Below are positions 1 to 49,437 of a DNA stretch of 49,437 nt, one piece after another. The first letter of the stretch is position 1; each line of letters starts with the position of its first letter. Source of the stretch: Saprospiraceae bacterium (GTDB lineage: Bacteria; Bacteroidota; Bacteroidia; Chitinophagales; Saprospiraceae); contig JADLBE010000111.1 of NCBI GenBank assembly GCA_020847915.1, forward strand, positions 1 to 49,437, written 5' to 3'. Under the pieces are notes generated by a model. That model searched no databases. It had not been told where the DNA came from and was given only the letters and a program-made list of their open reading frames with translations. The translations under genes were made by a program, and so were the position numbers.

Positions 1-39
1 GGCACAACCACTTGTCTTTTACCCTAAAAGCGACGGTTA

Positions 40-1260
40 CTACTCCTCCCTAAAAAACGACGGCACCCTTACAGCCCTGGCAGCAGGTGCAAAGGACGCC
101 AAAAGCCCAATGCCAAGAACCACACCTATGACCGGCAGAAAATCGGCAGCGCGCATGGCGATGGGATAACTTTCCACAAGAAATCCCTGCGGAACCGTGA
201 CAATACCCAGTGTTTTTTGGGCGATGTAAATGCCCACACCAAGTGCCAATCCGATGCACAGGCCCAAACCCGTCAGCAACAAACCTTCGGTAAGGAAAAT
301 GCGCCGGATGGTCAGGTCGGAGGCGCCAAGGCTTTTAAGGGTGGAAATGTCTTTTTGTTTGTCGAGCACAATCATCCACAAGGCGCCCACCATGTTGAAA
401 GCCATGAGGATGAGCATCAGGCTGGTAATGGCGAAGCCCATCCATTTTTCAAGTTTCATCACTTTGAAAAAAGCCTCGTTTTGCTCGTAATGGTCCCGAA
501 TCTGGTAACCGTCGCCCAAAATGGCGCCAAGATCGGATTTGACTTTTGCTACATCTGCCCCGGACTTGCACTTAAACTCCAGGGAAGAAACGGTTCCGGG
601 TGATGTTTCGAGCAGTTCGCGCATAAACTGCAGGTTGGTAAGAACGTATTGGTTGTCGTATTCCTGCTGGATGGCAAACGATCCCATGGGATACACCAAC
701 CGTGTTTTAAACGGATTTTGGAGCAGTTTACCGCTGTCTTTGGTGGGCATGTACACCGTAATGGTGGCTACCGGATCGCTGATGTTGATCCCAAGTTTGT
801 TGCGCACGCCGGCGCCCAGCACCACACCGTTTCTATCCTCCGACCGTAGCAGGTAACGTCCTTCAAAAACCGTGGAATCGATGTTGTTGATGCGGGCAAA
901 ATTGTCGTCGACCCCCTTCAATATCCCGAAATCCTGGGAAGTTCCGTATTCGAAAAAGGCAATTTCTTCAAGTGATTCGCTCAGGTACAACACACCGGGT
1001 ACTTCGCGCATACGCACCAGCACAAGGCTGTCTGGCTCAAATGTTTTGCCTTTGGCCGGCGTAATTTTAATTTCGGGATTAAAATGCCCGAAAAGTCCGG
1101 AAAGCAGATCTTCAAAACCATTAAACACAGACAGGATGAGTAACAATGCGGCGGTGCCTACGGCAATGCCAAAAACAGAGATTCCTGTAATGATGTTGAT
1201 GGCGTTGGTACTGCGTTTGGCGAAGAGGTAGCGCCGGGCAACAAGGAAGGAGAAGTTCAC
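40..1260 (-). CDS. FtsX/LolC/LolE-like ABC transporter permease (lipoprotein-release type)
   Basis: 406 aa, N-terminal FLVARRYLFAKRSTNAINIITGISVFGIAVGTAALLLILSVFNGFE typical of LolC/E permeases, C-terminal FtsX TM block; GTG start; -7 box TACTTTTG on minus strand (CAAAAGTA at 1279-1286). Confidence 0.9.
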   Translation of the reverse strand: MNFSFLVARRYLFAKRSTNAINIITGISVFGIAVGTAALLLILSVFNGFEDLLSGLFGHFNPEIKITPAKGKTFEPDSLVLVRMREVPGVLYLSESLEEIAFFEYGTSQDFGILKGVDDNFARINNIDSTVFEGRYLLRSEDRNGVVLGAGVRNKLGINISDPVATITVYMPTKDSGKLLQNPFKTRLVYPMGSFAIQQEYDNQYVLTNLQFMRELLETSPGTVSSLEFKCKSGADVAKVKSDLGAILGDGYQIRDHYEQNEAFFKVMKLEKWMGFAITSLMLILMAFNMVGALWMIVLDKQKDISTLKSLGASDLTIRRIFLTEGLLLTGLGLCIGLALGVGIYIAQKTLGIVTVPQGFLVESYPIAMRAADFLPVIGVVLGIGLLASFAPAARAVRVPSFFREE

Positions 1261-1291
1261 GGTTCAACGGTTGTACGGCAAAAGTACACTT

Positions 1292-1720
1292 TCAACCGCA
1301 ATTGGCGATGATGCGGTTGAGCACCTGCTGCAACGCCTCGATTTCGGAGGGTGAGATACCCTGGAGAGCCGTATCCCTGTAGTTTTTAACAATGGGCGAT
1401 ACCCTTGCCAACAATTCGCGGCCTTTTTCAGTAACGTTGAGTTTGAACCGCCGCCGGTCGCCCGGATGTGCATTCCGCTCGAGGTAGCCCTTCAGTACCA
1501 GGAGCTCTACGATGCGTGTGATGGAAGCTGTATCCTTAAAAACGGCCTCCGCAATTTCATTTTGATACCGTTCACCGTCTTCTTCAATAAGCCGAAGTAC
1601 AAGCCATTGGTCGATGGTGATGTCGAGCCCGGCTTTGCTGATGCTTCTTTGCGCAAACTGCCGGTAGGTCTTGATGGCCTTTTCAATCGAATAAAAAATG
1701 ACGGATTCCAGTTTTTCCAT
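1292..1720 (-). CDS. MarR family winged-helix transcriptional regulator
   Basis: 142 aa; ITIDQWLVLRLIEEDGERYQNEIAEAVFKDTASITRIVELLVLKGYLERNAHPGDRRRFKLNVTEKG is a MarR wHTH signature. Confidence 0.92.
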   Translation of the reverse strand: MEKLESVIFYSIEKAIKTYRQFAQRSISKAGLDITIDQWLVLRLIEEDGERYQNEIAEAVFKDTASITRIVELLVLKGYLERNAHPGDRRRFKLNVTEKGRELLARVSPIVKNYRDTALQGISPSEIEALQQVLNRIIANCG

Positions 1721-1779
1721 TTCCCAAAAAAAGTAGCTGATACATCAATTAAAATGTCAAGGTATGAATTCATGCACAA

Positions 1780-1807
1780 AACAACAAATTTACCCATATT
1801 TGTTGTT
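1780..1807. promoter_or_regulatory. candidate MarR operator: perfect inverted repeat AACAACAAAT-N8-ATTTGTTGTT overlapping a -7 box
   Basis: 10-bp perfect arms in the divergent MarR/GNAT intergenic region; CAAATTTA (1785-1792) = TAAATTTG -7 box on minus strand. Confidence 0.55.
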
Positions 1808-1821
1808 CATTTTACAAAGAC

Positions 1822-2328
1822 ATGACCGAGCCAACGTCTGCCCGTCTTCGTTTCCGGGTACCTGAAAACAGGGATTTTGATTTTGTATACAGCCTCCAAA
1901 GCGATCCGGAAACCATGTCGTTTATCCGGGCCCCGGAAATCGATCCGACAGCGGTACGCGAACGTATGCAACAATGGGAAAGTTACCGCGAACAAAATCC
2001 GGGCCTTGGCGTGTGGATTACTTCATTTGGCGACACCGATGAAAACGTGGGGTATTGTGTTTTGCGCCATGTCAACTTTACACCCGGCAACGACCTCGAA
2101 CTTGGCTACGTCATCGCTCCCGCCTATTGGGGGCAGGGTATGGCCACCGAAGTGACGCATGCCCTGCTCAACTTTGCCATTGAAAAATTTGGCGCTGCCA
2201 AAGTGGTGGCTTTTACCGATCCCGGCCACCTGCTATCCCAAAAAGTACTTTTAAAATGTGGGTTCAAAGCGGCAGGCACGGCAAAAGTGTATTCGGAAGA
2301 GGATGCTTATTTTGAGTTTAAAGTTTAA
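1822..2328 (+). CDS. GNAT family N-acetyltransferase (RimJ/RimL-like)
   Basis: 168 aa; TSARLRFRVPENRDFDFVYSLQSDPETM, ELGYVIAPAYWGQGMATEVTHALLNFAIEKFG; stop codon lies inside the first TTTAAAG repeat unit. Confidence 0.9.
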   Translation: MTEPTSARLRFRVPENRDFDFVYSLQSDPETMSFIRAPEIDPTAVRERMQQWESYREQNPGLGVWITSFGDTDENVGYCVLRHVNFTPGNDLELGYVIAPAYWGQGMATEVTHALLNFAIEKFGAAKVVAFTDPGHLLSQKVLLKCGFKAAGTAKVYSEEDAYFEFKV

Positions 2329-2474
2329 AGTTTAAAGTTTAAAGTCAGCTTGGAATATCAATAAAGAATGCCCAATCATTTGAGATACAAACGATTGGGC
2401 ATTCTTTAAACTTTAAACTTTAAACTTTAAACTTTAAACTTTAAACTTTAAACTTTAAACTTTAAACTTTAAAC
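2316..2474. repeat. Palindrome with heptamer-repeat arms: (GTTTAAA)x4 / hairpin core / (TTTAAAC)x10
   Basis: 4 units 2316-2343, 15-bp hairpin AAAGAATGCCCAATC (2363-2377) / GATTGGGCATTCTTT (2393-2407), 10 units 2405-2474. Confidence 0.95.
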
Positions 2475-2477
2475 TAT

Positions 2478-3953
2478 TTACCGGTACACCACTTTTTTCA
2501 CCTGTACGTTGCCTTCATTTTCTACCTGAAGCATGTACATGCCTTGGCCGAACGGACGCAGATCGATGCGGTCTCCGTTGTTCATCAGTTGGTCGATGAG
2601 CAATTTGCCATCGGTGCGGAACAAACGTACCCTTGCCTGATCGCTGTTTTGCAGGTTGAGGCGGGTGAGGCCCTGGGTGGTTGGGTTGGGCGAAACAAAG
2701 AAAGCGGCCACATCAACCGGCTCGTTCACCGCGGTTGTGCCAACTTGAACCGTTTGTTGGAATGTTTCGCTGGAACACCAGTTGGAGGCGGTAAGACTTA
2801 CTTCGTACGTGCCGTCCTGCAAATAGGTATGTGTCGGATTTTTTTCATTGCTTACGGTTCCGTCGCCAAATTCCCAGCTCCAGCTGGTAGCCCAAAGCGT
2901 TGTGTTTTGGAAAGCCACTTCGTTGTCGTCGCCGGTTTGAGCTACAAACTCGGGTTCAACAATCAACAGTGAATCGCCGTTGAGGCTTTCAATGCCGATA
3001 AACACGCCGGAGTCGAATATCCCGTCGCCGGCATCTGCAATGGCCAGACGCACATGGTAGGTTTCACCTGCTGTGACCGGCAATTTTGCCCAAAGCGTCG
3101 TGGTGAAAGCGTCGTATTGAACCGTTGTACCACCGGCATTTTCAATAAAATACTGGGTATTGATGAATTGGTTGAGGTTGTTGATGGCCACCGGTAAGTT
3201 GGTGTTGGGCACAAGTGCGATGTTGGTGCCGCCGGGCGACACGTACCAGTAACCTGGGTAAATAACGGTGTCCAACGGACAATTAGGGTCCTGAAAACAC
3301 CAGGTTGTGAGCGTATCGGTTTGAATCCAGCACGAATCGATCATTTGAAGTGAATCGTAGGTACACACCTGGTAGCTATTGAGCAGGAACGTATCCACGC
3401 AGATGGTGCAGGAATCGCTGTAATAGTAGGACGTATCGGCTTCCACATAGATGCTGTCGCCGGACGGCAGTCCTGGACCATCCACCAGAAAAGCAAACAG
3501 GTCGTTGAAATTGCTGTTGACATACTCGAGGTACTCTTCCGAACCAAAAACATATTGGAAGCAAAGCGTGTCGGTGGAGGGCACCACATCCATTTCGATC
3601 ACGGAAGCATCAAAAGTCGGGTAAGTGTAATTCATCAGGGCATCGAGCCATGGTGTGCCCGGTATACCCATGTTTACACCTGCGCTTTCATCATCGTTTG
3701 GACCTACGGCCGCATTTACATCGCCGGTCGTCATGAGCAATCCGGCATTCATACCGATGTTTGATTGGCTGCCTTCGAAAAAGCCGAGCGACAACGGGGT
3801 ACCGGTGTACGTTACGTTCGACACCGTTACGCCGGCGCCATTAAAAAATGAGGTGATCATTTGTTCAGCCGTGTAGTTGGGATCGACGAACAACTGGGCG
3901 CGCATTTGCGTGCTGAAAAGAACAAGCAGGAGGGTTAAGTAGCGAATTTTCAT
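2478..3953 (-). CDS. choice-of-anchor L domain protein with PKD domain and C-terminal T9SS sorting domain
   Basis: LFVDPNYTAEQMITSFFNGAGVTVSNVTYTG...; PKD SWEFGDGTVSNEKNPTHTYLQDGTYEVSLTASN; C-term VSPNPTTQGLTRLNLQ...GMYMLQVENEGNVQVKKVVYR. ATG at 3953 preferred over the ORF-track start (4064), whose N-term is repeat-encoded. Confidence 0.85.
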   Translation of the reverse strand: MKIRYLTLLLVLFSTQMRAQLFVDPNYTAEQMITSFFNGAGVTVSNVTYTGTPLSLGFFEGSQSNIGMNAGLLMTTGDVNAAVGPNDDESAGVNMGIPGTPWLDALMNYTYPTFDASVIEMDVVPSTDTLCFQYVFGSEEYLEYVNSNFNDLFAFLVDGPGLPSGDSIYVEADTSYYYSDSCTICVDTFLLNSYQVCTYDSLQMIDSCWIQTDTLTTWCFQDPNCPLDTVIYPGYWYVSPGGTNIALVPNTNLPVAINNLNQFINTQYFIENAGGTTVQYDAFTTTLWAKLPVTAGETYHVRLAIADAGDGIFDSGVFIGIESLNGDSLLIVEPEFVAQTGDDNEVAFQNTTLWATSWSWEFGDGTVSNEKNPTHTYLQDGTYEVSLTASNWCSSETFQQTVQVGTTAVNEPVDVAAFFVSPNPTTQGLTRLNLQNSDQARVRLFRTDGKLLIDQLMNNGDRIDLRPFGQGMYMLQVENEGNVQVKKVVYR

Positions 3954-3959
3954 GTAGAA

Positions 3960-4158
3960 GCAGGCAGCAGTTAGCAGGCAGCAGGCAGTTAAAAAACCAG
4001 TAAGCTTGCAGCCAATTGTTAAAAGGTTTGGGTTTGTTTCGTTAAAGATACAATGACTGGACAATTCGCTGTTTTTAAAAATATGTTTAAATTCGACATC
4101 TGTCCACTATAATTTGCCTGCTACCTGCAGCCAGCTAACTGCTGCCAGCTGCCTGCTA
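3960..4158. repeat. Degenerate GCAGGCA-type heptamer repeats, inverted, on either side of a divergent promoter region
   Basis: Left gcaggcagcagttagcaggcagcaggcagtt (3960-3990), right gcctgctacctgcagccagctaactgctgccagctgcctgct (4116-4157). Confidence 0.75.
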
Positions 4159-4164
4159 ATTTCG

Positions 4165-4172
4165 TACCTTTG
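4165..4172 (+). promoter_or_regulatory. Bacteroidota -7 box TACCTTTG for mfd
   Basis: TACCTTTG then 4 nt (cacc) then GTG start at 4177. Confidence 0.6.
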
Positions 4173-4176
4173 CACC

Positions 4177-7100
4177 GTGCAAAACATAGCCTACCTGCTC
4201 GAACGCTACCGCGATCACGCGAAGCTCAATGATTTTTCCGATGCCATCATCCAAACGCCTCCAGCACGGCTGCAATTCAGCGGACTCAAGGGCGCTCAGG
4301 AGTCGTTGGTGTTTGCCGGGGCTTTGCTGGGACCGCGTGAAAAACCCGCGCTGCCCCGTACCCATTTGTACATCGCCAACAGCAAGGAAGAAGCTGCTTA
4401 CCGGCAAAACGACCTGGCGGGTTTGTTTCCCGATCAGGTGATCCATTTTTTCCCCGACAGCTTCAAACGCCCCGCATACTTCGAAGACCTGCACCCTACC
4501 CAGGTGTTGCAACGCTCTGAAACCATCAACAAAATTACTGCGGCGCCAGGCCAAACACACGTCGTGGTAACCTATCCCGAAGCACTGTTTGAAAAAGTGG
4601 TGTCGCCGGAGGTTTTGGAAAAAAGTCGCATCGAAATCGCCAAAGGGGAAAAACTCGACATCGATTTTATGATGCAGGTTTTGGTGGAATACGGCTTCGA
4701 ACGCACCGATTTTGTGTACGAACCCGGCCAGTTTAGTCTGCGAGGTGGCATCATCGACCTGTTTTCGTACGGCAACGACCTGCCCTACCGCATCGAATTG
4801 TTCGACGATGAGGTGGAAAGTATACGCACCTTCGATCCGCTTACACAGCTTTCAAAAACCAACATCGTCCACGTCAGCATCGTACCCAACCTCAATACAC
4901 GCTTCCGCAATGACCAAAAAGTGTCGCTTCTGCGCGTTTTGGCACAAGGCACCGTGGTGTGGGTGAAGGATCTTCAGTTTTTGCTCGACCGTTTACAATA
5001 CTGCTTTGAACGCGCCGAACAATTCGCCGACAAAGTGACCAAACTCGAAGAACCCGAGCTTCGGGAAATTTTCCGCGACCGGGCCTTTTTGTACCCTTCC
5101 GACGTACTTGAAGACCTTTCCGAACTTCCGCTCGTTTTCCTGGAAGGGGGCAGGGAACACCCCGAAAAAATTCTGGAAAGTTTGGGCTACAGTGCTTCGC
5201 CGGTGCAACATGTTCATTTTGAAAGCAAACCCCAGCCCAGTTTCAACAAAAACTTCGACCTGCTCATACGCCACCTGCACGAGAACCAGGCCGCCGGTTA
5301 TGAGACGTTTATGTTTTCCGAAAACGTGAAACAGTTTGACCGTTTGGGAAAAATTTTCTCCGACCTCAAAGCCAAGGTGCAGTGGTCGCCGGTGGAAACC
5401 GCCATCCACGAAGGATTTTTGGACGACGACCTGAAACTCGCCTGCCTTACAGACCACCAGATTTTCCAACGTTTTCACCAGTACAAACTGCGTACGGGTT
5501 TTTCCAAAGAGCAGGCACTCAACGTGCGTCTGTTGCGCGAACTGCAACCAGGCGATTTTGTGACGCACATCGACCATGGCATCGGCAAATTTTCGGGCCT
5601 GCAAAAAATTGAAATCGGCGGACAAATGCAGGAAGCCGTACGCCTCGTTTACAAAAACAACGACATCCTGTACGTCAGCATTCACTCGCTGCACAAAATC
5701 AGCAAGTTTCAGGGACAGGACGGCACGCCTCCCGTGCTCAGCAAAATCGGTTCCGACTCCTGGAAACAACTCAAGGCGCGTACCAAAAAGAAAATAAAGG
5801 ACATTGCGGCCGAGCTTATAAAATTATACGCCAAACGCCGCGCTGCCAAAGGTCACGCCTTCCCGCCCGACGGATACATGCAAATTGAACTGGAAGCCAG
5901 CTTTATGTACGAAGACACGCCAGACCAGTTCAAAAGCACGCAGGATGTGAAAGCGGACATGGAAAAAGCATTTCCGATGGACCGCCTTATTTGCGGCGAT
6001 GTGGGTTTTGGCAAAACCGAGGTCGCCATCCGCGCTGCTTTCAAAGCCGCCACCGATGGTAAACAGGTGGCCATCCTCGTGCCCACCACCATCCTCGCCC
6101 TTCAACACTGGAAAACCTTTACCGAGCGCCTGAAGGAATTCCCCGTCACCATCGATTACCTCAACCGTTTCCGCACGGCCAAAGAGAAAAAAGAACTGCT
6201 GGCCAAGCTCAAAACCGGCGAAATCGACATCGTTATTGGGACACATGGCCTCCTGAGCAAGGATGTAGGTTTCAAAGACCTGGGCCTGCTCATTGTAGAC
6301 GAGGAACAAAAATTTGGCGTAGCCTCCAAAGAAAAATTACGCGCGATAAAGGTGAATGTGGATACCCTTACCCTCACCGCTACGCCCATTCCACGCACGA
6401 TGCAGTTCAGCTTGATGGCCGCGCGCGACCTCAGCATCATACGTACACCTCCTCCCAACCGGCAACCCATCAACACGGAAATTCGGGTATTCGACGAAGA
6501 CCTCATCAAAGACGCCGTGTATTTTGAAGTGCATCGGGGCGGACAGGTGTTTTTTGTGCACAACCGCGTACTCGATTTGCCCAAAATTGTGGAAATGTTG
6601 CGCCGGTTGTGCCCCGACCTCAACATCGCCATGGCCCATGGCCAGATGGACGCCGAGCACCTCGAACAAGTCCTGGTTGAATTCATCGACCGCCGCCACG
6701 ACGTGCTTGTGTGTACCAACATCATCGAAACGGGTCTCGACATACCGAACGCCAACACCATCCTCATCAACCGGGCCGACATGTTTGGCTTGAGTGACCT
6801 GCACCAACTTCGCGGGCGTGTCGGACGCTCCAACCAAAAAGCTTATTGCTACCTGCTCTCCCCGCCCCTCAGCGTACTTACCCAGGAGGCCCGCAAACGC
6901 CTGCGCACCATCGAGGAGTTCAGCGACCTGGGTTCGGGTTTCCAGGTGGCCATGCGCGACCTCGACATCCGTGGCGCCGGCAACCTGCTTGGCGGCGAAC
7001 AAAGCGGTTTCATCGCCGACATCGGTTTTGATACCTACCAGAAAATTCTGGACGAGGCCATTCAGGAACTCAAAGAAACCGACTTCAAAGATTTGTTCAA

Positions 7101-7593
7101 AGAAGAAATCGCCCAACGCGGCTCCTACGTGCGCGATGTGGTGATCGAAACCGACGTGGAAATGCTCATTCCGGACGAATATGTGAGCAATACCCAGGAA
7201 AGGTTCAACCTCTACACCGAGCTTGATGCCATTGAAAATGAAAACGACATCGCAGCTTACGCCAAACGTCTCGAGGACCGTTTCGGCAAACTGCCCCACC
7301 AGGTGCACGCCCTGTTCGAAGCCCTGCGCCTGCGCTGGTTGTGCCGAAAACTGGGTTTTGAAAGGCTGATTTTAAAAGGCGGCAAAATGCGCTGTTATTT
7401 CCTCGGCGATCCGCAGTCGTCGTTTTTCGAAACTGCGCAGTTCCAAAAAATCATGGGTTTTATTCAGCAAAAAGGCCGCATCATGGGCCTCAGTTTGAAA
7501 CAAACCAACAAGGAACTTATCGTTGTTCAGGATGAGGTACGCAGCATCAAACAAGCGAAAAGCACGCTTGAACAAGTTATTTCGGTGCTTTGA
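4177..7593 (+). CDS. mfd: transcription-repair coupling factor Mfd
   Basis: UvrB-like N-term (RTDFVYEPGQFSLRGGIIDLFSYG), CarD-like RID (LQPGDFVTHIDHGIGKFSGLQKIEIGG), helicase motifs DRLICGDVGFGKTEVAIRAAFKA, DEEQKFGV, RGRVGRSNQKAYCYLL; GTG at 4177 inferred, upstream part of the ORF is repeat-encoded. Confidence 0.97.
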   Translation: MQNIAYLLERYRDHAKLNDFSDAIIQTPPARLQFSGLKGAQESLVFAGALLGPREKPALPRTHLYIANSKEEAAYRQNDLAGLFPDQVIHFFPDSFKRPAYFEDLHPTQVLQRSETINKITAAPGQTHVVVTYPEALFEKVVSPEVLEKSRIEIAKGEKLDIDFMMQVLVEYGFERTDFVYEPGQFSLRGGIIDLFSYGNDLPYRIELFDDEVESIRTFDPLTQLSKTNIVHVSIVPNLNTRFRNDQKVSLLRVLAQGTVVWVKDLQFLLDRLQYCFERAEQFADKVTKLEEPELREIFRDRAFLYPSDVLEDLSELPLVFLEGGREHPEKILESLGYSASPVQHVHFESKPQPSFNKNFDLLIRHLHENQAAGYETFMFSENVKQFDRLGKIFSDLKAKVQWSPVETAIHEGFLDDDLKLACLTDHQIFQRFHQYKLRTGFSKEQALNVRLLRELQPGDFVTHIDHGIGKFSGLQKIEIGGQMQEAVRLVYKNNDILYVSIHSLHKISKFQGQDGTPPVLSKIGSDSWKQLKARTKKKIKDIAAELIKLYAKRRAAKGHAFPPDGYMQIELEASFMYEDTPDQFKSTQDVKADMEKAFPMDRLICGDVGFGKTEVAIRAAFKAATDGKQVAILVPTTILALQHWKTFTERLKEFPVTIDYLNRFRTAKEKKELLAKLKTGEIDIVIGTHGLLSKDVGFKDLGLLIVDEEQKFGVASKEKLRAIKVNVDTLTLTATPIPRTMQFSLMAARDLSIIRTPPPNRQPINTEIRVFDEDLIKDAVYFEVHRGGQVFFVHNRVLDLPKIVEMLRRLCPDLNIAMAHGQMDAEHLEQVLVEFIDRRHDVLVCTNIIETGLDIPNANTILINRADMFGLSDLHQLRGRVGRSNQKAYCYLLSPPLSVLTQEARKRLRTIEEFSDLGSGFQVAMRDLDIRGAGNLLGGEQSGFIADIGFDTYQKILDEAIQELKETDFKDLFKEEIAQRGSYVRDVVIETDVEMLIPDEYVSNTQERFNLYTELDAIENENDIAAYAKRLEDRFGKLPHQVHALFEALRLRWLCRKLGFERLILKGGKMRCYFLGDPQSSFFETAQFQKIMGFIQQKGRIMGLSLKQTNKELIVVQDEVRSIKQAKSTLEQVISVL

Positions 7594-7608
7594 AGCCTGG
7601 TTTGAGCT

Positions 7609-7789
7609 GGATTTGATTGACGAATGATGATTACATGATTGTTGATTTTTGAATTGGATTTTGGGGATTTGCAGGATTTTGGCCACGAAAAAGGAACAAT
7701 GCTCCCTTACTTGTGCACAAAATCCTGCAAATCCCTAAAATCCAATTCAAATTTCAAATTTCGTACGTCGTCAATCGTCAATCAAATCC
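7609..7789. repeat. Palindrome (GATTGAC / GAAATTT heptamers, shared AAAATCCTGCAAATCC core) between convergent genes
   Basis: Inner arms 7650-7681 tgaattggattttggggatttgcaggattttg vs 7718-7749 caaaatcctgcaaatccctaaaatccaattca. Confidence 0.9.
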
Positions 7790-7802
7790 CACAGGCGTTC
7801 CC

Positions 7803-8102
7803 TTACCCCACGGAGTCATAAATAAGCACTTTCGTCCACAGGTGTTTGTGTTCATCCACAAACTTCAGATGCACCGGATGCACCTGGTATTCTTTTTCGC
7901 CGGCGGCATCGTCGAAAACGGTGAGCAGGGAAAACGTGTAGGAGCGGTCGATCACCGGCCGGTCGGTTTCTGCGGGTGTACCCACGTTGAACATACGTAA
8001 GGTTTCGATGGCTCTCAGCGAACGGATGCCGTTTTCAAGTTGCTGTTTTTCAGCGGGTGTAGCATCGGGTGCCATCCAGAAAAATACATGGTGTACGAAC
8101 AT
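7803..8102 (-). CDS. Dabb (stress-responsive alpha/beta barrel) domain protein
   Basis: MFVHHVFFWMAPDATPAEKQQLENGIRSLRAIETLRMFNVGTPAETDRPVIDRSYTFSLLTVFDDAAGEKEYQVHPVHLKFVDE. Confidence 0.85.
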   Translation of the reverse strand: MFVHHVFFWMAPDATPAEKQQLENGIRSLRAIETLRMFNVGTPAETDRPVIDRSYTFSLLTVFDDAAGEKEYQVHPVHLKFVDEHKHLWTKVLIYDSVG

Positions 8103-8158
8103 AAGGTGTTGTTTTGCCGCCAAAGTACGAACTTGCCCTCTCAAAACCAGACACTGTC

Positions 8159-8578
8159 ATGAACATGCACTTTCGCCGCTCACCCGACGGCGCACAACTC
8201 ATCGCAACCGACGAAGCCGGTATAGAAACCGGACTCTACATTCCCGTTGATGCCGACGGCGCCGGACAAGGACTGCGCGCCATGCAACTTATGATCATGA
8301 GCCTGGGCGCCTGCGCAACCGTCGACGTGCTCAGCATCCTCAAAAAACAACGCCAGGAAGTGGCGGGATATAACATTGAGGCGCATGCCGACCGCGATAC
8401 CAGCCACCTGCCGGCGCCCTGGGAAAAAGCACACCTCGTTTTTACGTTCACCGGAGGCAAAGTGGACCCCGAAAAGGCCCAACGCGCTGTAGAACTTTCC
8501 ATGGTGAAGTACTGCAGCGCCACGGAAACGTTGCGGCGTGCCGGAGCGGAAATAACGTGGGAAGTCATAATCCGTTGA
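8159..8578 (+). CDS. OsmC family protein
   Basis: LRAMQLMIMSLGACATVDVLSILKKQRQEVAGYNIEAHADR ... VELSMVKYCSATETLRRAGAEITWE. Confidence 0.88.
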   Translation: MNMHFRRSPDGAQLIATDEAGIETGLYIPVDADGAGQGLRAMQLMIMSLGACATVDVLSILKKQRQEVAGYNIEAHADRDTSHLPAPWEKAHLVFTFTGGKVDPEKAQRAVELSMVKYCSATETLRRAGAEITWEVIIR

Positions 8579-8581
8579 ATG

Positions 8582-8740
8582 ACGAGATACGAAATTTGAA
8601 ATTTGAAATTTGAATTGGATTTTAGGGATTTGCAGGATTTTGAGCTTGGGAAAGGAATCACTATTCCCTTTTTCGAGACCAAAATCCTGCAAATCCCTAA
8701 AATCCAATTCTAATTTCAAACTTCAAATTTCGTATCTCGT
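8582..8740. repeat. Palindrome, 60-nt arms with 2 mismatches (acgagatacg-(aaatttg)n-aattggattttagggatttgcaggatttt)
   Basis: Arms 8582-8641 and 8681-8740 compared base by base. Confidence 0.95.
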
Positions 8741-8795
8741 AAATCAAAGTTGAGCTGCCAAAGGCAACATCACATCATTCCTTACAACCAACATC

Positions 8796-9971
8796 ATGGA
8801 AGAACAATACTCCCCCGAAACCCTGGCCGTGCGTATGCAAAACCGCCGCACACCCGAAAAAGAACACAGCACGCCTTTGTTCCTCACTTCCAGTTTTGTG
8901 TACGACTCGGCCGAAGACATGGCCGACGCCTTCACCAAAGACGACCCCGAGGTGAACATCTACAGTCGTTTTTCCAACCCGACGGTGGATGAATTTGTGG
9001 ACAAAATGTGTATGCTCGAAGGCGCGGAGGCGGGTGTGGCCACGGCTACGGGTATGGCGGCGGTGTTCAACACGTTTATGAGTTTGTTGCAGGCAGGCGA
9101 CCACATGCTGTCGGCTTCGGCGGTGTTTGGTTCCACCCACACCATCCTCACCAAATACATGCCCAAATGGGGCATCAGCAGCACGTATTTCGACATGAAC
9201 AAGCCCGAAACCATCGAGGCGCTTATCAGGCCGGAAACGAAACTGCTGTACCTCGAAACACCTTCCAATCCCGGGCTCGACCTCATCGATCTGGAGCTCG
9301 TGGGCGAAATTTGCCGTCGCCGGGGTATTTTGTTTGTGGTCGACAACTGTTTTGCAACACCTGTTTTGCAAAAGCCCATCCATTTCGGCGCCGATTTGGT
9401 AATCCATTCGGCTACCAAGTTTATAGACGGACAAGGGCGGGTGCTCGGTGGCGCCGTGTTGGGCCGCAAGGACCTCATCCACGACATTTACCTCATGACC
9501 CGCAACACGGGTCCGTCCATGAGTCCGTTCAACGCCTGGGTACTGAGCAAAAGTTTGGAAACCCTCACCCTGCGTATGGAGCGACACAGCGCCAGTGCCC
9601 TCGGTTTGGCAAAAGCACTGGAAGGCCATCCCGAAGTATCGCGCGTTCGTTACCCGTTTCTCAAAAGTCACCCACAATACGCCATCGCCCAAAAACAAAT
9701 GAGCCTGGGCGGCGGTATAGTGGCGTTCGAGTTGAAAGGCGGATTGGTGCACGGCCGGCGTTTTTTGAACAGCCTGAAAATGCTTTCCCGCACCAACAAT
9801 CTGGGCGACAGCCGAAGCATCGCATCGCACCCGGCCTCTACAACCCACTCCAAACTCAGCGAAGCCGAACGGCAGTTGGTAGGCATCACGCCGGGCTTAA
9901 TTCGGGTATCTGTGGGGCTTGAATCGCTCGTGGATATTGAAAGGGATGTATTGCAAGCGCTGTCGGCTTGA
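8796..9971 (+). CDS. trans-sulfuration PLP-dependent enzyme (O-succinylhomoserine sulfhydrylase / MetZ-like)
   Basis: PLFLTSSFVYDSAEDMADAF, YSRFSNPTVDEFVDKMCMLEGAEAGVATATGMAAV, SATKFIDGQGRVLGGAVLG (PLP Lys), SLGGGIVAFELKGG, SIASHPASTTHSKLS. Confidence 0.9.
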   Translation: MEEQYSPETLAVRMQNRRTPEKEHSTPLFLTSSFVYDSAEDMADAFTKDDPEVNIYSRFSNPTVDEFVDKMCMLEGAEAGVATATGMAAVFNTFMSLLQAGDHMLSASAVFGSTHTILTKYMPKWGISSTYFDMNKPETIEALIRPETKLLYLETPSNPGLDLIDLELVGEICRRRGILFVVDNCFATPVLQKPIHFGADLVIHSATKFIDGQGRVLGGAVLGRKDLIHDIYLMTRNTGPSMSPFNAWVLSKSLETLTLRMERHSASALGLAKALEGHPEVSRVRYPFLKSHPQYAIAQKQMSLGGGIVAFELKGGLVHGRRFLNSLKMLSRTNNLGDSRSIASHPASTTHSKLSEAERQLVGITPGLIRVSVGLESLVDIERDVLQALSA

Positions 9972-10089
9972 TAACTATTTTAACGAAGTCTGTTTTAAAA
10001 TATCAAAAGATTTTGCAGCTTTGCAGCACAATGTCCAATACATATTTGGCATTGTGCAAGTAGTTCAAAATCCTATTAACAACAGACGC

Positions 10090-10347
10090 ATGGAAAATTT
10101 CAGCCCCGACCAATCGCCCTACGTCCCTGACGAGCAGTCGCAACAACTTGTGGAAAAAAACCGTCGCCTCGCACAACGCGGTCGATGGTGGCTTTGTGCC
10201 GGTGTTGGTTTGATGGGAGCAAGTTTCGGGGTAAATTTTCTGCTGTTCGACTCGGCGGATCATACCTTTTCCATGAGCATGTACATCCTCACTTCTTTGG
10301 GTACGTTGTGCATCGTTAAAAGCCTGGCGGATTTGCTGGGGTTTTAG
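10090..10347 (+). CDS. small two-TM membrane protein of unknown function
   Basis: MENFSPDQSPYVPDEQSQQLVEKNRRLAQRGRWWLCAGVGLMGASFGVNFLLF...; stop TAG overlaps first AGCAGGC unit. Confidence 0.6.
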   Translation: MENFSPDQSPYVPDEQSQQLVEKNRRLAQRGRWWLCAGVGLMGASFGVNFLLFDSADHTFSMSMYILTSLGTLCIVKSLADLLGF

Positions 10348-10477
10348 CAGGCAGCAGGCAGCAGGCAGCAGGCAGCAGGCAGCAGGCAGCAGGCAGCAAA
10401 AAAACACCCAAGCATTTGTTTTTCAAGTGATTGGGTGTTTTTTTTGCTACCTGCTGCCTGCTGCCTGCTGCCTGCTA
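10346..10477. repeat. Palindrome with heptamer arms (AGCAGGC)x7 / hairpin / (GCCTGCT)x3-4
   Basis: Left units 10346-10394; hairpin AAAAAAACACCCAA...TTGGGTGTTTTTTT (10398-10444); right units 10446-10477. Confidence 0.95.
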
Positions 10478-10481
10478 AAAA

Positions 10482-11315
10482 CTACTGCAGCTTGAACCGT
10501 ACCGGAAGCCTGTAGCGCACTTTTACCGGATGCCCGTTGGCTTCGCCGGGGCTCCATTTGGGCATGTTGCTCACCACGCGTACCGCCTCTTTACCACATC
10601 CGCCGCCGATGTCGCGTACGATGGTCACGTCGCTGACTGTGCCGTCCTTGTTGACTACAAACGACAGGTGTACAGCACCCTGAATCCTGTTTTCGTTTGC
10701 CAGGGCTGGATATTTGATGTTTTTGGCCAGGTAAAGCATCAGCTCGTTTTCACCTCCGGGGAAGCTTGGCGGTTTTTGTACGGTAAATATTTCGAACGTT
10801 TCTTCCTCTGCGGGCTTTTTGGGTTCCTCGATGATGCGCAGTTCCGTCGGGTTCTCGATGATGGCCGGAGGCGCTTCGTCCGTCCCTGTCTGGGTGGTGG
10901 CGCCGATATCGGCGGTGGATTGCACGAGTTCATCGACGGCCGTTTGTGGCGCTTCGTTTACGAGTTCGTCGGGGCGCACCACAGGCGGTACAAATTCGAT
11001 GGTGGAACGTGTTGGCGGCGGCGGCGTTTCAACCACCGGTGGCGGCGGCACTTTCTCAAGCTCTATAGGTGGTGCCTCCAAAATGGGTTTGTATTCCGTA
11101 TACGGATCAAGTGGCATTAAAGTTTTGGCAGCGCGAAGCAACAGGGGCGCCCCCAACCCGATGCCCACCAAAATTAAGGCAAAGATCAGGGCGTTGCGCA
11201 AACGGTTTGGGTATTCGCGGCGAAGCAGGTAAGCGCCGTAAGCGCGGTTGCGGTTGGAAAAGACGATGTCGAGCATGTCCCGGTAGGCGGGACCGCTATG
11301 CATTTCAGCAGCCAT
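10482..11315 (-). CDS. TonB family protein (energy transducer), copy 2
   Basis: YRDMLDIVFSNRNRAYGAYLLRREYPNRLRNALIF; Pro-rich linker; C-term KYPALANENRIQGAVHLSFVVNKDGTVSDVTIVRDIGGGCGKEAVRVVSNMPKWSPGEANGHPVKVRYRLPVRF. Confidence 0.92.
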   Translation of the reverse strand: MAAEMHSGPAYRDMLDIVFSNRNRAYGAYLLRREYPNRLRNALIFALILVGIGLGAPLLLRAAKTLMPLDPYTEYKPILEAPPIELEKVPPPPVVETPPPPTRSTIEFVPPVVRPDELVNEAPQTAVDELVQSTADIGATTQTGTDEAPPAIIENPTELRIIEEPKKPAEEETFEIFTVQKPPSFPGGENELMLYLAKNIKYPALANENRIQGAVHLSFVVNKDGTVSDVTIVRDIGGGCGKEAVRVVSNMPKWSPGEANGHPVKVRYRLPVRFKLQ

Positions 11316-11477
11316 GACGGAGGTGTTTACAGAATGATCGGAATGGCTCCAGGAATGTTGCAACATCCTGTACGTGAGCCGGTTAGTTAGTTGATCGATC
11401 TATAAAGTAAGATGCAGACTGCTTGATTTTTGGTGGGCGGGGGAAGGAAAAAAGTTTGGGGTTATGAGTTTGAAAAA

Positions 11478-11563
11478 TAACCACATTAGGCACATAAGTT
11501 TACCAAGGCACATTAGAGCTTTTTCTAATGTGCCTAAGTAATCTTATGTGCCTAATGTGGTTA
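11478..11563. repeat. Palindrome: AACCACATTAGGCACATAAG ... CTTATGTGCCTAATGTGGTT with nested GGCACATTAGA/TCTAATGTGCC
   Basis: direct reading of inverted arms. Confidence 0.9.
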
Positions 11564-11564
11564 C

Positions 11565-11601
11565 AAAAAAGCCCTGCAACGACGAACGTTGCAAGGCTTT
11601 T
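11565..11601 (-). terminator. intrinsic-terminator-like hairpin downstream of tonB copy 1
   Basis: aaaaagccctgcaacg-acgaa-cgttgcaaggctttt; T-run on minus strand. Confidence 0.7.
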
Positions 11602-11604
11602 ATT

Positions 11605-11658
11605 TGTCATCCCGTCAGGGATTGTCATCCCATCAGGGATTGTCATCCTGTAAGGAAT
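11605..11658. repeat. 3 x 18-nt tandem repeat TGTCATCCCGTCAGGGAT ending at the tonB stop codon
   Basis: units 11605-11622, 11623-11640, 11641-11658; tonB stop TAA (minus) at 11658-11660. Confidence 0.9.
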
Positions 11659-12497
11659 TACTCGAGTCGGAAACGAACTGGAAGCGTGTAGCGCACCTTT
11701 ACGGGGTGGCCGTTGGCTTCACCGGGGCTCCATTTGGGCATGGTACCTACCACGCGCATGGCTTCTTTGCCACAGCCGCCGCCGATGTCTTTTACGATGG
11801 CCACATCGCTTACCGAACCGTTTTTGTTCACCACGAAGGTGAGTGCAACCACGCCCTGGATGTTGTTTTCGCGGGCGAGCGGTGGGTATTTGATGTTTTC
11901 CGCGAGGTACTTGAGCAGTTCGCCTTCACCACCGGGGAAACTTGGTGGTTTCTGGATGTCGAACATCTCGTAGGTTTTTTCCTCTACGGGCGCTTTGGGT
12001 TCTTCAACAATTTTCAACTCGGAAGGGTTGTCGAGCAGGGCCGGGGGCGCGTCGTCGTTGCCTTCTTTGTTTTCTTTGCCGATGTCATCGTCGATCAACT
12101 TAAGATCTTCGGTGGCGATTTGTTTTTCTTCCACCACTTCCTCGTCTTTTTTCACCACAGGCGGCACGAATCTAACCGTGGTACGTGTAGGCGGCGGCGG
12201 GGTTTCCACCGGCGGAGGCGGGGGCGGGGGTGGCGTATTCGGATCGATATCCGGAGGCGGACCGAGTTCGGCCACCACATCTACGGGTTTTTCCTGGGGT
12301 ACCAGCGACTTCACGGCGCTCATTACAAACGGCACGATGACGAAGGAGGCAACGAGGAGCAACGCATAAAGCAGGGCGCGACGCAGGTGCTTAGGATATT
12401 CGCGACGGAGGAAGTAGGCTCCGTACGCTTTGTTTCGATCGGCGAAGACGATGTCGAGCATATCCCTGTAGATGGAGGTGCTTCTTTCTTCTGCCAT
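11658..12497 (-). CDS. TonB family protein (energy transducer), copy 1
   Basis: YRDMLDIVFADRNKAYGAYFLRREYPKHLRRALLYALLLV; C-term closely parallels copy 2 (GTMPKWSPGEANGHPVKVRYTLPVRFRLE). Confidence 0.92.
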   Translation of the reverse strand: MAEERSTSIYRDMLDIVFADRNKAYGAYFLRREYPKHLRRALLYALLLVASFVIVPFVMSAVKSLVPQEKPVDVVAELGPPPDIDPNTPPPPPPPPVETPPPPTRTTVRFVPPVVKKDEEVVEEKQIATEDLKLIDDDIGKENKEGNDDAPPALLDNPSELKIVEEPKAPVEEKTYEMFDIQKPPSFPGGEGELLKYLAENIKYPPLARENNIQGVVALTFVVNKNGSVSDVAIVKDIGGGCGKEAMRVVGTMPKWSPGEANGHPVKVRYTLPVRFRLE

Positions 12498-12539
12498 GAT
12501 TTCGTTAGTTTTTAAAGATAAACGGTTGTGGCGTTTGTG

Positions 12540-13157
12540 TTACTGCGCAGGTTCGGATTGCACCGTAGGATTGAAATTCATGCCTTTGGCAGGATCCTTG
12601 ATGAAATCTTCCTCCAGTTTGGAAACGTCGAGGATAACGTAGTAACGCACCTTGGTAATGGACATCTCGTCAAGTACGTCGACAAGGTTTTTATACTTGG
12701 CGTCTTTGGTAGGTTTGATCAGAACGTTCAGGAATGATCCTTTGCGTTGTTCTTTGGTTTTGAAGTCTTCGAACTCTTCTTCACCAAACATCTCTTTTAC
12801 CTTGACTTGTTTGTCGAGGATCACCCTGCGAACGCCTTCGGCGGAAAAATCCGTCGAATCAAGCTTGGGTTCGGTGATGCCTTCGTAGTAGTATACCTTG
12901 TCGTCTTTGCCGAGGATAAGGGTCAAAACTTTCGATTCCTTTACAGGTTCTTGTTCGTCTTTTTTGACATCTTTCTCGGGCATGACCAGTGCCATAATCT
13001 GCGGTTTGGCCAGCGTTGTGGTAAGCATAAAAAATGTGATGAGCAGGAACCCAAGGTCCACCATCGGCGTAAAGTCGATGCGGGTGGACATTTTTTTGGA
13101 TCTTACCTTACCACCTTTTTTATGACCGCCTCCACTGTCTTGTGATAATTCAGCCAT
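12540..13157 (-). CDS. ExbD/TolR biopolymer transport protein
   Basis: STRIDFTPMVDLGFLLITFFMLTTTLAKPQIMALVMP. Confidence 0.92.
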   Translation of the reverse strand: MAELSQDSGGGHKKGGKVRSKKMSTRIDFTPMVDLGFLLITFFMLTTTLAKPQIMALVMPEKDVKKDEQEPVKESKVLTLILGKDDKVYYYEGITEPKLDSTDFSAEGVRRVILDKQVKVKEMFGEEEFEDFKTKEQRKGSFLNVLIKPTKDAKYKNLVDVLDEMSITKVRYYVILDVSKLEEDFIKDPAKGMNFNPTVQSEPAQ

Positions 13158-13219
13158 TGCGCTGTTGCTTTTTAAAGGATGAAGTGTAAGTGGATTTTAC
13201 ACAAAGGATCGAACAAAAT

Positions 13220-13867
13220 TTATTTGCCTCCCGGCTTTTTGTTCGGATCGGCCTCTGAGTTGGTGATCAGGTTGAACTTGTTCACGTTGATATCTGTCAG
13301 GGTATTGATGACATTTTGGACGGCCGGATAAGGCGTGTCTTTGTCAGCTTTTACCACAATAACATAATCATCATTCACTTTACCTTCCTGTTTCATCTTA
13401 AACTGTGCAAGGCGTGCGTTGTGCACCCACGGACCGAGTTCGTTGTTGGAAGTATCCGACGGAATGCCGTCTACCTTCAATTGCGAACGTTCGGAGGGCG
13501 GCAAATTGAGCCAACCTTTCAGTTTGGTACGCTCCACGCCGAATCCGCCTGCGATGCTGAACTTCAGTTTCTCTTCCTCGTTAAGGCCGAGTTGGTACTG
13601 CGAGTTCATGTCATCGATCAGCGCTTTGCGGGTGTGCTGGCCGGCCATATCGAGGAAAACCTGCCCTTCTTTCGACACCAGGATGGTCAGGGTGCCTGCA
13701 TCGGGGAGTTTGGTTTCCGAAATGGACGACGGTGTATCCACCACCACCGATTCCTGCGGTTTCGCCTTGGCTGTGAGCATGAAAAACGTAAGCAAAAGAA
13801 ATGCTACGTCGGTCATGGCAGTCATATCAACGAGGGGTGAACCGCGTTTGGGCTTATGTTTTGGCAT
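13220..13867 (-). CDS. ExbD/TolR biopolymer transport protein, second copy
   Basis: GSPLVDMTAMTDVAFLLLTFFMLTAKAKPQESVVVDTPSSISE. Confidence 0.92.
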   Translation of the reverse strand: MPKHKPKRGSPLVDMTAMTDVAFLLLTFFMLTAKAKPQESVVVDTPSSISETKLPDAGTLTILVSKEGQVFLDMAGQHTRKALIDDMNSQYQLGLNEEEKLKFSIAGGFGVERTKLKGWLNLPPSERSQLKVDGIPSDTSNNELGPWVHNARLAQFKMKQEGKVNDDYVIVVKADKDTPYPAVQNVINTLTDINVNKFNLITNSEADPNKKPGGK

Positions 13868-13910
13868 ATGTCAGTTGCGCGTTGCGGGTTTTAAAAAAAC
13901 CCAGGGTGAT

Positions 13911-14735
13911 TTAGTGGTTGCGCGAAGCAAACGTTTGTGTCAGGCTGTAACCGGCTTCATCGATGCGGTAGGTCATGCTGTCGATACGGCTGGTAAAGAA
14001 GTTGTAAAAAATGATGGCAAGCGCCGAAGTACCGATACCGAGGGCGGTATTGATAAGGGCTTCGGAGATACCTGTAGCAAGCGCCGTGGAGTCAGGAGCA
14101 CCGGCAGTAGCAAGAGCCGCGAAGGCTTTGATCATACCAAGTACCGTACCGAACAGACCCAAAAGCGTGGCAACCGATGCGATCGTAGCCAGGATGTTGA
14201 GGTTCTTTTCAAGCATCGGAAGCTCAAGCGTTGTAGCTTCTTCCACTTCTTTCTGGATGGCCAGTACCTTCTGGTCCTTTTCCATACCCGAACCTACTTT
14301 TTCCATTTCAGCGTACTTTTCCAAACCTGCACGAACAACATTGGCGATCGAACCTTTTTGTTTGTCGCAAGCCGAGATGGCGCCGCTGATGTCGTTGCGG
14401 TCAAGCATGCCGCGGATACCTTTTACAAAATTGTCAACATTACCCGATCCACCGGCTTTACGCAGGGTGATGAAACGCTCAATAACAAAAACAATAACGA
14501 TCAGCAAAAGGCCCTGAAGTACAGGTACTACATAACCACCTTTGTAAATGGTGCCGATGTAATCGCCGGGCAGCGGATCTTTGGTGTTGTCGTTGTCTAC
14601 AAAGTGACTTGGATCACCGAAAATGAATTTAAAAAGCAGAAACGTTATAACAAAACAAACGGGGATCACGATGTAAGGAAAAAGCGCGCCCGAATTGTTC
14701 TGTTGGTTGGTCTGAGATGTTTTTGCTGCTGTCAT
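13911..14735 (-). CDS. MotA/TolQ/ExbB proton channel family protein
   Basis: LGLFGTVLGMIKAFAALATAGAPDSTALATGISEALINTALGIGTSALAIIFYNFFTSRID. Confidence 0.92.
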   Translation of the reverse strand: MTAAKTSQTNQQNNSGALFPYIVIPVCFVITFLLFKFIFGDPSHFVDNDNTKDPLPGDYIGTIYKGGYVVPVLQGLLLIVIVFVIERFITLRKAGGSGNVDNFVKGIRGMLDRNDISGAISACDKQKGSIANVVRAGLEKYAEMEKVGSGMEKDQKVLAIQKEVEEATTLELPMLEKNLNILATIASVATLLGLFGTVLGMIKAFAALATAGAPDSTALATGISEALINTALGIGTSALAIIFYNFFTSRIDSMTYRIDEAGYSLTQTFASRNH

Positions 14736-15066
14736 GCTGCGAGTTAGTTTTGAGTTAATGAATGTTACGCAAAGTTTTGTGGGCAGTACAACGCTTCATT
14801 TTTCCGAACAATGATTTTTTACATTCAAAAACCAACAACTTCATAGATGCATGTTGCCTGGTTTTTGGTGGGCGAAGGCCCAAAAAAAAATCACTCCGTC
14901 AAAAAAAGGCGTTTTTCTGCGCCGTCAAATGGTTTTTCGCGGGGGTAAAAATAGTGTAAGACGTACAATTTCCAACCAAGCCTTTTAAATATTCATTTTA
15001 ACTTAGTGTAGAACCGTACAATTTTATTTGTTAAACATTGTTAATCCAACGTTTTTGCATTGATAC

Positions 15067-15882
15067 TCACATGGTTACCGCCTGGCGCAAACGCACCAAA
15101 CGTTCAAGCAATGCCTCCAGCCTATCAAGCGGCAACATGTTTGCACCATCCGATTTGGCCTCAGATGGCCTCGGATGGGTCTCGATGAACAAGCCGTCGG
15201 CTCCAACAGCGATGCCTGCCTTCGCAATCGTTTCGATCAAAGCAGGCCTGCCACCCGTTACGCCCGAGCTCTGGTTGGGTTGTTGCAAAGAGTGCGTACA
15301 GTCGAGCACCACCGGCACCCCAAACGACCGCATCACCGGTATGCCACGAAAATCAACCACCAGATCCTGGTAACCGAAGGTGGTGCCACGCTCGGTTAAA
15401 ACCACTCTGGGGTTGCCTTCTTCCTGCACTTTTTCCACGGCGAACTTCATGGCTTCCGGACTCACAAACTGGCCTTTTTTGATGTTGACCACTTTGCCCG
15501 TCTGGGCTGCCGCCACCAGCAAACTGGTTTGCCTGCACAAAAAAGCGGGTATCTGAAGGATGTCCACATACTTCGCCGCAAGCGCCGCCTCAGGCTCGGT
15601 ATGGATGTCGGTGGTGGTCGGGATATCGTAATGCTCCCCTACCCTTTTCAGGATGTCGAGGGCTACTTCATCGCCGATGCCCGTAAACGAATCGCGCTTG
15701 CTGCGGTTGGCTTTTCGGTAGGAACCTTTAAAGATGTAGGGTATCTGCAAACGGTTGCACATCTCGTTCACCTGTCCCGCAATGTCAAAAGCCATTTGCT
15801 CACCTTCGATGGCGCATGGACCGGCAATTAGGAAAAAATTGCCCGAACCGGTGTGTTTCAGGCGTGGGATGTCAAAAGTCAT
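15067..15882 (-). CDS. kdsA: 3-deoxy-8-phosphooctulonate (KDO-8-P) synthase
   Basis: FFLIAGPCAIEGEQMAFDIAGQVNEMC, YIFKGSYRKANRSKRDSFTGIGDEVALDILKRVGEHYDIPTTTDIHTEPEA, DCTHSLQQPNQSSGVTGG. Confidence 0.96.
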   Translation of the reverse strand: MTFDIPRLKHTGSGNFFLIAGPCAIEGEQMAFDIAGQVNEMCNRLQIPYIFKGSYRKANRSKRDSFTGIGDEVALDILKRVGEHYDIPTTTDIHTEPEAALAAKYVDILQIPAFLCRQTSLLVAAAQTGKVVNIKKGQFVSPEAMKFAVEKVQEEGNPRVVLTERGTTFGYQDLVVDFRGIPVMRSFGVPVVLDCTHSLQQPNQSSGVTGGRPALIETIAKAGIAVGADGLFIETHPRPSEAKSDGANMLPLDRLEALLERLVRLRQAVTM

Positions 15883-15886
15883 TATT

Positions 15887-16191
15887 GTCTGTTGGTCTGT
15901 TAGTCTGTTGGTCGGTTGGTCTGTTGGTCGGAAAAATCAGGTGTTTCGCTGCGGTACTAATGTATTGGGCAAATGAGGTGTCTCGCTACCGCTCGACATG
16001 ACACTTTTCAGGAACTATTTGGGGAAGGTGCGCGCGGGCCTGCGGCCGCGTGCACCTTCCCTTCTCCAACAACCGTGTGTCATGTCGACTGAAGGGAGAC
16101 ACCTTTTCATCTCACCTTGTCATGTCGAGCACAGCGAGACACCTGATTTTTCCGACCAACCGACCAATAGACTGGCCGACCAACCGACTAG
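15887..16191. repeat. Nested palindrome: 8-nt tandem arms (GTCTGTTG-type) plus GTCGGAAAAATCAGGTGTTTCGCTG / CAGCGAGACACCTGATTTTTCCGAC
   Basis: five 8-nt units 15887-15926; 25-nt arms 15927-15951 / 16132-16156 with one mismatch; inner copies of AGGTGTCTCGCT and GGGAAGGTGC/GCACCTTCCC hairpin. Confidence 0.9.
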
Positions 16192-16285
16192 TTTTCGCAA
16201 AGATGACGAAATAAACGGCTTAATGGCTGCCTCTACAACCTGTAAAAGCCGGTGAGCCGTCGATTTTTGTCCTTCAGTGGCATTT

Positions 16286-19200
16286 TTACCTCAAATTGTT
16301 GTTTATGAGTGTCTGTGGATGCAAACCTTTGAGGTTTAAACTCCAGGATATCCAGTTGAAATAATTGCCGCCACCAAAAATTGCACCGTCGTCGGTGCCG
16401 CCACCGGCTTCAATGTAGCGGTCGCGCAATCCTTCCGAATTGACCAGCGGGAAATACACTTCCAAAACGCCGTCGAAAAACTCAAGCAGAAACCCGCCGC
16501 TCCACAAAAACTCTTGCGTATTTAACGCTCCGAGCGGCGTTGCATCGTTGTAATAACCCAGGTCGAAATAAGGTTTCAACGGCAATCCCAGGGGCAACCG
16601 GAATGGCAAATCGGATCGAAGGTTGAGCGACACTATGCCGCTGTTGGAGTTTCCGATCACGCCGGCAAACGGTGCACCAAACGCACCTTTGAAACCACCC
16701 TCGGTTTGGGCCACCTGCCTCGACAAAAAGCCTTCGTCCTCCGAACGGCCCAGATAATGTTCGTCGAAACGGTAATCGTTGAAACCCTGCGGATTGAGCG
16801 CAAAACTGGCCCGCGATTGGTCGTTCGATACATTTCCGGCGTCCCGTCGGGTGTTTTTTATAAAATAACCCGCAAAAAACCGCGCTGTGACTTTGCGTTT
16901 GGGCGAATAAAAAAACTTCTGACGCCATTCCAAACTGCTGCGCAGGTATTGCTCCGCCCTGCCTTCCGCATTGTCGTATTGCTGAAATTCCAGGGCTGCA
17001 GCAAACGTAAACGGATTGGTCAGCTTTTTTTGTTCACCGGCGTATTTAAGCTCGTGGATGGTACTTTTAAGGTAGGCCTTGTCCGTATAGGAGCCAAGCG
17101 TGTCGAAATTGGCGTTTTCTTTTCCTGTAAATAAGGTGCGCCATTGCACGCTGTGCAGGTAACTGTTCGATTTGCTGTTCAAATCGAGCTTTACCTGCGG
17201 CACCAAACGGTAAAATTTGCGGTAATACCCTTCCGTATCGTTGTGATCGAAATCGAAAGTTTTGCCCGTAACACCCACCGTAAGCCGTTCGGCAAATCCT
17301 CCCGTTGTTGTGCGGTAAAACACTTCGCCCAACCCGACAAACTGTTTTGAACCAAAGGCATAACCCGGCAGCAGGTTGTAACTCCAGCGTGGCGAGGGCG
17401 CCGGTGGACTGTACAAAACCACCCCAAGCATGGCTTTGTCGTAGTTGTTCCAGCCCACCCACGGAAGGATACCCACCGTGGTGCGGTTGTTGTTTTGAAA
17501 TGGCGCGATGGGTTGCACTTTTATGGGTTCAAACCCGGGAAACAAACCACTTGTCCTGCGGAAGTTGTTTTTTCGATTCAAATCAAGCGTCGTGTAACTG
17601 GCGTCAAGCACAAAGGCATCGGTGCCTTCATCCGCCTGCACAACGATGGTTGTATCGCCATAAAAGGCCGGTAGCCAAAGGGTATCCAAAGCCTGGCCAT
17701 CAATTATGGAGGACACACTGACCGGCGCATTAAGGGCGCCTTTGCTACTGATGGTCAGTTGGTATTCCGAGCCATCTGTTTGTTTAACTTTTTTCAGTTC
17801 AAACTCCGACTGTTTCCGCGTTTTCATACTTTCAAAAAACCACGGCGCCACCAACCCATGTTCAAGCCACGCCAGCTCCATGTCTTCCGGATACGGGTGT
17901 TTGAACTTCCATTTTTGGTAATAATACTGCATGGCCGCGTCAAACTTCTCCGTACCGACGGAGTTTTCCACCCACCGGGCGGCCATGGCGGGTTTCATGT
18001 ACACCAGCATTCCGTAACCAACGGAAGTAAACTTATCCGAACGCGAATCGGACGGCATGGCGCGGCCGTTGCGGGCCAGCAGTCGGTAGCCGATGTCGAG
18101 CAGCGGACCATTGGTTTTGGGGTCGTAAATAAATTTTGGCAAAGCCAGCAGCTCCCTCTCCTCGTAGTAGGTAGCCATGTACCGTTGTTCGTAGTAGGAA
18201 TTGATGCCTTCGTCCATCCACGGGTGGTCGCGTTCGTTGCTGGCCAGGATGCCGTAAAACCAGTTGTGGCCAACTTCATGGGTGATCACTTCGTCCAGAC
18301 TGCGGCCCGAACCCGAGTTGCCGATCACCGTAATCATGGGGTATTCCATGCCGCCGCCTGCACTCAGTGCGCTGTGCACCGCCGTTGCCTGTGGCCAGGG
18401 ATAAGCGCCCACGTTTTTGCTGTAAAACTCCACCGAGCGGCGCACGTAAAAGGCGCCTTTCGTCCACAGTTTGGCGTCGGAAGGCGTAAACATGGCCGTA
18501 CATTGCACTTTTTCGCCGTTTTCCAAAACAGCGGTGTCGCGCAGCACCATGAACCTTTTGTCGGCGAACCAGGCGAAATCGTGCACGTTTTCAGCCTTAA
18601 ATTTCAACGTTTTGTAGGTTGTGGAAGATGCCGGAAAATCGTCGTTGCCCGTTTCTTTTTTTTCCAGCCAAGCACGCGTTTCCTTTTCTTTTTTTTCCAA
18701 AAAAGTCAACTCGGAAGGTGTTTGCAAAACACCGGTAGCACCCACCACGTAGTTGTCGGGCAGCGTAATTTCCACATCAAAATTGCCAAATTCGCTGAAA
18801 AACTCACCCTGGTCGAGGTAGGGCATCTGGTGCCAGCCTTTGCGGTCGAACACCGCCGGTTTGGGAAACCACTGGGTGATTTGGTACGAAGTGCCCACGT
18901 GGCCAAGACGGGAAAACGACGCCGGCAGATCAACCACAAAAGGTGTGCTGATGCGCAATTGCCCACCCGGTTGCAGTGGTTCCGGCAAGGTGATGTACAG
19001 GATGTCCGGATTTTCGAAGGTTGGTTTGGAAGCAACGGTTACGCCGTTGATTTTGAATTCGAGGTTTTTGATGCGTCCAAGCGAACTGTCGGGGGCGAAG
19101 TAAAATTTAGCATCGCCCTGTTCGAGATGTTGTTTGCAAAACGCCGTGCGCCGATTTTTGAAGGCATTGGGCCAAAGGTGCAGGTACATTTCGTTCAGCG

Positions 19201-19378
19201 CGTTTGGCGCGTTGTTGAAGTACACCATATCGATGGTGCCTTCAAGCCGGTTTTGCTGGTCGTCGAGGCGTACACGAATGGTGTAATCGACGTGTTGTTG
19301 GAAATACGGCGATTGGGCCGAAAGGCTGCCGGTAAGGGCCAAAAGCAATAAGTTGGTTCCAAAAATAAAAAATTTCAT
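16286..19378 (-). CDS. M1-family (gluzincin) metallopeptidase, exported
   Basis: signal peptide; GGGMEYPMITVIG ... VITHEVGHNWFYGILASNERDHPWMDEGINSYYEQRY (GxMEN-like and HExxH-x18-E). Confidence 0.92.
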   Translation of the reverse strand: MKFFIFGTNLLLLALTGSLSAQSPYFQQHVDYTIRVRLDDQQNRLEGTIDMVYFNNAPNALNEMYLHLWPNAFKNRRTAFCKQHLEQGDAKFYFAPDSSLGRIKNLEFKINGVTVASKPTFENPDILYITLPEPLQPGGQLRISTPFVVDLPASFSRLGHVGTSYQITQWFPKPAVFDRKGWHQMPYLDQGEFFSEFGNFDVEITLPDNYVVGATGVLQTPSELTFLEKKEKETRAWLEKKETGNDDFPASSTTYKTLKFKAENVHDFAWFADKRFMVLRDTAVLENGEKVQCTAMFTPSDAKLWTKGAFYVRRSVEFYSKNVGAYPWPQATAVHSALSAGGGMEYPMITVIGNSGSGRSLDEVITHEVGHNWFYGILASNERDHPWMDEGINSYYEQRYMATYYEERELLALPKFIYDPKTNGPLLDIGYRLLARNGRAMPSDSRSDKFTSVGYGMLVYMKPAMAARWVENSVGTEKFDAAMQYYYQKWKFKHPYPEDMELAWLEHGLVAPWFFESMKTRKQSEFELKKVKQTDGSEYQLTISSKGALNAPVSVSSIIDGQALDTLWLPAFYGDTTIVVQADEGTDAFVLDASYTTLDLNRKNNFRRTSGLFPGFEPIKVQPIAPFQNNNRTTVGILPWVGWNNYDKAMLGVVLYSPPAPSPRWSYNLLPGYAFGSKQFVGLGEVFYRTTTGGFAERLTVGVTGKTFDFDHNDTEGYYRKFYRLVPQVKLDLNSKSNSYLHSVQWRTLFTGKENANFDTLGSYTDKAYLKSTIHELKYAGEQKKLTNPFTFAAALEFQQYDNAEGRAEQYLRSSLEWRQKFFYSPKRKVTARFFAGYFIKNTRRDAGNVSNDQSRASFALNPQGFNDYRFDEHYLGRSEDEGFLSRQVAQTEGGFKGAFGAPFAGVIGNSNSGIVSLNLRSDLPFRLPLGLPLKPYFDLGYYNDATPLGALNTQEFLWSGGFLLEFFDGVLEVYFPLVNSEGLRDRYIEAGGGTDDGAIFGGGNYFNWISWSLNLKGLHPQTLINNNLR

Positions 19379-19402
19379 GCTGGTATTTTGCCGCGTAAAA
19401 GA

Positions 19403-19618
19403 GGTTGTGTCAATAGCCCTGAAGGGGCGAAATATATCAGCGAGGGGTGAAGCCCCTCGTAATGATTAGATAATGTGTCTGAAGCCCTGAAGGGGCGAAA
19501 TAATCTCACTTAGAGTGTATTTCGCCCCTTCAGGGCTTCGGGGACTATTCCTGGCAATAACATGGGGCTTCACCCCATGCTGACATATTTCGCCCCTTCA
19601 GGGCTTTTCACACAACCC
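19403..19618. repeat. Nested palindrome built from GCCCTGAAGGGGCGAAAT and GGGGTGAAGCCCC units
   Basis: four copies of the CCCTGAAGGGGCGAAAT unit (two direct, two inverted) plus two GGGGTGAAGCCCC hairpins in inverted arrangement. Confidence 0.92.
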
Positions 19619-19633
19619 CTACAAATATTTGAT

Positions 19634-21454
19634 TTATTTAACCGGTTTTACAAACAGGATACCGTTCATGTAATCGATGCTCAGCGTGTCTTTTTTGCGG
19701 TAAATATTGCCATCGCGGAGGATAAACATGGCTTTGTGTTTTTGTCCCTGCAATTCAATGGTGGCGTTTTCAACCGGTATGTTCAGGTAGCCGTTGGCGC
19801 CTTCGGCAAACCATTTTTGAAGCGCCGGAATCATGCTGAAACTGTCGACGGGCACACTTTGGGTGTTGGTGTTGGACATCATCACCATTTTGGCTTTGTC
19901 GGTAGATAACCGGAAATAACGCTTCGGTCTTACCGTCGCTTCACTGTAATTGCGGCTGTCCATGACGTTTATTTCAAAATACTCGGCATAACCCCGGATG
20001 TCCGTATAACTCTCGCTGGTCGCTTTGTTCACCGAAAGATTCAGGTTTTCCTTGCCGTCGGACGTGATGTTGGTAAACTGTCTGATGTTGAGCCAATAAG
20101 CAATGCGCGAGGCGGAATTGTAGGCATAGCTGTAGTTATCGTCCGCTTCGGGGAAACTGTCGTAATGCATGGGCAACCAGGACTGGATGTCGCCCAAAGC
20201 GTCGCGGGATTCGAGGTAGGACATGGCGGAAATGATGCGTTCGGCGTCTTCACCGGTCAAGGTTGTGGTGCGTTTTTGCACCTGTGTGCCGTCGAACCTG
20301 CCGTTTTTGGTGAGCAATTCGCGTATGATGGTCACCTGACTGCGCCGGGCCACGCGGTTGGCGCTGAAAGGTCCAGCCACGGCCACCAGTATAAACGCCG
20401 CCAGCGAGAGCGGAATAAACTTGATGTTGTCGTTTTTGGAAAACAAAAAATACAAACCCATGGCCAAAAGCCAAAGACCCGCATGGGCCACGTAAAAACG
20501 CTCCTCGGTGATGCCGTAATCGTTGATGCGCCGTCCGATGGCCACAAAAAGCAATACGGTAAGCGGCAACAACACCGGCCAGAACCATTTGTGGTAAAGG
20601 CGTACGGCATCGGTGCTGTCGAAAGCGGGCAGACGGTAATTGAGCAGGTAGGTAAAAATACCGGCAACGGAAAATCCGATCACCAGCGACGACACCCAGC
20701 CCCTCGGCAGTTCCCACATGGCGATGATTTTGGCGCCGTAGACGTACAAAATCAGGAAATACAACCCAACGATGGGGATCAGGATGAATTTGCAGAGGTT
20801 TACAAAAACCGTGGTGTAGGTGTATTCGTCGTCCTCTGTTTCATAATCCTGCGGGAAATGGTGCAGAAAAAAGGCCGTAAAAAAGATCAGTCCCAGCAAC
20901 AGGAACAGATGCACGTAAATTTCCGAATCGATGTTGAGGTCGAACAACTGATCCACCGCCAGGATGGCAAGCGCCAGACCGGCGTACAAAATCAGGGCAT
21001 ACACGGCGCCCACGATGAAGTTGGCAAAAAGCGTTTTGTTGAACTCCCAAAAATCTTCTACCCTGCCCCGTTTCAGGTAAGGCGACGTGGCGCTGAGCAG
21101 GTGTGCGATGGCCAAAAAGCCCAGGTATTGGGGCACGTATACATTTTCAAAATTTGTTATACCCGGATCAAGCTGAAAATAATACAACACCAGCAAACCC
21201 ACGCCGGCAACCTGAGGCGCCCAAAAACGCCAGCCTTTCAACTCGAAGGCTTCTCCGAAGGCGGTAATTGCGGTAAAAAGCGGAAGTCCCAACATGGCGG
21301 GCATCATCATTTTAACGCCTGCATCATCACTGCCATCTTCCACCAGCCACATCAATGCGCCACAGGCAACGGCAGCGCTGAGCATGGTTAAGGGGAAACG
21401 GCGCAGGGCGCCCACAAAGGCATCGACCAGCAACGACAGGGAAGGAAGTTTCAT
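19634..21454 (-). CDS. DUF4153-type multi-TM membrane protein
   Basis: 606 aa; many TM segments, KLPSLSLLVDAFVGALRRFPLTMLSAAVACGALMW; NARYWL-like soluble C-term. Confidence 0.75.
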   Translation of the reverse strand: MKLPSLSLLVDAFVGALRRFPLTMLSAAVACGALMWLVEDGSDDAGVKMMMPAMLGLPLFTAITAFGEAFELKGWRFWAPQVAGVGLLVLYYFQLDPGITNFENVYVPQYLGFLAIAHLLSATSPYLKRGRVEDFWEFNKTLFANFIVGAVYALILYAGLALAILAVDQLFDLNIDSEIYVHLFLLLGLIFFTAFFLHHFPQDYETEDDEYTYTTVFVNLCKFILIPIVGLYFLILYVYGAKIIAMWELPRGWVSSLVIGFSVAGIFTYLLNYRLPAFDSTDAVRLYHKWFWPVLLPLTVLLFVAIGRRINDYGITEERFYVAHAGLWLLAMGLYFLFSKNDNIKFIPLSLAAFILVAVAGPFSANRVARRSQVTIIRELLTKNGRFDGTQVQKRTTTLTGEDAERIISAMSYLESRDALGDIQSWLPMHYDSFPEADDNYSYAYNSASRIAYWLNIRQFTNITSDGKENLNLSVNKATSESYTDIRGYAEYFEINVMDSRNYSEATVRPKRYFRLSTDKAKMVMMSNTNTQSVPVDSFSMIPALQKWFAEGANGYLNIPVENATIELQGQKHKAMFILRDGNIYRKKDTLSIDYMNGILFVKPVK

Positions 21455-21521
21455 GTGTTCAATTTGGATGAAAGAATGGGAGTCGGCCGAAAAATAGCGT
21501 TTTTTCCAAGCGCGGGTTGTC

Positions 21522-21529
21522 TATTTTTG
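21522..21529 (+). promoter_or_regulatory. -7 box TATTTTTG
   Basis: matches TAnnTTTG upstream of ORF starting at 21550. Confidence 0.4.
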
Positions 21530-21549
21530 CCGCAAGAAATACAACAGAC

Positions 21550-22110
21550 ATGCGTACAGCCCTTGTTTTCCTTTGCTTTTTCGCTGCTCAACTCAACGCG
21601 CAGGACAGCCTGAGCGTTGCCCCGCGTTTCCCGGAAGACTGGGCAGGCGTGTGGCAAGGTGATTTGAACATCTGGAATGCCAAAGGTTTGAGCACCACCA
21701 TTCCCATGACGATCGACATCCTTCCCATCGATACGTCGACCACCGGACGGTACACGTTTGGACTTACGTACGGCAGCAAAAGTGAAGACTGGCGCCCGTA
21801 CGAACTTGTGCCGGTTAAACCCGAATTTGGTATGTGGCGTGTGGATGAAAAAAACACCATCGTGATGGAAAGTTACCTGCTCGGTCCCAAATTCCTTTGC
21901 TGGTTTGTGGTGGCCGGCGAACGTAGCACCCGTATTTTGTGCACTTACGAACGTCTGGACGCTGAAACCATGGCTTTTGAAGTGATCGCAGGAACCGAAG
22001 CGCCGGCCAGTACCACCGGCAAATCCAAACACGAAGGCGAAGACATCCCGGAAGTAAAAACCTATCCCGTCAACGGATTTCAGCGCGCTCTGTTGAAGCG
22101 CCAAAAATAA
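21550..22110 (+). CDS. exported hypothetical protein (lipocalin-like size)
   Basis: signal peptide MRTALVFLCFFAAQLNAQ; single ORF in an operon-like run. Confidence 0.75.
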   Translation: MRTALVFLCFFAAQLNAQDSLSVAPRFPEDWAGVWQGDLNIWNAKGLSTTIPMTIDILPIDTSTTGRYTFGLTYGSKSEDWRPYELVPVKPEFGMWRVDEKNTIVMESYLLGPKFLCWFVVAGERSTRILCTYERLDAETMAFEVIAGTEAPASTTGKSKHEGEDIPEVKTYPVNGFQRALLKRQK

Positions 22111-22113
22111 ACC

Positions 22114-23355
22114 ATGGACTCACTTACCCAGATAGTACTCGGCGCAGCATGCGGCGAAGTCGTGGCAGGCAAAAAACTCGGCAACCGGGCCATGTTGTGG
22201 GGCGCCATCGGCGGCACCATCCCCGACCTCGACGTGTTTGCCCAGTTGTTTGTCGACGAAATTACCGCAACCTCCTTCCACCGTGGGTTCATGCACTCGT
22301 TTTTGTTTGCAGCCATAGCGCCGTTTGTTTTGGCCAAAATGACCCAGTGGTTTTACCATGGTGGTGTGTACCGAAAGCAGGGTTACAAACTGCCCGCCAT
22401 GGTGTTGTGGGTGCTTTTTTACGTAGGCGCAGCGGCAGGCGTCAATTTTATACCCGTTTTGCTGGGTGAAGGACTGAGCTGGTACGTATTTGTGCCTACC
22501 CTCCTGCTGGGCATTGCGTTGGTGGTGAGTTTGTGGAAAAACTACCTGAACCGCGATTTGTCGCTCGTAGAGGCGCCTTACCGCACTTGGGTGATGTTGT
22601 TTTTCTGGAGCATTTTTACCCACCCCATCCTCGATTGTTTTACCAGTTGGGGCACGCAAATCTGGCAACCTTTTGCGGATACGCGGGTGCAGTGGACGAC
22701 GGTTTCGGTTGTAGATCCTTTGTACACCGTACCATTTGCTTTGTGTTTGCTCGTCGCAGCCTTTTTGTTGCGCACCAACAAAGCACGGGTATGGTGGAGC
22801 TGGGCAGGCATCCTTTGGGGTTGTGCCTACCTTGGTTACACTGTGTGGCACAAACGCAGCATGGGCCTTGTTTTTAAAGATTCTCTTCGGGAAAAAAACA
22901 TCGCCTACAAGCGTTTTTACACCGGTCCGACCATTTTTAACAACATCGTTTGGAGCGGCGTTGCGGAAGGCGATACGGCGTATTATTTCGGTTTGTACGG
23001 TTTTAACGACCCAGAAGAACGGATGAAAACCATTTCGGTGATACCTAAAAACCATCAGCTGCTCAATCACATACCGCCGGACGACCGTACGCGCAAGTTC
23101 CTGACCTGGTTTACCGACGGTTATTACAACGTGGTGCCTTACCGCGGCGACACCCTCCAGGTGAACGATTTGAGGTTTGGTTTGCTGGGCGACCGCCTGC
23201 GCGGCAACAACTACGTGTTCCCTTTTCTTTTGTTTAAAAATGAAAAAGGGGTGTGGGACATCAAACAAAACAACCGCAACAAGGAAAGTGTGGAAGACAG
23301 CGAACGCTCGTTTTCTGAACTCTGGGCCCGCGTCAAAGGGCACGTACCCGAATAA
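22114..23355 (+). CDS. DUF457/YdjM-like membrane-bound metal-dependent hydrolase
   Basis: MDSLTQIVLGAACGEVVAGKKLGNRAMLWGAIGGTIPDLDVF ... HRGFMHSFLFA ... HPILDCFTSWG. Confidence 0.88.
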   Translation: MDSLTQIVLGAACGEVVAGKKLGNRAMLWGAIGGTIPDLDVFAQLFVDEITATSFHRGFMHSFLFAAIAPFVLAKMTQWFYHGGVYRKQGYKLPAMVLWVLFYVGAAAGVNFIPVLLGEGLSWYVFVPTLLLGIALVVSLWKNYLNRDLSLVEAPYRTWVMLFFWSIFTHPILDCFTSWGTQIWQPFADTRVQWTTVSVVDPLYTVPFALCLLVAAFLLRTNKARVWWSWAGILWGCAYLGYTVWHKRSMGLVFKDSLREKNIAYKRFYTGPTIFNNIVWSGVAEGDTAYYFGLYGFNDPEERMKTISVIPKNHQLLNHIPPDDRTRKFLTWFTDGYYNVVPYRGDTLQVNDLRFGLLGDRLRGNNYVFPFLLFKNEKGVWDIKQNNRNKESVEDSERSFSELWARVKGHVPE

Positions 23356-23370
23356 ACAGCAACCAACTTC

Positions 23371-24210
23371 ATGAAGCAACGCGCCATTTCTGCCGTCCTA
23401 TTTGTTTTAGCCATGCTTGGTGGTGTTTTTGGCGGCGCCATACCTTTTTTCCTGCTTTTCGGGCTCATCACCGGTGGTTGTTTGTGGGAACTCGGCGGCA
23501 TCCTTTTTGGAAAAGAAAACGAATACGTGACCTTGCGCCGTGTATTGGCCACAGCACTTGGTATGATGCCTTACCTTGTTTATGGTGGCATTAAAACTGG
23601 ATTGTTTAACGTAAAAGGTGGTACAGAATCCTTACTTCCCGGCCTTGTCGCCGTGGTGATGGTTGTGGTGTTTCTGCTTATCCTGCTCGAACTGTTCCTG
23701 GCTTCGGCACAACCTTTCACCAACGTAGGTCATTACCTCACCGGACTGGCGTATGTGAGCATACCTTTTGCCATGTTTTTGGGTATTGCGCATTGGGACG
23801 ACCAATATACGCCGCTGCGGGTGATCGGGCTTTTGTCGCTCAACTGGGCCAACGATACGTTTGCTTACCTCGTGGGATCACAAATTGGTAAAACGCCGTT
23901 TTTTAGTCGAATTTCGCCCAAAAAAACGTGGGAAGGCACCATCGGCGGTATGGTATGCACCTTTTTGGCAGCCTGGCTTTTGTCACATTACATTCCCTCG
24001 TTCAGTTTTGGACAATGGATGGCCCTTGCGGCGTGTGTGGCCGTGTTTGGCACCCTGGGCGACCTGGTGGAAAGCATGCTCAAACGCAGCGTGAACATCA
24101 AGGACTCGGGCGCTATTTTGCCCGGGCACGGCGGTTTCCTCGACCGTTTCGATTCCTTCATTTTTATTCAACCATTCGTGTGGCTGATTTTTTGGCTTCA
24201 GACCTCATGA
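23371..24210 (+). CDS. cdsA: phosphatidate cytidylyltransferase
   Basis: NDTFAYLVGSQIGKTPFFSRISPKKTWEGTIGG ... GDLVESMLKRSVNIKDSGAILPGHGGFLDRFDSFIF. Confidence 0.95.
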   Translation: MKQRAISAVLFVLAMLGGVFGGAIPFFLLFGLITGGCLWELGGILFGKENEYVTLRRVLATALGMMPYLVYGGIKTGLFNVKGGTESLLPGLVAVVMVVVFLLILLELFLASAQPFTNVGHYLTGLAYVSIPFAMFLGIAHWDDQYTPLRVIGLLSLNWANDTFAYLVGSQIGKTPFFSRISPKKTWEGTIGGMVCTFLAAWLLSHYIPSFSFGQWMALAACVAVFGTLGDLVESMLKRSVNIKDSGAILPGHGGFLDRFDSFIFIQPFVWLIFWLQTS

Positions 24211-24776
24211 GCTGCGACTTCCTGTTTTTTCCAATTTATATAGCCTAAAACGGCGAGTACCAGGAAAACGGCGTACAACCCCATGGTGAGGTAAAGTTCC
24301 TTGACGCCGTATTGGTAGAGATACACGAAATCGACAAGGATCCAAAGCACCCAGTTTTCGAGGTATTTTTTGTTCATCCACAACTGTGCGATGAGCGACA
24401 AAGACGTGGTACCAGCGTCGAGCCACGGCAATGCGGCATCGGTGAAACGGCTCATCAGGTAACCGATCACAACCGTACCTGCCACCAGCAAAACACCCGA
24501 CAACAACCAGCTTTGAGGTGTAAAACGCCGCACGGCAATGCGTTCGTCGGAGGCTTTTTCTCCCCGGCTCCAGGCGTACCATCCCTGTATTTGCAGGACG
24601 ATGTACACCACCTGCAGCGCCATGTCGGAGTAAAAACGGGCATTGTAAAAAATGACCACGTACATGGCTACGTTCACGATGCCCAGGGGAAAAGCGAGGA
24701 TGTTGCGCCGGGCCAGCAGCCAAACGCTCAGGGCGCCGAAAATGGCTGCGGTGAGTTCGAACCAATCAATATTCAT
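24198..24776 (-). CDS. pnuC: PnuC-like nicotinamide riboside/mononucleotide transporter
   Basis: LFELTAAIFGALSVWLLARRNILAFPLGIVNVAMYVVIFYNARFYSDMALQVVYIVLQIQGWYAWSRG; ATG at 24776. Confidence 0.85.
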   Translation of the reverse strand: MNIDWFELTAAIFGALSVWLLARRNILAFPLGIVNVAMYVVIFYNARFYSDMALQVVYIVLQIQGWYAWSRGEKASDERIAVRRFTPQSWLLSGVLLVAGTVVIGYLMSRFTDAALPWLDAGTTSLSLIAQLWMNKKYLENWVLWILVDFVYLYQYGVKELYLTMGLYAVFLVLAVLGYINWKKQEVAAHEV

Positions 24777-24857
24777 GATGCGAAGGTAAAAATCCGTTTC
24801 AATCCGCGTTTGCTTGCATCCGCGTACTCCGCGTTCCCATGCGACGTCGAAATGGGA

Positions 24858-25209
24858 CACGGATGACACAGATGCAAGCAACACGGATTAAAACGGATTT
24901 TAAACAATTATGGATTTGGCCAAATGTTACAATTTCGCGGGCATTGAGGTGAGGTGTCATCTGCGAGGCACGAGCAGGTGACATCTCACCTTGTCTCGAT
25001 GCCCAGGCATTATTGAAATTGTGACCAGACATTTTCACCTCCCAAAGATGCCCGAAATGCGGTTTCATTCGTTGTTCGGAAGCAATTCTGGGCAGGACTC
25101 CGATAACGCCTGGCCGCTCAGCTGGGTGAGATGTCACCTGCTCGTGCCTCGCAGATGACACCTCACCTCAACGCCCCGGTGTTGCTTGCATCTGTGTCAT
25201 CCGTGTGCC
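24858..25209. repeat. Nested palindrome: TGTTGCTTGCATCTGTGTCATCCGTGT arms enclosing a 47-bp perfect inverted repeat
   Basis: 24944-24990 ttgaggtgaggtgtcatctgcgaggcacgagcaggtgacatctcacc is exact reverse complement of 25125-25171. Confidence 0.92.
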
Positions 25210-25253
25210 AATCACAACGTCGTGCATCACGGATAAAAAACGGATTTTAAACA

Positions 25254-25289
25254 GAATATGGGTCATCCCGATATCGGAATGACCCATAT
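25254..25289. repeat. Near-perfect hairpin AATATGGGTCATCCCGATATCGGAATGACCCATATT
   Basis: 36-nt palindrome with one mismatched pair. Confidence 0.85.
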
Positions 25290-25312
25290 TAACCTAGGAA
25301 CGGATGATCGTG

Positions 25313-25525
25313 TTATTGTGGGATGGGACCGGAAAACGTATCGTTCAGTTTCTTTTTAAACTGAGGAAACATTTTCTGGATTTCGCTGCTGCCGTGGATC
25401 TTATTCATCTCCTCGAGCGAAAGACCGTCCTGCTGGAATGCATCCAGCCGGCTCGGCAGAACCTCACCCGACGCAGCGTCGGCCGGGAAAGTCCTTTTGA
25501 AAAGATTGCTTAAAATTGAACGCAT
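25313..25525 (-). CDS. small hypothetical protein (70 aa)
   Basis: MRSILSNLFKRTFPADAASGEVLPSRLDAFQQDGLSLEEMNKIHGSSEIQKMFPQFKKKLNDTF; -7 box TACCTTTG on minus strand at 25554-25561. Confidence 0.6.
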   Translation of the reverse strand: MRSILSNLFKRTFPADAASGEVLPSRLDAFQQDGLSLEEMNKIHGSSEIQKMFPQFKKKLNDTFSGPIPQ

Positions 25526-25727
25526 GCGTAAAAACGGTATGTTTTGATGCTACAAAGGTAGTAAAATACTATGAAACGGCAAAACGCTTTGTATTAATTT
25601 CCCCCACCATCTTTCTAACAACCTTGTTGAGCGGGCTTTTTCACCCGTTCAGGTGATTAGTTTTCCCTTTCACCCTGCATAGGTTTTACCTTCGACACCG
25701 GATTTCTATACGAACGTCCGACTTCAA

Positions 25728-26276
25728 ATGTTTCTTATGTCTACCAGCGTTTTGTTTTTTTTCCTGCACGCTTTTGCATCGGTGTTCGCCGGACCTGTGT
25801 ACCGCTGCGACAACGGCCGGATTTTGCTCCGTTCCGACGCGCCCCTGGAAGCCATCGAAGCATCCAGCGGCAGTTTGCGCGGCATCATCGACGCCGAACA
25901 ACAAACCTTCGCGTGGTCGGTTGACATCAAAACGTTCGACGGCTTCAACAGCCCCCTGCAGCGCGAACATTTCAACGAAAATTACATGGAAACCAAACGT
26001 TTCCCCAAAGCAACTTTTTCCGGAAAAATCATCGAAAAAACGGATTTTAGCCAAAACGGAACGTACACGGTACGCGCCAAAGGTTTGCTCAACATTCACG
26101 GCGTGGAACAGGAACGCATCATCAAAAGTACCATCGAAGTGAAAAACGGCCAGCTCAGGATCAAATCGCAGTTCACCGTCCCGCTGTCCGATCACAACAT
26201 CACCATACCCAAAATTGTACACCAGAAAATTGCGGAGGAAATCAAGGTTACGGTAGAGGCCGTGTTAAAAATTTAA
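25728..26276 (+). CDS. YceI-like periplasmic protein
   Basis: signal peptide; FAWSVDIKTFDGFNSPLQREHFNENYMETKRFPKATFSGKIIE ... YTVRAKGLLNIHGVEQERI; TACCTTCG at 25687-25694. Confidence 0.8.
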   Translation: MFLMSTSVLFFFLHAFASVFAGPVYRCDNGRILLRSDAPLEAIEASSGSLRGIIDAEQQTFAWSVDIKTFDGFNSPLQREHFNENYMETKRFPKATFSGKIIEKTDFSQNGTYTVRAKGLLNIHGVEQERIIKSTIEVKNGQLRIKSQFTVPLSDHNITIPKIVHQKIAEEIKVTVEAVLKI

Positions 26277-26293
26277 GTGGGTGGAATTTGAAT

Positions 26294-26440
26294 GACGAGA
26301 TACGAAATTTGAAATTTGAAATTTGAATTTAGGATTAACAGGATTTTGGTCTGTGGTGAACCTGGACCTTCAATAACCCACAGACCAAAATCCTGTTAAT
26401 CCTAAATTCAAATTTCAAATTTCAAATTTCGTATCTCGTC
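26294..26440. repeat. 63-bp perfect inverted repeat with 21-nt loop
   Basis: 26294-26356 vs 26378-26440, no mismatch; outer part shared with 8582-8740 element. Confidence 0.97.
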
Positions 26441-26491
26441 TTTCCTCTTCGAGTCTGGAACAATGAGAAAATCAATAAAGCTTTCAAATAA

Positions 26492-29362
26492 TTGAAAATC
26501 AAACATTTAATAATATTATTTTATCTAACAATAGCTGTGCCCCTGCAAGCGCAGACCCCCATTTTCCGTCCGCAGCGGCTCCAGGAACAAAGTGAAAACC
26601 TCCAGGTAACTTTCCTTTACCAGGACAAAAAAGGTTGGATATGGTGCGGCACCGAGCAGGGACTTTTCCGTTTCGACGGCTTTACGTGCACCCGGGTGCC
26701 GGCGCCCGACAGTCTGGACCACGCTCCGGTAACCGCCATCGGTGAAATGTCGGGTTTCCTCTGGGTGGGCTACCGCAGCGGCGCCATAACCCGGCTGCCG
26801 ACTGGCGCCGCACTCGTACCTGAAAACCAGGATGGCATAAACCAGCATGCTCCACCGGTTATGGAACGCTGGATGCCCGAAGAAGGCACACCGGCCAAAC
26901 CGATCACAGCTTTTGCCCAATCCACAGACGGGGTCCTGTGGATCGCGACCTACGGAGAAGGTATCTACGGATACCGCAACGGCAGGATGTACCAGTTCGG
27001 ACAATCGGGCGAAGGCCTGCCTTCCGACGACATTTACGCCCTGGCCACAGACCCCATGGGTTGTGTTTGGGCCGCCACAGACGGTGGCCTGAGCTGCTGC
27101 AAATTCGACGAAACCGGACGCAAAAAAACGACCAACTTCACCACCGCCGACGGCCTGCCCGACGAGATCGTCACCGCCGTAACCACCGACGGCAAAGGGA
27201 ACCTCTGGATCGGCACCTACGACCACGGTGTAAGCCGTTTCGACCTGAAAACCAAACGTTTCGACGTTTATTCGGGCGGCTGGACGCACGGTCCCGTAAC
27301 CAGTCTGACCGCATACGGCAACACCGAAGTCTGGGCTGGCACGGCACACGAAGGCGTTGTACGTTTTGACGCCGTTTCGGGTGCAACCCATGTTTTGCCC
27401 AACGGCAACAACCTCCGTACGGCGCGTGTAAAACAATTGTTGAAGGACCGTGAAGGACTGCTTTGGGTGCTGGCCGACAAGGGACAGGTGTTTACCGCCA
27501 ATGTGCGTTTCGGCGCTTTGGAAACACCTTTGGGCCAGGTACAAGCCGTGTGTTCGGACCGGCAAAAACGCCTTTGGGCGGGTGCACAAAGTGGCCTGTA
27601 CGTGCGTGAAAACGGCGCGTTCCGGCTTGTTTTGAAAGAAAACATCCTTTCGCTTTGGGAAGCGCCCAACGGACTGTTGTGGGTCGGCACTTTTGGCAAA
27701 GGCGTGTTTGTGCTCGACGGTAACGGCCGCGTAAAACACCGCATCACCGAAGGACCGATGCTCAACAACGGGAGCATCCTTTCCATCGCGGGCAACCAAC
27801 AACTCGTTTGGCTCGCAACGCTTGGTGGCGTAACCGCTTTTGACCCCGAATCTTTTTTACGATCCACGATCAGCGATCAGCAAACCACAAACAACTACGT
27901 TTACAAAGTGCTGGCCGACAGCAAAGGACGGTTCTGGTTCGGTACCGACGGCAACGGTCTCAGCGTTTGGGAAAACGGCGTTTTTAAACAATACACCGAA
28001 GCGGCAGGACAGCCGTTAAAAACCATTTATTGCATTGCTGAAGACAAAAACGGGCACCTGTGGTTCAGCACCGACAAAACGGGTTTGTTCCGTTTCGATG
28101 GCAAAACTTTCCGCCATTACACACGCCGCGAACACCTGCACAGTACCGCCATCACAGGTTTGGCGGTGGACGGCAACGGGCAGGTAATCATCGCTTACGA
28201 GGACGGTTTCGATGCTTTGAACCCCGCGACCGACCATGTGGCTTTTTACAACAGCAGCGCCGGAGCGCCGTCGGCAGACATCAACCTGAACGCCATGTTT
28301 ACCGATGCGCAGGGCCATGTGTGGATGGGTGGCAGCAACGGACTTATACGCGCCGCTGCGTTTCAGGAAACCTTTTTCCACGATCCGCAACCCAGCATCA
28401 CGGCGGTTTCGGTGTTTATGCAGGCGCTGGACTACCAAAAAACCACCCGTTTTGCCCACAACAACAACTACTTCATTTTTAATTTTACGGGGTTGTGGTA
28501 CACCAATCCGGATGTCGTGCGTTACCGGTACCGGCTTGAGGGTTTTGATCCCGATTGGAAGGTTTCCAAGGACCACCTGGCCTCCTACCCCAACCTACCG
28601 CCGGGTTCGTATGTTTTTCGCTTGCAGGCCAGTGAGCACGGTAGTTTTGAAAATACGCCCGAAACGGTGTACGCCTTTACCATCAGTCACCCGTTTTGGG
28701 TGCAGTGGTGGTTCATCGTTTTGTGCACCATGCTGGCCGTCGCGGCGATTTATGCGTACATCCGTTACCGCGAGGGTGTTTTGAAACGGGAAGCTCAGTT
28801 GAAACGGGAAAAGATTGAATATCAGTTTGAAGCGTTAAAAAGCCAGATCAACCCGCATTTTTTGTTCAACAGTTTCAACACCCTCATCACCGTCATCGAG
28901 GAAAACCCCAATGTGGCGGTGTCGTATGTGGAACATTTGTCGGACTTCTACCGCAGCATGCTGGTGTACCGCGAGCGCAACCTGATTTCCCTGAACGAGG
29001 AAATGGAACTGGTGCGGAATTTTCACTTTTTGCTGAAACAACGTTTTGAAAACAATTTTACCTTAAACGAAAACCTGAACGGCGCCGAAGGGCGCATCAT
29101 GCCGCTGACCCTACAAATTTTGGTGGAAAATGCCGTCAAACACAACGTCATCGCCGCCAAACGTCCGCTTACCGTGGATATTTTTGTAGAAAACGGGCAA
29201 TACGTTGTGGTGCGCAACAACTACCAACCCAAACTCAAACCAGAATCGGGCACACGTTTCGGTTTGCAAAGCCTGGTGAAACGTTACCTGATGCTGGGCG
29301 ACAAACCCGTGGAGGTGCATCAGGACGAACACTTTTTTACCGTAAAAATCCCCCTATTGTAA
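26492..29362 (+). CDS. Reg_prop/Y_Y_Y two-component sensor, LytS-type histidine kinase
   Basis: repeated beta-propeller motifs (GLPSDDIYALATDPMGCVWAATDGGL etc.), Y_Y_Y domain, TM, YQFEALKSQINPHFLFNSFNTLITVIEENP; TTG start. Confidence 0.92.
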   Translation: MKIKHLIILFYLTIAVPLQAQTPIFRPQRLQEQSENLQVTFLYQDKKGWIWCGTEQGLFRFDGFTCTRVPAPDSLDHAPVTAIGEMSGFLWVGYRSGAITRLPTGAALVPENQDGINQHAPPVMERWMPEEGTPAKPITAFAQSTDGVLWIATYGEGIYGYRNGRMYQFGQSGEGLPSDDIYALATDPMGCVWAATDGGLSCCKFDETGRKKTTNFTTADGLPDEIVTAVTTDGKGNLWIGTYDHGVSRFDLKTKRFDVYSGGWTHGPVTSLTAYGNTEVWAGTAHEGVVRFDAVSGATHVLPNGNNLRTARVKQLLKDREGLLWVLADKGQVFTANVRFGALETPLGQVQAVCSDRQKRLWAGAQSGLYVRENGAFRLVLKENILSLWEAPNGLLWVGTFGKGVFVLDGNGRVKHRITEGPMLNNGSILSIAGNQQLVWLATLGGVTAFDPESFLRSTISDQQTTNNYVYKVLADSKGRFWFGTDGNGLSVWENGVFKQYTEAAGQPLKTIYCIAEDKNGHLWFSTDKTGLFRFDGKTFRHYTRREHLHSTAITGLAVDGNGQVIIAYEDGFDALNPATDHVAFYNSSAGAPSADINLNAMFTDAQGHVWMGGSNGLIRAAAFQETFFHDPQPSITAVSVFMQALDYQKTTRFAHNNNYFIFNFTGLWYTNPDVVRYRYRLEGFDPDWKVSKDHLASYPNLPPGSYVFRLQASEHGSFENTPETVYAFTISHPFWVQWWFIVLCTMLAVAAIYAYIRYREGVLKREAQLKREKIEYQFEALKSQINPHFLFNSFNTLITVIEENPNVAVSYVEHLSDFYRSMLVYRERNLISLNEEMELVRNFHFLLKQRFENNFTLNENLNGAEGRIMPLTLQILVENAVKHNVIAAKRPLTVDIFVENGQYVVVRNNYQPKLKPESGTRFGLQSLVKRYLMLGDKPVEVHQDEHFFTVKIPLL

Positions 29363-29364
29363 AG

Positions 29365-30141
29365 ATGAAAGCACTGATCGTAGAAGACGAAAACGCCGCC
29401 GCACGCAGGCTCGAAAAACTTCTTTTGGAAATCAATCCCGGCATGGTGGTATTACAACGGCTCGACAGCGTGGAGACCGCCGTGGCCTGGCTGCAAAACA
29501 ATCCGGCGCCCGACCTGATGTTCCTCGACATCCAGCTTGCCGACGGTTCCAGTTTTGATATTTTCGAACACGTCAACATTTCTTGTCCGGTTGTTTTTAC
29601 CACCGCTTTCGACGAGTACGCCCTGCAGGCCTTCAAGGTACATGCCATCGATTACCTGCTCAAACCCATCAAATCCAACGAACTGGCGGCGGCCCTGGAG
29701 AAATACAACCGGCTCTACCCTGCCCCGGCGCCCGATTACAACGCCCTGATGGACAGTTTGCGCAAAACCGGCGCCGCCAAATACCTGCGGCGTATGCTGA
29801 TCAAACTGGGCAACAGCATCAAACTGGTGGACATGGCCGATGCGGCTTATTTTTACACCAAAGACAAAATCACCTTCCTGGTAAACAAATCCACGGGCAA
29901 ACGTTTCCCCGTGGATTATCCGCTCGACAAGCTCGAAAACATGCTGGATCCCGATGTTTTTTTTCGCATCAACCGCCAGTTCATCGTCAACATCCACGGC
30001 ATCAAGGAAATGCAACCTTATTCGAAAAGCAGGGTAAAAGTGGTGCTTGAGCCCCATACCGACCAGGAAACCATCGTAAGCACCGAAAGATCGGCCGATT
30101 TCAAACGCTGGCTGGTGGGTAGTGGCGCCGACGAGTTATAA
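29365..30141 (+). CDS. LytTR family response regulator
   Basis: KALIVEDENAAARRLEKLL, DLMFLDIQLADGSSFDIFEHV, FTTAFDEYALQAFKVHAIDYLLKPI, LytTR FFRINRQFIVNIHGIKEMQPYSKSRVKV. Confidence 0.95.
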   Translation: MKALIVEDENAAARRLEKLLLEINPGMVVLQRLDSVETAVAWLQNNPAPDLMFLDIQLADGSSFDIFEHVNISCPVVFTTAFDEYALQAFKVHAIDYLLKPIKSNELAAALEKYNRLYPAPAPDYNALMDSLRKTGAAKYLRRMLIKLGNSIKLVDMADAAYFYTKDKITFLVNKSTGKRFPVDYPLDKLENMLDPDVFFRINRQFIVNIHGIKEMQPYSKSRVKVVLEPHTDQETIVSTERSADFKRWLVGSGADEL

Positions 30142-30359
30142 GTTCTCATTTTAAGTTATTTTTAAGTTCTGTTGAACCTTTTTTGCGATTACTTTCGTAA
30201 ACATTTAACAGAACCGGCTGTTATACTATCTTTACATCGAAGACCTTGACAGCACTTACCACTCAGCAACTACAACCAAGACGCAACTTGTCCTTACCAA
30301 GTGGTGTCTCATTGATGTCACGGAAAAAAACTCCGTTTACTTACACAGGAAATCGAACA

Positions 30360-31256
30360 ATGGCGATATACTCTATCCGGGATTTAGAAAAACTCACGGG
30401 TATCAAAGCGCACACCATACGCATTTGGGAGCAACGTTATCGTCTCATCGAACCTGCACGTACCGACACCAACATTCGGTACTATACCGACGAAAATCTC
30501 CGCCACCTTTTCAACATTGCTTTGCTGAACCGCCACGGCTACAAAATTAGTCGTCTGGCCAAAATGCAGCCCGAAGAAATTGCGGCGAGGGTGTCGGAAA
30601 TAGCCGAAAACAACGGCAGTCAAAACGCCCAGATCGATGCACTCACCCTGGCCATGATCGACCTGGACGAGAGCACGTTCGACCGGATTTTCCAGGCGTA
30701 CACCTGGGAGCACAGTTTCGAAAAAACCATGCTGGAACTGGTGTACCCGTTCCTCGACAAATTGAATGTGCTGTGGCTTACGAACAGCGTTAGTCCGGCC
30801 CACGAAAAATTCATCGGCAACCTCATCCGCCGCAAATTGATGTGCGCCATCGACAAAGAGTCGGTAGAAACCACCCGCGACGCACCTACATTTCTGCTGT
30901 ACATGCCCGAAGGAGAAAGTCAGGAACTGACCTTGTTGTTTATGCATTACCTGCTGCGCCACCGCGGCCACCGCGTCATTTACCTCGGCGCCAATACTTC
31001 CGTGAACGACCTGCGCGACGCGTGTCAGCCCATCCGTCCACAGTTCATTTTTACCATTCTGCAAGAGCCTTTGCCACGCCAATCGATCCAAAATTACATC
31101 GATGCGGCCAGCAATGCCGTAATGGGTGGCCAAATGTTGCTTACCGGCTCACAACTCTTCGTGAACCCCGTAAAACTGCCTTCCAATGCAACCGTATTGA
31201 ACGGCCTGCAGGACACATTGCAGTTTTTGGATGCGCTTAAGGTGAAAAAGAAGTAA
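30360..31256 (+). CDS. MerR family regulator with B12-binding-like domain
   Basis: YSIRDLEKLTGIKAHTIRIWEQRYRLIEPARTDTNIRYYTDENLRHL; C-terminal GHRVIYLGANTSVNDLRDACQ. Confidence 0.9.
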   Translation: MAIYSIRDLEKLTGIKAHTIRIWEQRYRLIEPARTDTNIRYYTDENLRHLFNIALLNRHGYKISRLAKMQPEEIAARVSEIAENNGSQNAQIDALTLAMIDLDESTFDRIFQAYTWEHSFEKTMLELVYPFLDKLNVLWLTNSVSPAHEKFIGNLIRRKLMCAIDKESVETTRDAPTFLLYMPEGESQELTLLFMHYLLRHRGHRVIYLGANTSVNDLRDACQPIRPQFIFTILQEPLPRQSIQNYIDAASNAVMGGQMLLTGSQLFVNPVKLPSNATVLNGLQDTLQFLDALKVKKK

Positions 31257-31259
31257 ATT

Positions 31260-32645
31260 CTACCGCGCCACGCGGAATCCAAAGGCATCAAATCGCCCGG
31301 CAGGCACATCATCGTAACGGCGCCCCACTTCGGCCAGGGATGCGCCGAAAACACTGTTTCCACCTCGGAACACACGTTCTGTACCACTTTGCGGCCCGTG
31401 GTAATTGGCAGGAACTTCATCAGGGAAGGTATCTCCCCAATCCCAGCACCACTCCAAAGCGTTGCCGCTCATATCGTACAGATAAAAAGCATTGGTTCTG
31501 AGCCTTTTAACGGGGTGCGTACGGCCCCCGCTGTTTTTTTCAAACCAACCAACCAGTTCGAGGGTGTCGCTCCCGGCATATTTGGTGCGCTTTTGGGCGC
31601 GCGCTGCAAACTCCCATTCAATTTCCGTGGGCAGCCGGTAGCCAATAATTGTGGTATCGAGGCTGTAATCGTTGTCCGAAGTACCACTGATGGAATTTTT
31701 ATGTCCCAAACGTTGGTTCAGCCATTGGGTGTAGGCTACGGCTTCGTACCAGGAGACTTTGACAACAGGATGATCACCTTTGGGAACTTCTTTTGCGGGA
31801 AAGTTTAAACCTTGTGATTTGCAATACAAACCGTATTGCCACCAGGTCGTTTCCGTTTCAGCCATTTGAAAAGGCGAAACCCGGATCGGCACACTGCCAA
31901 ATGAGTCAGTTCCGCCGGGGATGTCCACCATTTTAGGATAATAACGTGCCTCGAGCGCCTGAAACCTCGTCCTGCTCAGCGCTTCGATGGCTGTGCGGAT
32001 ACCCAGGCGGTCACCTTGTCCATGGTGCAGGCTATCGCCTCGGAGCAGATAAACCGTGTCCATAATGCCCCAGGCGCGGTGGAGTGTCCCGGTTTCGGCA
32101 TACCAGTAAGCAAATTCAAGCAGTGAATCGCTGACCATTCCGGAAGCGACACCAAGCGCTACGGCTTCTGCCATTTGTTCGTATGCTTTGCCGTAGTTCA
32201 ACTGAAAACGGTAATGGTACGATTGTTCCAGAAACAGTTTGGCAAGTCTTATTTTTTCTTCCTCCAGCAGCTTTAAGGTTTCTTCAACGGCTTTTTGGTT
32301 TTTTTTCAGTTGGTCGTCGGACTTCCGGTGTCTGCGGGACGTGTTTGCCTCAGCTTTTTTTCGAACAACTTCCGCCTGCAGCGAATCAACCCTGGCTTTT
32401 TGAATAATGATCTGCGCTGCCTGAATATTTTGGACAACAGTTTCCTGTTCGGACCGGGCCAATTGAATTTCGTTCTTCGCGTTGCGTTCTGAAGCTTCGG
32501 CTTCTTTTGTTTTTGCTATGGCCAAATCCATCAAAACATTTGCCTCAACATGTGTTTGCCACGATTTCCACATCAGCAGCAAAGCAATGGCCAAAAGCAA
32601 CAAAGAAAAGCGGTTCACAACAGGGGATGCATTCACTGGTTTCAT
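31260..32645 (-). CDS. membrane-anchored coiled-coil protein with C-terminal formylglycine-generating-enzyme-like (SUMF1/FGE) domain
   Basis: N-terminal TM, coiled coil; MVDIPGGTDSFGSVPIRVSPFQMAETETTWWQYGLYCKSQG..., GYRLPTEIEWEFAARA, YDMSGNALEWCWDW, RVFRGGNSVFG. Confidence 0.9.
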   Translation of the reverse strand: MKPVNASPVVNRFSLLLLAIALLLMWKSWQTHVEANVLMDLAIAKTKEAEASERNAKNEIQLARSEQETVVQNIQAAQIIIQKARVDSLQAEVVRKKAEANTSRRHRKSDDQLKKNQKAVEETLKLLEEEKIRLAKLFLEQSYHYRFQLNYGKAYEQMAEAVALGVASGMVSDSLLEFAYWYAETGTLHRAWGIMDTVYLLRGDSLHHGQGDRLGIRTAIEALSRTRFQALEARYYPKMVDIPGGTDSFGSVPIRVSPFQMAETETTWWQYGLYCKSQGLNFPAKEVPKGDHPVVKVSWYEAVAYTQWLNQRLGHKNSISGTSDNDYSLDTTIIGYRLPTEIEWEFAARAQKRTKYAGSDTLELVGWFEKNSGGRTHPVKRLRTNAFYLYDMSGNALEWCWDWGDTFPDEVPANYHGPQSGTERVFRGGNSVFGASLAEVGRRYDDVPAGRFDAFGFRVAR

Positions 32646-32657
32646 AAAATCTTCATG

Positions 32658-33707
32658 TTAATCCGCCGCTTTTTTCAAAGGCAATGTTTTCCTGCGCACA
32701 TCCAGCTGAGTTTTCCGGATGGGAGTCTTGTCGTTGGCAGCCAGCAATTCCCGCATTTTGTTGTCGTCTGAAGTAGGCGTATTGATGCGATTGAGCCATT
32801 TGAGAGCCAACGCTTCATTTCTTTCACGGATGGCCATGATGGTGCAGATGGAAAAAACGGCATCTTCAAGGGTTCGCCGGTACATTTTGCCTTTGGTGAG
32901 TGCAGGAAGGTTGGGCACCGACTGAAAATCGGTTTTGCCCGTGCGTTTTGTTTGGGTAAAAACGTAACGGACCTCAACTTCCAATGCGTCGCGGGAGTGG
33001 CCGTACTGGCCCCAAATGACAAGATCAGCGCTGCAATTACTACCAATATCAGCGGCTTTGTCGAAATCAGGTGTGCTGTTGGACTGCAATGCTCCCTTGT
33101 ACACTTCAACCATGGAAGGCAAATTATTATTTGTGGTCAGCTCACTTATTATTTTTTGGAAGGCCAACTCAGGTTTGTCTGTATCACTACCGTACGATTG
33201 AAAGGGAAGGATCAAAACCCGCACGCCTTCGCGTGTGTAGGTGGGACAAACATCCGCTTTTTCTGTGGTAATCGATGCTTTGGACAATTTGGACGCATAA
33301 GACTTTTCAAACACCACCCATCCTGCAACAACCAAAAAAAGCAGTGAAAAAATAGCAACCAGTGCTTTTCGGGAAGAAGATGAAGTTGTTGGGGCCGGGG
33401 CCGTGTCGGCAATCCGGCCCGTTTGGGGCACACGTCCGCGCTCGAGCTCGTCGACGATGCCGTGGATGCTGTTGATGGCTTTGCTGTAAATCGGCCGGGC
33501 TTCATTGTAGGTTAAAATGCCTTTGCGTTCGTTTTGTTTGGCGCTCAACACTTCGGTTTCGATGACACGAAGGGTGCGAACCACTTCATCGTACACATCG
33601 TTGTCCTTCAACTTTTCGATCAACAAGTGCAGGGCGCCCGGCGTATCATCGTCGCGCAGCAGCAGGCGTACCTGTTCGAATAAAGCGTTGTTTTCCATAA
33701 AGGTCAT
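32658..33707 (-). CDS. EAD-like N-terminal helical domain - TM - extracytoplasmic TolB-N-like domain protein
   Basis: NNALFEQVRLLLRDDDTPGALHLLIEKLKDNDVYDEVVRTLRVIETEVLSAKQNERKGILTYNEARPIYSKAINSIHGIVDELE resembles effector-associated domain 11; TM ALVAIFSLLFLVVAGWVVF; RVLILPFQSYGSD...CSADLVIWGQY; start trimmed because first codons are repeat-encoded. Confidence 0.7.
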   Translation of the reverse strand: MTFMENNALFEQVRLLLRDDDTPGALHLLIEKLKDNDVYDEVVRTLRVIETEVLSAKQNERKGILTYNEARPIYSKAINSIHGIVDELERGRVPQTGRIADTAPAPTTSSSSRKALVAIFSLLFLVVAGWVVFEKSYASKLSKASITTEKADVCPTYTREGVRVLILPFQSYGSDTDKPELAFQKIISELTTNNNLPSMVEVYKGALQSNSTPDFDKAADIGSNCSADLVIWGQYGHSRDALEVEVRYVFTQTKRTGKTDFQSVPNLPALTKGKMYRRTLEDAVFSICTIMAIRERNEALALKWLNRINTPTSDDNKMRELLAANDKTPIRKTQLDVRRKTLPLKKAAD

Positions 33708-33780
33708 TTTATGTTCCCTACGGGATGACAAGGTTCCCTACGGGATGACAAGATTTAGTCTTGGTCATCCTGTAAGGACC
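33708..33780. repeat. Direct repeats of CTACGGGATGACAAGGTTCC-type, entering rmlD 3' end
   Basis: ttccctacgggatgacaagg x2 then ttggtcatcctgtaagga; same GTCATCCTGTAAGGA unit as 11641-11658. Confidence 0.85.
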
Positions 33781-34627
33781 TCTTCAGACTTTCCCGCCAG
33801 TGCGGTATGGTTAACCCGAAGGCTTCTTTGATTTTTCCTTTGTTCAAAACGCTGAAAGGCGGTCGGAGCGCAGGTGTTGGATATTCCCTGCTTTCAATCG
33901 GCAAAACGCGGCAGTTTAAACCTGCAATTTCCATCACGGCGCAGGCAAAATCGTACCAGCTGCATACGCCTTCGTTGGAATAATGCCAGATTCCTTCCAA
34001 TTTTTCCTGGGCAAGTTCGTCTTTTTCCACCTTTTGAACAAGATGCAAAACAGCTTCAGCCATATCCGGCGCATACGTCGGTGTACCTATCTGGTCGAAC
34101 ACAACACGCAATTCCGGCCGTTCATTGCCCAAGCGCACCATGGTATTTACAAAGTTGGCGCCTTCGCGTGCATACACCCACGACGTGCGCACGATCATGG
34201 CGCCTGGCAACATGCGTTGAACGGCTTTTTCGCCAGCGAGTTTGGTACGGGCATACACCCCTTTCGGACTGGTGGCATCGTCTTCCCTGAACGGCGTATT
34301 TTGTCGGTTGTGGTACACGTAATCCGTCGAAAAATGCACCATGCCCGCACCCGTTTCCGCACAGGCGTGTGCGAGGTTGGCGGCGCCGGTCACGTTGACG
34401 GCGCGGGCGCGGGCGGGCTCACTTTCCGCTTTGTCCACAGCGGTGTAGGCCGCGCAATTCAACACCCACGTGATGTTGTTTTTTTTAAAAAAAGCGTTCA
34501 CGGCGCGGCGGCTGGTGATGTCCAAATCCGATGAAGTGGCGAAAAGGAACTTCAGTTCCGGGTAGTCCGGTGCGAGCTTCTGAAAACAACGGCCGAGCTG
34601 GCCGCCTGCGCCTGTAATAAGAATCAT
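33755..34627 (-). CDS. rmlD: dTDP-4-dehydrorhamnose reductase
   Basis: MILITGAGGQLGRCFQ, NCAAYTAVDKAESEPARARAVNVTGAANLA, FSTDYVYHNRQNTPFREDD, YARTKLAGEKAV. Confidence 0.93.
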   Translation of the reverse strand: MILITGAGGQLGRCFQKLAPDYPELKFLFATSSDLDITSRRAVNAFFKKNNITWVLNCAAYTAVDKAESEPARARAVNVTGAANLAHACAETGAGMVHFSTDYVYHNRQNTPFREDDATSPKGVYARTKLAGEKAVQRMLPGAMIVRTSWVYAREGANFVNTMVRLGNERPELRVVFDQIGTPTYAPDMAEAVLHLVQKVEKDELAQEKLEGIWHYSNEGVCSWYDFACAVMEIAGLNCRVLPIESREYPTPALRPPFSVLNKGKIKEAFGLTIPHWRESLKRSLQDDQD

Positions 34628-34632
34628 AAGTT

Positions 34633-34667
34633 GTAAGTCGTAAGTCGTAAGTCGTAAGTCGTAAGTC
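34633..34667. repeat. (GTAAGTC)x5 heptamer tandem repeat abutting rmlD start
   Basis: five exact units. Confidence 0.97.
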
Positions 34668-34748
34668 CGAGTTACGATGTCATGGGTGTTGCAGATTTCA
34701 AACAGCAAACATAGCGTTTGTTGTAGGGGAAATGATTGAAACAGGGGT

Positions 34749-34756
34749 TACTTTTG
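34749..34756 (+). promoter_or_regulatory. -7 box TACTTTTG preceding the 34761-34930 hairpin
   Basis: matches TAnnTTTG; places the palindrome in the 5' UTR of the 34937 gene. Confidence 0.45.
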
Positions 34757-34760
34757 CACT

Positions 34761-34930
34761 CAGTGGTCAGTGGTCAGTGGGCAGTTTTAGTCGACAGTCG
34801 ACAGTCGACAGTCTTCTAACGCTTGAACATTGCGATGCATCCTGGTGAACCGACTGTTGACCGTCGACTGTTAACTGTCGACTGTTGACTGTCGACTAAA
34901 ACTGACCACTGACCACCAACCACTGACTAC
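34761..34930. repeat. Palindrome with two heptamer blocks (CAGTGGT)n and (ACAGTCG)n in 5' leader of 34937 gene
   Basis: left cagtggtcagtggtcagtgggcagttttagtcgacagtcgacagtcgacagtc; right arm gactgttgaccgtcgactgttaactgtcgactgttgactgtcgactaaaactgaccactgaccac. Confidence 0.95.
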
Positions 34931-34936
34931 TAAGTT

Positions 34937-37213
34937 ATGAAACTGCCCTTACTCCTTTTACTCTTTTGCCCTTTCCTTTTGTTTTCACAAACCGGCATCA
35001 CGGAAGGTGAAAACGCACTGGGTTTGAAACGCGTCACCACAGCGATCAAACTTGACGGCCACATCGACGAGGCCGACTGGCAAAACGCGCCGGTGGCCAC
35101 CGGTTTTATACGCACGTTTCCGGTGGATACGGGATTGGCGAGTACCCAAACGGAGGTACGGCTTTTGTTCGACGACAAATTTTTGTACGTCTCCGCCGTT
35201 TGCCGGCAGGCACAAAACAGCTATACGGTAACCAGCCTCAAACGCGATTTCCCCATCGGCACATCCGATGAGTTCAACGTGCTCATCGACCCGTTCAAAG
35301 ACGGTCTGAACGGTTTCCTTTTCGGCGTAAACCCGCTCAATGTACAACACGAGGCGCTCATCGACAACGGCACCACCCTTTCATTTGAATGGGACAACAA
35401 ATGGTTTTCGGCCGTGCACAACGAAGCGGAATCGTGGACCGTTGAAATGGCCATTCCTTTCAAAACCCTGCGTTACAAAAGCAACGACGACGGCAGCGAA
35501 AACCATTGGCGCATGAACTTTGTACGAAGCCGCATGCAAAATTGGGAGGTGAGCACCTGGCAGCCTTGTCCGCGACAATTCAATACCCACAACCTTGCGT
35601 TTGCCGGACGCATCAACTGGGAGCAGGCGCCACCCAAACCCGGCGCCAACATAGCGATTATACCCTATGCTACCGGCAGCGGAACGGTGCTTTATACGCC
35701 CGATCCCCTCACCCAGGAACGCGAAGGCACCGCCGATTTCGAATTGGGTTTTGGCGGCGACGCCAAAATAGGCATCACCCCGTCGCTGAACCTCGACCTC
35801 ACGTTTAATCCCGATTTTTCCCAGGTAGAGGTAGACCGACAGGTGGCCAACCTGAGCCGTTTTGAACTTTTTTTTCCCGAACGAAGGCAGTTTTTTCTTG
35901 AAAACCGCGATTTGTTCGCCATGTTCGGCTTCCCGGACAGCAGGCCTTTTTTCTCCCGCCGCATCGGACTTGCCGATACCTCCGCCGACGCTTCCAGCCG
36001 TTATGCCCAGGTGCCCATCATCGCAGGCGCCCGATTAAGTGGCAAACTGAGCGACAACCTGCGCATGGGTTTTCTCAACATGCAAACCGCCAAACTGGAC
36101 CTGAGCGGCGACCGGAGTTTGCCGGCTTCCAATTTTACGGTAGCCACCCTGCAACGCAAAGTGTTCGATCGCAGCGCCATTAGCGCCATTTTTGTAAACA
36201 AACAAAATTTCCTCGACGGACTAACCGACACCGAAAAAGCCCGGTACGAACCCTGGAACCGCGTGGCCGGGCTCGAGTACAACCTGTATTCGGCAGACAA
36301 CCGCTGGGAAGGCGAATGGTATTACCACCGCTCCTTTTCACCCGACGAAAAACAACGCGGACAAACGCTTGCCAGTTTCCTGGGGTACAACGACAGGCAT
36401 TTCAATGCCAATCTGGGTTACATGATGATTGATAGTTTTTACTCAGCCGAGGCCGGATTTGTTCCCCGTATCGGCGTACAAAACTTTTATCCGGGCTTTG
36501 GATATACATTTTACCCCGACCACAAACGACTTAACACCGTTTCGACGGGTTTGGAGGGCGGCGTTTCTGCCAGCCTTGATTTCCAGGAAACCGACCGCGA
36601 CTTGTCGTTGTATGTTGATGCTTCTTTGAAGGACCAGTCCGGGCTTACCCTCCTGGCTTACAATACCTATACGTACCTGTTTGAACCATTTAACCCCAGC
36701 AACGTAAATGAGCCTGGGGTTTTGCCGCTGCCTGGCATGGCCGGTTACACCTATTCGGGTTTTGGCGCCAACCTGTACACCAGTCCGAGCCACGATTTAC
36801 AGGGGAACCTTGAAATGCGTGTCGGGCAATATTTCAACGGCAACTGGGTAAGGGCGGAAGGAGAGATCAGTTACCGCTGGCAGCCTGTGGGAACCCTGGC
36901 GTTGAGTTACAGTTACACCGACATCAGTTTGCCCGAGCCGTATGCTTCAACCAGCTTTTGGATCCTTGGTCCACGTGCCGAATTGGCCTTCAGCAGAAAG
37001 GTATTTTTCAGCGCATTTTTCCAATACAATACACAATTCAACAACATCAACGTTAATACACGACTGCAATGGCGTTTTGCGCCGGTTTCGGATGTGTTCC
37101 TGGTGTATACCGACAATTCATTTGCCGAACCGGTGCCAGGTGCAGACATTCGGTTCGGTACGCCCAAGAACCGTGCTTTGGTGCTGAAGGTTGTGTATTG
37201 GTTGAATGTGTAA
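34937..37213 (+). CDS. DUF5916 domain protein (CBM9-like N-term, outer-membrane beta-barrel C-term)
   Basis: KLDGHIDEADWQNAPVATGFIRTFPVDTGLASTQTEVRLLFDDKFLYVSAVC; FFPERRQFFLENRDLF; GDAKIGITPSLNLDLTFNPDFSQVEVDRQVANLSRFE. Confidence 0.9.
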   Translation: MKLPLLLLLFCPFLLFSQTGITEGENALGLKRVTTAIKLDGHIDEADWQNAPVATGFIRTFPVDTGLASTQTEVRLLFDDKFLYVSAVCRQAQNSYTVTSLKRDFPIGTSDEFNVLIDPFKDGLNGFLFGVNPLNVQHEALIDNGTTLSFEWDNKWFSAVHNEAESWTVEMAIPFKTLRYKSNDDGSENHWRMNFVRSRMQNWEVSTWQPCPRQFNTHNLAFAGRINWEQAPPKPGANIAIIPYATGSGTVLYTPDPLTQEREGTADFELGFGGDAKIGITPSLNLDLTFNPDFSQVEVDRQVANLSRFELFFPERRQFFLENRDLFAMFGFPDSRPFFSRRIGLADTSADASSRYAQVPIIAGARLSGKLSDNLRMGFLNMQTAKLDLSGDRSLPASNFTVATLQRKVFDRSAISAIFVNKQNFLDGLTDTEKARYEPWNRVAGLEYNLYSADNRWEGEWYYHRSFSPDEKQRGQTLASFLGYNDRHFNANLGYMMIDSFYSAEAGFVPRIGVQNFYPGFGYTFYPDHKRLNTVSTGLEGGVSASLDFQETDRDLSLYVDASLKDQSGLTLLAYNTYTYLFEPFNPSNVNEPGVLPLPGMAGYTYSGFGANLYTSPSHDLQGNLEMRVGQYFNGNWVRAEGEISYRWQPVGTLALSYSYTDISLPEPYASTSFWILGPRAELAFSRKVFFSAFFQYNTQFNNINVNTRLQWRFAPVSDVFLVYTDNSFAEPVPGADIRFGTPKNRALVLKVVYWLNV

Positions 37214-37254
37214 ATGTTCTGTTATATTTGTAGTCTGTTTCCTACACCGTCGTT

Positions 37255-37282
37255 GTTGAAAAAAAATTATTTTTTTATCAAC
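37255..37282 (+). terminator. A/T-rich hairpin GTTGAAAAAAAATTATTTTTTTATCAAC
   Basis: inverted repeat followed by ATTTTT. Confidence 0.45.
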
Positions 37283-37505
37283 ATTTTTAACCGCATGATC
37301 GGTGTTACGGTTTTTTGAGGGAACGAATACATTACAAAAAGCAACGGATTGAAAATTGATTTACCGCAGTTTGCATTTTATAAAACATGTCCTTTGAAGA
37401 GCCCCAAACACCCTTGGGGAAGCCTGCAGTTGTCATGTATGGCAACATATTTGCCAGCGTAAACAACAGGACGAAATTGCATTATCCATAAAAAAAAGAT
37501 TTCGT

Positions 37506-39077
37506 ATGAAACATACTATGTTCGGATTGTCGATTGTTATTCTGTCATTGGCTTCAAGTTGCAGCCTTTTCAAAACCACTTCGAAAGGCGACTTGCCCAA
37601 TCCGGCGCCGGTAACCAGTGCTGCTTCGAAAACCTATGCCGCATCAACAGGTTCCAATGCTGCTGAAGTAGCGGGTGTGCCTGCCGACCGCAATACATCT
37701 TATGTGGATCAATATATGGAAGCAGCCGTGATGGAAATGCAACGGGGCGGGGTGCCTGCGAGCATTATCCTAGCACAAGGTATTCTTGAAAGCGGCGCCG
37801 GTACCAGCGCGTTGTCGATGGAGGCCAACAACCATTTTGGTGTAAAATGTGGCAGCGACTGGAAAGGTGAAACCTATTACAAAAAAGACGACGACCCCGG
37901 GTTGTCCTGCTTCCGCAAATACAACAGCGTTGCGGAAAGTTATTACGACCATGGCGAGTTTTTGCGCAACCCCAAAAAAGCAAGCATTTACGGCTTCCTT
38001 TTTGAACTTGATCCCACCGATTACAAAGGCTGGGCACGTGGTTTGCAGTCGGCCGGCTATGCTACGGCCAAAGATTACTCGGACAAATTGATCAACCTCA
38101 TCGAACGTTACCGCCTTTACGTTTACGACAAGCCGGGCGCCATATCGAACAACAGCAAACCAACCCAACCGGTACCCGTTACGCCACCTCCAACGACCAA
38201 TCCGACAACCAACCCAAACACCAACCCCAGCAACTATCCCCCAACAACTCCGGTTCAACCCGTCGTTGTTACACCTCCCGCCGACCGTATCGGCCGCGTT
38301 AATGAAGTCAAACTTTTGCTCAGTGCCGAGGGAGAATCCATCAGCAGCATCGCCAAAGCGCTGGGCATGAAACCGGAGGACGTGGTTCGGTACAACGAAA
38401 ACAAATACGCAGTTACACAACGCCTGAGCGCCAACCAGCGCATTTTTATACAATCCAAAAAAAGCGCCTGGAAAGGCCGGGCTACCTACCATTTTGTACA
38501 GGACAATCAGACCATGTTCGAAATATCCCAATTGTACGGCGTAACGCTCGACAAACTGTACGAACGCAACAAAATGTCTCCTGGACAAGAGCCGCTTTCG
38601 GGTGAAAAAATCCGGTTGAAAGGCAGTCCGTTAAGTGGTGAATCCGTTGCCCTGCGCAATGCAGCATCACCCACCAGTGACCAGCCAACAACGACGGAAG
38701 TTCCGACCTACAACACCGTACCACCACCGGCAAGTTCGGAACCTGAAGAATTTTTGTTTGAAGAAGAAGCTGTTCCCGTGGCCGAACAACCCAAATCTGC
38801 CCCTGCCCGTCCGGCTACCACCGATGTGCCCTACCCCAATGATCCGGTACCGGCATCGGCTACCACCACCACGAAGCCGGCAACAGACACCGCCACCACA
38901 AAACCCCAGCCTGCGCCACAAAAACCTGCTGACGGCACCCTTTACCACGACGTAGCGAAAGGTGATACGTTGTTCAGCATCGCCCGGAAATACAACACCA
39001 CGGTGACCAACATCAAAAAATGGAACAACATGCCCGATGATACGGTGAAGGTTGGTCAGAAACTGCGGGTCAAGTAA
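37506..39077 (+). CDS. lipoprotein glucosaminidase with LysM domains
   Basis: lipobox LASSCSLF; YVDQYMEAAVMEMQRGGVPASIILAQGILESGAGTSALSMEANNHFGVKCG; LysM YHDVAKGDTLFSIARKYNTTVTNIKKWNNM. Confidence 0.93.
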   Translation: MKHTMFGLSIVILSLASSCSLFKTTSKGDLPNPAPVTSAASKTYAASTGSNAAEVAGVPADRNTSYVDQYMEAAVMEMQRGGVPASIILAQGILESGAGTSALSMEANNHFGVKCGSDWKGETYYKKDDDPGLSCFRKYNSVAESYYDHGEFLRNPKKASIYGFLFELDPTDYKGWARGLQSAGYATAKDYSDKLINLIERYRLYVYDKPGAISNNSKPTQPVPVTPPPTTNPTTNPNTNPSNYPPTTPVQPVVVTPPADRIGRVNEVKLLLSAEGESISSIAKALGMKPEDVVRYNENKYAVTQRLSANQRIFIQSKKSAWKGRATYHFVQDNQTMFEISQLYGVTLDKLYERNKMSPGQEPLSGEKIRLKGSPLSGESVALRNAASPTSDQPTTTEVPTYNTVPPPASSEPEEFLFEEEAVPVAEQPKSAPARPATTDVPYPNDPVPASATTTTKPATDTATTKPQPAPQKPADGTLYHDVAKGDTLFSIARKYNTTVTNIKKWNNMPDDTVKVGQKLRVK

Positions 39078-39113
39078 AGGTATTACCTTGGCCCCGGAAA
39101 ACGACACTACACC

Positions 39114-39602
39114 ATGAACACCACACCCGAACAGGATGCCGACATCAAACGCCTCGACAATCTTGCCGCATGGCTCGACGACCGCTTCCGCATTCCGGGA
39201 ACCAACATGCGGTTTGGGCTCGACGCCCTGGCCGGCCTGGTGCCTTACGCCGGTGATGTGAGCAGCTTTGTTGTTTCAGGCATACTTTTCCATACCATGT
39301 GGCGCAAGGGCGCCGGCGTAATGCTGATGCTGCGTATGATGGGCAACCTCGTACTCGACGCCATCGTGGGTGTGGTGCCGCTGATTGGCGACTTGTTTGA
39401 TTTCGGTTTCAAAGCCAACCGCCGAAACGTCAATTTGCTGAAAGCCTATTACGCCGACAACAATCCAAAACCCAGCGCAAAAATGTCGCTCTTTGTATTG
39501 GGGCTGCTTTTTCTGGCCATGTTCATAGCCCTGCTCTGGGCGTTGTGGACGGTTTCGGCTTACCTTTTTACTGCCCTATGGAACCTGATAGCCAGTTCCT
39601 GA
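39114..39602 (+). CDS. DUF4112 domain membrane protein
   Basis: LDNLAAWLDDRFRIPGTNMRFGLDALAGLVPYAGDV ... LDAIVGVVPLIGDLFDFGFKANRRNVNLL. Confidence 0.88.
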   Translation: MNTTPEQDADIKRLDNLAAWLDDRFRIPGTNMRFGLDALAGLVPYAGDVSSFVVSGILFHTMWRKGAGVMLMLRMMGNLVLDAIVGVVPLIGDLFDFGFKANRRNVNLLKAYYADNNPKPSAKMSLFVLGLLFLAMFIALLWALWTVSAYLFTALWNLIASS

Positions 39603-39627
39603 TGTCCATCTTTTTTAAAAACAAACC

Positions 39628-40773
39628 ATGCGCCGGTTGCTCTTTTTCCTTTTGTTGTTGCTGAATACAAGTCTTTTCGCCCAAATTCCACTCAGCGACA
39701 GCGCCACCATCAGTCTGGTCACGGTGGCTCCTGGCACCGAGTTGTACAGCATTTACGGGCACAGTGCCCTGCGCGTGCGCGACCGTGCCCAAAACCTCGA
39801 CCGGTGCTTCAATTACGGCACTTTTGATTTCGATCAGCCCGGATTTATCGTAAAATTCATGCGGGGCAAACTGCTGTACTACGTGAATCCGGAACCCGGC
39901 CGCGCCTTCGAACGCGGCAACCTCGCCGATCACCGAAGCATGGTGGAACAGGAACTCAACCTCACTTTCGACCAACGACAGGAACTTTACCGCCTGCTGC
40001 GGGAAAACGTACGTGAGGAAAACAAGTATTACAAATACGATTTTTTCTACGACAACTGTGCCACACGCATCCGCGACATCGTTAAAAAACCGTACGGCGA
40101 CAAACTTACCTACAGTTCCAACGGTTCAGACAGTAAAACAACCATGCGGCAACTGCTGGATCCGTTTCAGCGCAATTACCCCTGGACGGATTTTGGCATC
40201 GACATCATACTCGGCATGCCTGCCGACCGGATAGCTTCGCCCGAGGACCACATGTTTTTGCCCGAAGGCATGATGAAGGTTTTTAATCAAACCAAAACGC
40301 CCGACGGGAAACCACTGGTTTCATCGGTCAGAAACATTCCCGATCCGCCACCGGGAGAGGTTATTATGCCTTACAACAGGTTTACCAAACCCATGTTTAT
40401 CAGCTTGCTGGTTTTCGCCCTGGGTTTGTTCACCATGCGGTACCCCAAAGCCGAACGTTGGTTCAACGGCGTTTTTTACTTCGTATTGGGCGTTGCCGGT
40501 TTGATCATTTTTTTCCTGTGGTTCCTCACCGACCACCAGGCCACCAAAAACAACCTCAACATCTTTTGGGCCCTGCCCGCCAACCTGTTTTACTTTTGGA
40601 GAAACCCGCGCGCAGCAAACATGCTCCTCTACCAACGCATTACCGGGGGACTGGCCGTGCTCGTGCTTTTGCTTTGGCCTTTCGGTATTCAGGAATTTCC
40701 ATTGCCGGCACTGCCGTTGGTGGCTCTTATCGCAATCAAGGGCCTCAAAACAAGTTTAAAGTTTAAAGTTTAA
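39628..40773 (+). CDS. DUF4105 domain protein (Lnb N-terminal-like periplasmic), multi-TM C-term
   Basis: LVTVAPGTELYSIYGHSALRVRD...FNYGTFDFDQPGFIVKFMRGKLLYYV; last codons LKFKV* encoded by TTTAAAG repeat. Confidence 0.88.
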   Translation: MRRLLFFLLLLLNTSLFAQIPLSDSATISLVTVAPGTELYSIYGHSALRVRDRAQNLDRCFNYGTFDFDQPGFIVKFMRGKLLYYVNPEPGRAFERGNLADHRSMVEQELNLTFDQRQELYRLLRENVREENKYYKYDFFYDNCATRIRDIVKKPYGDKLTYSSNGSDSKTTMRQLLDPFQRNYPWTDFGIDIILGMPADRIASPEDHMFLPEGMMKVFNQTKTPDGKPLVSSVRNIPDPPPGEVIMPYNRFTKPMFISLLVFALGLFTMRYPKAERWFNGVFYFVLGVAGLIIFFLWFLTDHQATKNNLNIFWALPANLFYFWRNPRAANMLLYQRITGGLAVLVLLLWPFGIQEFPLPALPLVALIAIKGLKTSLKFKV

Positions 40774-40856
40774 AGTAGGCAACAGCTTGGCTTATGAAGT
40801 TCACCTTGAACTCAGCCCCCCTTTAAACTTTAAACTTTAAACTTTAAACTTTAAAC
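40754..40856. repeat. Palindrome (GTTTAAA)x3 / (TTTAAAC)x5 between convergent genes
   Basis: left units 40754-40774, right units 40822-40856; both flanking CDSs end inside the repeat. Confidence 0.95.
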
Positions 40857-41740
40857 TCCCAGATTGCCATTGTTCGGTCGTCGCTGCAGGAGATCAGCCC
40901 TTCTTCCATCCACAGCAGTTTGTTCACCGAATTGACGTGTCCTCCGTAACGGATCGTATCGATCACTTTTAAGAGTTCGACGGTTTGGGCGTCCCATATT
41001 TTGATGGTACGATCGCGGCTGGCGGTGGCCAGGTAATGCCCGTCCGGTGAAAACACGAGGTGGTTCAGGGTGAACCTGTGCGCCGGCCAGGCATTGATGG
41101 GGGTATTTGATTCCAGGTTCCAGAGGCGCAGCATGGCATCGCGGCCGCCGCTGAAAAGTTGTTTACCACCTGGTTTGTACAGCAGGCAAAACACCGATGG
41201 GTCGTGGGCATTTTTCAAAACTGTTTTGATGGCAAAAGTATTGGCGTCGAGCAAATAAATGTTGCCGTCGCTGGCGCCGATGGCAAGTTCGTTAAGTTCG
41301 GGACTGTACGTCAGGCAGCGCAGGGATTTGTTGCTGAGGTGGAGACTTTCCAAAGCCCGGCCGGTGAGGACATCCCAGCGGGAGAGTATGCCGTCGCCAC
41401 CAACGGAAAAGACATGGTTTCCCACCTGTTGAAGGTCGTACACGCCTTTTTGATGGTGCTGGATGTTGCGGGTTAGTTCCGGATGGCTGAGGTTGATCCA
41501 ATGTACACCACCGTTCATGTTGCCGGCTACAACGGTGTTGTGTTCGGGCAAAGCGAGCAGGGAAAAAACCTGGGCTTCGACTGACGCGAGCAATCGGCCT
41601 GTTTCCGGATCCTGCTGGTCCCAGGCTACTACCCAGCCATCACCGCCGGCCGATAGCCATTGGTGCGGTTGTAATCCGGCACACAACGCATAAATCGCTG
41701 CGTTGTGGCCGGTACAGGTATGTTTCTTTGTTATTTGCAA
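40844..41740 (-). CDS. WD40 beta-propeller protein
   Basis: repeats GHNAAIYALCAGLQPHQWLSAGGDGWVVAWD, FSPDGHYLATASRDRTIKIWDAQT, SCSDDRTMAIWEFKV*; TTG start at 41740 inferred (ORF-track start overlaps serA). Confidence 0.85.
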   Translation of the reverse strand: MQITKKHTCTGHNAAIYALCAGLQPHQWLSAGGDGWVVAWDQQDPETGRLLASVEAQVFSLLALPEHNTVVAGNMNGGVHWINLSHPELTRNIQHHQKGVYDLQQVGNHVFSVGGDGILSRWDVLTGRALESLHLSNKSLRCLTYSPELNELAIGASDGNIYLLDANTFAIKTVLKNAHDPSVFCLLYKPGGKQLFSGGRDAMLRLWNLESNTPINAWPAHRFTLNHLVFSPDGHYLATASRDRTIKIWDAQTVELLKVIDTIRYGGHVNSVNKLLWMEEGLISCSDDRTMAIWEFKV

Positions 41741-41744
41741 GATC

Positions 41745-42698
41745 TTATTTATCGTCGCCGAAAAAGGCCAAGATTTTATCGGCCAGTTCCATACCGATGT
41801 AACCCTGTGCTTCGAGGGTACTTGCACCGATGTGGGGCGATACGGAAACGAGCGGATGTTTGAGCAGACTTTCGCGGGGACTGGGTTCGTTTTCGAATAC
41901 ATCCAAACCGACACCGCCTACTTTTCCGCTGTCGAGGGCAGCTAGCAGGGCTTCTTCATCGATGGAGCCACCGCGGGCAGTATTGATGAGCACAACACCA
42001 TCGCGCATTTTTGCGATTTCTTCGGCTGCGAGCAACGGTTTGCCTATGCCTGGAAGGTGCAGGGTAAGCACGTCTGATTCGCGGATGATTTTTTCAAACG
42101 ATTCTGTGCGCACCGTAACATTGAGTTTCAGATCGGGAAACTGGTGCAGTTGGATGCTGATTTCAGCTTCCTGTACGAAGGGGTCGTGGGCGCGAACGTT
42201 CATACCCAAACCAAGCGCAATTTTGGCAACTTCCTGACCGATGCGGCCGAAACCGAGGATGCCCATGGTTTTGCCACGCAGTTGCGTACCCGTTTCGTAA
42301 TTTTTCTTAAGACGTTTGAAATCACCGCCGGCCATTTCACGGTTGCTGCGCTGCAGCATGCGCGAAAGGGCGAACATGTGTGCAACCGCCAGTTCGGCAA
42401 CGGCACGCGACGAAGCTTTGGGCGTATTGAATACCGCAATGCCTTTGCTTTCGGCGTATTCCACGTCGATGTTGTCGAGTCCGACACCACCACGTGCGAT
42501 GATTTTCAGGTTTTTGCCCGCATCAATGACTTCACGGGTTACTTTGGTGGCACTACGCACAATGAGTACGTCGAAATCGCCAATGCGTGAGGGCAAGGCC
42601 TCCTGCGGAATCTTATCTTCTTCTACAAGGTAATCTGCCTCTTCAAGGAGTAGTTTGCCGTCGGGATGTATCCCGTCGTTTGCCAAAATTCTGATCAT
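41745..42698 (-). CDS. serA: D-3-phosphoglycerate dehydrogenase-like 2-hydroxyacid dehydrogenase
   Basis: ARGGVGLDNIDVEYAESKGIAVFNTP, MGILGFGRIGQEVAKIALGLGMNV, INTARGGSIDEEALLAAL, VSPHIGASTLEAQ. Confidence 0.9.
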   Translation of the reverse strand: MIRILANDGIHPDGKLLLEEADYLVEEDKIPQEALPSRIGDFDVLIVRSATKVTREVIDAGKNLKIIARGGVGLDNIDVEYAESKGIAVFNTPKASSRAVAELAVAHMFALSRMLQRSNREMAGGDFKRLKKNYETGTQLRGKTMGILGFGRIGQEVAKIALGLGMNVRAHDPFVQEAEISIQLHQFPDLKLNVTVRTESFEKIIRESDVLTLHLPGIGKPLLAAEEIAKMRDGVVLINTARGGSIDEEALLAALDSGKVGGVGLDVFENEPSPRESLLKHPLVSVSPHIGASTLEAQGYIGMELADKILAFFGDDK

Positions 42699-42812
42699 GT
42701 CGTAATGAGTGGATTTAGCGCTGATGCGTTCAATTTGTTTTCACGTGCGGGACCGCAAAGGTAGTTCTTTGAACATGGAAAAAAGGCACTTCCTGTGTTT
42801 TCAGCGAAATCC

Positions 42813-44999
42813 TCATCGAATACCGCGACGGGCAAGTTTTTGCCTGCAATCTTCCATCGCATTTTGAACAAACGTTTTTGGATTCTGGTTCAGATTAACG
42901 GCCGACTGCAGGATGTCAAGGTCATCCGCCTGTTCGGGCAACAACTGTTGCATGATTTGTAAATTGTACAAAGCCTGGTTCCAGGCGCCGGCCTCATAAA
43001 AAGTCTCGTACATCCGCTGACGTATGCTGAACTGGGAAATCATGGTTTTCAGGGTACTTTGGCTGCGCAACAACAACGTGCGTTTCCATTCGGTGATGTG
43101 TGCCTGATCTACGCGGATGCGGTTGGGTTTGATGCGCAATTCGACGATGTGGTTCAGGCTGTCGTAGGCTTTCAAACTGTCGAGGGAAAGGTAATAATGG
43201 TGCAAAGCCAGGGCGTATTCATCTTTAAAAAAAAGCGAATCGCCCAAAAAGAGGTTTTCCTGAACAATGGAATGGTGCAGTTGCTGAAACCGGCGGGTAA
43301 TGCCGAGTTCGCGTTCCGGATCGGCTGGTGGAATACCCTGACTCAACACCCATGATTTGAACGGATTGGAGGCCAGCTCCTCCAGGGCCGGGACGGCGGC
43401 GTTGTAAAGTTCGTCGGCGGCATTGCGCGAAGCCTGGCGCATGTCGCTGTGGAGGGTATGTACCCAGTTCCAACCGAACCAGACGGCAAATATCAGGGTT
43501 AAAATAAGCGATGCGACCGACCACACCGCCACCCGCCGTGCCAGCCTGCGCCGTTCGGAAAGGTCACGAATTTGGGCTTCGGTAGCTTCGCGGCGTTTGG
43601 CTTCCTCGAGCAGGCGCTGTTCCAGTTCCGCCTTTTCCCTGTCTGCCTGCTCCATGTTGCGCCTGGTATCGCGCGAAGTGATGATGGCAGGCAACAACGT
43701 ATCGTGGCTGATTTCGTAGTAATAATCGTCTAGCCTGAGTTCTTTGCGCAGCAGGCGTGTCTCTACCAGTGTATCCAGAAAATCATGGTTGACGCTCCAG
43801 GTGTTGGTCAGGAAATCATCCACCATACTGCACCGGCGTCCAACGGGTGTAACCAAACTTTCCTCAATGAGGCAACGGGCCGTACGGATAAACATGGCCG
43901 GATCATCGATCCGACGACCGGTGCGACGCGCGTAGGTTTCCGGCAAATTTTGCAGTTGTTTCTGGTAAAAATCGCGGATTTCCCGGTCGAGTCCGGCATG
44001 CCCGTCGTAATAAGTACTGCCCACCAAAAAACCTGCCGGCTGGTTCTCAGCGATGATTTTTTCCTCAATGTGCTGACAGAGGATTTGCAGGTTGAACGCT
44101 TCAATTTCATCGCGTTGCCGGAGCGTCGGAAGTGCTTCCCCGGCTGTTTGCACGTCCCTGTCGCTGCGTCCGGCCAAAAAATCGAGTATTTCCGCCATGG
44201 ATTCCGGATGGTAACCAAACGTCGGACTGGCCCATGCACCCGCCGCAGCGGCCGGCGCCTCAATGGCCGCCTGAGCCTGTCTGCGGTTGAGCGGCTGAAG
44301 CTGGTATCTGTTTCGGAGGATGTTGGGTATAAGCGGGCTGATGTCGTCGAGCAGGTGCAAAAAATCGGAACGGATGGAAATGACCACCCGCAGCTCGGGT
44401 TGTTTTTCCCACCATTGCATGAGCTCTGAAGTGAGGCCTGCTTCACCAGACTGGAACCGTTGCAAAAGGTCATAACGCACAGCTTCGGGCATGGCTTCGT
44501 TGGCCAAATCGGCCAGGTCTGCCAGAAATTGTTTCCTGCTGCTATCGCTGTGGGCCAGGGTGAACACCTCTTCAAACTGGTCGAGCAGCAGCACCGGTGT
44601 GGCGGGCATACCGTCGAGATCGAAATCGAGTCGTTTTATGTTTTCCCAAAGCGTGGGATTCATGGTGTGCGCGGCATCGCGGCTGTCTGTTTGTCCTACA
44701 AACGGGTGTTTGCCCAGCACCGTGCGCACATGGTCGTTGAGGGGTATTGTCGTATTGTCGAGGCGCAAAAACAAAGGTGCGAAGCCCTGTTTTTCAAGTT
44801 CGGGCGCCACGCCTGCCTGGAGCAGGGAAGTTTTGCCAATGCCCGATTTGGCAAACATAACCACCAGTCTTTCCCGTACGATGAGGTTGGCCAGCCTTTG
44901 GATGTCCTCCATACGGCCGTAAAACACGCCGCTTTGGCTGCGCTCAAAGGGTTTCAGGCCCGGATAACGACGCGGAAGCTGCTCGGCGTTGTTGCTCAT
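42813..44999 (-). CDS. nSTAND-type P-loop NTPase with TM and C-terminal helical/TPR-like region
   Basis: YPGLKPFERSQSGVFYGRMEDIQRLANLIVRERLVVMFAKSGIGKTSLLQAG (Walker A), TPVLLLDQFEEVFTL (Walker B), VVISIRSDFLHLLDDISPLIPNILRNRYQLQPLNRRQAQAAIEAP; TM VAVWSVASLILTLIFAVWFGW. Confidence 0.9.
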   Translation of the reverse strand: MSNNAEQLPRRYPGLKPFERSQSGVFYGRMEDIQRLANLIVRERLVVMFAKSGIGKTSLLQAGVAPELEKQGFAPLFLRLDNTTIPLNDHVRTVLGKHPFVGQTDSRDAAHTMNPTLWENIKRLDFDLDGMPATPVLLLDQFEEVFTLAHSDSSRKQFLADLADLANEAMPEAVRYDLLQRFQSGEAGLTSELMQWWEKQPELRVVISIRSDFLHLLDDISPLIPNILRNRYQLQPLNRRQAQAAIEAPAAAAGAWASPTFGYHPESMAEILDFLAGRSDRDVQTAGEALPTLRQRDEIEAFNLQILCQHIEEKIIAENQPAGFLVGSTYYDGHAGLDREIRDFYQKQLQNLPETYARRTGRRIDDPAMFIRTARCLIEESLVTPVGRRCSMVDDFLTNTWSVNHDFLDTLVETRLLRKELRLDDYYYEISHDTLLPAIITSRDTRRNMEQADREKAELEQRLLEEAKRREATEAQIRDLSERRRLARRVAVWSVASLILTLIFAVWFGWNWVHTLHSDMRQASRNAADELYNAAVPALEELASNPFKSWVLSQGIPPADPERELGITRRFQQLHHSIVQENLFLGDSLFFKDEYALALHHYYLSLDSLKAYDSLNHIVELRIKPNRIRVDQAHITEWKRTLLLRSQSTLKTMISQFSIRQRMYETFYEAGAWNQALYNLQIMQQLLPEQADDLDILQSAVNLNQNPKTFVQNAMEDCRQKLARRGIR

Positions 45000-45049
45000 G
45001 TTGGGTAAAAAGTGTGTTTAATTGGCTTCAACTGGTTGACAAGGTAAGG

Positions 45050-46414
45050 TTAGCCCAGTGTTTCCACGTATTTTTTCAACGTTTCAGCAATGTCGGAAAG
45101 GTGCATGTCTTCCTGTCCGTTGCCAAATACCGGTTGGTTTTTGGTGGGCCGTGTGGTTTTCAACATGCCCAGGGGTGTACCGTCGAGGCTCATGGTTTTG
45201 AGCACGATGGGCATCACCAGGAAACGTGCGCGCGGGTTGTTGCGCGTGGCCAGGTCGTCGAGCAGGGCAAGTGCCGGATTGGCGTCGTCGAAAAAGTCGG
45301 CCGAAATGAGTGGCAAAACCACCTGGCATTGTTCCATTTTTTCCCTGATCCAGACCCCGACATCACCGGCACCGACGGCCTCGCGCAGGGTGTGTACGCG
45401 GAGTTTGAGGGGTTTGAGGTGTTTGATGAGCTGCTGACAGGCCTGGTCGTCGGTGCTTTCGTTGTGCAGGATAAGCACGTCGGCAAGGGCTGAACCGGAG
45501 TCGCTCACAGCATGCCCTTCGATGTTGTGAAAATGTCCGGTAAGGTTGGATACAAACGTTTCGATGTCAACTTTGGGAAATTCCATGCGGAATTCGCCCT
45601 GAAAAAACACCTTCGCGTGTGGCCCTGCATCGGGTTCGCCTTTCAACGGGTAAGCGAAAGGTTGGATGTTGTTGCGGCTGCTTTTAAACAACGCGTCGAA
45701 AAGCAGGCGCATGCTCCAGTCCTCAAAATCAAAACCCATAAACAGGTAAAAGCGCGGCATGTTGAAAGCCGCAAGCAGACTGTCCGGCAACCTTTCGTGT
45801 TGTGCGCCGGTAATTTTATTCACATAGCCAAGCTGGTCGCCGTAGGTAAGCACCAGCGATTCGGGTTTTTTGTAAAAACCAAAAAGGTTGTACACGAGCG
45901 GCGGTGCATCGTCGCCGAAAGTGTAAAGCGGGTCGGGACTGCTTTTGCGGAAATTGTAAAAATCAAACTGGTAATCGCGCACCGACTGAGCGTAGTAACG
46001 GGCGAAAAAGTCGTCGGGCGACGTGTTGATGATGATTTTAAATGGCAGGTCTGCCAATTGCTCGAGCATGGGGTGCAGCTCGGCTTCCCGCTCTGCTTTT
46101 TGGTAAAACTCCTGAACGGCCGCGATGATCATGGTGTCGGACAGGATGTTGCGCATGCGAAGGGTGCTGCACACCTGGGTAAGCGAGTCTTCTTCCGAAG
46201 GGGTAAGGGATAAGTTGTGTACCTGTACCAGGTGTCGGGCGCACATTTCGGTAAGTGGCTTGTAGGAGCCGTCAGGTTGCCGGGCGGCGATGGCGGCGGG
46301 ACCCAGAAAAAGCACACAACTGCCGTCTCGGATTTGTCGGGCAATGTTCTGGTACAAAACGGCCGGTAGTTCGGCAGACGTACCGGCGTCAGGACGGATA
46401 TCGGTTTGCGGCAT
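45050..46414 (-). CDS. SIR2-like + C-terminal TIR-like domain protein
   Basis: IARQIRDGSCVLFLGPAAIA, LPFKIIINTSPDDFFARYYA, PLVYNLFGFYKKPESLVLTYGDQLGYV, MPRFYLFMGFDFEDWSMRLLFDAL (SIR2-like); ADVLILHNESTDDQACQQLIKHLKPLK...WIREKMEQCQVVLPLISADFFDD (TIR-like). Confidence 0.8.
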   Translation of the reverse strand: MPQTDIRPDAGTSAELPAVLYQNIARQIRDGSCVLFLGPAAIAARQPDGSYKPLTEMCARHLVQVHNLSLTPSEEDSLTQVCSTLRMRNILSDTMIIAAVQEFYQKAEREAELHPMLEQLADLPFKIIINTSPDDFFARYYAQSVRDYQFDFYNFRKSSPDPLYTFGDDAPPLVYNLFGFYKKPESLVLTYGDQLGYVNKITGAQHERLPDSLLAAFNMPRFYLFMGFDFEDWSMRLLFDALFKSSRNNIQPFAYPLKGEPDAGPHAKVFFQGEFRMEFPKVDIETFVSNLTGHFHNIEGHAVSDSGSALADVLILHNESTDDQACQQLIKHLKPLKLRVHTLREAVGAGDVGVWIREKMEQCQVVLPLISADFFDDANPALALLDDLATRNNPRARFLVMPIVLKTMSLDGTPLGMLKTTRPTKNQPVFGNGQEDMHLSDIAETLKKYVETLG

Positions 46415-46421
46415 GATTATA

Positions 46422-46468
46422 AGTTCGAAGTCCGAAGTCCGAAGTCTTCGGACTTCGAACTCTGAACT
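46422..46468. repeat. Heptamer hairpin (GAAGTCC)n / (GGACTTC)n in leader of SIR2-TIR gene
   Basis: agttcgaagtccgaagtccgaagt-cttcggacttcgaactctgaact. Confidence 0.9.
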
Positions 46469-46587
46469 GATAAAGGTACAAATTATACCTTACAAAATAC
46501 GTACCGCTTTGCATGGGTGTTGCTTGCGGGGTGGAGCGTTATCTGGCTGACGCTTCTAATGAACCTCTCGGCTGATTGGTTATTGCG

Positions 46588-46859
46588 CCAACCACGAAGT
46601 GGTTGAATATGAATAGCTCCGGGTGAAACCCGGGGTTATGGTCCCCACGGGCCCGCAACCGCGAAGCGGTTGAATATGAACTCAGCCAGGAAAAGAGTGT
46701 AATCAAGCATTATTTCAAAAAGTCTGATCTGATGGCTATAATGTATTGTACAATAGCTTTATTGAGTTCATGTTCAACCGCTTCGCGGTTGCGGGCCCGC
46801 GGGGAAAACTACCCCGGGTTTCACCCGGAGCTATTCATGTTCAACCGCTTCGCGGTTGG
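46588..46859. repeat. Palindrome with 97-nt arms containing AACCGCGAAGCGGTT and CCGGGTGAAACCCGG mini-hairpins
   Basis: arms 46588-46684 and 46763-46859 aligned by eye, about 9 mismatches. Confidence 0.92.
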
Positions 46860-46938
46860 CAACTCACGGTTCATGCTCGGTTGGTGTCATGTCGACAGGA
46901 GGGAGACACCTGATGCCGCCGCATCAAAATAAATAAAA

Positions 46939-46971
46939 AAGCGTCGCCCCGAAACCATCGGGGCGACGCTT
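46939..46971 (-). terminator. intrinsic terminator of hemD
   Basis: 14-bp perfect stem AAGCGTCGCCCCGA/TCGGGGCGACGCTT followed by TTTTTTATTTATT on minus strand. Confidence 0.85.
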
Positions 46972-46995
46972 GTATCGCAGTTGAACAGAACCGAA

Positions 46996-47781
46996 TTACT
47001 GTGGTTTGTTCGAAATTTTCAGGTAATTTTCCAGAGCAACGGCGATGGAAGGAACTTCCGGGGTGCCGGCCTGTATGTTAACGGTCATACCACTTTCCGT
47101 AACGGCTTTGTTGGCAGCGGTACCAAACACGCAAATACGTCGGTCGTCTTGGCTGAAGTCCGGGAACTGTTCGAACATCGATTTGATTTCAAGGGCCGAA
47201 AAGAACGCGATGATGTCGTATTTGATGTCTTTCAGGTCCGTCAAATCGGTGTTCACCGTACGGTACATCACGGCTTCCTGGATGGGCACCTTGAGGTCGG
47301 CGAAAAACTTGAACAATTCAGGATTGCCCTGATCGGAGCAGGGGATGAAGAATTTTTCCTCCTTGTTGCGCTGAACATAGGCTTTAAGTTCCATGATGGA
47401 CTTATTGCCATTGAATACCTTACGTTTCCTGAACATGATGAACTTCTGCAGGTAGTTGGCGATGGTTTCCGTAGCGCAGAAGTACTTGGTCTCTTCCGAC
47501 ATCTTGATGCGCAGTTCGGCGCAGAGTCGAAAAAAGTGGTCCACAGCCGTCTTACTGGTAAATACGATGGCCGTGTAGTCGTTCGGATAAACGCGATTTT
47601 TGCGGTACTCCTTCTCCGTAAGTCCCTCAACGGTTACAAACGGCACAAAATCGATGCGCACGTTGAAACGTTTTTCCAAATCGTCGTACTGCGAACGCAC
47701 GGCCGGGTTGGGCTGTGAAATGAGGATGTTGTGAACTTTCTTGAAGGCTTCTCCTTGAACAGGTGCAGCGGTTGCAGACAT
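46996..47781 (-). CDS. hemD: uroporphyrinogen-III synthase
   Basis: HNILISQPNPAVRSQYDDLEKRFNVRIDFVPFVTVEGL, YTAIVFTSKTAVDHFFRLC, IIAFFSALEIKSMFEQFPDFSQDDRRICVFGTAANKAV. Confidence 0.88.
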   Translation of the reverse strand: MSATAAPVQGEAFKKVHNILISQPNPAVRSQYDDLEKRFNVRIDFVPFVTVEGLTEKEYRKNRVYPNDYTAIVFTSKTAVDHFFRLCAELRIKMSEETKYFCATETIANYLQKFIMFRKRKVFNGNKSIMELKAYVQRNKEEKFFIPCSDQGNPELFKFFADLKVPIQEAVMYRTVNTDLTDLKDIKYDIIAFFSALEIKSMFEQFPDFSQDDRRICVFGTAANKAVTESGMTVNIQAGTPEVPSIAVALENYLKISNKPQ

Positions 47782-47838
47782 TCGGGAGCTGTGTTTATGT
47801 GAAGTGAGGTTTCAGAGTTCCGGGGAATCTGGCCATCA

Positions 47839-48732
47839 TCAGGAGCCCATTTGCAGCATCGCCAACTTGACCAAAAGCACCACGGGTGCTATTTCAACGG
47901 TGCAAAGGTACAACAAAAAATGAAATGGGTTGTCCTGCAAAATTTTGCGGCCTATGGAACTGGCCCTTAAAGCGCGGTAGGCGTAAAAAACAAGGACCAG
48001 GCCCAGCGTCCAAAAAACCAAAAAACCATCAAAACGCCCTGAAAAAGCGATTAAAAAGTTGAATGGCAACAAAAACAGACCCAGTACACAGTTGAAAATG
48101 ATGATCATAAAATGATATCGACCCACCTCCGTATCCACCGGAAAAAGTGTTCTGGCAATGCCAAGCAACACATGTTTTGAGGAAAAAACGATGATGGCAA
48201 GTGCCATACACAGTGCCAGGAAGAGTCCGTTGTTGTACCGCTCTCCAACAAAATAACGTATCACCAGAAACATGAACAGCCCCGCATTGAGCAAAAAATT
48301 GACATACAGCAACAGGTAAGGGCCGTTGCCGATAAGGCCTGTGGCTTCACGTTGCACAAGCGTAAGGGCGTTGTCGTTTAAAAAACCACGCCATGCCTTG
48401 TACACGGCTTGCCTGTTCACAGCCACAGAAAAGGTAAAAAATCCCAACACAAGTGCAAACACCCAAAACAAAACGGAAATTTTTAAACTGTTGCCTTTGG
48501 GCAATTCGCGTATGGGACGAAAAGTTTCACCGATGGTAGCCGATGCACCCGGTTCGGTATGCGGAATAACGTCGAAAGGGTTGACCAAAGCGGCAGTATC
48601 GGCCATGGAAGCAAGCAAAACAGCCTTCGGAAGACGGTGTACCAGGTCGAACGGATTAAGCGCAACCTCTTGCCCGGTCACCGAACAAAACGCCGCAACG
48701 CAAAAAACCAACAGGTACAACCTTCGCCTCAT
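47839..48732 (-). CDS. DUF4271 domain membrane protein
   Basis: signal peptide, multi-TM; typical upstream neighbour of hemD in Bacteroidota. Confidence 0.85.
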   Translation of the reverse strand: MRRRLYLLVFCVAAFCSVTGQEVALNPFDLVHRLPKAVLLASMADTAALVNPFDVIPHTEPGASATIGETFRPIRELPKGNSLKISVLFWVFALVLGFFTFSVAVNRQAVYKAWRGFLNDNALTLVQREATGLIGNGPYLLLYVNFLLNAGLFMFLVIRYFVGERYNNGLFLALCMALAIIVFSSKHVLLGIARTLFPVDTEVGRYHFMIIIFNCVLGLFLLPFNFLIAFSGRFDGFLVFWTLGLVLVFYAYRALRASSIGRKILQDNPFHFLLYLCTVEIAPVVLLVKLAMLQMGS

Positions 48733-48734
48733 GC

Positions 48735-48742
48735 CACAAAGA
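48735..48742 (-). promoter_or_regulatory. -7 box TATCTTTG, 2 nt outside the DUF4271 start codon
   Basis: minus strand TATCTTTG-(TGGC)-ATG as written from the complement, i.e. box almost touching the start codon. Confidence 0.55.
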
Positions 48743-48863
48743 TACAGATGCTGCTAAGATTCCCCACTTCCCGACCAATTTCTTACGACAATTACCTTAC
48801 CTTCGCCACTTCTTTAACCGACCATCAGGCGCCAATACCTGCAATAACCAGCTTCCTCCACAC

Positions 48864-49437
48864 ATGCAAATAGACGTCATCCTCGGCCTGCAATGGGGCG
48901 ACGAGGGCAAAGGCAAGATTGTTGATTACCTCGCGAGCCAATACGACATCGTAGCCCGTTTCCAGGGCGGCCCGAACGCCGGCCACACCCTCAAGTTCGG
49001 CGGTAACAAATACGTACTGCACACCATCCCTTCCGGCATCTTCCGACCAAGTCTGATCAACCTCATCGGAAATGGCGTGGTGCTCGACCCCGTGGTTTTT
49101 GAACGCGAACTGCGCTCCCTCGAACAAAGCAAGGTTAAGTTCCGCAAACGCCTGCTCATTTCGCGCAAAGCCCACCTCATATTGCCAACCCACCGCTGGC
49201 TCGACGCCGCAAGCGAAGCCCACAAAGGCGCCTCCAAAATCGGCTCCACACTGAAAGGCATCGGTCCGACCTACATGGACAAAACCGGTCGCAACGGTTT
49301 GCGCGTCGGCGATACCGAACAGCCAGGTTTTCGGGATATGTACAACACGCTCAAACAAAAACACCTTGAGCTCCTGAAAATTTACCCTGAAGTGCCGTTC
49401 GACCTGGAAGCAGCAGAAAAAGCATTTTTCTCCAGCA
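48864..49437 (+). CDS. purA: adenylosuccinate synthetase, 3' end cut by window edge
   Basis: MQIDVILGLQWGDEGKGKIVDYLASQYDIVARFQGGPNAGHTLKFGGNKYVLHTIPSGIF...GIGPTYMDKTGRNGLRVGDTEQ; not in the ORF track because no stop in window. Confidence 0.96.
   Translation, partial: MQIDVILGLQWGDEGKGKIVDYLASQYDIVARFQGGPNAGHTLKFGGNKYVLHTIPSGIFRPSLINLIGNGVVLDPVVFERELRSLEQSKVKFRKRLLISRKAHLILPTHRWLDAASEAHKGASKIGSTLKGIGPTYMDKTGRNGLRVGDTEQPGFRDMYNTLKQKHLELLKIYPEVPFDLEAAEKAFFSS

What the first reader, a model, noticed from the sequence alone, without database searches (positions are those of the whole stretch)
42813..46414. Candidate NAD-targeting immunity operon: SIR2 + TIR-like fusion next to a membrane STAND NTPase
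Seen: two minus-strand genes 50 bp apart. The first has an N-terminal SIR2-like domain (FLGPAA, INTSPDDFFARYYA, FMGFDFEDWSMRLLFDAL) and a C-terminal TIR-like domain. The second has Walker A KSGIGKTS, Walker B LLLDQFEE, a TM helix and a helical C-term. Established: SIR2 and TIR domains are NAD-degrading effectors in anti-phage systems (Thoeris, Avs-type SIR2-STAND), and STAND NTPases act as sensors. Having both NAD-linked folds in one protein with the STAND partner separate and membrane-anchored is an arrangement I do not recognise as a named system. The usual TIR catalytic Glu is not obvious, so the TIR part may be a scaffold or adaptor.
Basis: partly seen in the sequence, partly recalled or inferred. 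Interest (0 to 1): 0.76.

Follow-up and report, generated by a model that had tools for sequence, protein, structure and literature searches.

The report
Dead-sirtuin adaptor with membrane STAND receptor
A bacterium carries a two-gene pair: a membrane receptor whose ATP-driven switch resembles those of animal and plant immune receptors, and a partner protein built from two NAD-cutting folds that have both apparently lost their cutting residues; over 100 sister pairs in related bacteria suggest the partner became a scaffold that recruits effectors instead of destroying NAD.

Summary
In detail: P0001 (45050-46414, -) is SIR2 plus a C-terminal TIR; P0002 (42813-44999, -) is nSTAND1-TM-helical. 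The pairing is strongly conserved: in 121 related genomes, 103 of 112 SIR2-domain relatives have an nSTAND1 relative directly downstream on the same strand; most exceptions are contig ends or genomes where the STAND ortholog lies elsewhere. The NAD-targeting reading is not supported: the NADase motifs GAGxS, TTNxD and HG are replaced in the window (GPAAI, NTSPD, FG), and the catalytic His is absent in 64 of 64 paired relatives but present in 15 clearly aligned unpaired SIR2s. The pseudo-SIR2 is nevertheless the most conserved part (dN/dS about 0.01-0.11). The TIR occupies a slot that in paralogs holds EAD11 or EAD1, proposed homotypic adaptors; TIR and EAD11 never co-occur. The STAND has a positive-inside TM, so the paralogs' WD40, LRR or FGE-sulfatase modules should lie outside. 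I propose an outside-in, NLR-like receptor plus pseudo-sirtuin adaptor recruiting TIR/EAD effectors; an EAD11-trypsin-TIR protein in the genome is a candidate. Nothing was tested experimentally; immunity is inferred. It is absent from PADLOC and I found no paper describing it: a new variant of EAD-coupled STAND conflict systems.

The parts
45050..46414 (-). Gene 1: pseudo-SIR2-TIR protein, 454 aa (P0001), first gene of the pair
45515..46363 (-). SIR2-fold domain, residues about 18-300; GAGxS replaced by GPAAI (38-42), TTNxD by NTSPD (Asn position = S132), HG by FG (His position = F178)
45053..45493 (-). C-terminal TIR domain, residues about 308-454; residue aligned to the canonical catalytic Glu is Leu384
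45000..45049 (.). 50-bp gap between the genes; in many relatives the two genes overlap by 4 bp
42813..44999 (-). Gene 2: nSTAND1-TM-helical protein, 728 aa (P0002)
43590..44966 (-). nSTAND1 NTPase and helical switch region (residues about 12-470), intact Walker A/B, EISHDTLLP motif invariant in 16 orthologs
43476..43532 (-). Single transmembrane helix (residues 490-508); positive-inside, so ATPase cytoplasmic and C-terminus outside (inferred)
42816..43466 (-). Fast-evolving helical C-terminal domain (residues 512-728, 32-38% identity where the SIR2 domain is 48-82%), proposed sensor; slot holds WD40, LRR or FGE-sulfatase in paralogs

Best explanation
The operon encodes a membrane-anchored, NLR-like receptor (nSTAND1-TM with a presumed extracytoplasmic sensor) and its dedicated adaptor (pseudo-SIR2-TIR). 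Proposed steps: (1) a signal outside the inner membrane binds the variable C-terminal domain; (2) the cytoplasmic nSTAND1 switches nucleotide state and oligomerises; (3) this nucleates the pseudo-SIR2, which keeps the SIR2 fold and perhaps its habit of oligomerising but not NAD hydrolysis; (4) the clustered TIR tails recruit TIR-bearing effectors by homotypic contact, as EAD11 or EAD1 tails would in the paralogous pairs. A candidate effector in the same genome is the EAD11-trypsin-TIR protein on contig C415. Shown here by sequence: pairing, loss of active-site motifs under purifying selection, intact P-loop, TM with positive-inside charge, interchangeable TIR/EAD11/EAD1 slot, interchangeable sensor modules. 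Inferred: direction of signalling, oligomerisation, effector recruitment, and an immune (phage or rival) or cell-death output.
For: 103 of 112 SIR2-domain relatives are followed by nSTAND1, typically with overlapping start and stop. His is missing in 64 of 64 paired SIR2s, and Asn is kept in only 11; in clearly aligned unpaired SIR2s His is present in 15 of 15; the same columns align with the catalytic motifs of solved ThsA NADases. SIR2 domain dN/dS is 0.01-0.11 in pairs with enough divergence. TIR in 45, EAD11 in 21, never both; EAD1 in 3 of 16 scanned. TM after nSTAND1 in 67 of 71, mostly with net positive charge before it. Sensors: WD40, LRR, FGE-sulfatase fused or as the next gene (WD40, WG, FGE). 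EADs are proposed homotypic couplers of effectors to core components (PMC7159879, PMC8195603). EAD11-trypsin-TIR in the same genome. SIR2-TIR and STAND distances correlate (r=0.86).
Against: No interaction, activity or phenotype is shown. PaAvs5 works with NG in place of HG (PMC12931631), so loss of His alone does not prove inactivity; the case rests on all three motifs being lost together. The EAD11-trypsin-TIR link rests on modest TIR similarity (34%) and genus-level co-occurrence (19/3/4/11, Fisher p=4e-4, not corrected for phylogeny or genome size). The distance correlation is also not corrected for shared species phylogeny. In five genomes the SIR2-TIR and STAND are unlinked, so tight co-expression is not always required. 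Topology is from hydropathy and charge only.
Confidence: 0.55

Rival explanations
1. Envelope or developmental signalling rather than immunity: the same receptor-adaptor machinery reports envelope stress or cell-surface state and changes physiology without killing.
For: The window ortholog keeps its neighbourhood (hemD and DUF4271 upstream; serA-like and WD40 genes downstream) in several species of the genus, indicating vertical inheritance; in the genomes with a split pair the SIR2-TIR gene follows PadR-PspC, and the STAND often lies beside a LytTR regulator; no viral-contig or phage relatives.
Against: Paralogs are multi-copy with exchangeable sensor modules and EAD/TIR adaptors, typical of conflict systems; a cousin is on a plasmid; the presumed sensor evolves fastest.
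Confidence: 0.25
2. Ligand-sensing pseudoenzyme: the SIR2 and/or TIR pocket binds NAD, ADP-ribose or a cyclic derivative without cleaving it and gates the STAND, like a nucleotide-signal receptor.
For: The SIR2 domain is the most conserved part (80-82% to nearest sisters), including the GF-D-F region next to the pocket; ThsA, a SIR2-fold neighbour, is controlled by an ADP-ribose-derived signal (background knowledge; ligand named in the 8bto entry title).
Against: The nucleotide-binding GAGxS loop is replaced by GPxx; no enzyme that would make such a signal is linked at the locus.
Confidence: 0.12
3. One reading: an NAD-depleting abortive-infection operon in which the STAND activates a SIR2 (or TIR) NADase.
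For: SIR2 fold; SIR2-nSTAND1 pairs with intact motifs do exist elsewhere (Nonomuraea L244, L264, L266); the Avs5 NG variant is active.
Against: GAGxS, TTNxD and HG all replaced in the window protein; in PaAvs5, N110A, D112A and Asn153 to Ala or Gln abolish defence; the residue aligned to the TIR Glu is Leu. Asn130, two residues upstream, is invariant in the seven closest relatives examined but not in the wider family, so a compensating role is unlikely but not excluded.
Confidence: 0.07

Closest known systems
Avs5 / AVAST type 5 (SIR2-STAND; PMC12931631)
   Same: SIR2 fold coupled to a STAND NTPase; nearest folds for both proteins include Avs5
   Different: Avs5 is one polypeptide with an active SIR2 NADase; here two genes, inactive-looking SIR2, added TIR, nSTAND1 family, TM anchor
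EAD-coupled conflict systems with nSTAND1 (Kaur 2020 PMC7159879, Kaur 2021 PMC8195603; Dore 2024 PMC10907252)
   Same: nSTAND1, EADs, FGE/lectin-like sensors, trypsin and TIR domains, multi-copy families
   Different: A pseudo-SIR2 protein as constant coupling component in a two-gene core, and TIR standing in the EAD slot: not mentioned in the passages read
Thoeris ThsA/ThsB
   Same: SIR2 fold nearest to ThsA; TIR related to ThsB
   Different: No SLOG domain call, no intact SIR2 active site, TIR fused to the SIR2, STAND partner
EACC1 two-gene membrane conflict system (PMC7159879)
   Same: Two-gene, membrane-associated, constant plus variable parts
   Different: Different proteins: a TM EACC1 domain plus a caspase-fused component
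SAMD9 family (PMC5445408)
   Same: Variant Sir2-like domain with a STAND-like NTPase in an antiviral/apoptotic protein; SAMD9 is among the nearest folds of P0002
   Different: One polypeptide with AlbA, TPR and OB domains; animal and actinobacterial; no TM described in the passages read
KomBC, DSR2 and FAM118 SIR2s
   Same: SIR2 fold; several are solved as helical assemblies or filaments (PMC12700824)
   Different: NADases with catalytic Asn and His (DSR2 H171 and KomC H146 appear as mutated residues in the entries; FAM118)

Membership tests
SIR2 NADase effectors (ThsA, DSR2, Avs5, KomC) | SIR2 fold | tested here: met
   Pfam 1.4e-11; Foldseek to ThsA 3.8e-12
SIR2 NADase effectors (ThsA, DSR2, Avs5, KomC) | GAGxS, TTNxD and HG (or NG) active-site motifs | tested here: not met
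   GPAAI, NTSPD, FG in the window; His absent 64/64 paired
SIR2 NADase effectors (ThsA, DSR2, Avs5, KomC) | NAD+ hydrolysis | not testable with these tools
   needs a biochemical assay
TIR domain family | TIR fold/profile | tested here: met
   TIR_2 in 26 of 34 relatives (best 1.1e-9; window itself 0.0016, below cut-off); Cat1 TIR 3.2e-6
TIR NADases | Catalytic Glu | tested here: inconclusive
   Aligned residue is Leu384; nearby D386/D387 vary among relatives
nSTAND1 NTPases | nSTAND1 profile, intact Walker A and B | tested here: met
   6.5e-38; KSGIGKTS invariant in 16 orthologs
Avs5 / AVAST | SIR2 fused N-terminally to the STAND in one protein | tested here: not met
   separate genes in the window and in 103 pairs
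Thoeris | ThsA with SIR2 and SLOG domains plus TIR ThsB | tested here: not met
   C-terminal domain is TIR, not SLOG; partner is nSTAND1; PADLOC ThsA only E=0.015
EAD-coupled conflict systems | Adaptor domain on a core component with further copies on effectors in the genome | tested here: inconclusive
   Paralogs carry EAD11/EAD1, and EAD11-trypsin-TIR and EAD11-FGE exist in the genome; the window protein itself has TIR, not EAD
Known defence systems in PADLOC-DB 2.0.0 | A confident match to a system's genes | tested here: not met
   only weak ThsA/ThsB/mad1 matches for the window proteins
Anti-phage defence system | Protection against phage | not testable with these tools
   needs plaque assays

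The most novel reading that the evidence does not exclude
A bacterial counterpart of Toll-like/NLR receptors that signals from outside to inside: an exchangeable extracytoplasmic sensor (LRR, WD40, WG, FGE lectin-like or helical), a TM helix, a cytoplasmic STAND switch, and a catalytically dead sirtuin as polymerising scaffold whose tail (TIR, EAD11 or EAD1) selects the effector. An NADase effector would thereby have been turned into an adaptor while staying in the same operon.
Probability: 0.35. Interest if true: 0.85.

Novelty: new variant of a known kind. Interest (0 to 1): 0.66.

Why it matters
If right, SIR2 domains in bacterial conflict systems are not only NADases: one large lineage has become a scaffold, as many animal TIR adaptors are thought to be. 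It supplies a family of more than 100 pairs, including one on a plasmid of the cultured Haliscomenobacter hydrossis, in which sensor, switch, scaffold and adaptor are separable and interchangeable. That makes the question of how STAND receptors pass a signal to effectors in trans directly testable, and it warns against annotating SIR2 or TIR proteins as NAD-depleting on fold alone.

Tried and rejected
NAD-depleting effector (rejected as leading model: motifs lost). Chance adjacency (rejected: 103/112). Mobile phage-borne defence gene (no phage or viral-contig relatives; conserved synteny), though a plasmid cousin exists. A single origin of the His-less clade: supported in one tree (97/95), but with motif columns masked a faster tree no longer recovers it and five deep sequences move, so not claimed. 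A broad-family alignment (A1) could not be used for the genome-contig scan, so named hosts come mainly from the close orthologs.

Full report
What is there. The window lies on contig C111 of a 5.2-Mb, 534-contig assembly. Its closest relatives carrying the pair are Saprospiraceae-type metagenome bins. Two minus-strand genes lie at 45050-46414 (454 aa, P0001) and 42813-44999 (728 aa, P0002), 50 bp apart. P0001 has an N-terminal SIR2 domain and a C-terminal TIR domain. P0002 is nSTAND1, one TM helix and a helical C-terminus. PADLOC gives only weak ThsA/ThsB/mad1 matches, and NCBIfam nothing above cut-off.

The pair is conserved. Among 121 related genomes, 112 SIR2-domain hits to P0001 were examined; 103 have an nSTAND1 hit directly downstream on the same strand. 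In most fetched loci the two genes overlap by 4 bp. Of the nine exceptions, some are at contig ends, and four (G020, G025, G028, G041) belong to a group, with G016, in which the orthologous STAND sits on another contig; G033:C405 was not explained. Genomes carry up to about ten such pairs. Pairs also occur in Spirosoma, Fibrella, Chitinophaga and other families, on H. hydrossis plasmid pHALHY02 (SIR2, nSTAND1, then WD40 genes), and more distantly elsewhere in the phylum and in Nonomuraea.

The SIR2 domain looks catalytically dead. Aligned with unpaired SIR2 proteins of the same and related genomes, the window protein has GPAAI for GAGxS, NTSPD for TTNxD and FG for HG. His is absent in all 64 paired SIR2s, and Asn is kept in 11; all 15 clearly aligned unpaired SIR2s have His (two controls, L103 and L106, were mis-extracted and are not counted). 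A profile alignment puts the same columns on the TTNYD and KMHG motifs of solved ThsA. PaAvs5 remains active with NG (PMC12931631), so loss of His alone would not be decisive; the joint loss is the argument. The domain is under strong constraint (dN/dS 0.01-0.11, apart from one near-identical pair with too few changes) and is the most conserved part: 80-82% to the nearest sisters, against 63-67% for TIR, 66-69% for the NTPase and 32-38% for the C-terminal domain. It is therefore a maintained pseudoenzyme, not a decaying gene. Paired relatives with intact motifs exist (L244, L264, L266), which suggests, but does not show, that an active SIR2-nSTAND1 pair came first. The tree test for this depends on the motif columns.

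The TIR sits in an adaptor slot. Scanning the wider family, 45 SIR2 proteins have a TIR, 21 have EAD11 and none has both; the remainder are truncated, unpaired controls, or types that include N-terminal EAD1. EADs are proposed homotypic couplers of effectors to core components (PMC7159879, PMC8195603). The residue aligned with the catalytic TIR Glu is Leu384. I infer that the TIR here is an adaptor.

The sensor end is modular and probably outside. A TM helix follows nSTAND1 in 67 of 71 proteins, usually preceded by net positive charge. An ATP-using domain must be cytoplasmic, so the C-terminus should be extracytoplasmic. In paralogs this end is WD40, LRR or FGE-sulfatase; where the protein stops soon after the TM, the next gene often encodes a WD40, WG-repeat or FGE-sulfatase protein. 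The window protein has a helical domain.

Possible effector and output. Pfam TIR_2 and a P0001 search find few other TIRs in this genome; one (C415) is an EAD11-trypsin-TIR protein. It could in principle be recruited by both TIR- and EAD11-tailed adaptors. Co-occurrence in the genus is suggestive (p=4e-4) but not corrected for phylogeny. This is a lead only.

Immunity or not. For: modular multi-copy sensors, EAD/TIR adaptors, STAND switch, a plasmid copy. Against: the window ortholog has conserved neighbours in several species, there are no phage or viral-contig relatives, and in split genomes SIR2-TIR follows PadR-PspC. I favour a receptor-adaptor conflict system but leave sizeable weight on envelope signalling.

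Comparison. It works most like EAD-coupled STAND systems and, by analogy, NLR/TLR receptor-adaptor pairs. It is not Avs5 (not fused, motifs lost) and not Thoeris (no SLOG, STAND partner). I searched the open-access literature with several term sets and found no description of a pseudo-SIR2/nSTAND1 pair; subscription papers and supplements were not searched.

Noticed in passing
window 31260-33731 (-): A second conflict-type pair in the same window: an EAD11 protein with a hydrophobic segment (32658-33731) followed by an FGE-sulfatase protein with an N-terminal hydrophobic segment (31260-32645).
   Followed up: partly
G000:C415:1598-3226 (L091 1598-3229): EAD11-trypsin-TIR protein, a candidate effector; close relatives in many genomes of the genus, sometimes split into trypsin and TIR frames.
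   Followed up: partly
window 46640-46870: Inverted-repeat element (AACCGCGAAGCGGTTGAA) upstream of the operon; 45 copies of the core in the genome with up to one mismatch, none of the reversed control.
   Followed up: partly
L042, L045, L047, L048: In genomes with the split pair, SIR2-TIR lies just downstream of PadR and PspC genes, an envelope-stress context.
   Followed up: partly
L244, L264, L266: SIR2-nSTAND1 pairs with intact TTNYD and HG motifs, possible active forms of the same pair.
   Followed up: partly
G000:C499:2796-5483 (L240): Second nSTAND1 in the genome, with an FGE-sulfatase C-terminus, cut by the contig end where its partner gene would be.
   Followed up: no
L070 6570-10316: nSTAND1 paralog with about 14 WD40 repeats scoring very highly, possibly near-identical and fast-evolving repeats.
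   Followed up: no
L124 (JAKLJF010000117.1): Contig labelled Thermoanaerobaculia carries a 76% ortholog of P0001, likely a mis-binned or mislabelled Saprospiraceae contig.
   Followed up: no

Follow-up and report, generated by a model that had tools for sequence, protein, structure and literature searches.

The palindromic element in the window (the whole stretch of 49,437 nucleotides from a Saprospiraceae bacterium that was analysed) is probably a non-autonomous, REP- or MITE-like unit of a Y1 (HUH) single-strand transposase system. Its architecture, loop spacing, strand polarity, stem covariation and dispersal are observed directly, as is the adjacency of the same units to transposase (tnpA) genes in other genomes; mobility and processing as single-stranded DNA (ssDNA) are suggested by analogy with known enzymes. 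The element resembles a REP/REPIN or a MITE in the way it would work, and the features expected of a MITE are found: it is short, lacks an open reading frame (ORF), occurs in dispersed copies and has ends in common with autonomous loci, which lie in other genomes. No description of these repeats was found in open-access papers, subscription papers being outside the search.

Anatomy and dispersal of the element

An inverted-repeat search of the window delimits two palindrome arms of 98 nt each, which are 91% complementary and separated by 78 nt. Each arm consists of three GAA-loop mini-hairpins in the order A1-B-A2, and the loop-to-loop spacing is 29/38/67 nt on both sides. The four copies of the A hairpin named in the preliminary description, two direct and two inverted, are all present. 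Scanning the window for the hairpin sequence with up to 2 mismatches gives 5 matches against 0.58 expected, a number that 0 shuffles reached. As ssDNA, the 274-nt element has a predicted fold of -116.9 kcal/mol (z = -22), and a single arm is predicted to keep its mini-hairpins (z about -3.5 to -4.1). The features, with window coordinates, are:

46527-46586, no strand: outer left flank, common to other copies in the own genome (CTAATGAACC..GATTGG..GCC); candidate part of the mobile unit
46587-46684, plus: left arm, A1-B-A2 unit (inverted repeat; loop spacing 29/38/67)
46590-46604, plus: hairpin A1, AACCAC-GAA-GTGGTT (AACCACGAAGTGGTT) (sequence match, fold)
46605-46618, plus: linker or 3' foot GAATATGAATAGCT; other genomes have it in the conserved form GAAYATRAATA
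46619-46633, plus: hairpin B, CCGGGT-GAA-ACCCGG (CCGGGTGAAACCCGG) (sequence match, fold)
46657-46671, plus: hairpin A2, AACCGC-GAA-GCGGTT (AACCGCGAAGCGGTT), core GCGAAGC (sequence match, fold)
46685-46762, no strand: 78-nt spacer where full loci carry tnpA; without an ORF of note
46763-46860, minus: right arm, A1-B-A2 unit inverted (inverted repeat; loop spacing)
46776-46790, minus: hairpin A2 inverted, AACCGC-GAA-GCGGTT on this strand (sequence match)
46814-46828, minus: hairpin B inverted (sequence match)
46843-46857, minus: hairpin A1 inverted, AACCGC-GAA-GCGGTT on this strand (sequence match)
46861-46921, no strand: outer right flank, common to other copies (GGTTCATG..GTGTCATGTCGAC..GAGACACCTGATG); candidate part of the mobile unit

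Extraordinarily stable DNA mini-hairpins are reported to combine a loop of the GNA or GNNA type with two or more G-C pairs (PMC4686876). The A hairpins conform strictly to this rule in loop, adjoining G-C pairs and covarying stem; the B hairpins close with a T-A pair, so only the A hairpins fall strictly within it.

The element is dispersed in its own genome (assembly G000: 5.22 Mb, 534 contigs, 97.6% complete). The search for all hairpin copies that the preliminary description had proposed found AACCRCGAAGYGGTT 51 times exactly and 11 times with one mismatch, on about 24 contigs; the reversed control gave 5. The full array (A1 B A2 ... A2 B A1) is found on about ten contigs and halves or single hairpins on others; full copies are approximately 73-89% identical to the window element. 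In nine of 12 copy loci the hairpin lies within no ATG-started ORF of at least 100 residues (the exceptions are 103-145 aa long), so the copies are mostly intergenic. Some lie at contig ends, as expected of repeats, which break assemblies. Since copies in the own genome also have further outer flanks in common, beyond the arms, the true ends of the element are uncertain. Stretches similar to AGGTGTCTCCCT...GACATGACACC border many copies and constitute a further repeat nested with the element, and one copy (L049, G000:C373) has the 19-nt CAGGTGTCTCCCTTCGGTC inverted at both sides.

In the window, the element sits between hemD and a SIR2-domain gene, directly upstream of the latter. Four sibling genomes (G004, G007, G008 and G009) have a homologue of this SIR2 gene after hemD, with no palindrome in the intergenic region between the two. 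This fits an insertion in the lineage of the window, although the sequences are too diverged for exact edges. Among species of one genus, the number of matches ranges from 0 to 66. Several neighbouring features were also noted. On the minus strand (42813-46414), a 728-aa nSTAND1 NTPase adjoins the 454-aa SIR2-domain protein, and the two are possibly a defence pair. Immediately upstream of the SIR2 gene (46417-46473), tandem 7-mers GAAGTCC form a separate palindrome whose 28-nt arms are separated by 1 nt, and just after hemD a 14-bp hairpin, AAGCGTCGCCCCGA/TCGGGGCGACGCTT (46939-46971), is followed by T on the minus strand and is likely a terminator.

The stems covary. The preliminary description had pointed to one compensatory base pair that left the fold intact, and this proves to be one instance of something general: a search of sibling genomes with AACCNNGAANNGGTT, in which four N are free, yields mostly complementary pairs in copy-rich genomes, and the two variable stem positions read AC/GT, GC/GC, CC/GG or CT/AG. 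A wider scan covered 85,462 species, with one genome per species, and used only the loop, right half and linker (CGNAGNGGTTNAANNTNAATAGC) as query. Matching stretches numbered at least 116 and came from groups that include Bacteroidota, Parabeggiatoa, Thioploca, other Thiotrichaceae, Thermoguttaceae, Cloacimonadota and Thermoanaerobaculia. The left half, which was not part of the query, is fully complementary in 122 of the 137 analysable matches listed (chance, 0.1%), several of which come from the same genomes and are not all independent. A B hairpin follows in 84 of these 122 matches, 67 of them at the same offset (shuffles, 2.8%), with 36 different B stems. Stem covariation is thus non-circular and holds across phyla. 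The covarying copies on which the preliminary description had made its reading depend therefore occur both in the own genome and across phyla.

A Y1 transposase lineage beside the hairpin units

In genomes of the same genus, many Y1 genes of TnpA subclass 1.2 type sit among arrayed mini-hairpins whose loops are GNA or GNNA and whose 6-7-bp stems differ from gene to gene. One Y1 lineage (MSTYTQILYQIVFSTKYR...; L108, L141, L144 and L145) is found in genomes carrying AACC..GGTT hairpins, which lie within approximately 300 bp of the lineage gene at L141, L144 and L145. When 289 genomes of the class are searched with a profile built from these four proteins and a Cloacimonadota homologue, 19 prove to have members of the lineage, set apart by a score gap (at least 204 versus at most 163 bits) and with 1-2 tnpA copies per genome. 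Matches to AACCNCGNAGNGGTT occur in 13 of the 19 genomes with the lineage gene versus 73 of the 270 without it (Fisher p = 4e-4; 289 genomes). The proteins match Pfam Y1_Tnp and NCBIfam transpos_IS200 and, among PDB entries, the IS608 and ISDra2 transposases (E 1e-7 to 3e-5). They are about 148 aa long, low in copy number and characterized by Y[VI]xNQxxHH, DH[IVL]H and W[Q/E]. The Y---Q--HH signature has been assigned to TnpA subclass 1.2, listed as without REPs, and by its motifs the lineage is of this type (motif table of PMC6006769).

The hairpins are concentrated at the lineage genes. A total of 65 GNA/TNC hairpins lie within 150 bp of 23 such genes; dinucleotide shuffles give 0.3, and 25 control loci (73 kb) contain 3. 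At least one lies within 150 bp at 20 of the 23 loci and within 600 bp at all 23; the remaining three have none within 150 bp. Polarity is pronounced, upstream hairpins being GNA by 33:1 and downstream hairpins TNC by 30:1, which indicates that the hairpin units form inverted ends around tnpA. Many loci read [A1-B-A2]-tnpA-[A2-B-A1], and the gap between the gene and the last loop is often only 12-30 nt; inverted A1-B-A2 units flank the lineage gene in other Bacteroidota and on a Cloacimonadota contig. Around lineage genes, as in the named loci, the preferred loop-to-loop distances are 29, 38-41 and 67-69 nt. By its anatomy and loop spacing the window element is therefore a locus of this type, in which the 78-nt spacer replaces the gene. 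Of 115 three-nucleotide loops no farther than 300 bp from a lineage gene, 90 have GNA or the complementary sequence, and four-nucleotide loops are often GNNA (GACA, GCAA, GATA). The 3' foot is conserved, approximately as [GA]AAYATRAATA; the GT[AG]G tetranucleotide was not found at the 5' foot of lineage loci, which is unconserved.

These loci bear on the proposal, in the preliminary description, of REP/RAYT-like processing. It had made that proposal depend on a ssDNA-binding transposase in carrier genomes, and Y1 transposase genes do adjoin the same hairpin units elsewhere. The REP-like part is borne out by this adjacency and by the covarying copies, but the enzyme is of the subclass 1.2 type rather than a class-2 RAYT and there is no GTAG foot. 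The hairpin repeats stand as described, but their extent needs amending: the unit is the whole inverted A1-B-A2 / A2-B-A1 arrangement, equivalent to a tnpA locus minus its gene.

The search for Y1_Tnp or RAYT genes that had been recommended gave a divided answer in the own genome. It has two Y1_Tnp genes, both with the Y---Q--HH signature and both from other lineages of subclass 1.2 type, but no classical RAYT was found, and neither was the cognate tnpA lineage in the own assembly (97.6% complete). The cognate gene may be absent from the draft, may have been lost after amplification, or one of the two other Y1 enzymes may have taken its place. The Y1 gene on contig C48 (L031/L033, G000:C48 1213-2394) has 240-270-nt palindromes on both sides with CCGC-TTTA-GCGG hairpins, and the AACCGC-TAAA-GCGGTT hairpin of these palindromes recurs on seven other contigs; these TTTA/TAAA-loop hairpins are a second REP-like family in the own genome. 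The other gene (L034, G000:C480 818-1192) has GCGCTCC-GCTA-GGAGCGC palindromes on one side. Elsewhere, other Y1 lineages of subclass 1.2 type (L095, L133, L089, L135, L148) have tandem arrays of their own hairpins, such as 13 copies of GACCTC-GGA-GAGGTC (L095) or 10 of GGACCTC-GCAA-GAGGTCC, and at L148 the upstream array is open in frame with the transposase. Hairpins in one genome (G019; AACCCC-GAA-GGGGTT, spacing 42/48) were rejected as the same unit and probably belong to another lineage.

Alternative explanations and a possible mechanism

Could the hairpins act in RNA, as terminators, attenuators or mRNA-stabilizing structures, the link to tnpA then reflecting regulation of that gene? The intergenic position of the element and the short distance at which hairpins often end from tnpA (12-30 nt) would suit such a role, and GNA triloops are stable in RNA too. 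However, Rfam gives no match above a family's cut-off, the hairpins are not followed by T-run terminators, gene-less copies are dispersed, both orientations occur in one unit, and loops such as GACA and GATA fit the GNNA rule of DNA and not the GNRA rule of RNA; we consider a function in RNA unlikely. A known RNA family was also rejected, as all Rfam matches are sub-threshold, the best being MIR841 with 84.1 of 200 bits. The MIR841 match covers 46606-46842 on both strands with E down to 6.5e-18, since any long perfect hairpin fits such a model. An integron attC site was dropped by eye, there being no RYYYAAC/GTTRRRY box order.

Somewhat less probable still is that the element derives, as a MITE, from an ordinary DDE transposon, bounded in truth by the outer flanks with their AGGTGTCTCCCT-type inverted repeats and carrying hairpin units that were only picked up inside it. 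The flanks that several own-genome copies have in common beyond the arms, and the inverted 19-nt repeat at L049, speak for this reading, yet arms with the same spacing occur without outer flanks at tnpA loci and in other phyla, and several own copies (L041, L047) are without the outer repeat. Another possibility, very improbable in our estimate, is a domesticated chromosomal site that no longer moves and, like a BIME, is bound by host proteins. Host proteins do bind BIMEs and REPs (PMC2817692), and about two dozen loci keep covarying stems in an assembly from which the cognate lineage is absent; a fixed site is nevertheless hard to reconcile with a range of 0 to 66 matches within one genus and with siblings that keep the gene order but lack the element at hemD-SIR2.

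A non-autonomous unit of a Y1 system could work as follows. Binding of folded ssDNA hairpins by IS200/IS605 and TnpA_REP enzymes is strand-specific, and these enzymes cut next to the hairpin (PMC8266576). By analogy, GNA hairpins would fold when the DNA is single-stranded, for example at a replication fork; TnpA would bind a GNA hairpin together with the conserved 3' foot GAAYATRAATA on that strand, and its tyrosine would cut and rejoin beside the hairpin. Acting in trans, the enzyme could thereby move or copy units that lack the gene. Ready folding and resistance to melting and to nucleases are probably what selection favoured in the C(GNA)G hairpins.

With rather less assurance than for the window element itself, we favour a wider REP-like system, not yet described, in which each transposase of subclass 1.2 type owns a set of GNA/GNNA mini-hairpins, one lineage uses the inverted A-B-A triple unit, and gene-less copies populate Bacteroidota, giant sulfur Gammaproteobacteria, Planctomycetota, Cloacimonadota and others. 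No mobile-element role for GNA/GNNA mini-hairpins was found in the literature searched. If true, this system would be the natural counterpart of the laboratory d(GCGAAGC) mini-hairpin and would provide a natural setting for ultra-stable GNA mini-hairpins, known mainly from chemistry. It would also offer a candidate substrate for a transposase subclass reported to have none, give REP-like systems a second mode of recognition, by GNA loop and 3' foot instead of the GTAG foot, and account for many palindromic repeats that lack annotation in Bacteroidota and in giant sulfur bacteria.

Comparison with known systems

The closest parallels are with systems of Y1 enzymes. Class-2 TnpA_REP (RAYT) REPtrons (PMC6006769, PMC8266576 and PMC2817692) likewise have a low-copy Y1 gene, inverted flanking palindromes, dispersed copies and strand-polar hairpins. 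They differ in having a GT[AG]G 5' foot, a Y..NP motif and single REPs, whereas here there are a 3' foot, Y---Q--HH, a fixed A-B-A triple and GNA loops. The element is not classed among the classical REPs, since a search for the GTAG foot and for the class-2 protein motif found neither. TnpA subclass 1.2 (PMC6006769) is alike in length (148 aa), in its DH[IVL]H, W[Q/E] and Y[VI]xNQxxHH motifs, in low copy number and in its occurrence in Bacteroidota. That paper, however, describes the subclass as REP-less and largely confined to Cyanobacteria and Bacteroidetes, while the present lineage is flanked by hairpin units and is also found in Cloacimonadota. The IS200/IS605 elements (IS608 and ISDra2; subclass 1.1) have a homologous HUH/Y1 enzyme and, as here, subterminal hairpins, but they are multi-copy and near-identical, with one hairpin per end. 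Here, the many near-identical transposase copies per genome that mark subclass 1.1 were not found, each genome having 1-2 lineage genes, and there are inverted triple hairpins and many gene-less copies.

REPINs (PMC3116915) and PATEs (as cited in PMC4853749) are also short, gene-less palindromes thought to be mobilized by a Y1 enzyme encoded elsewhere, but their sequences and foot are different; the unit described here has six mini-hairpins in two inverted arms. Finally, the d(GCGAAGC) DNA mini-hairpins (PMC4686876) follow the same loop rule, and the core of A2 is exactly GCGAAGC. There they are oligonucleotides and parts of aptamers, whereas here they are natural genomic repeats.
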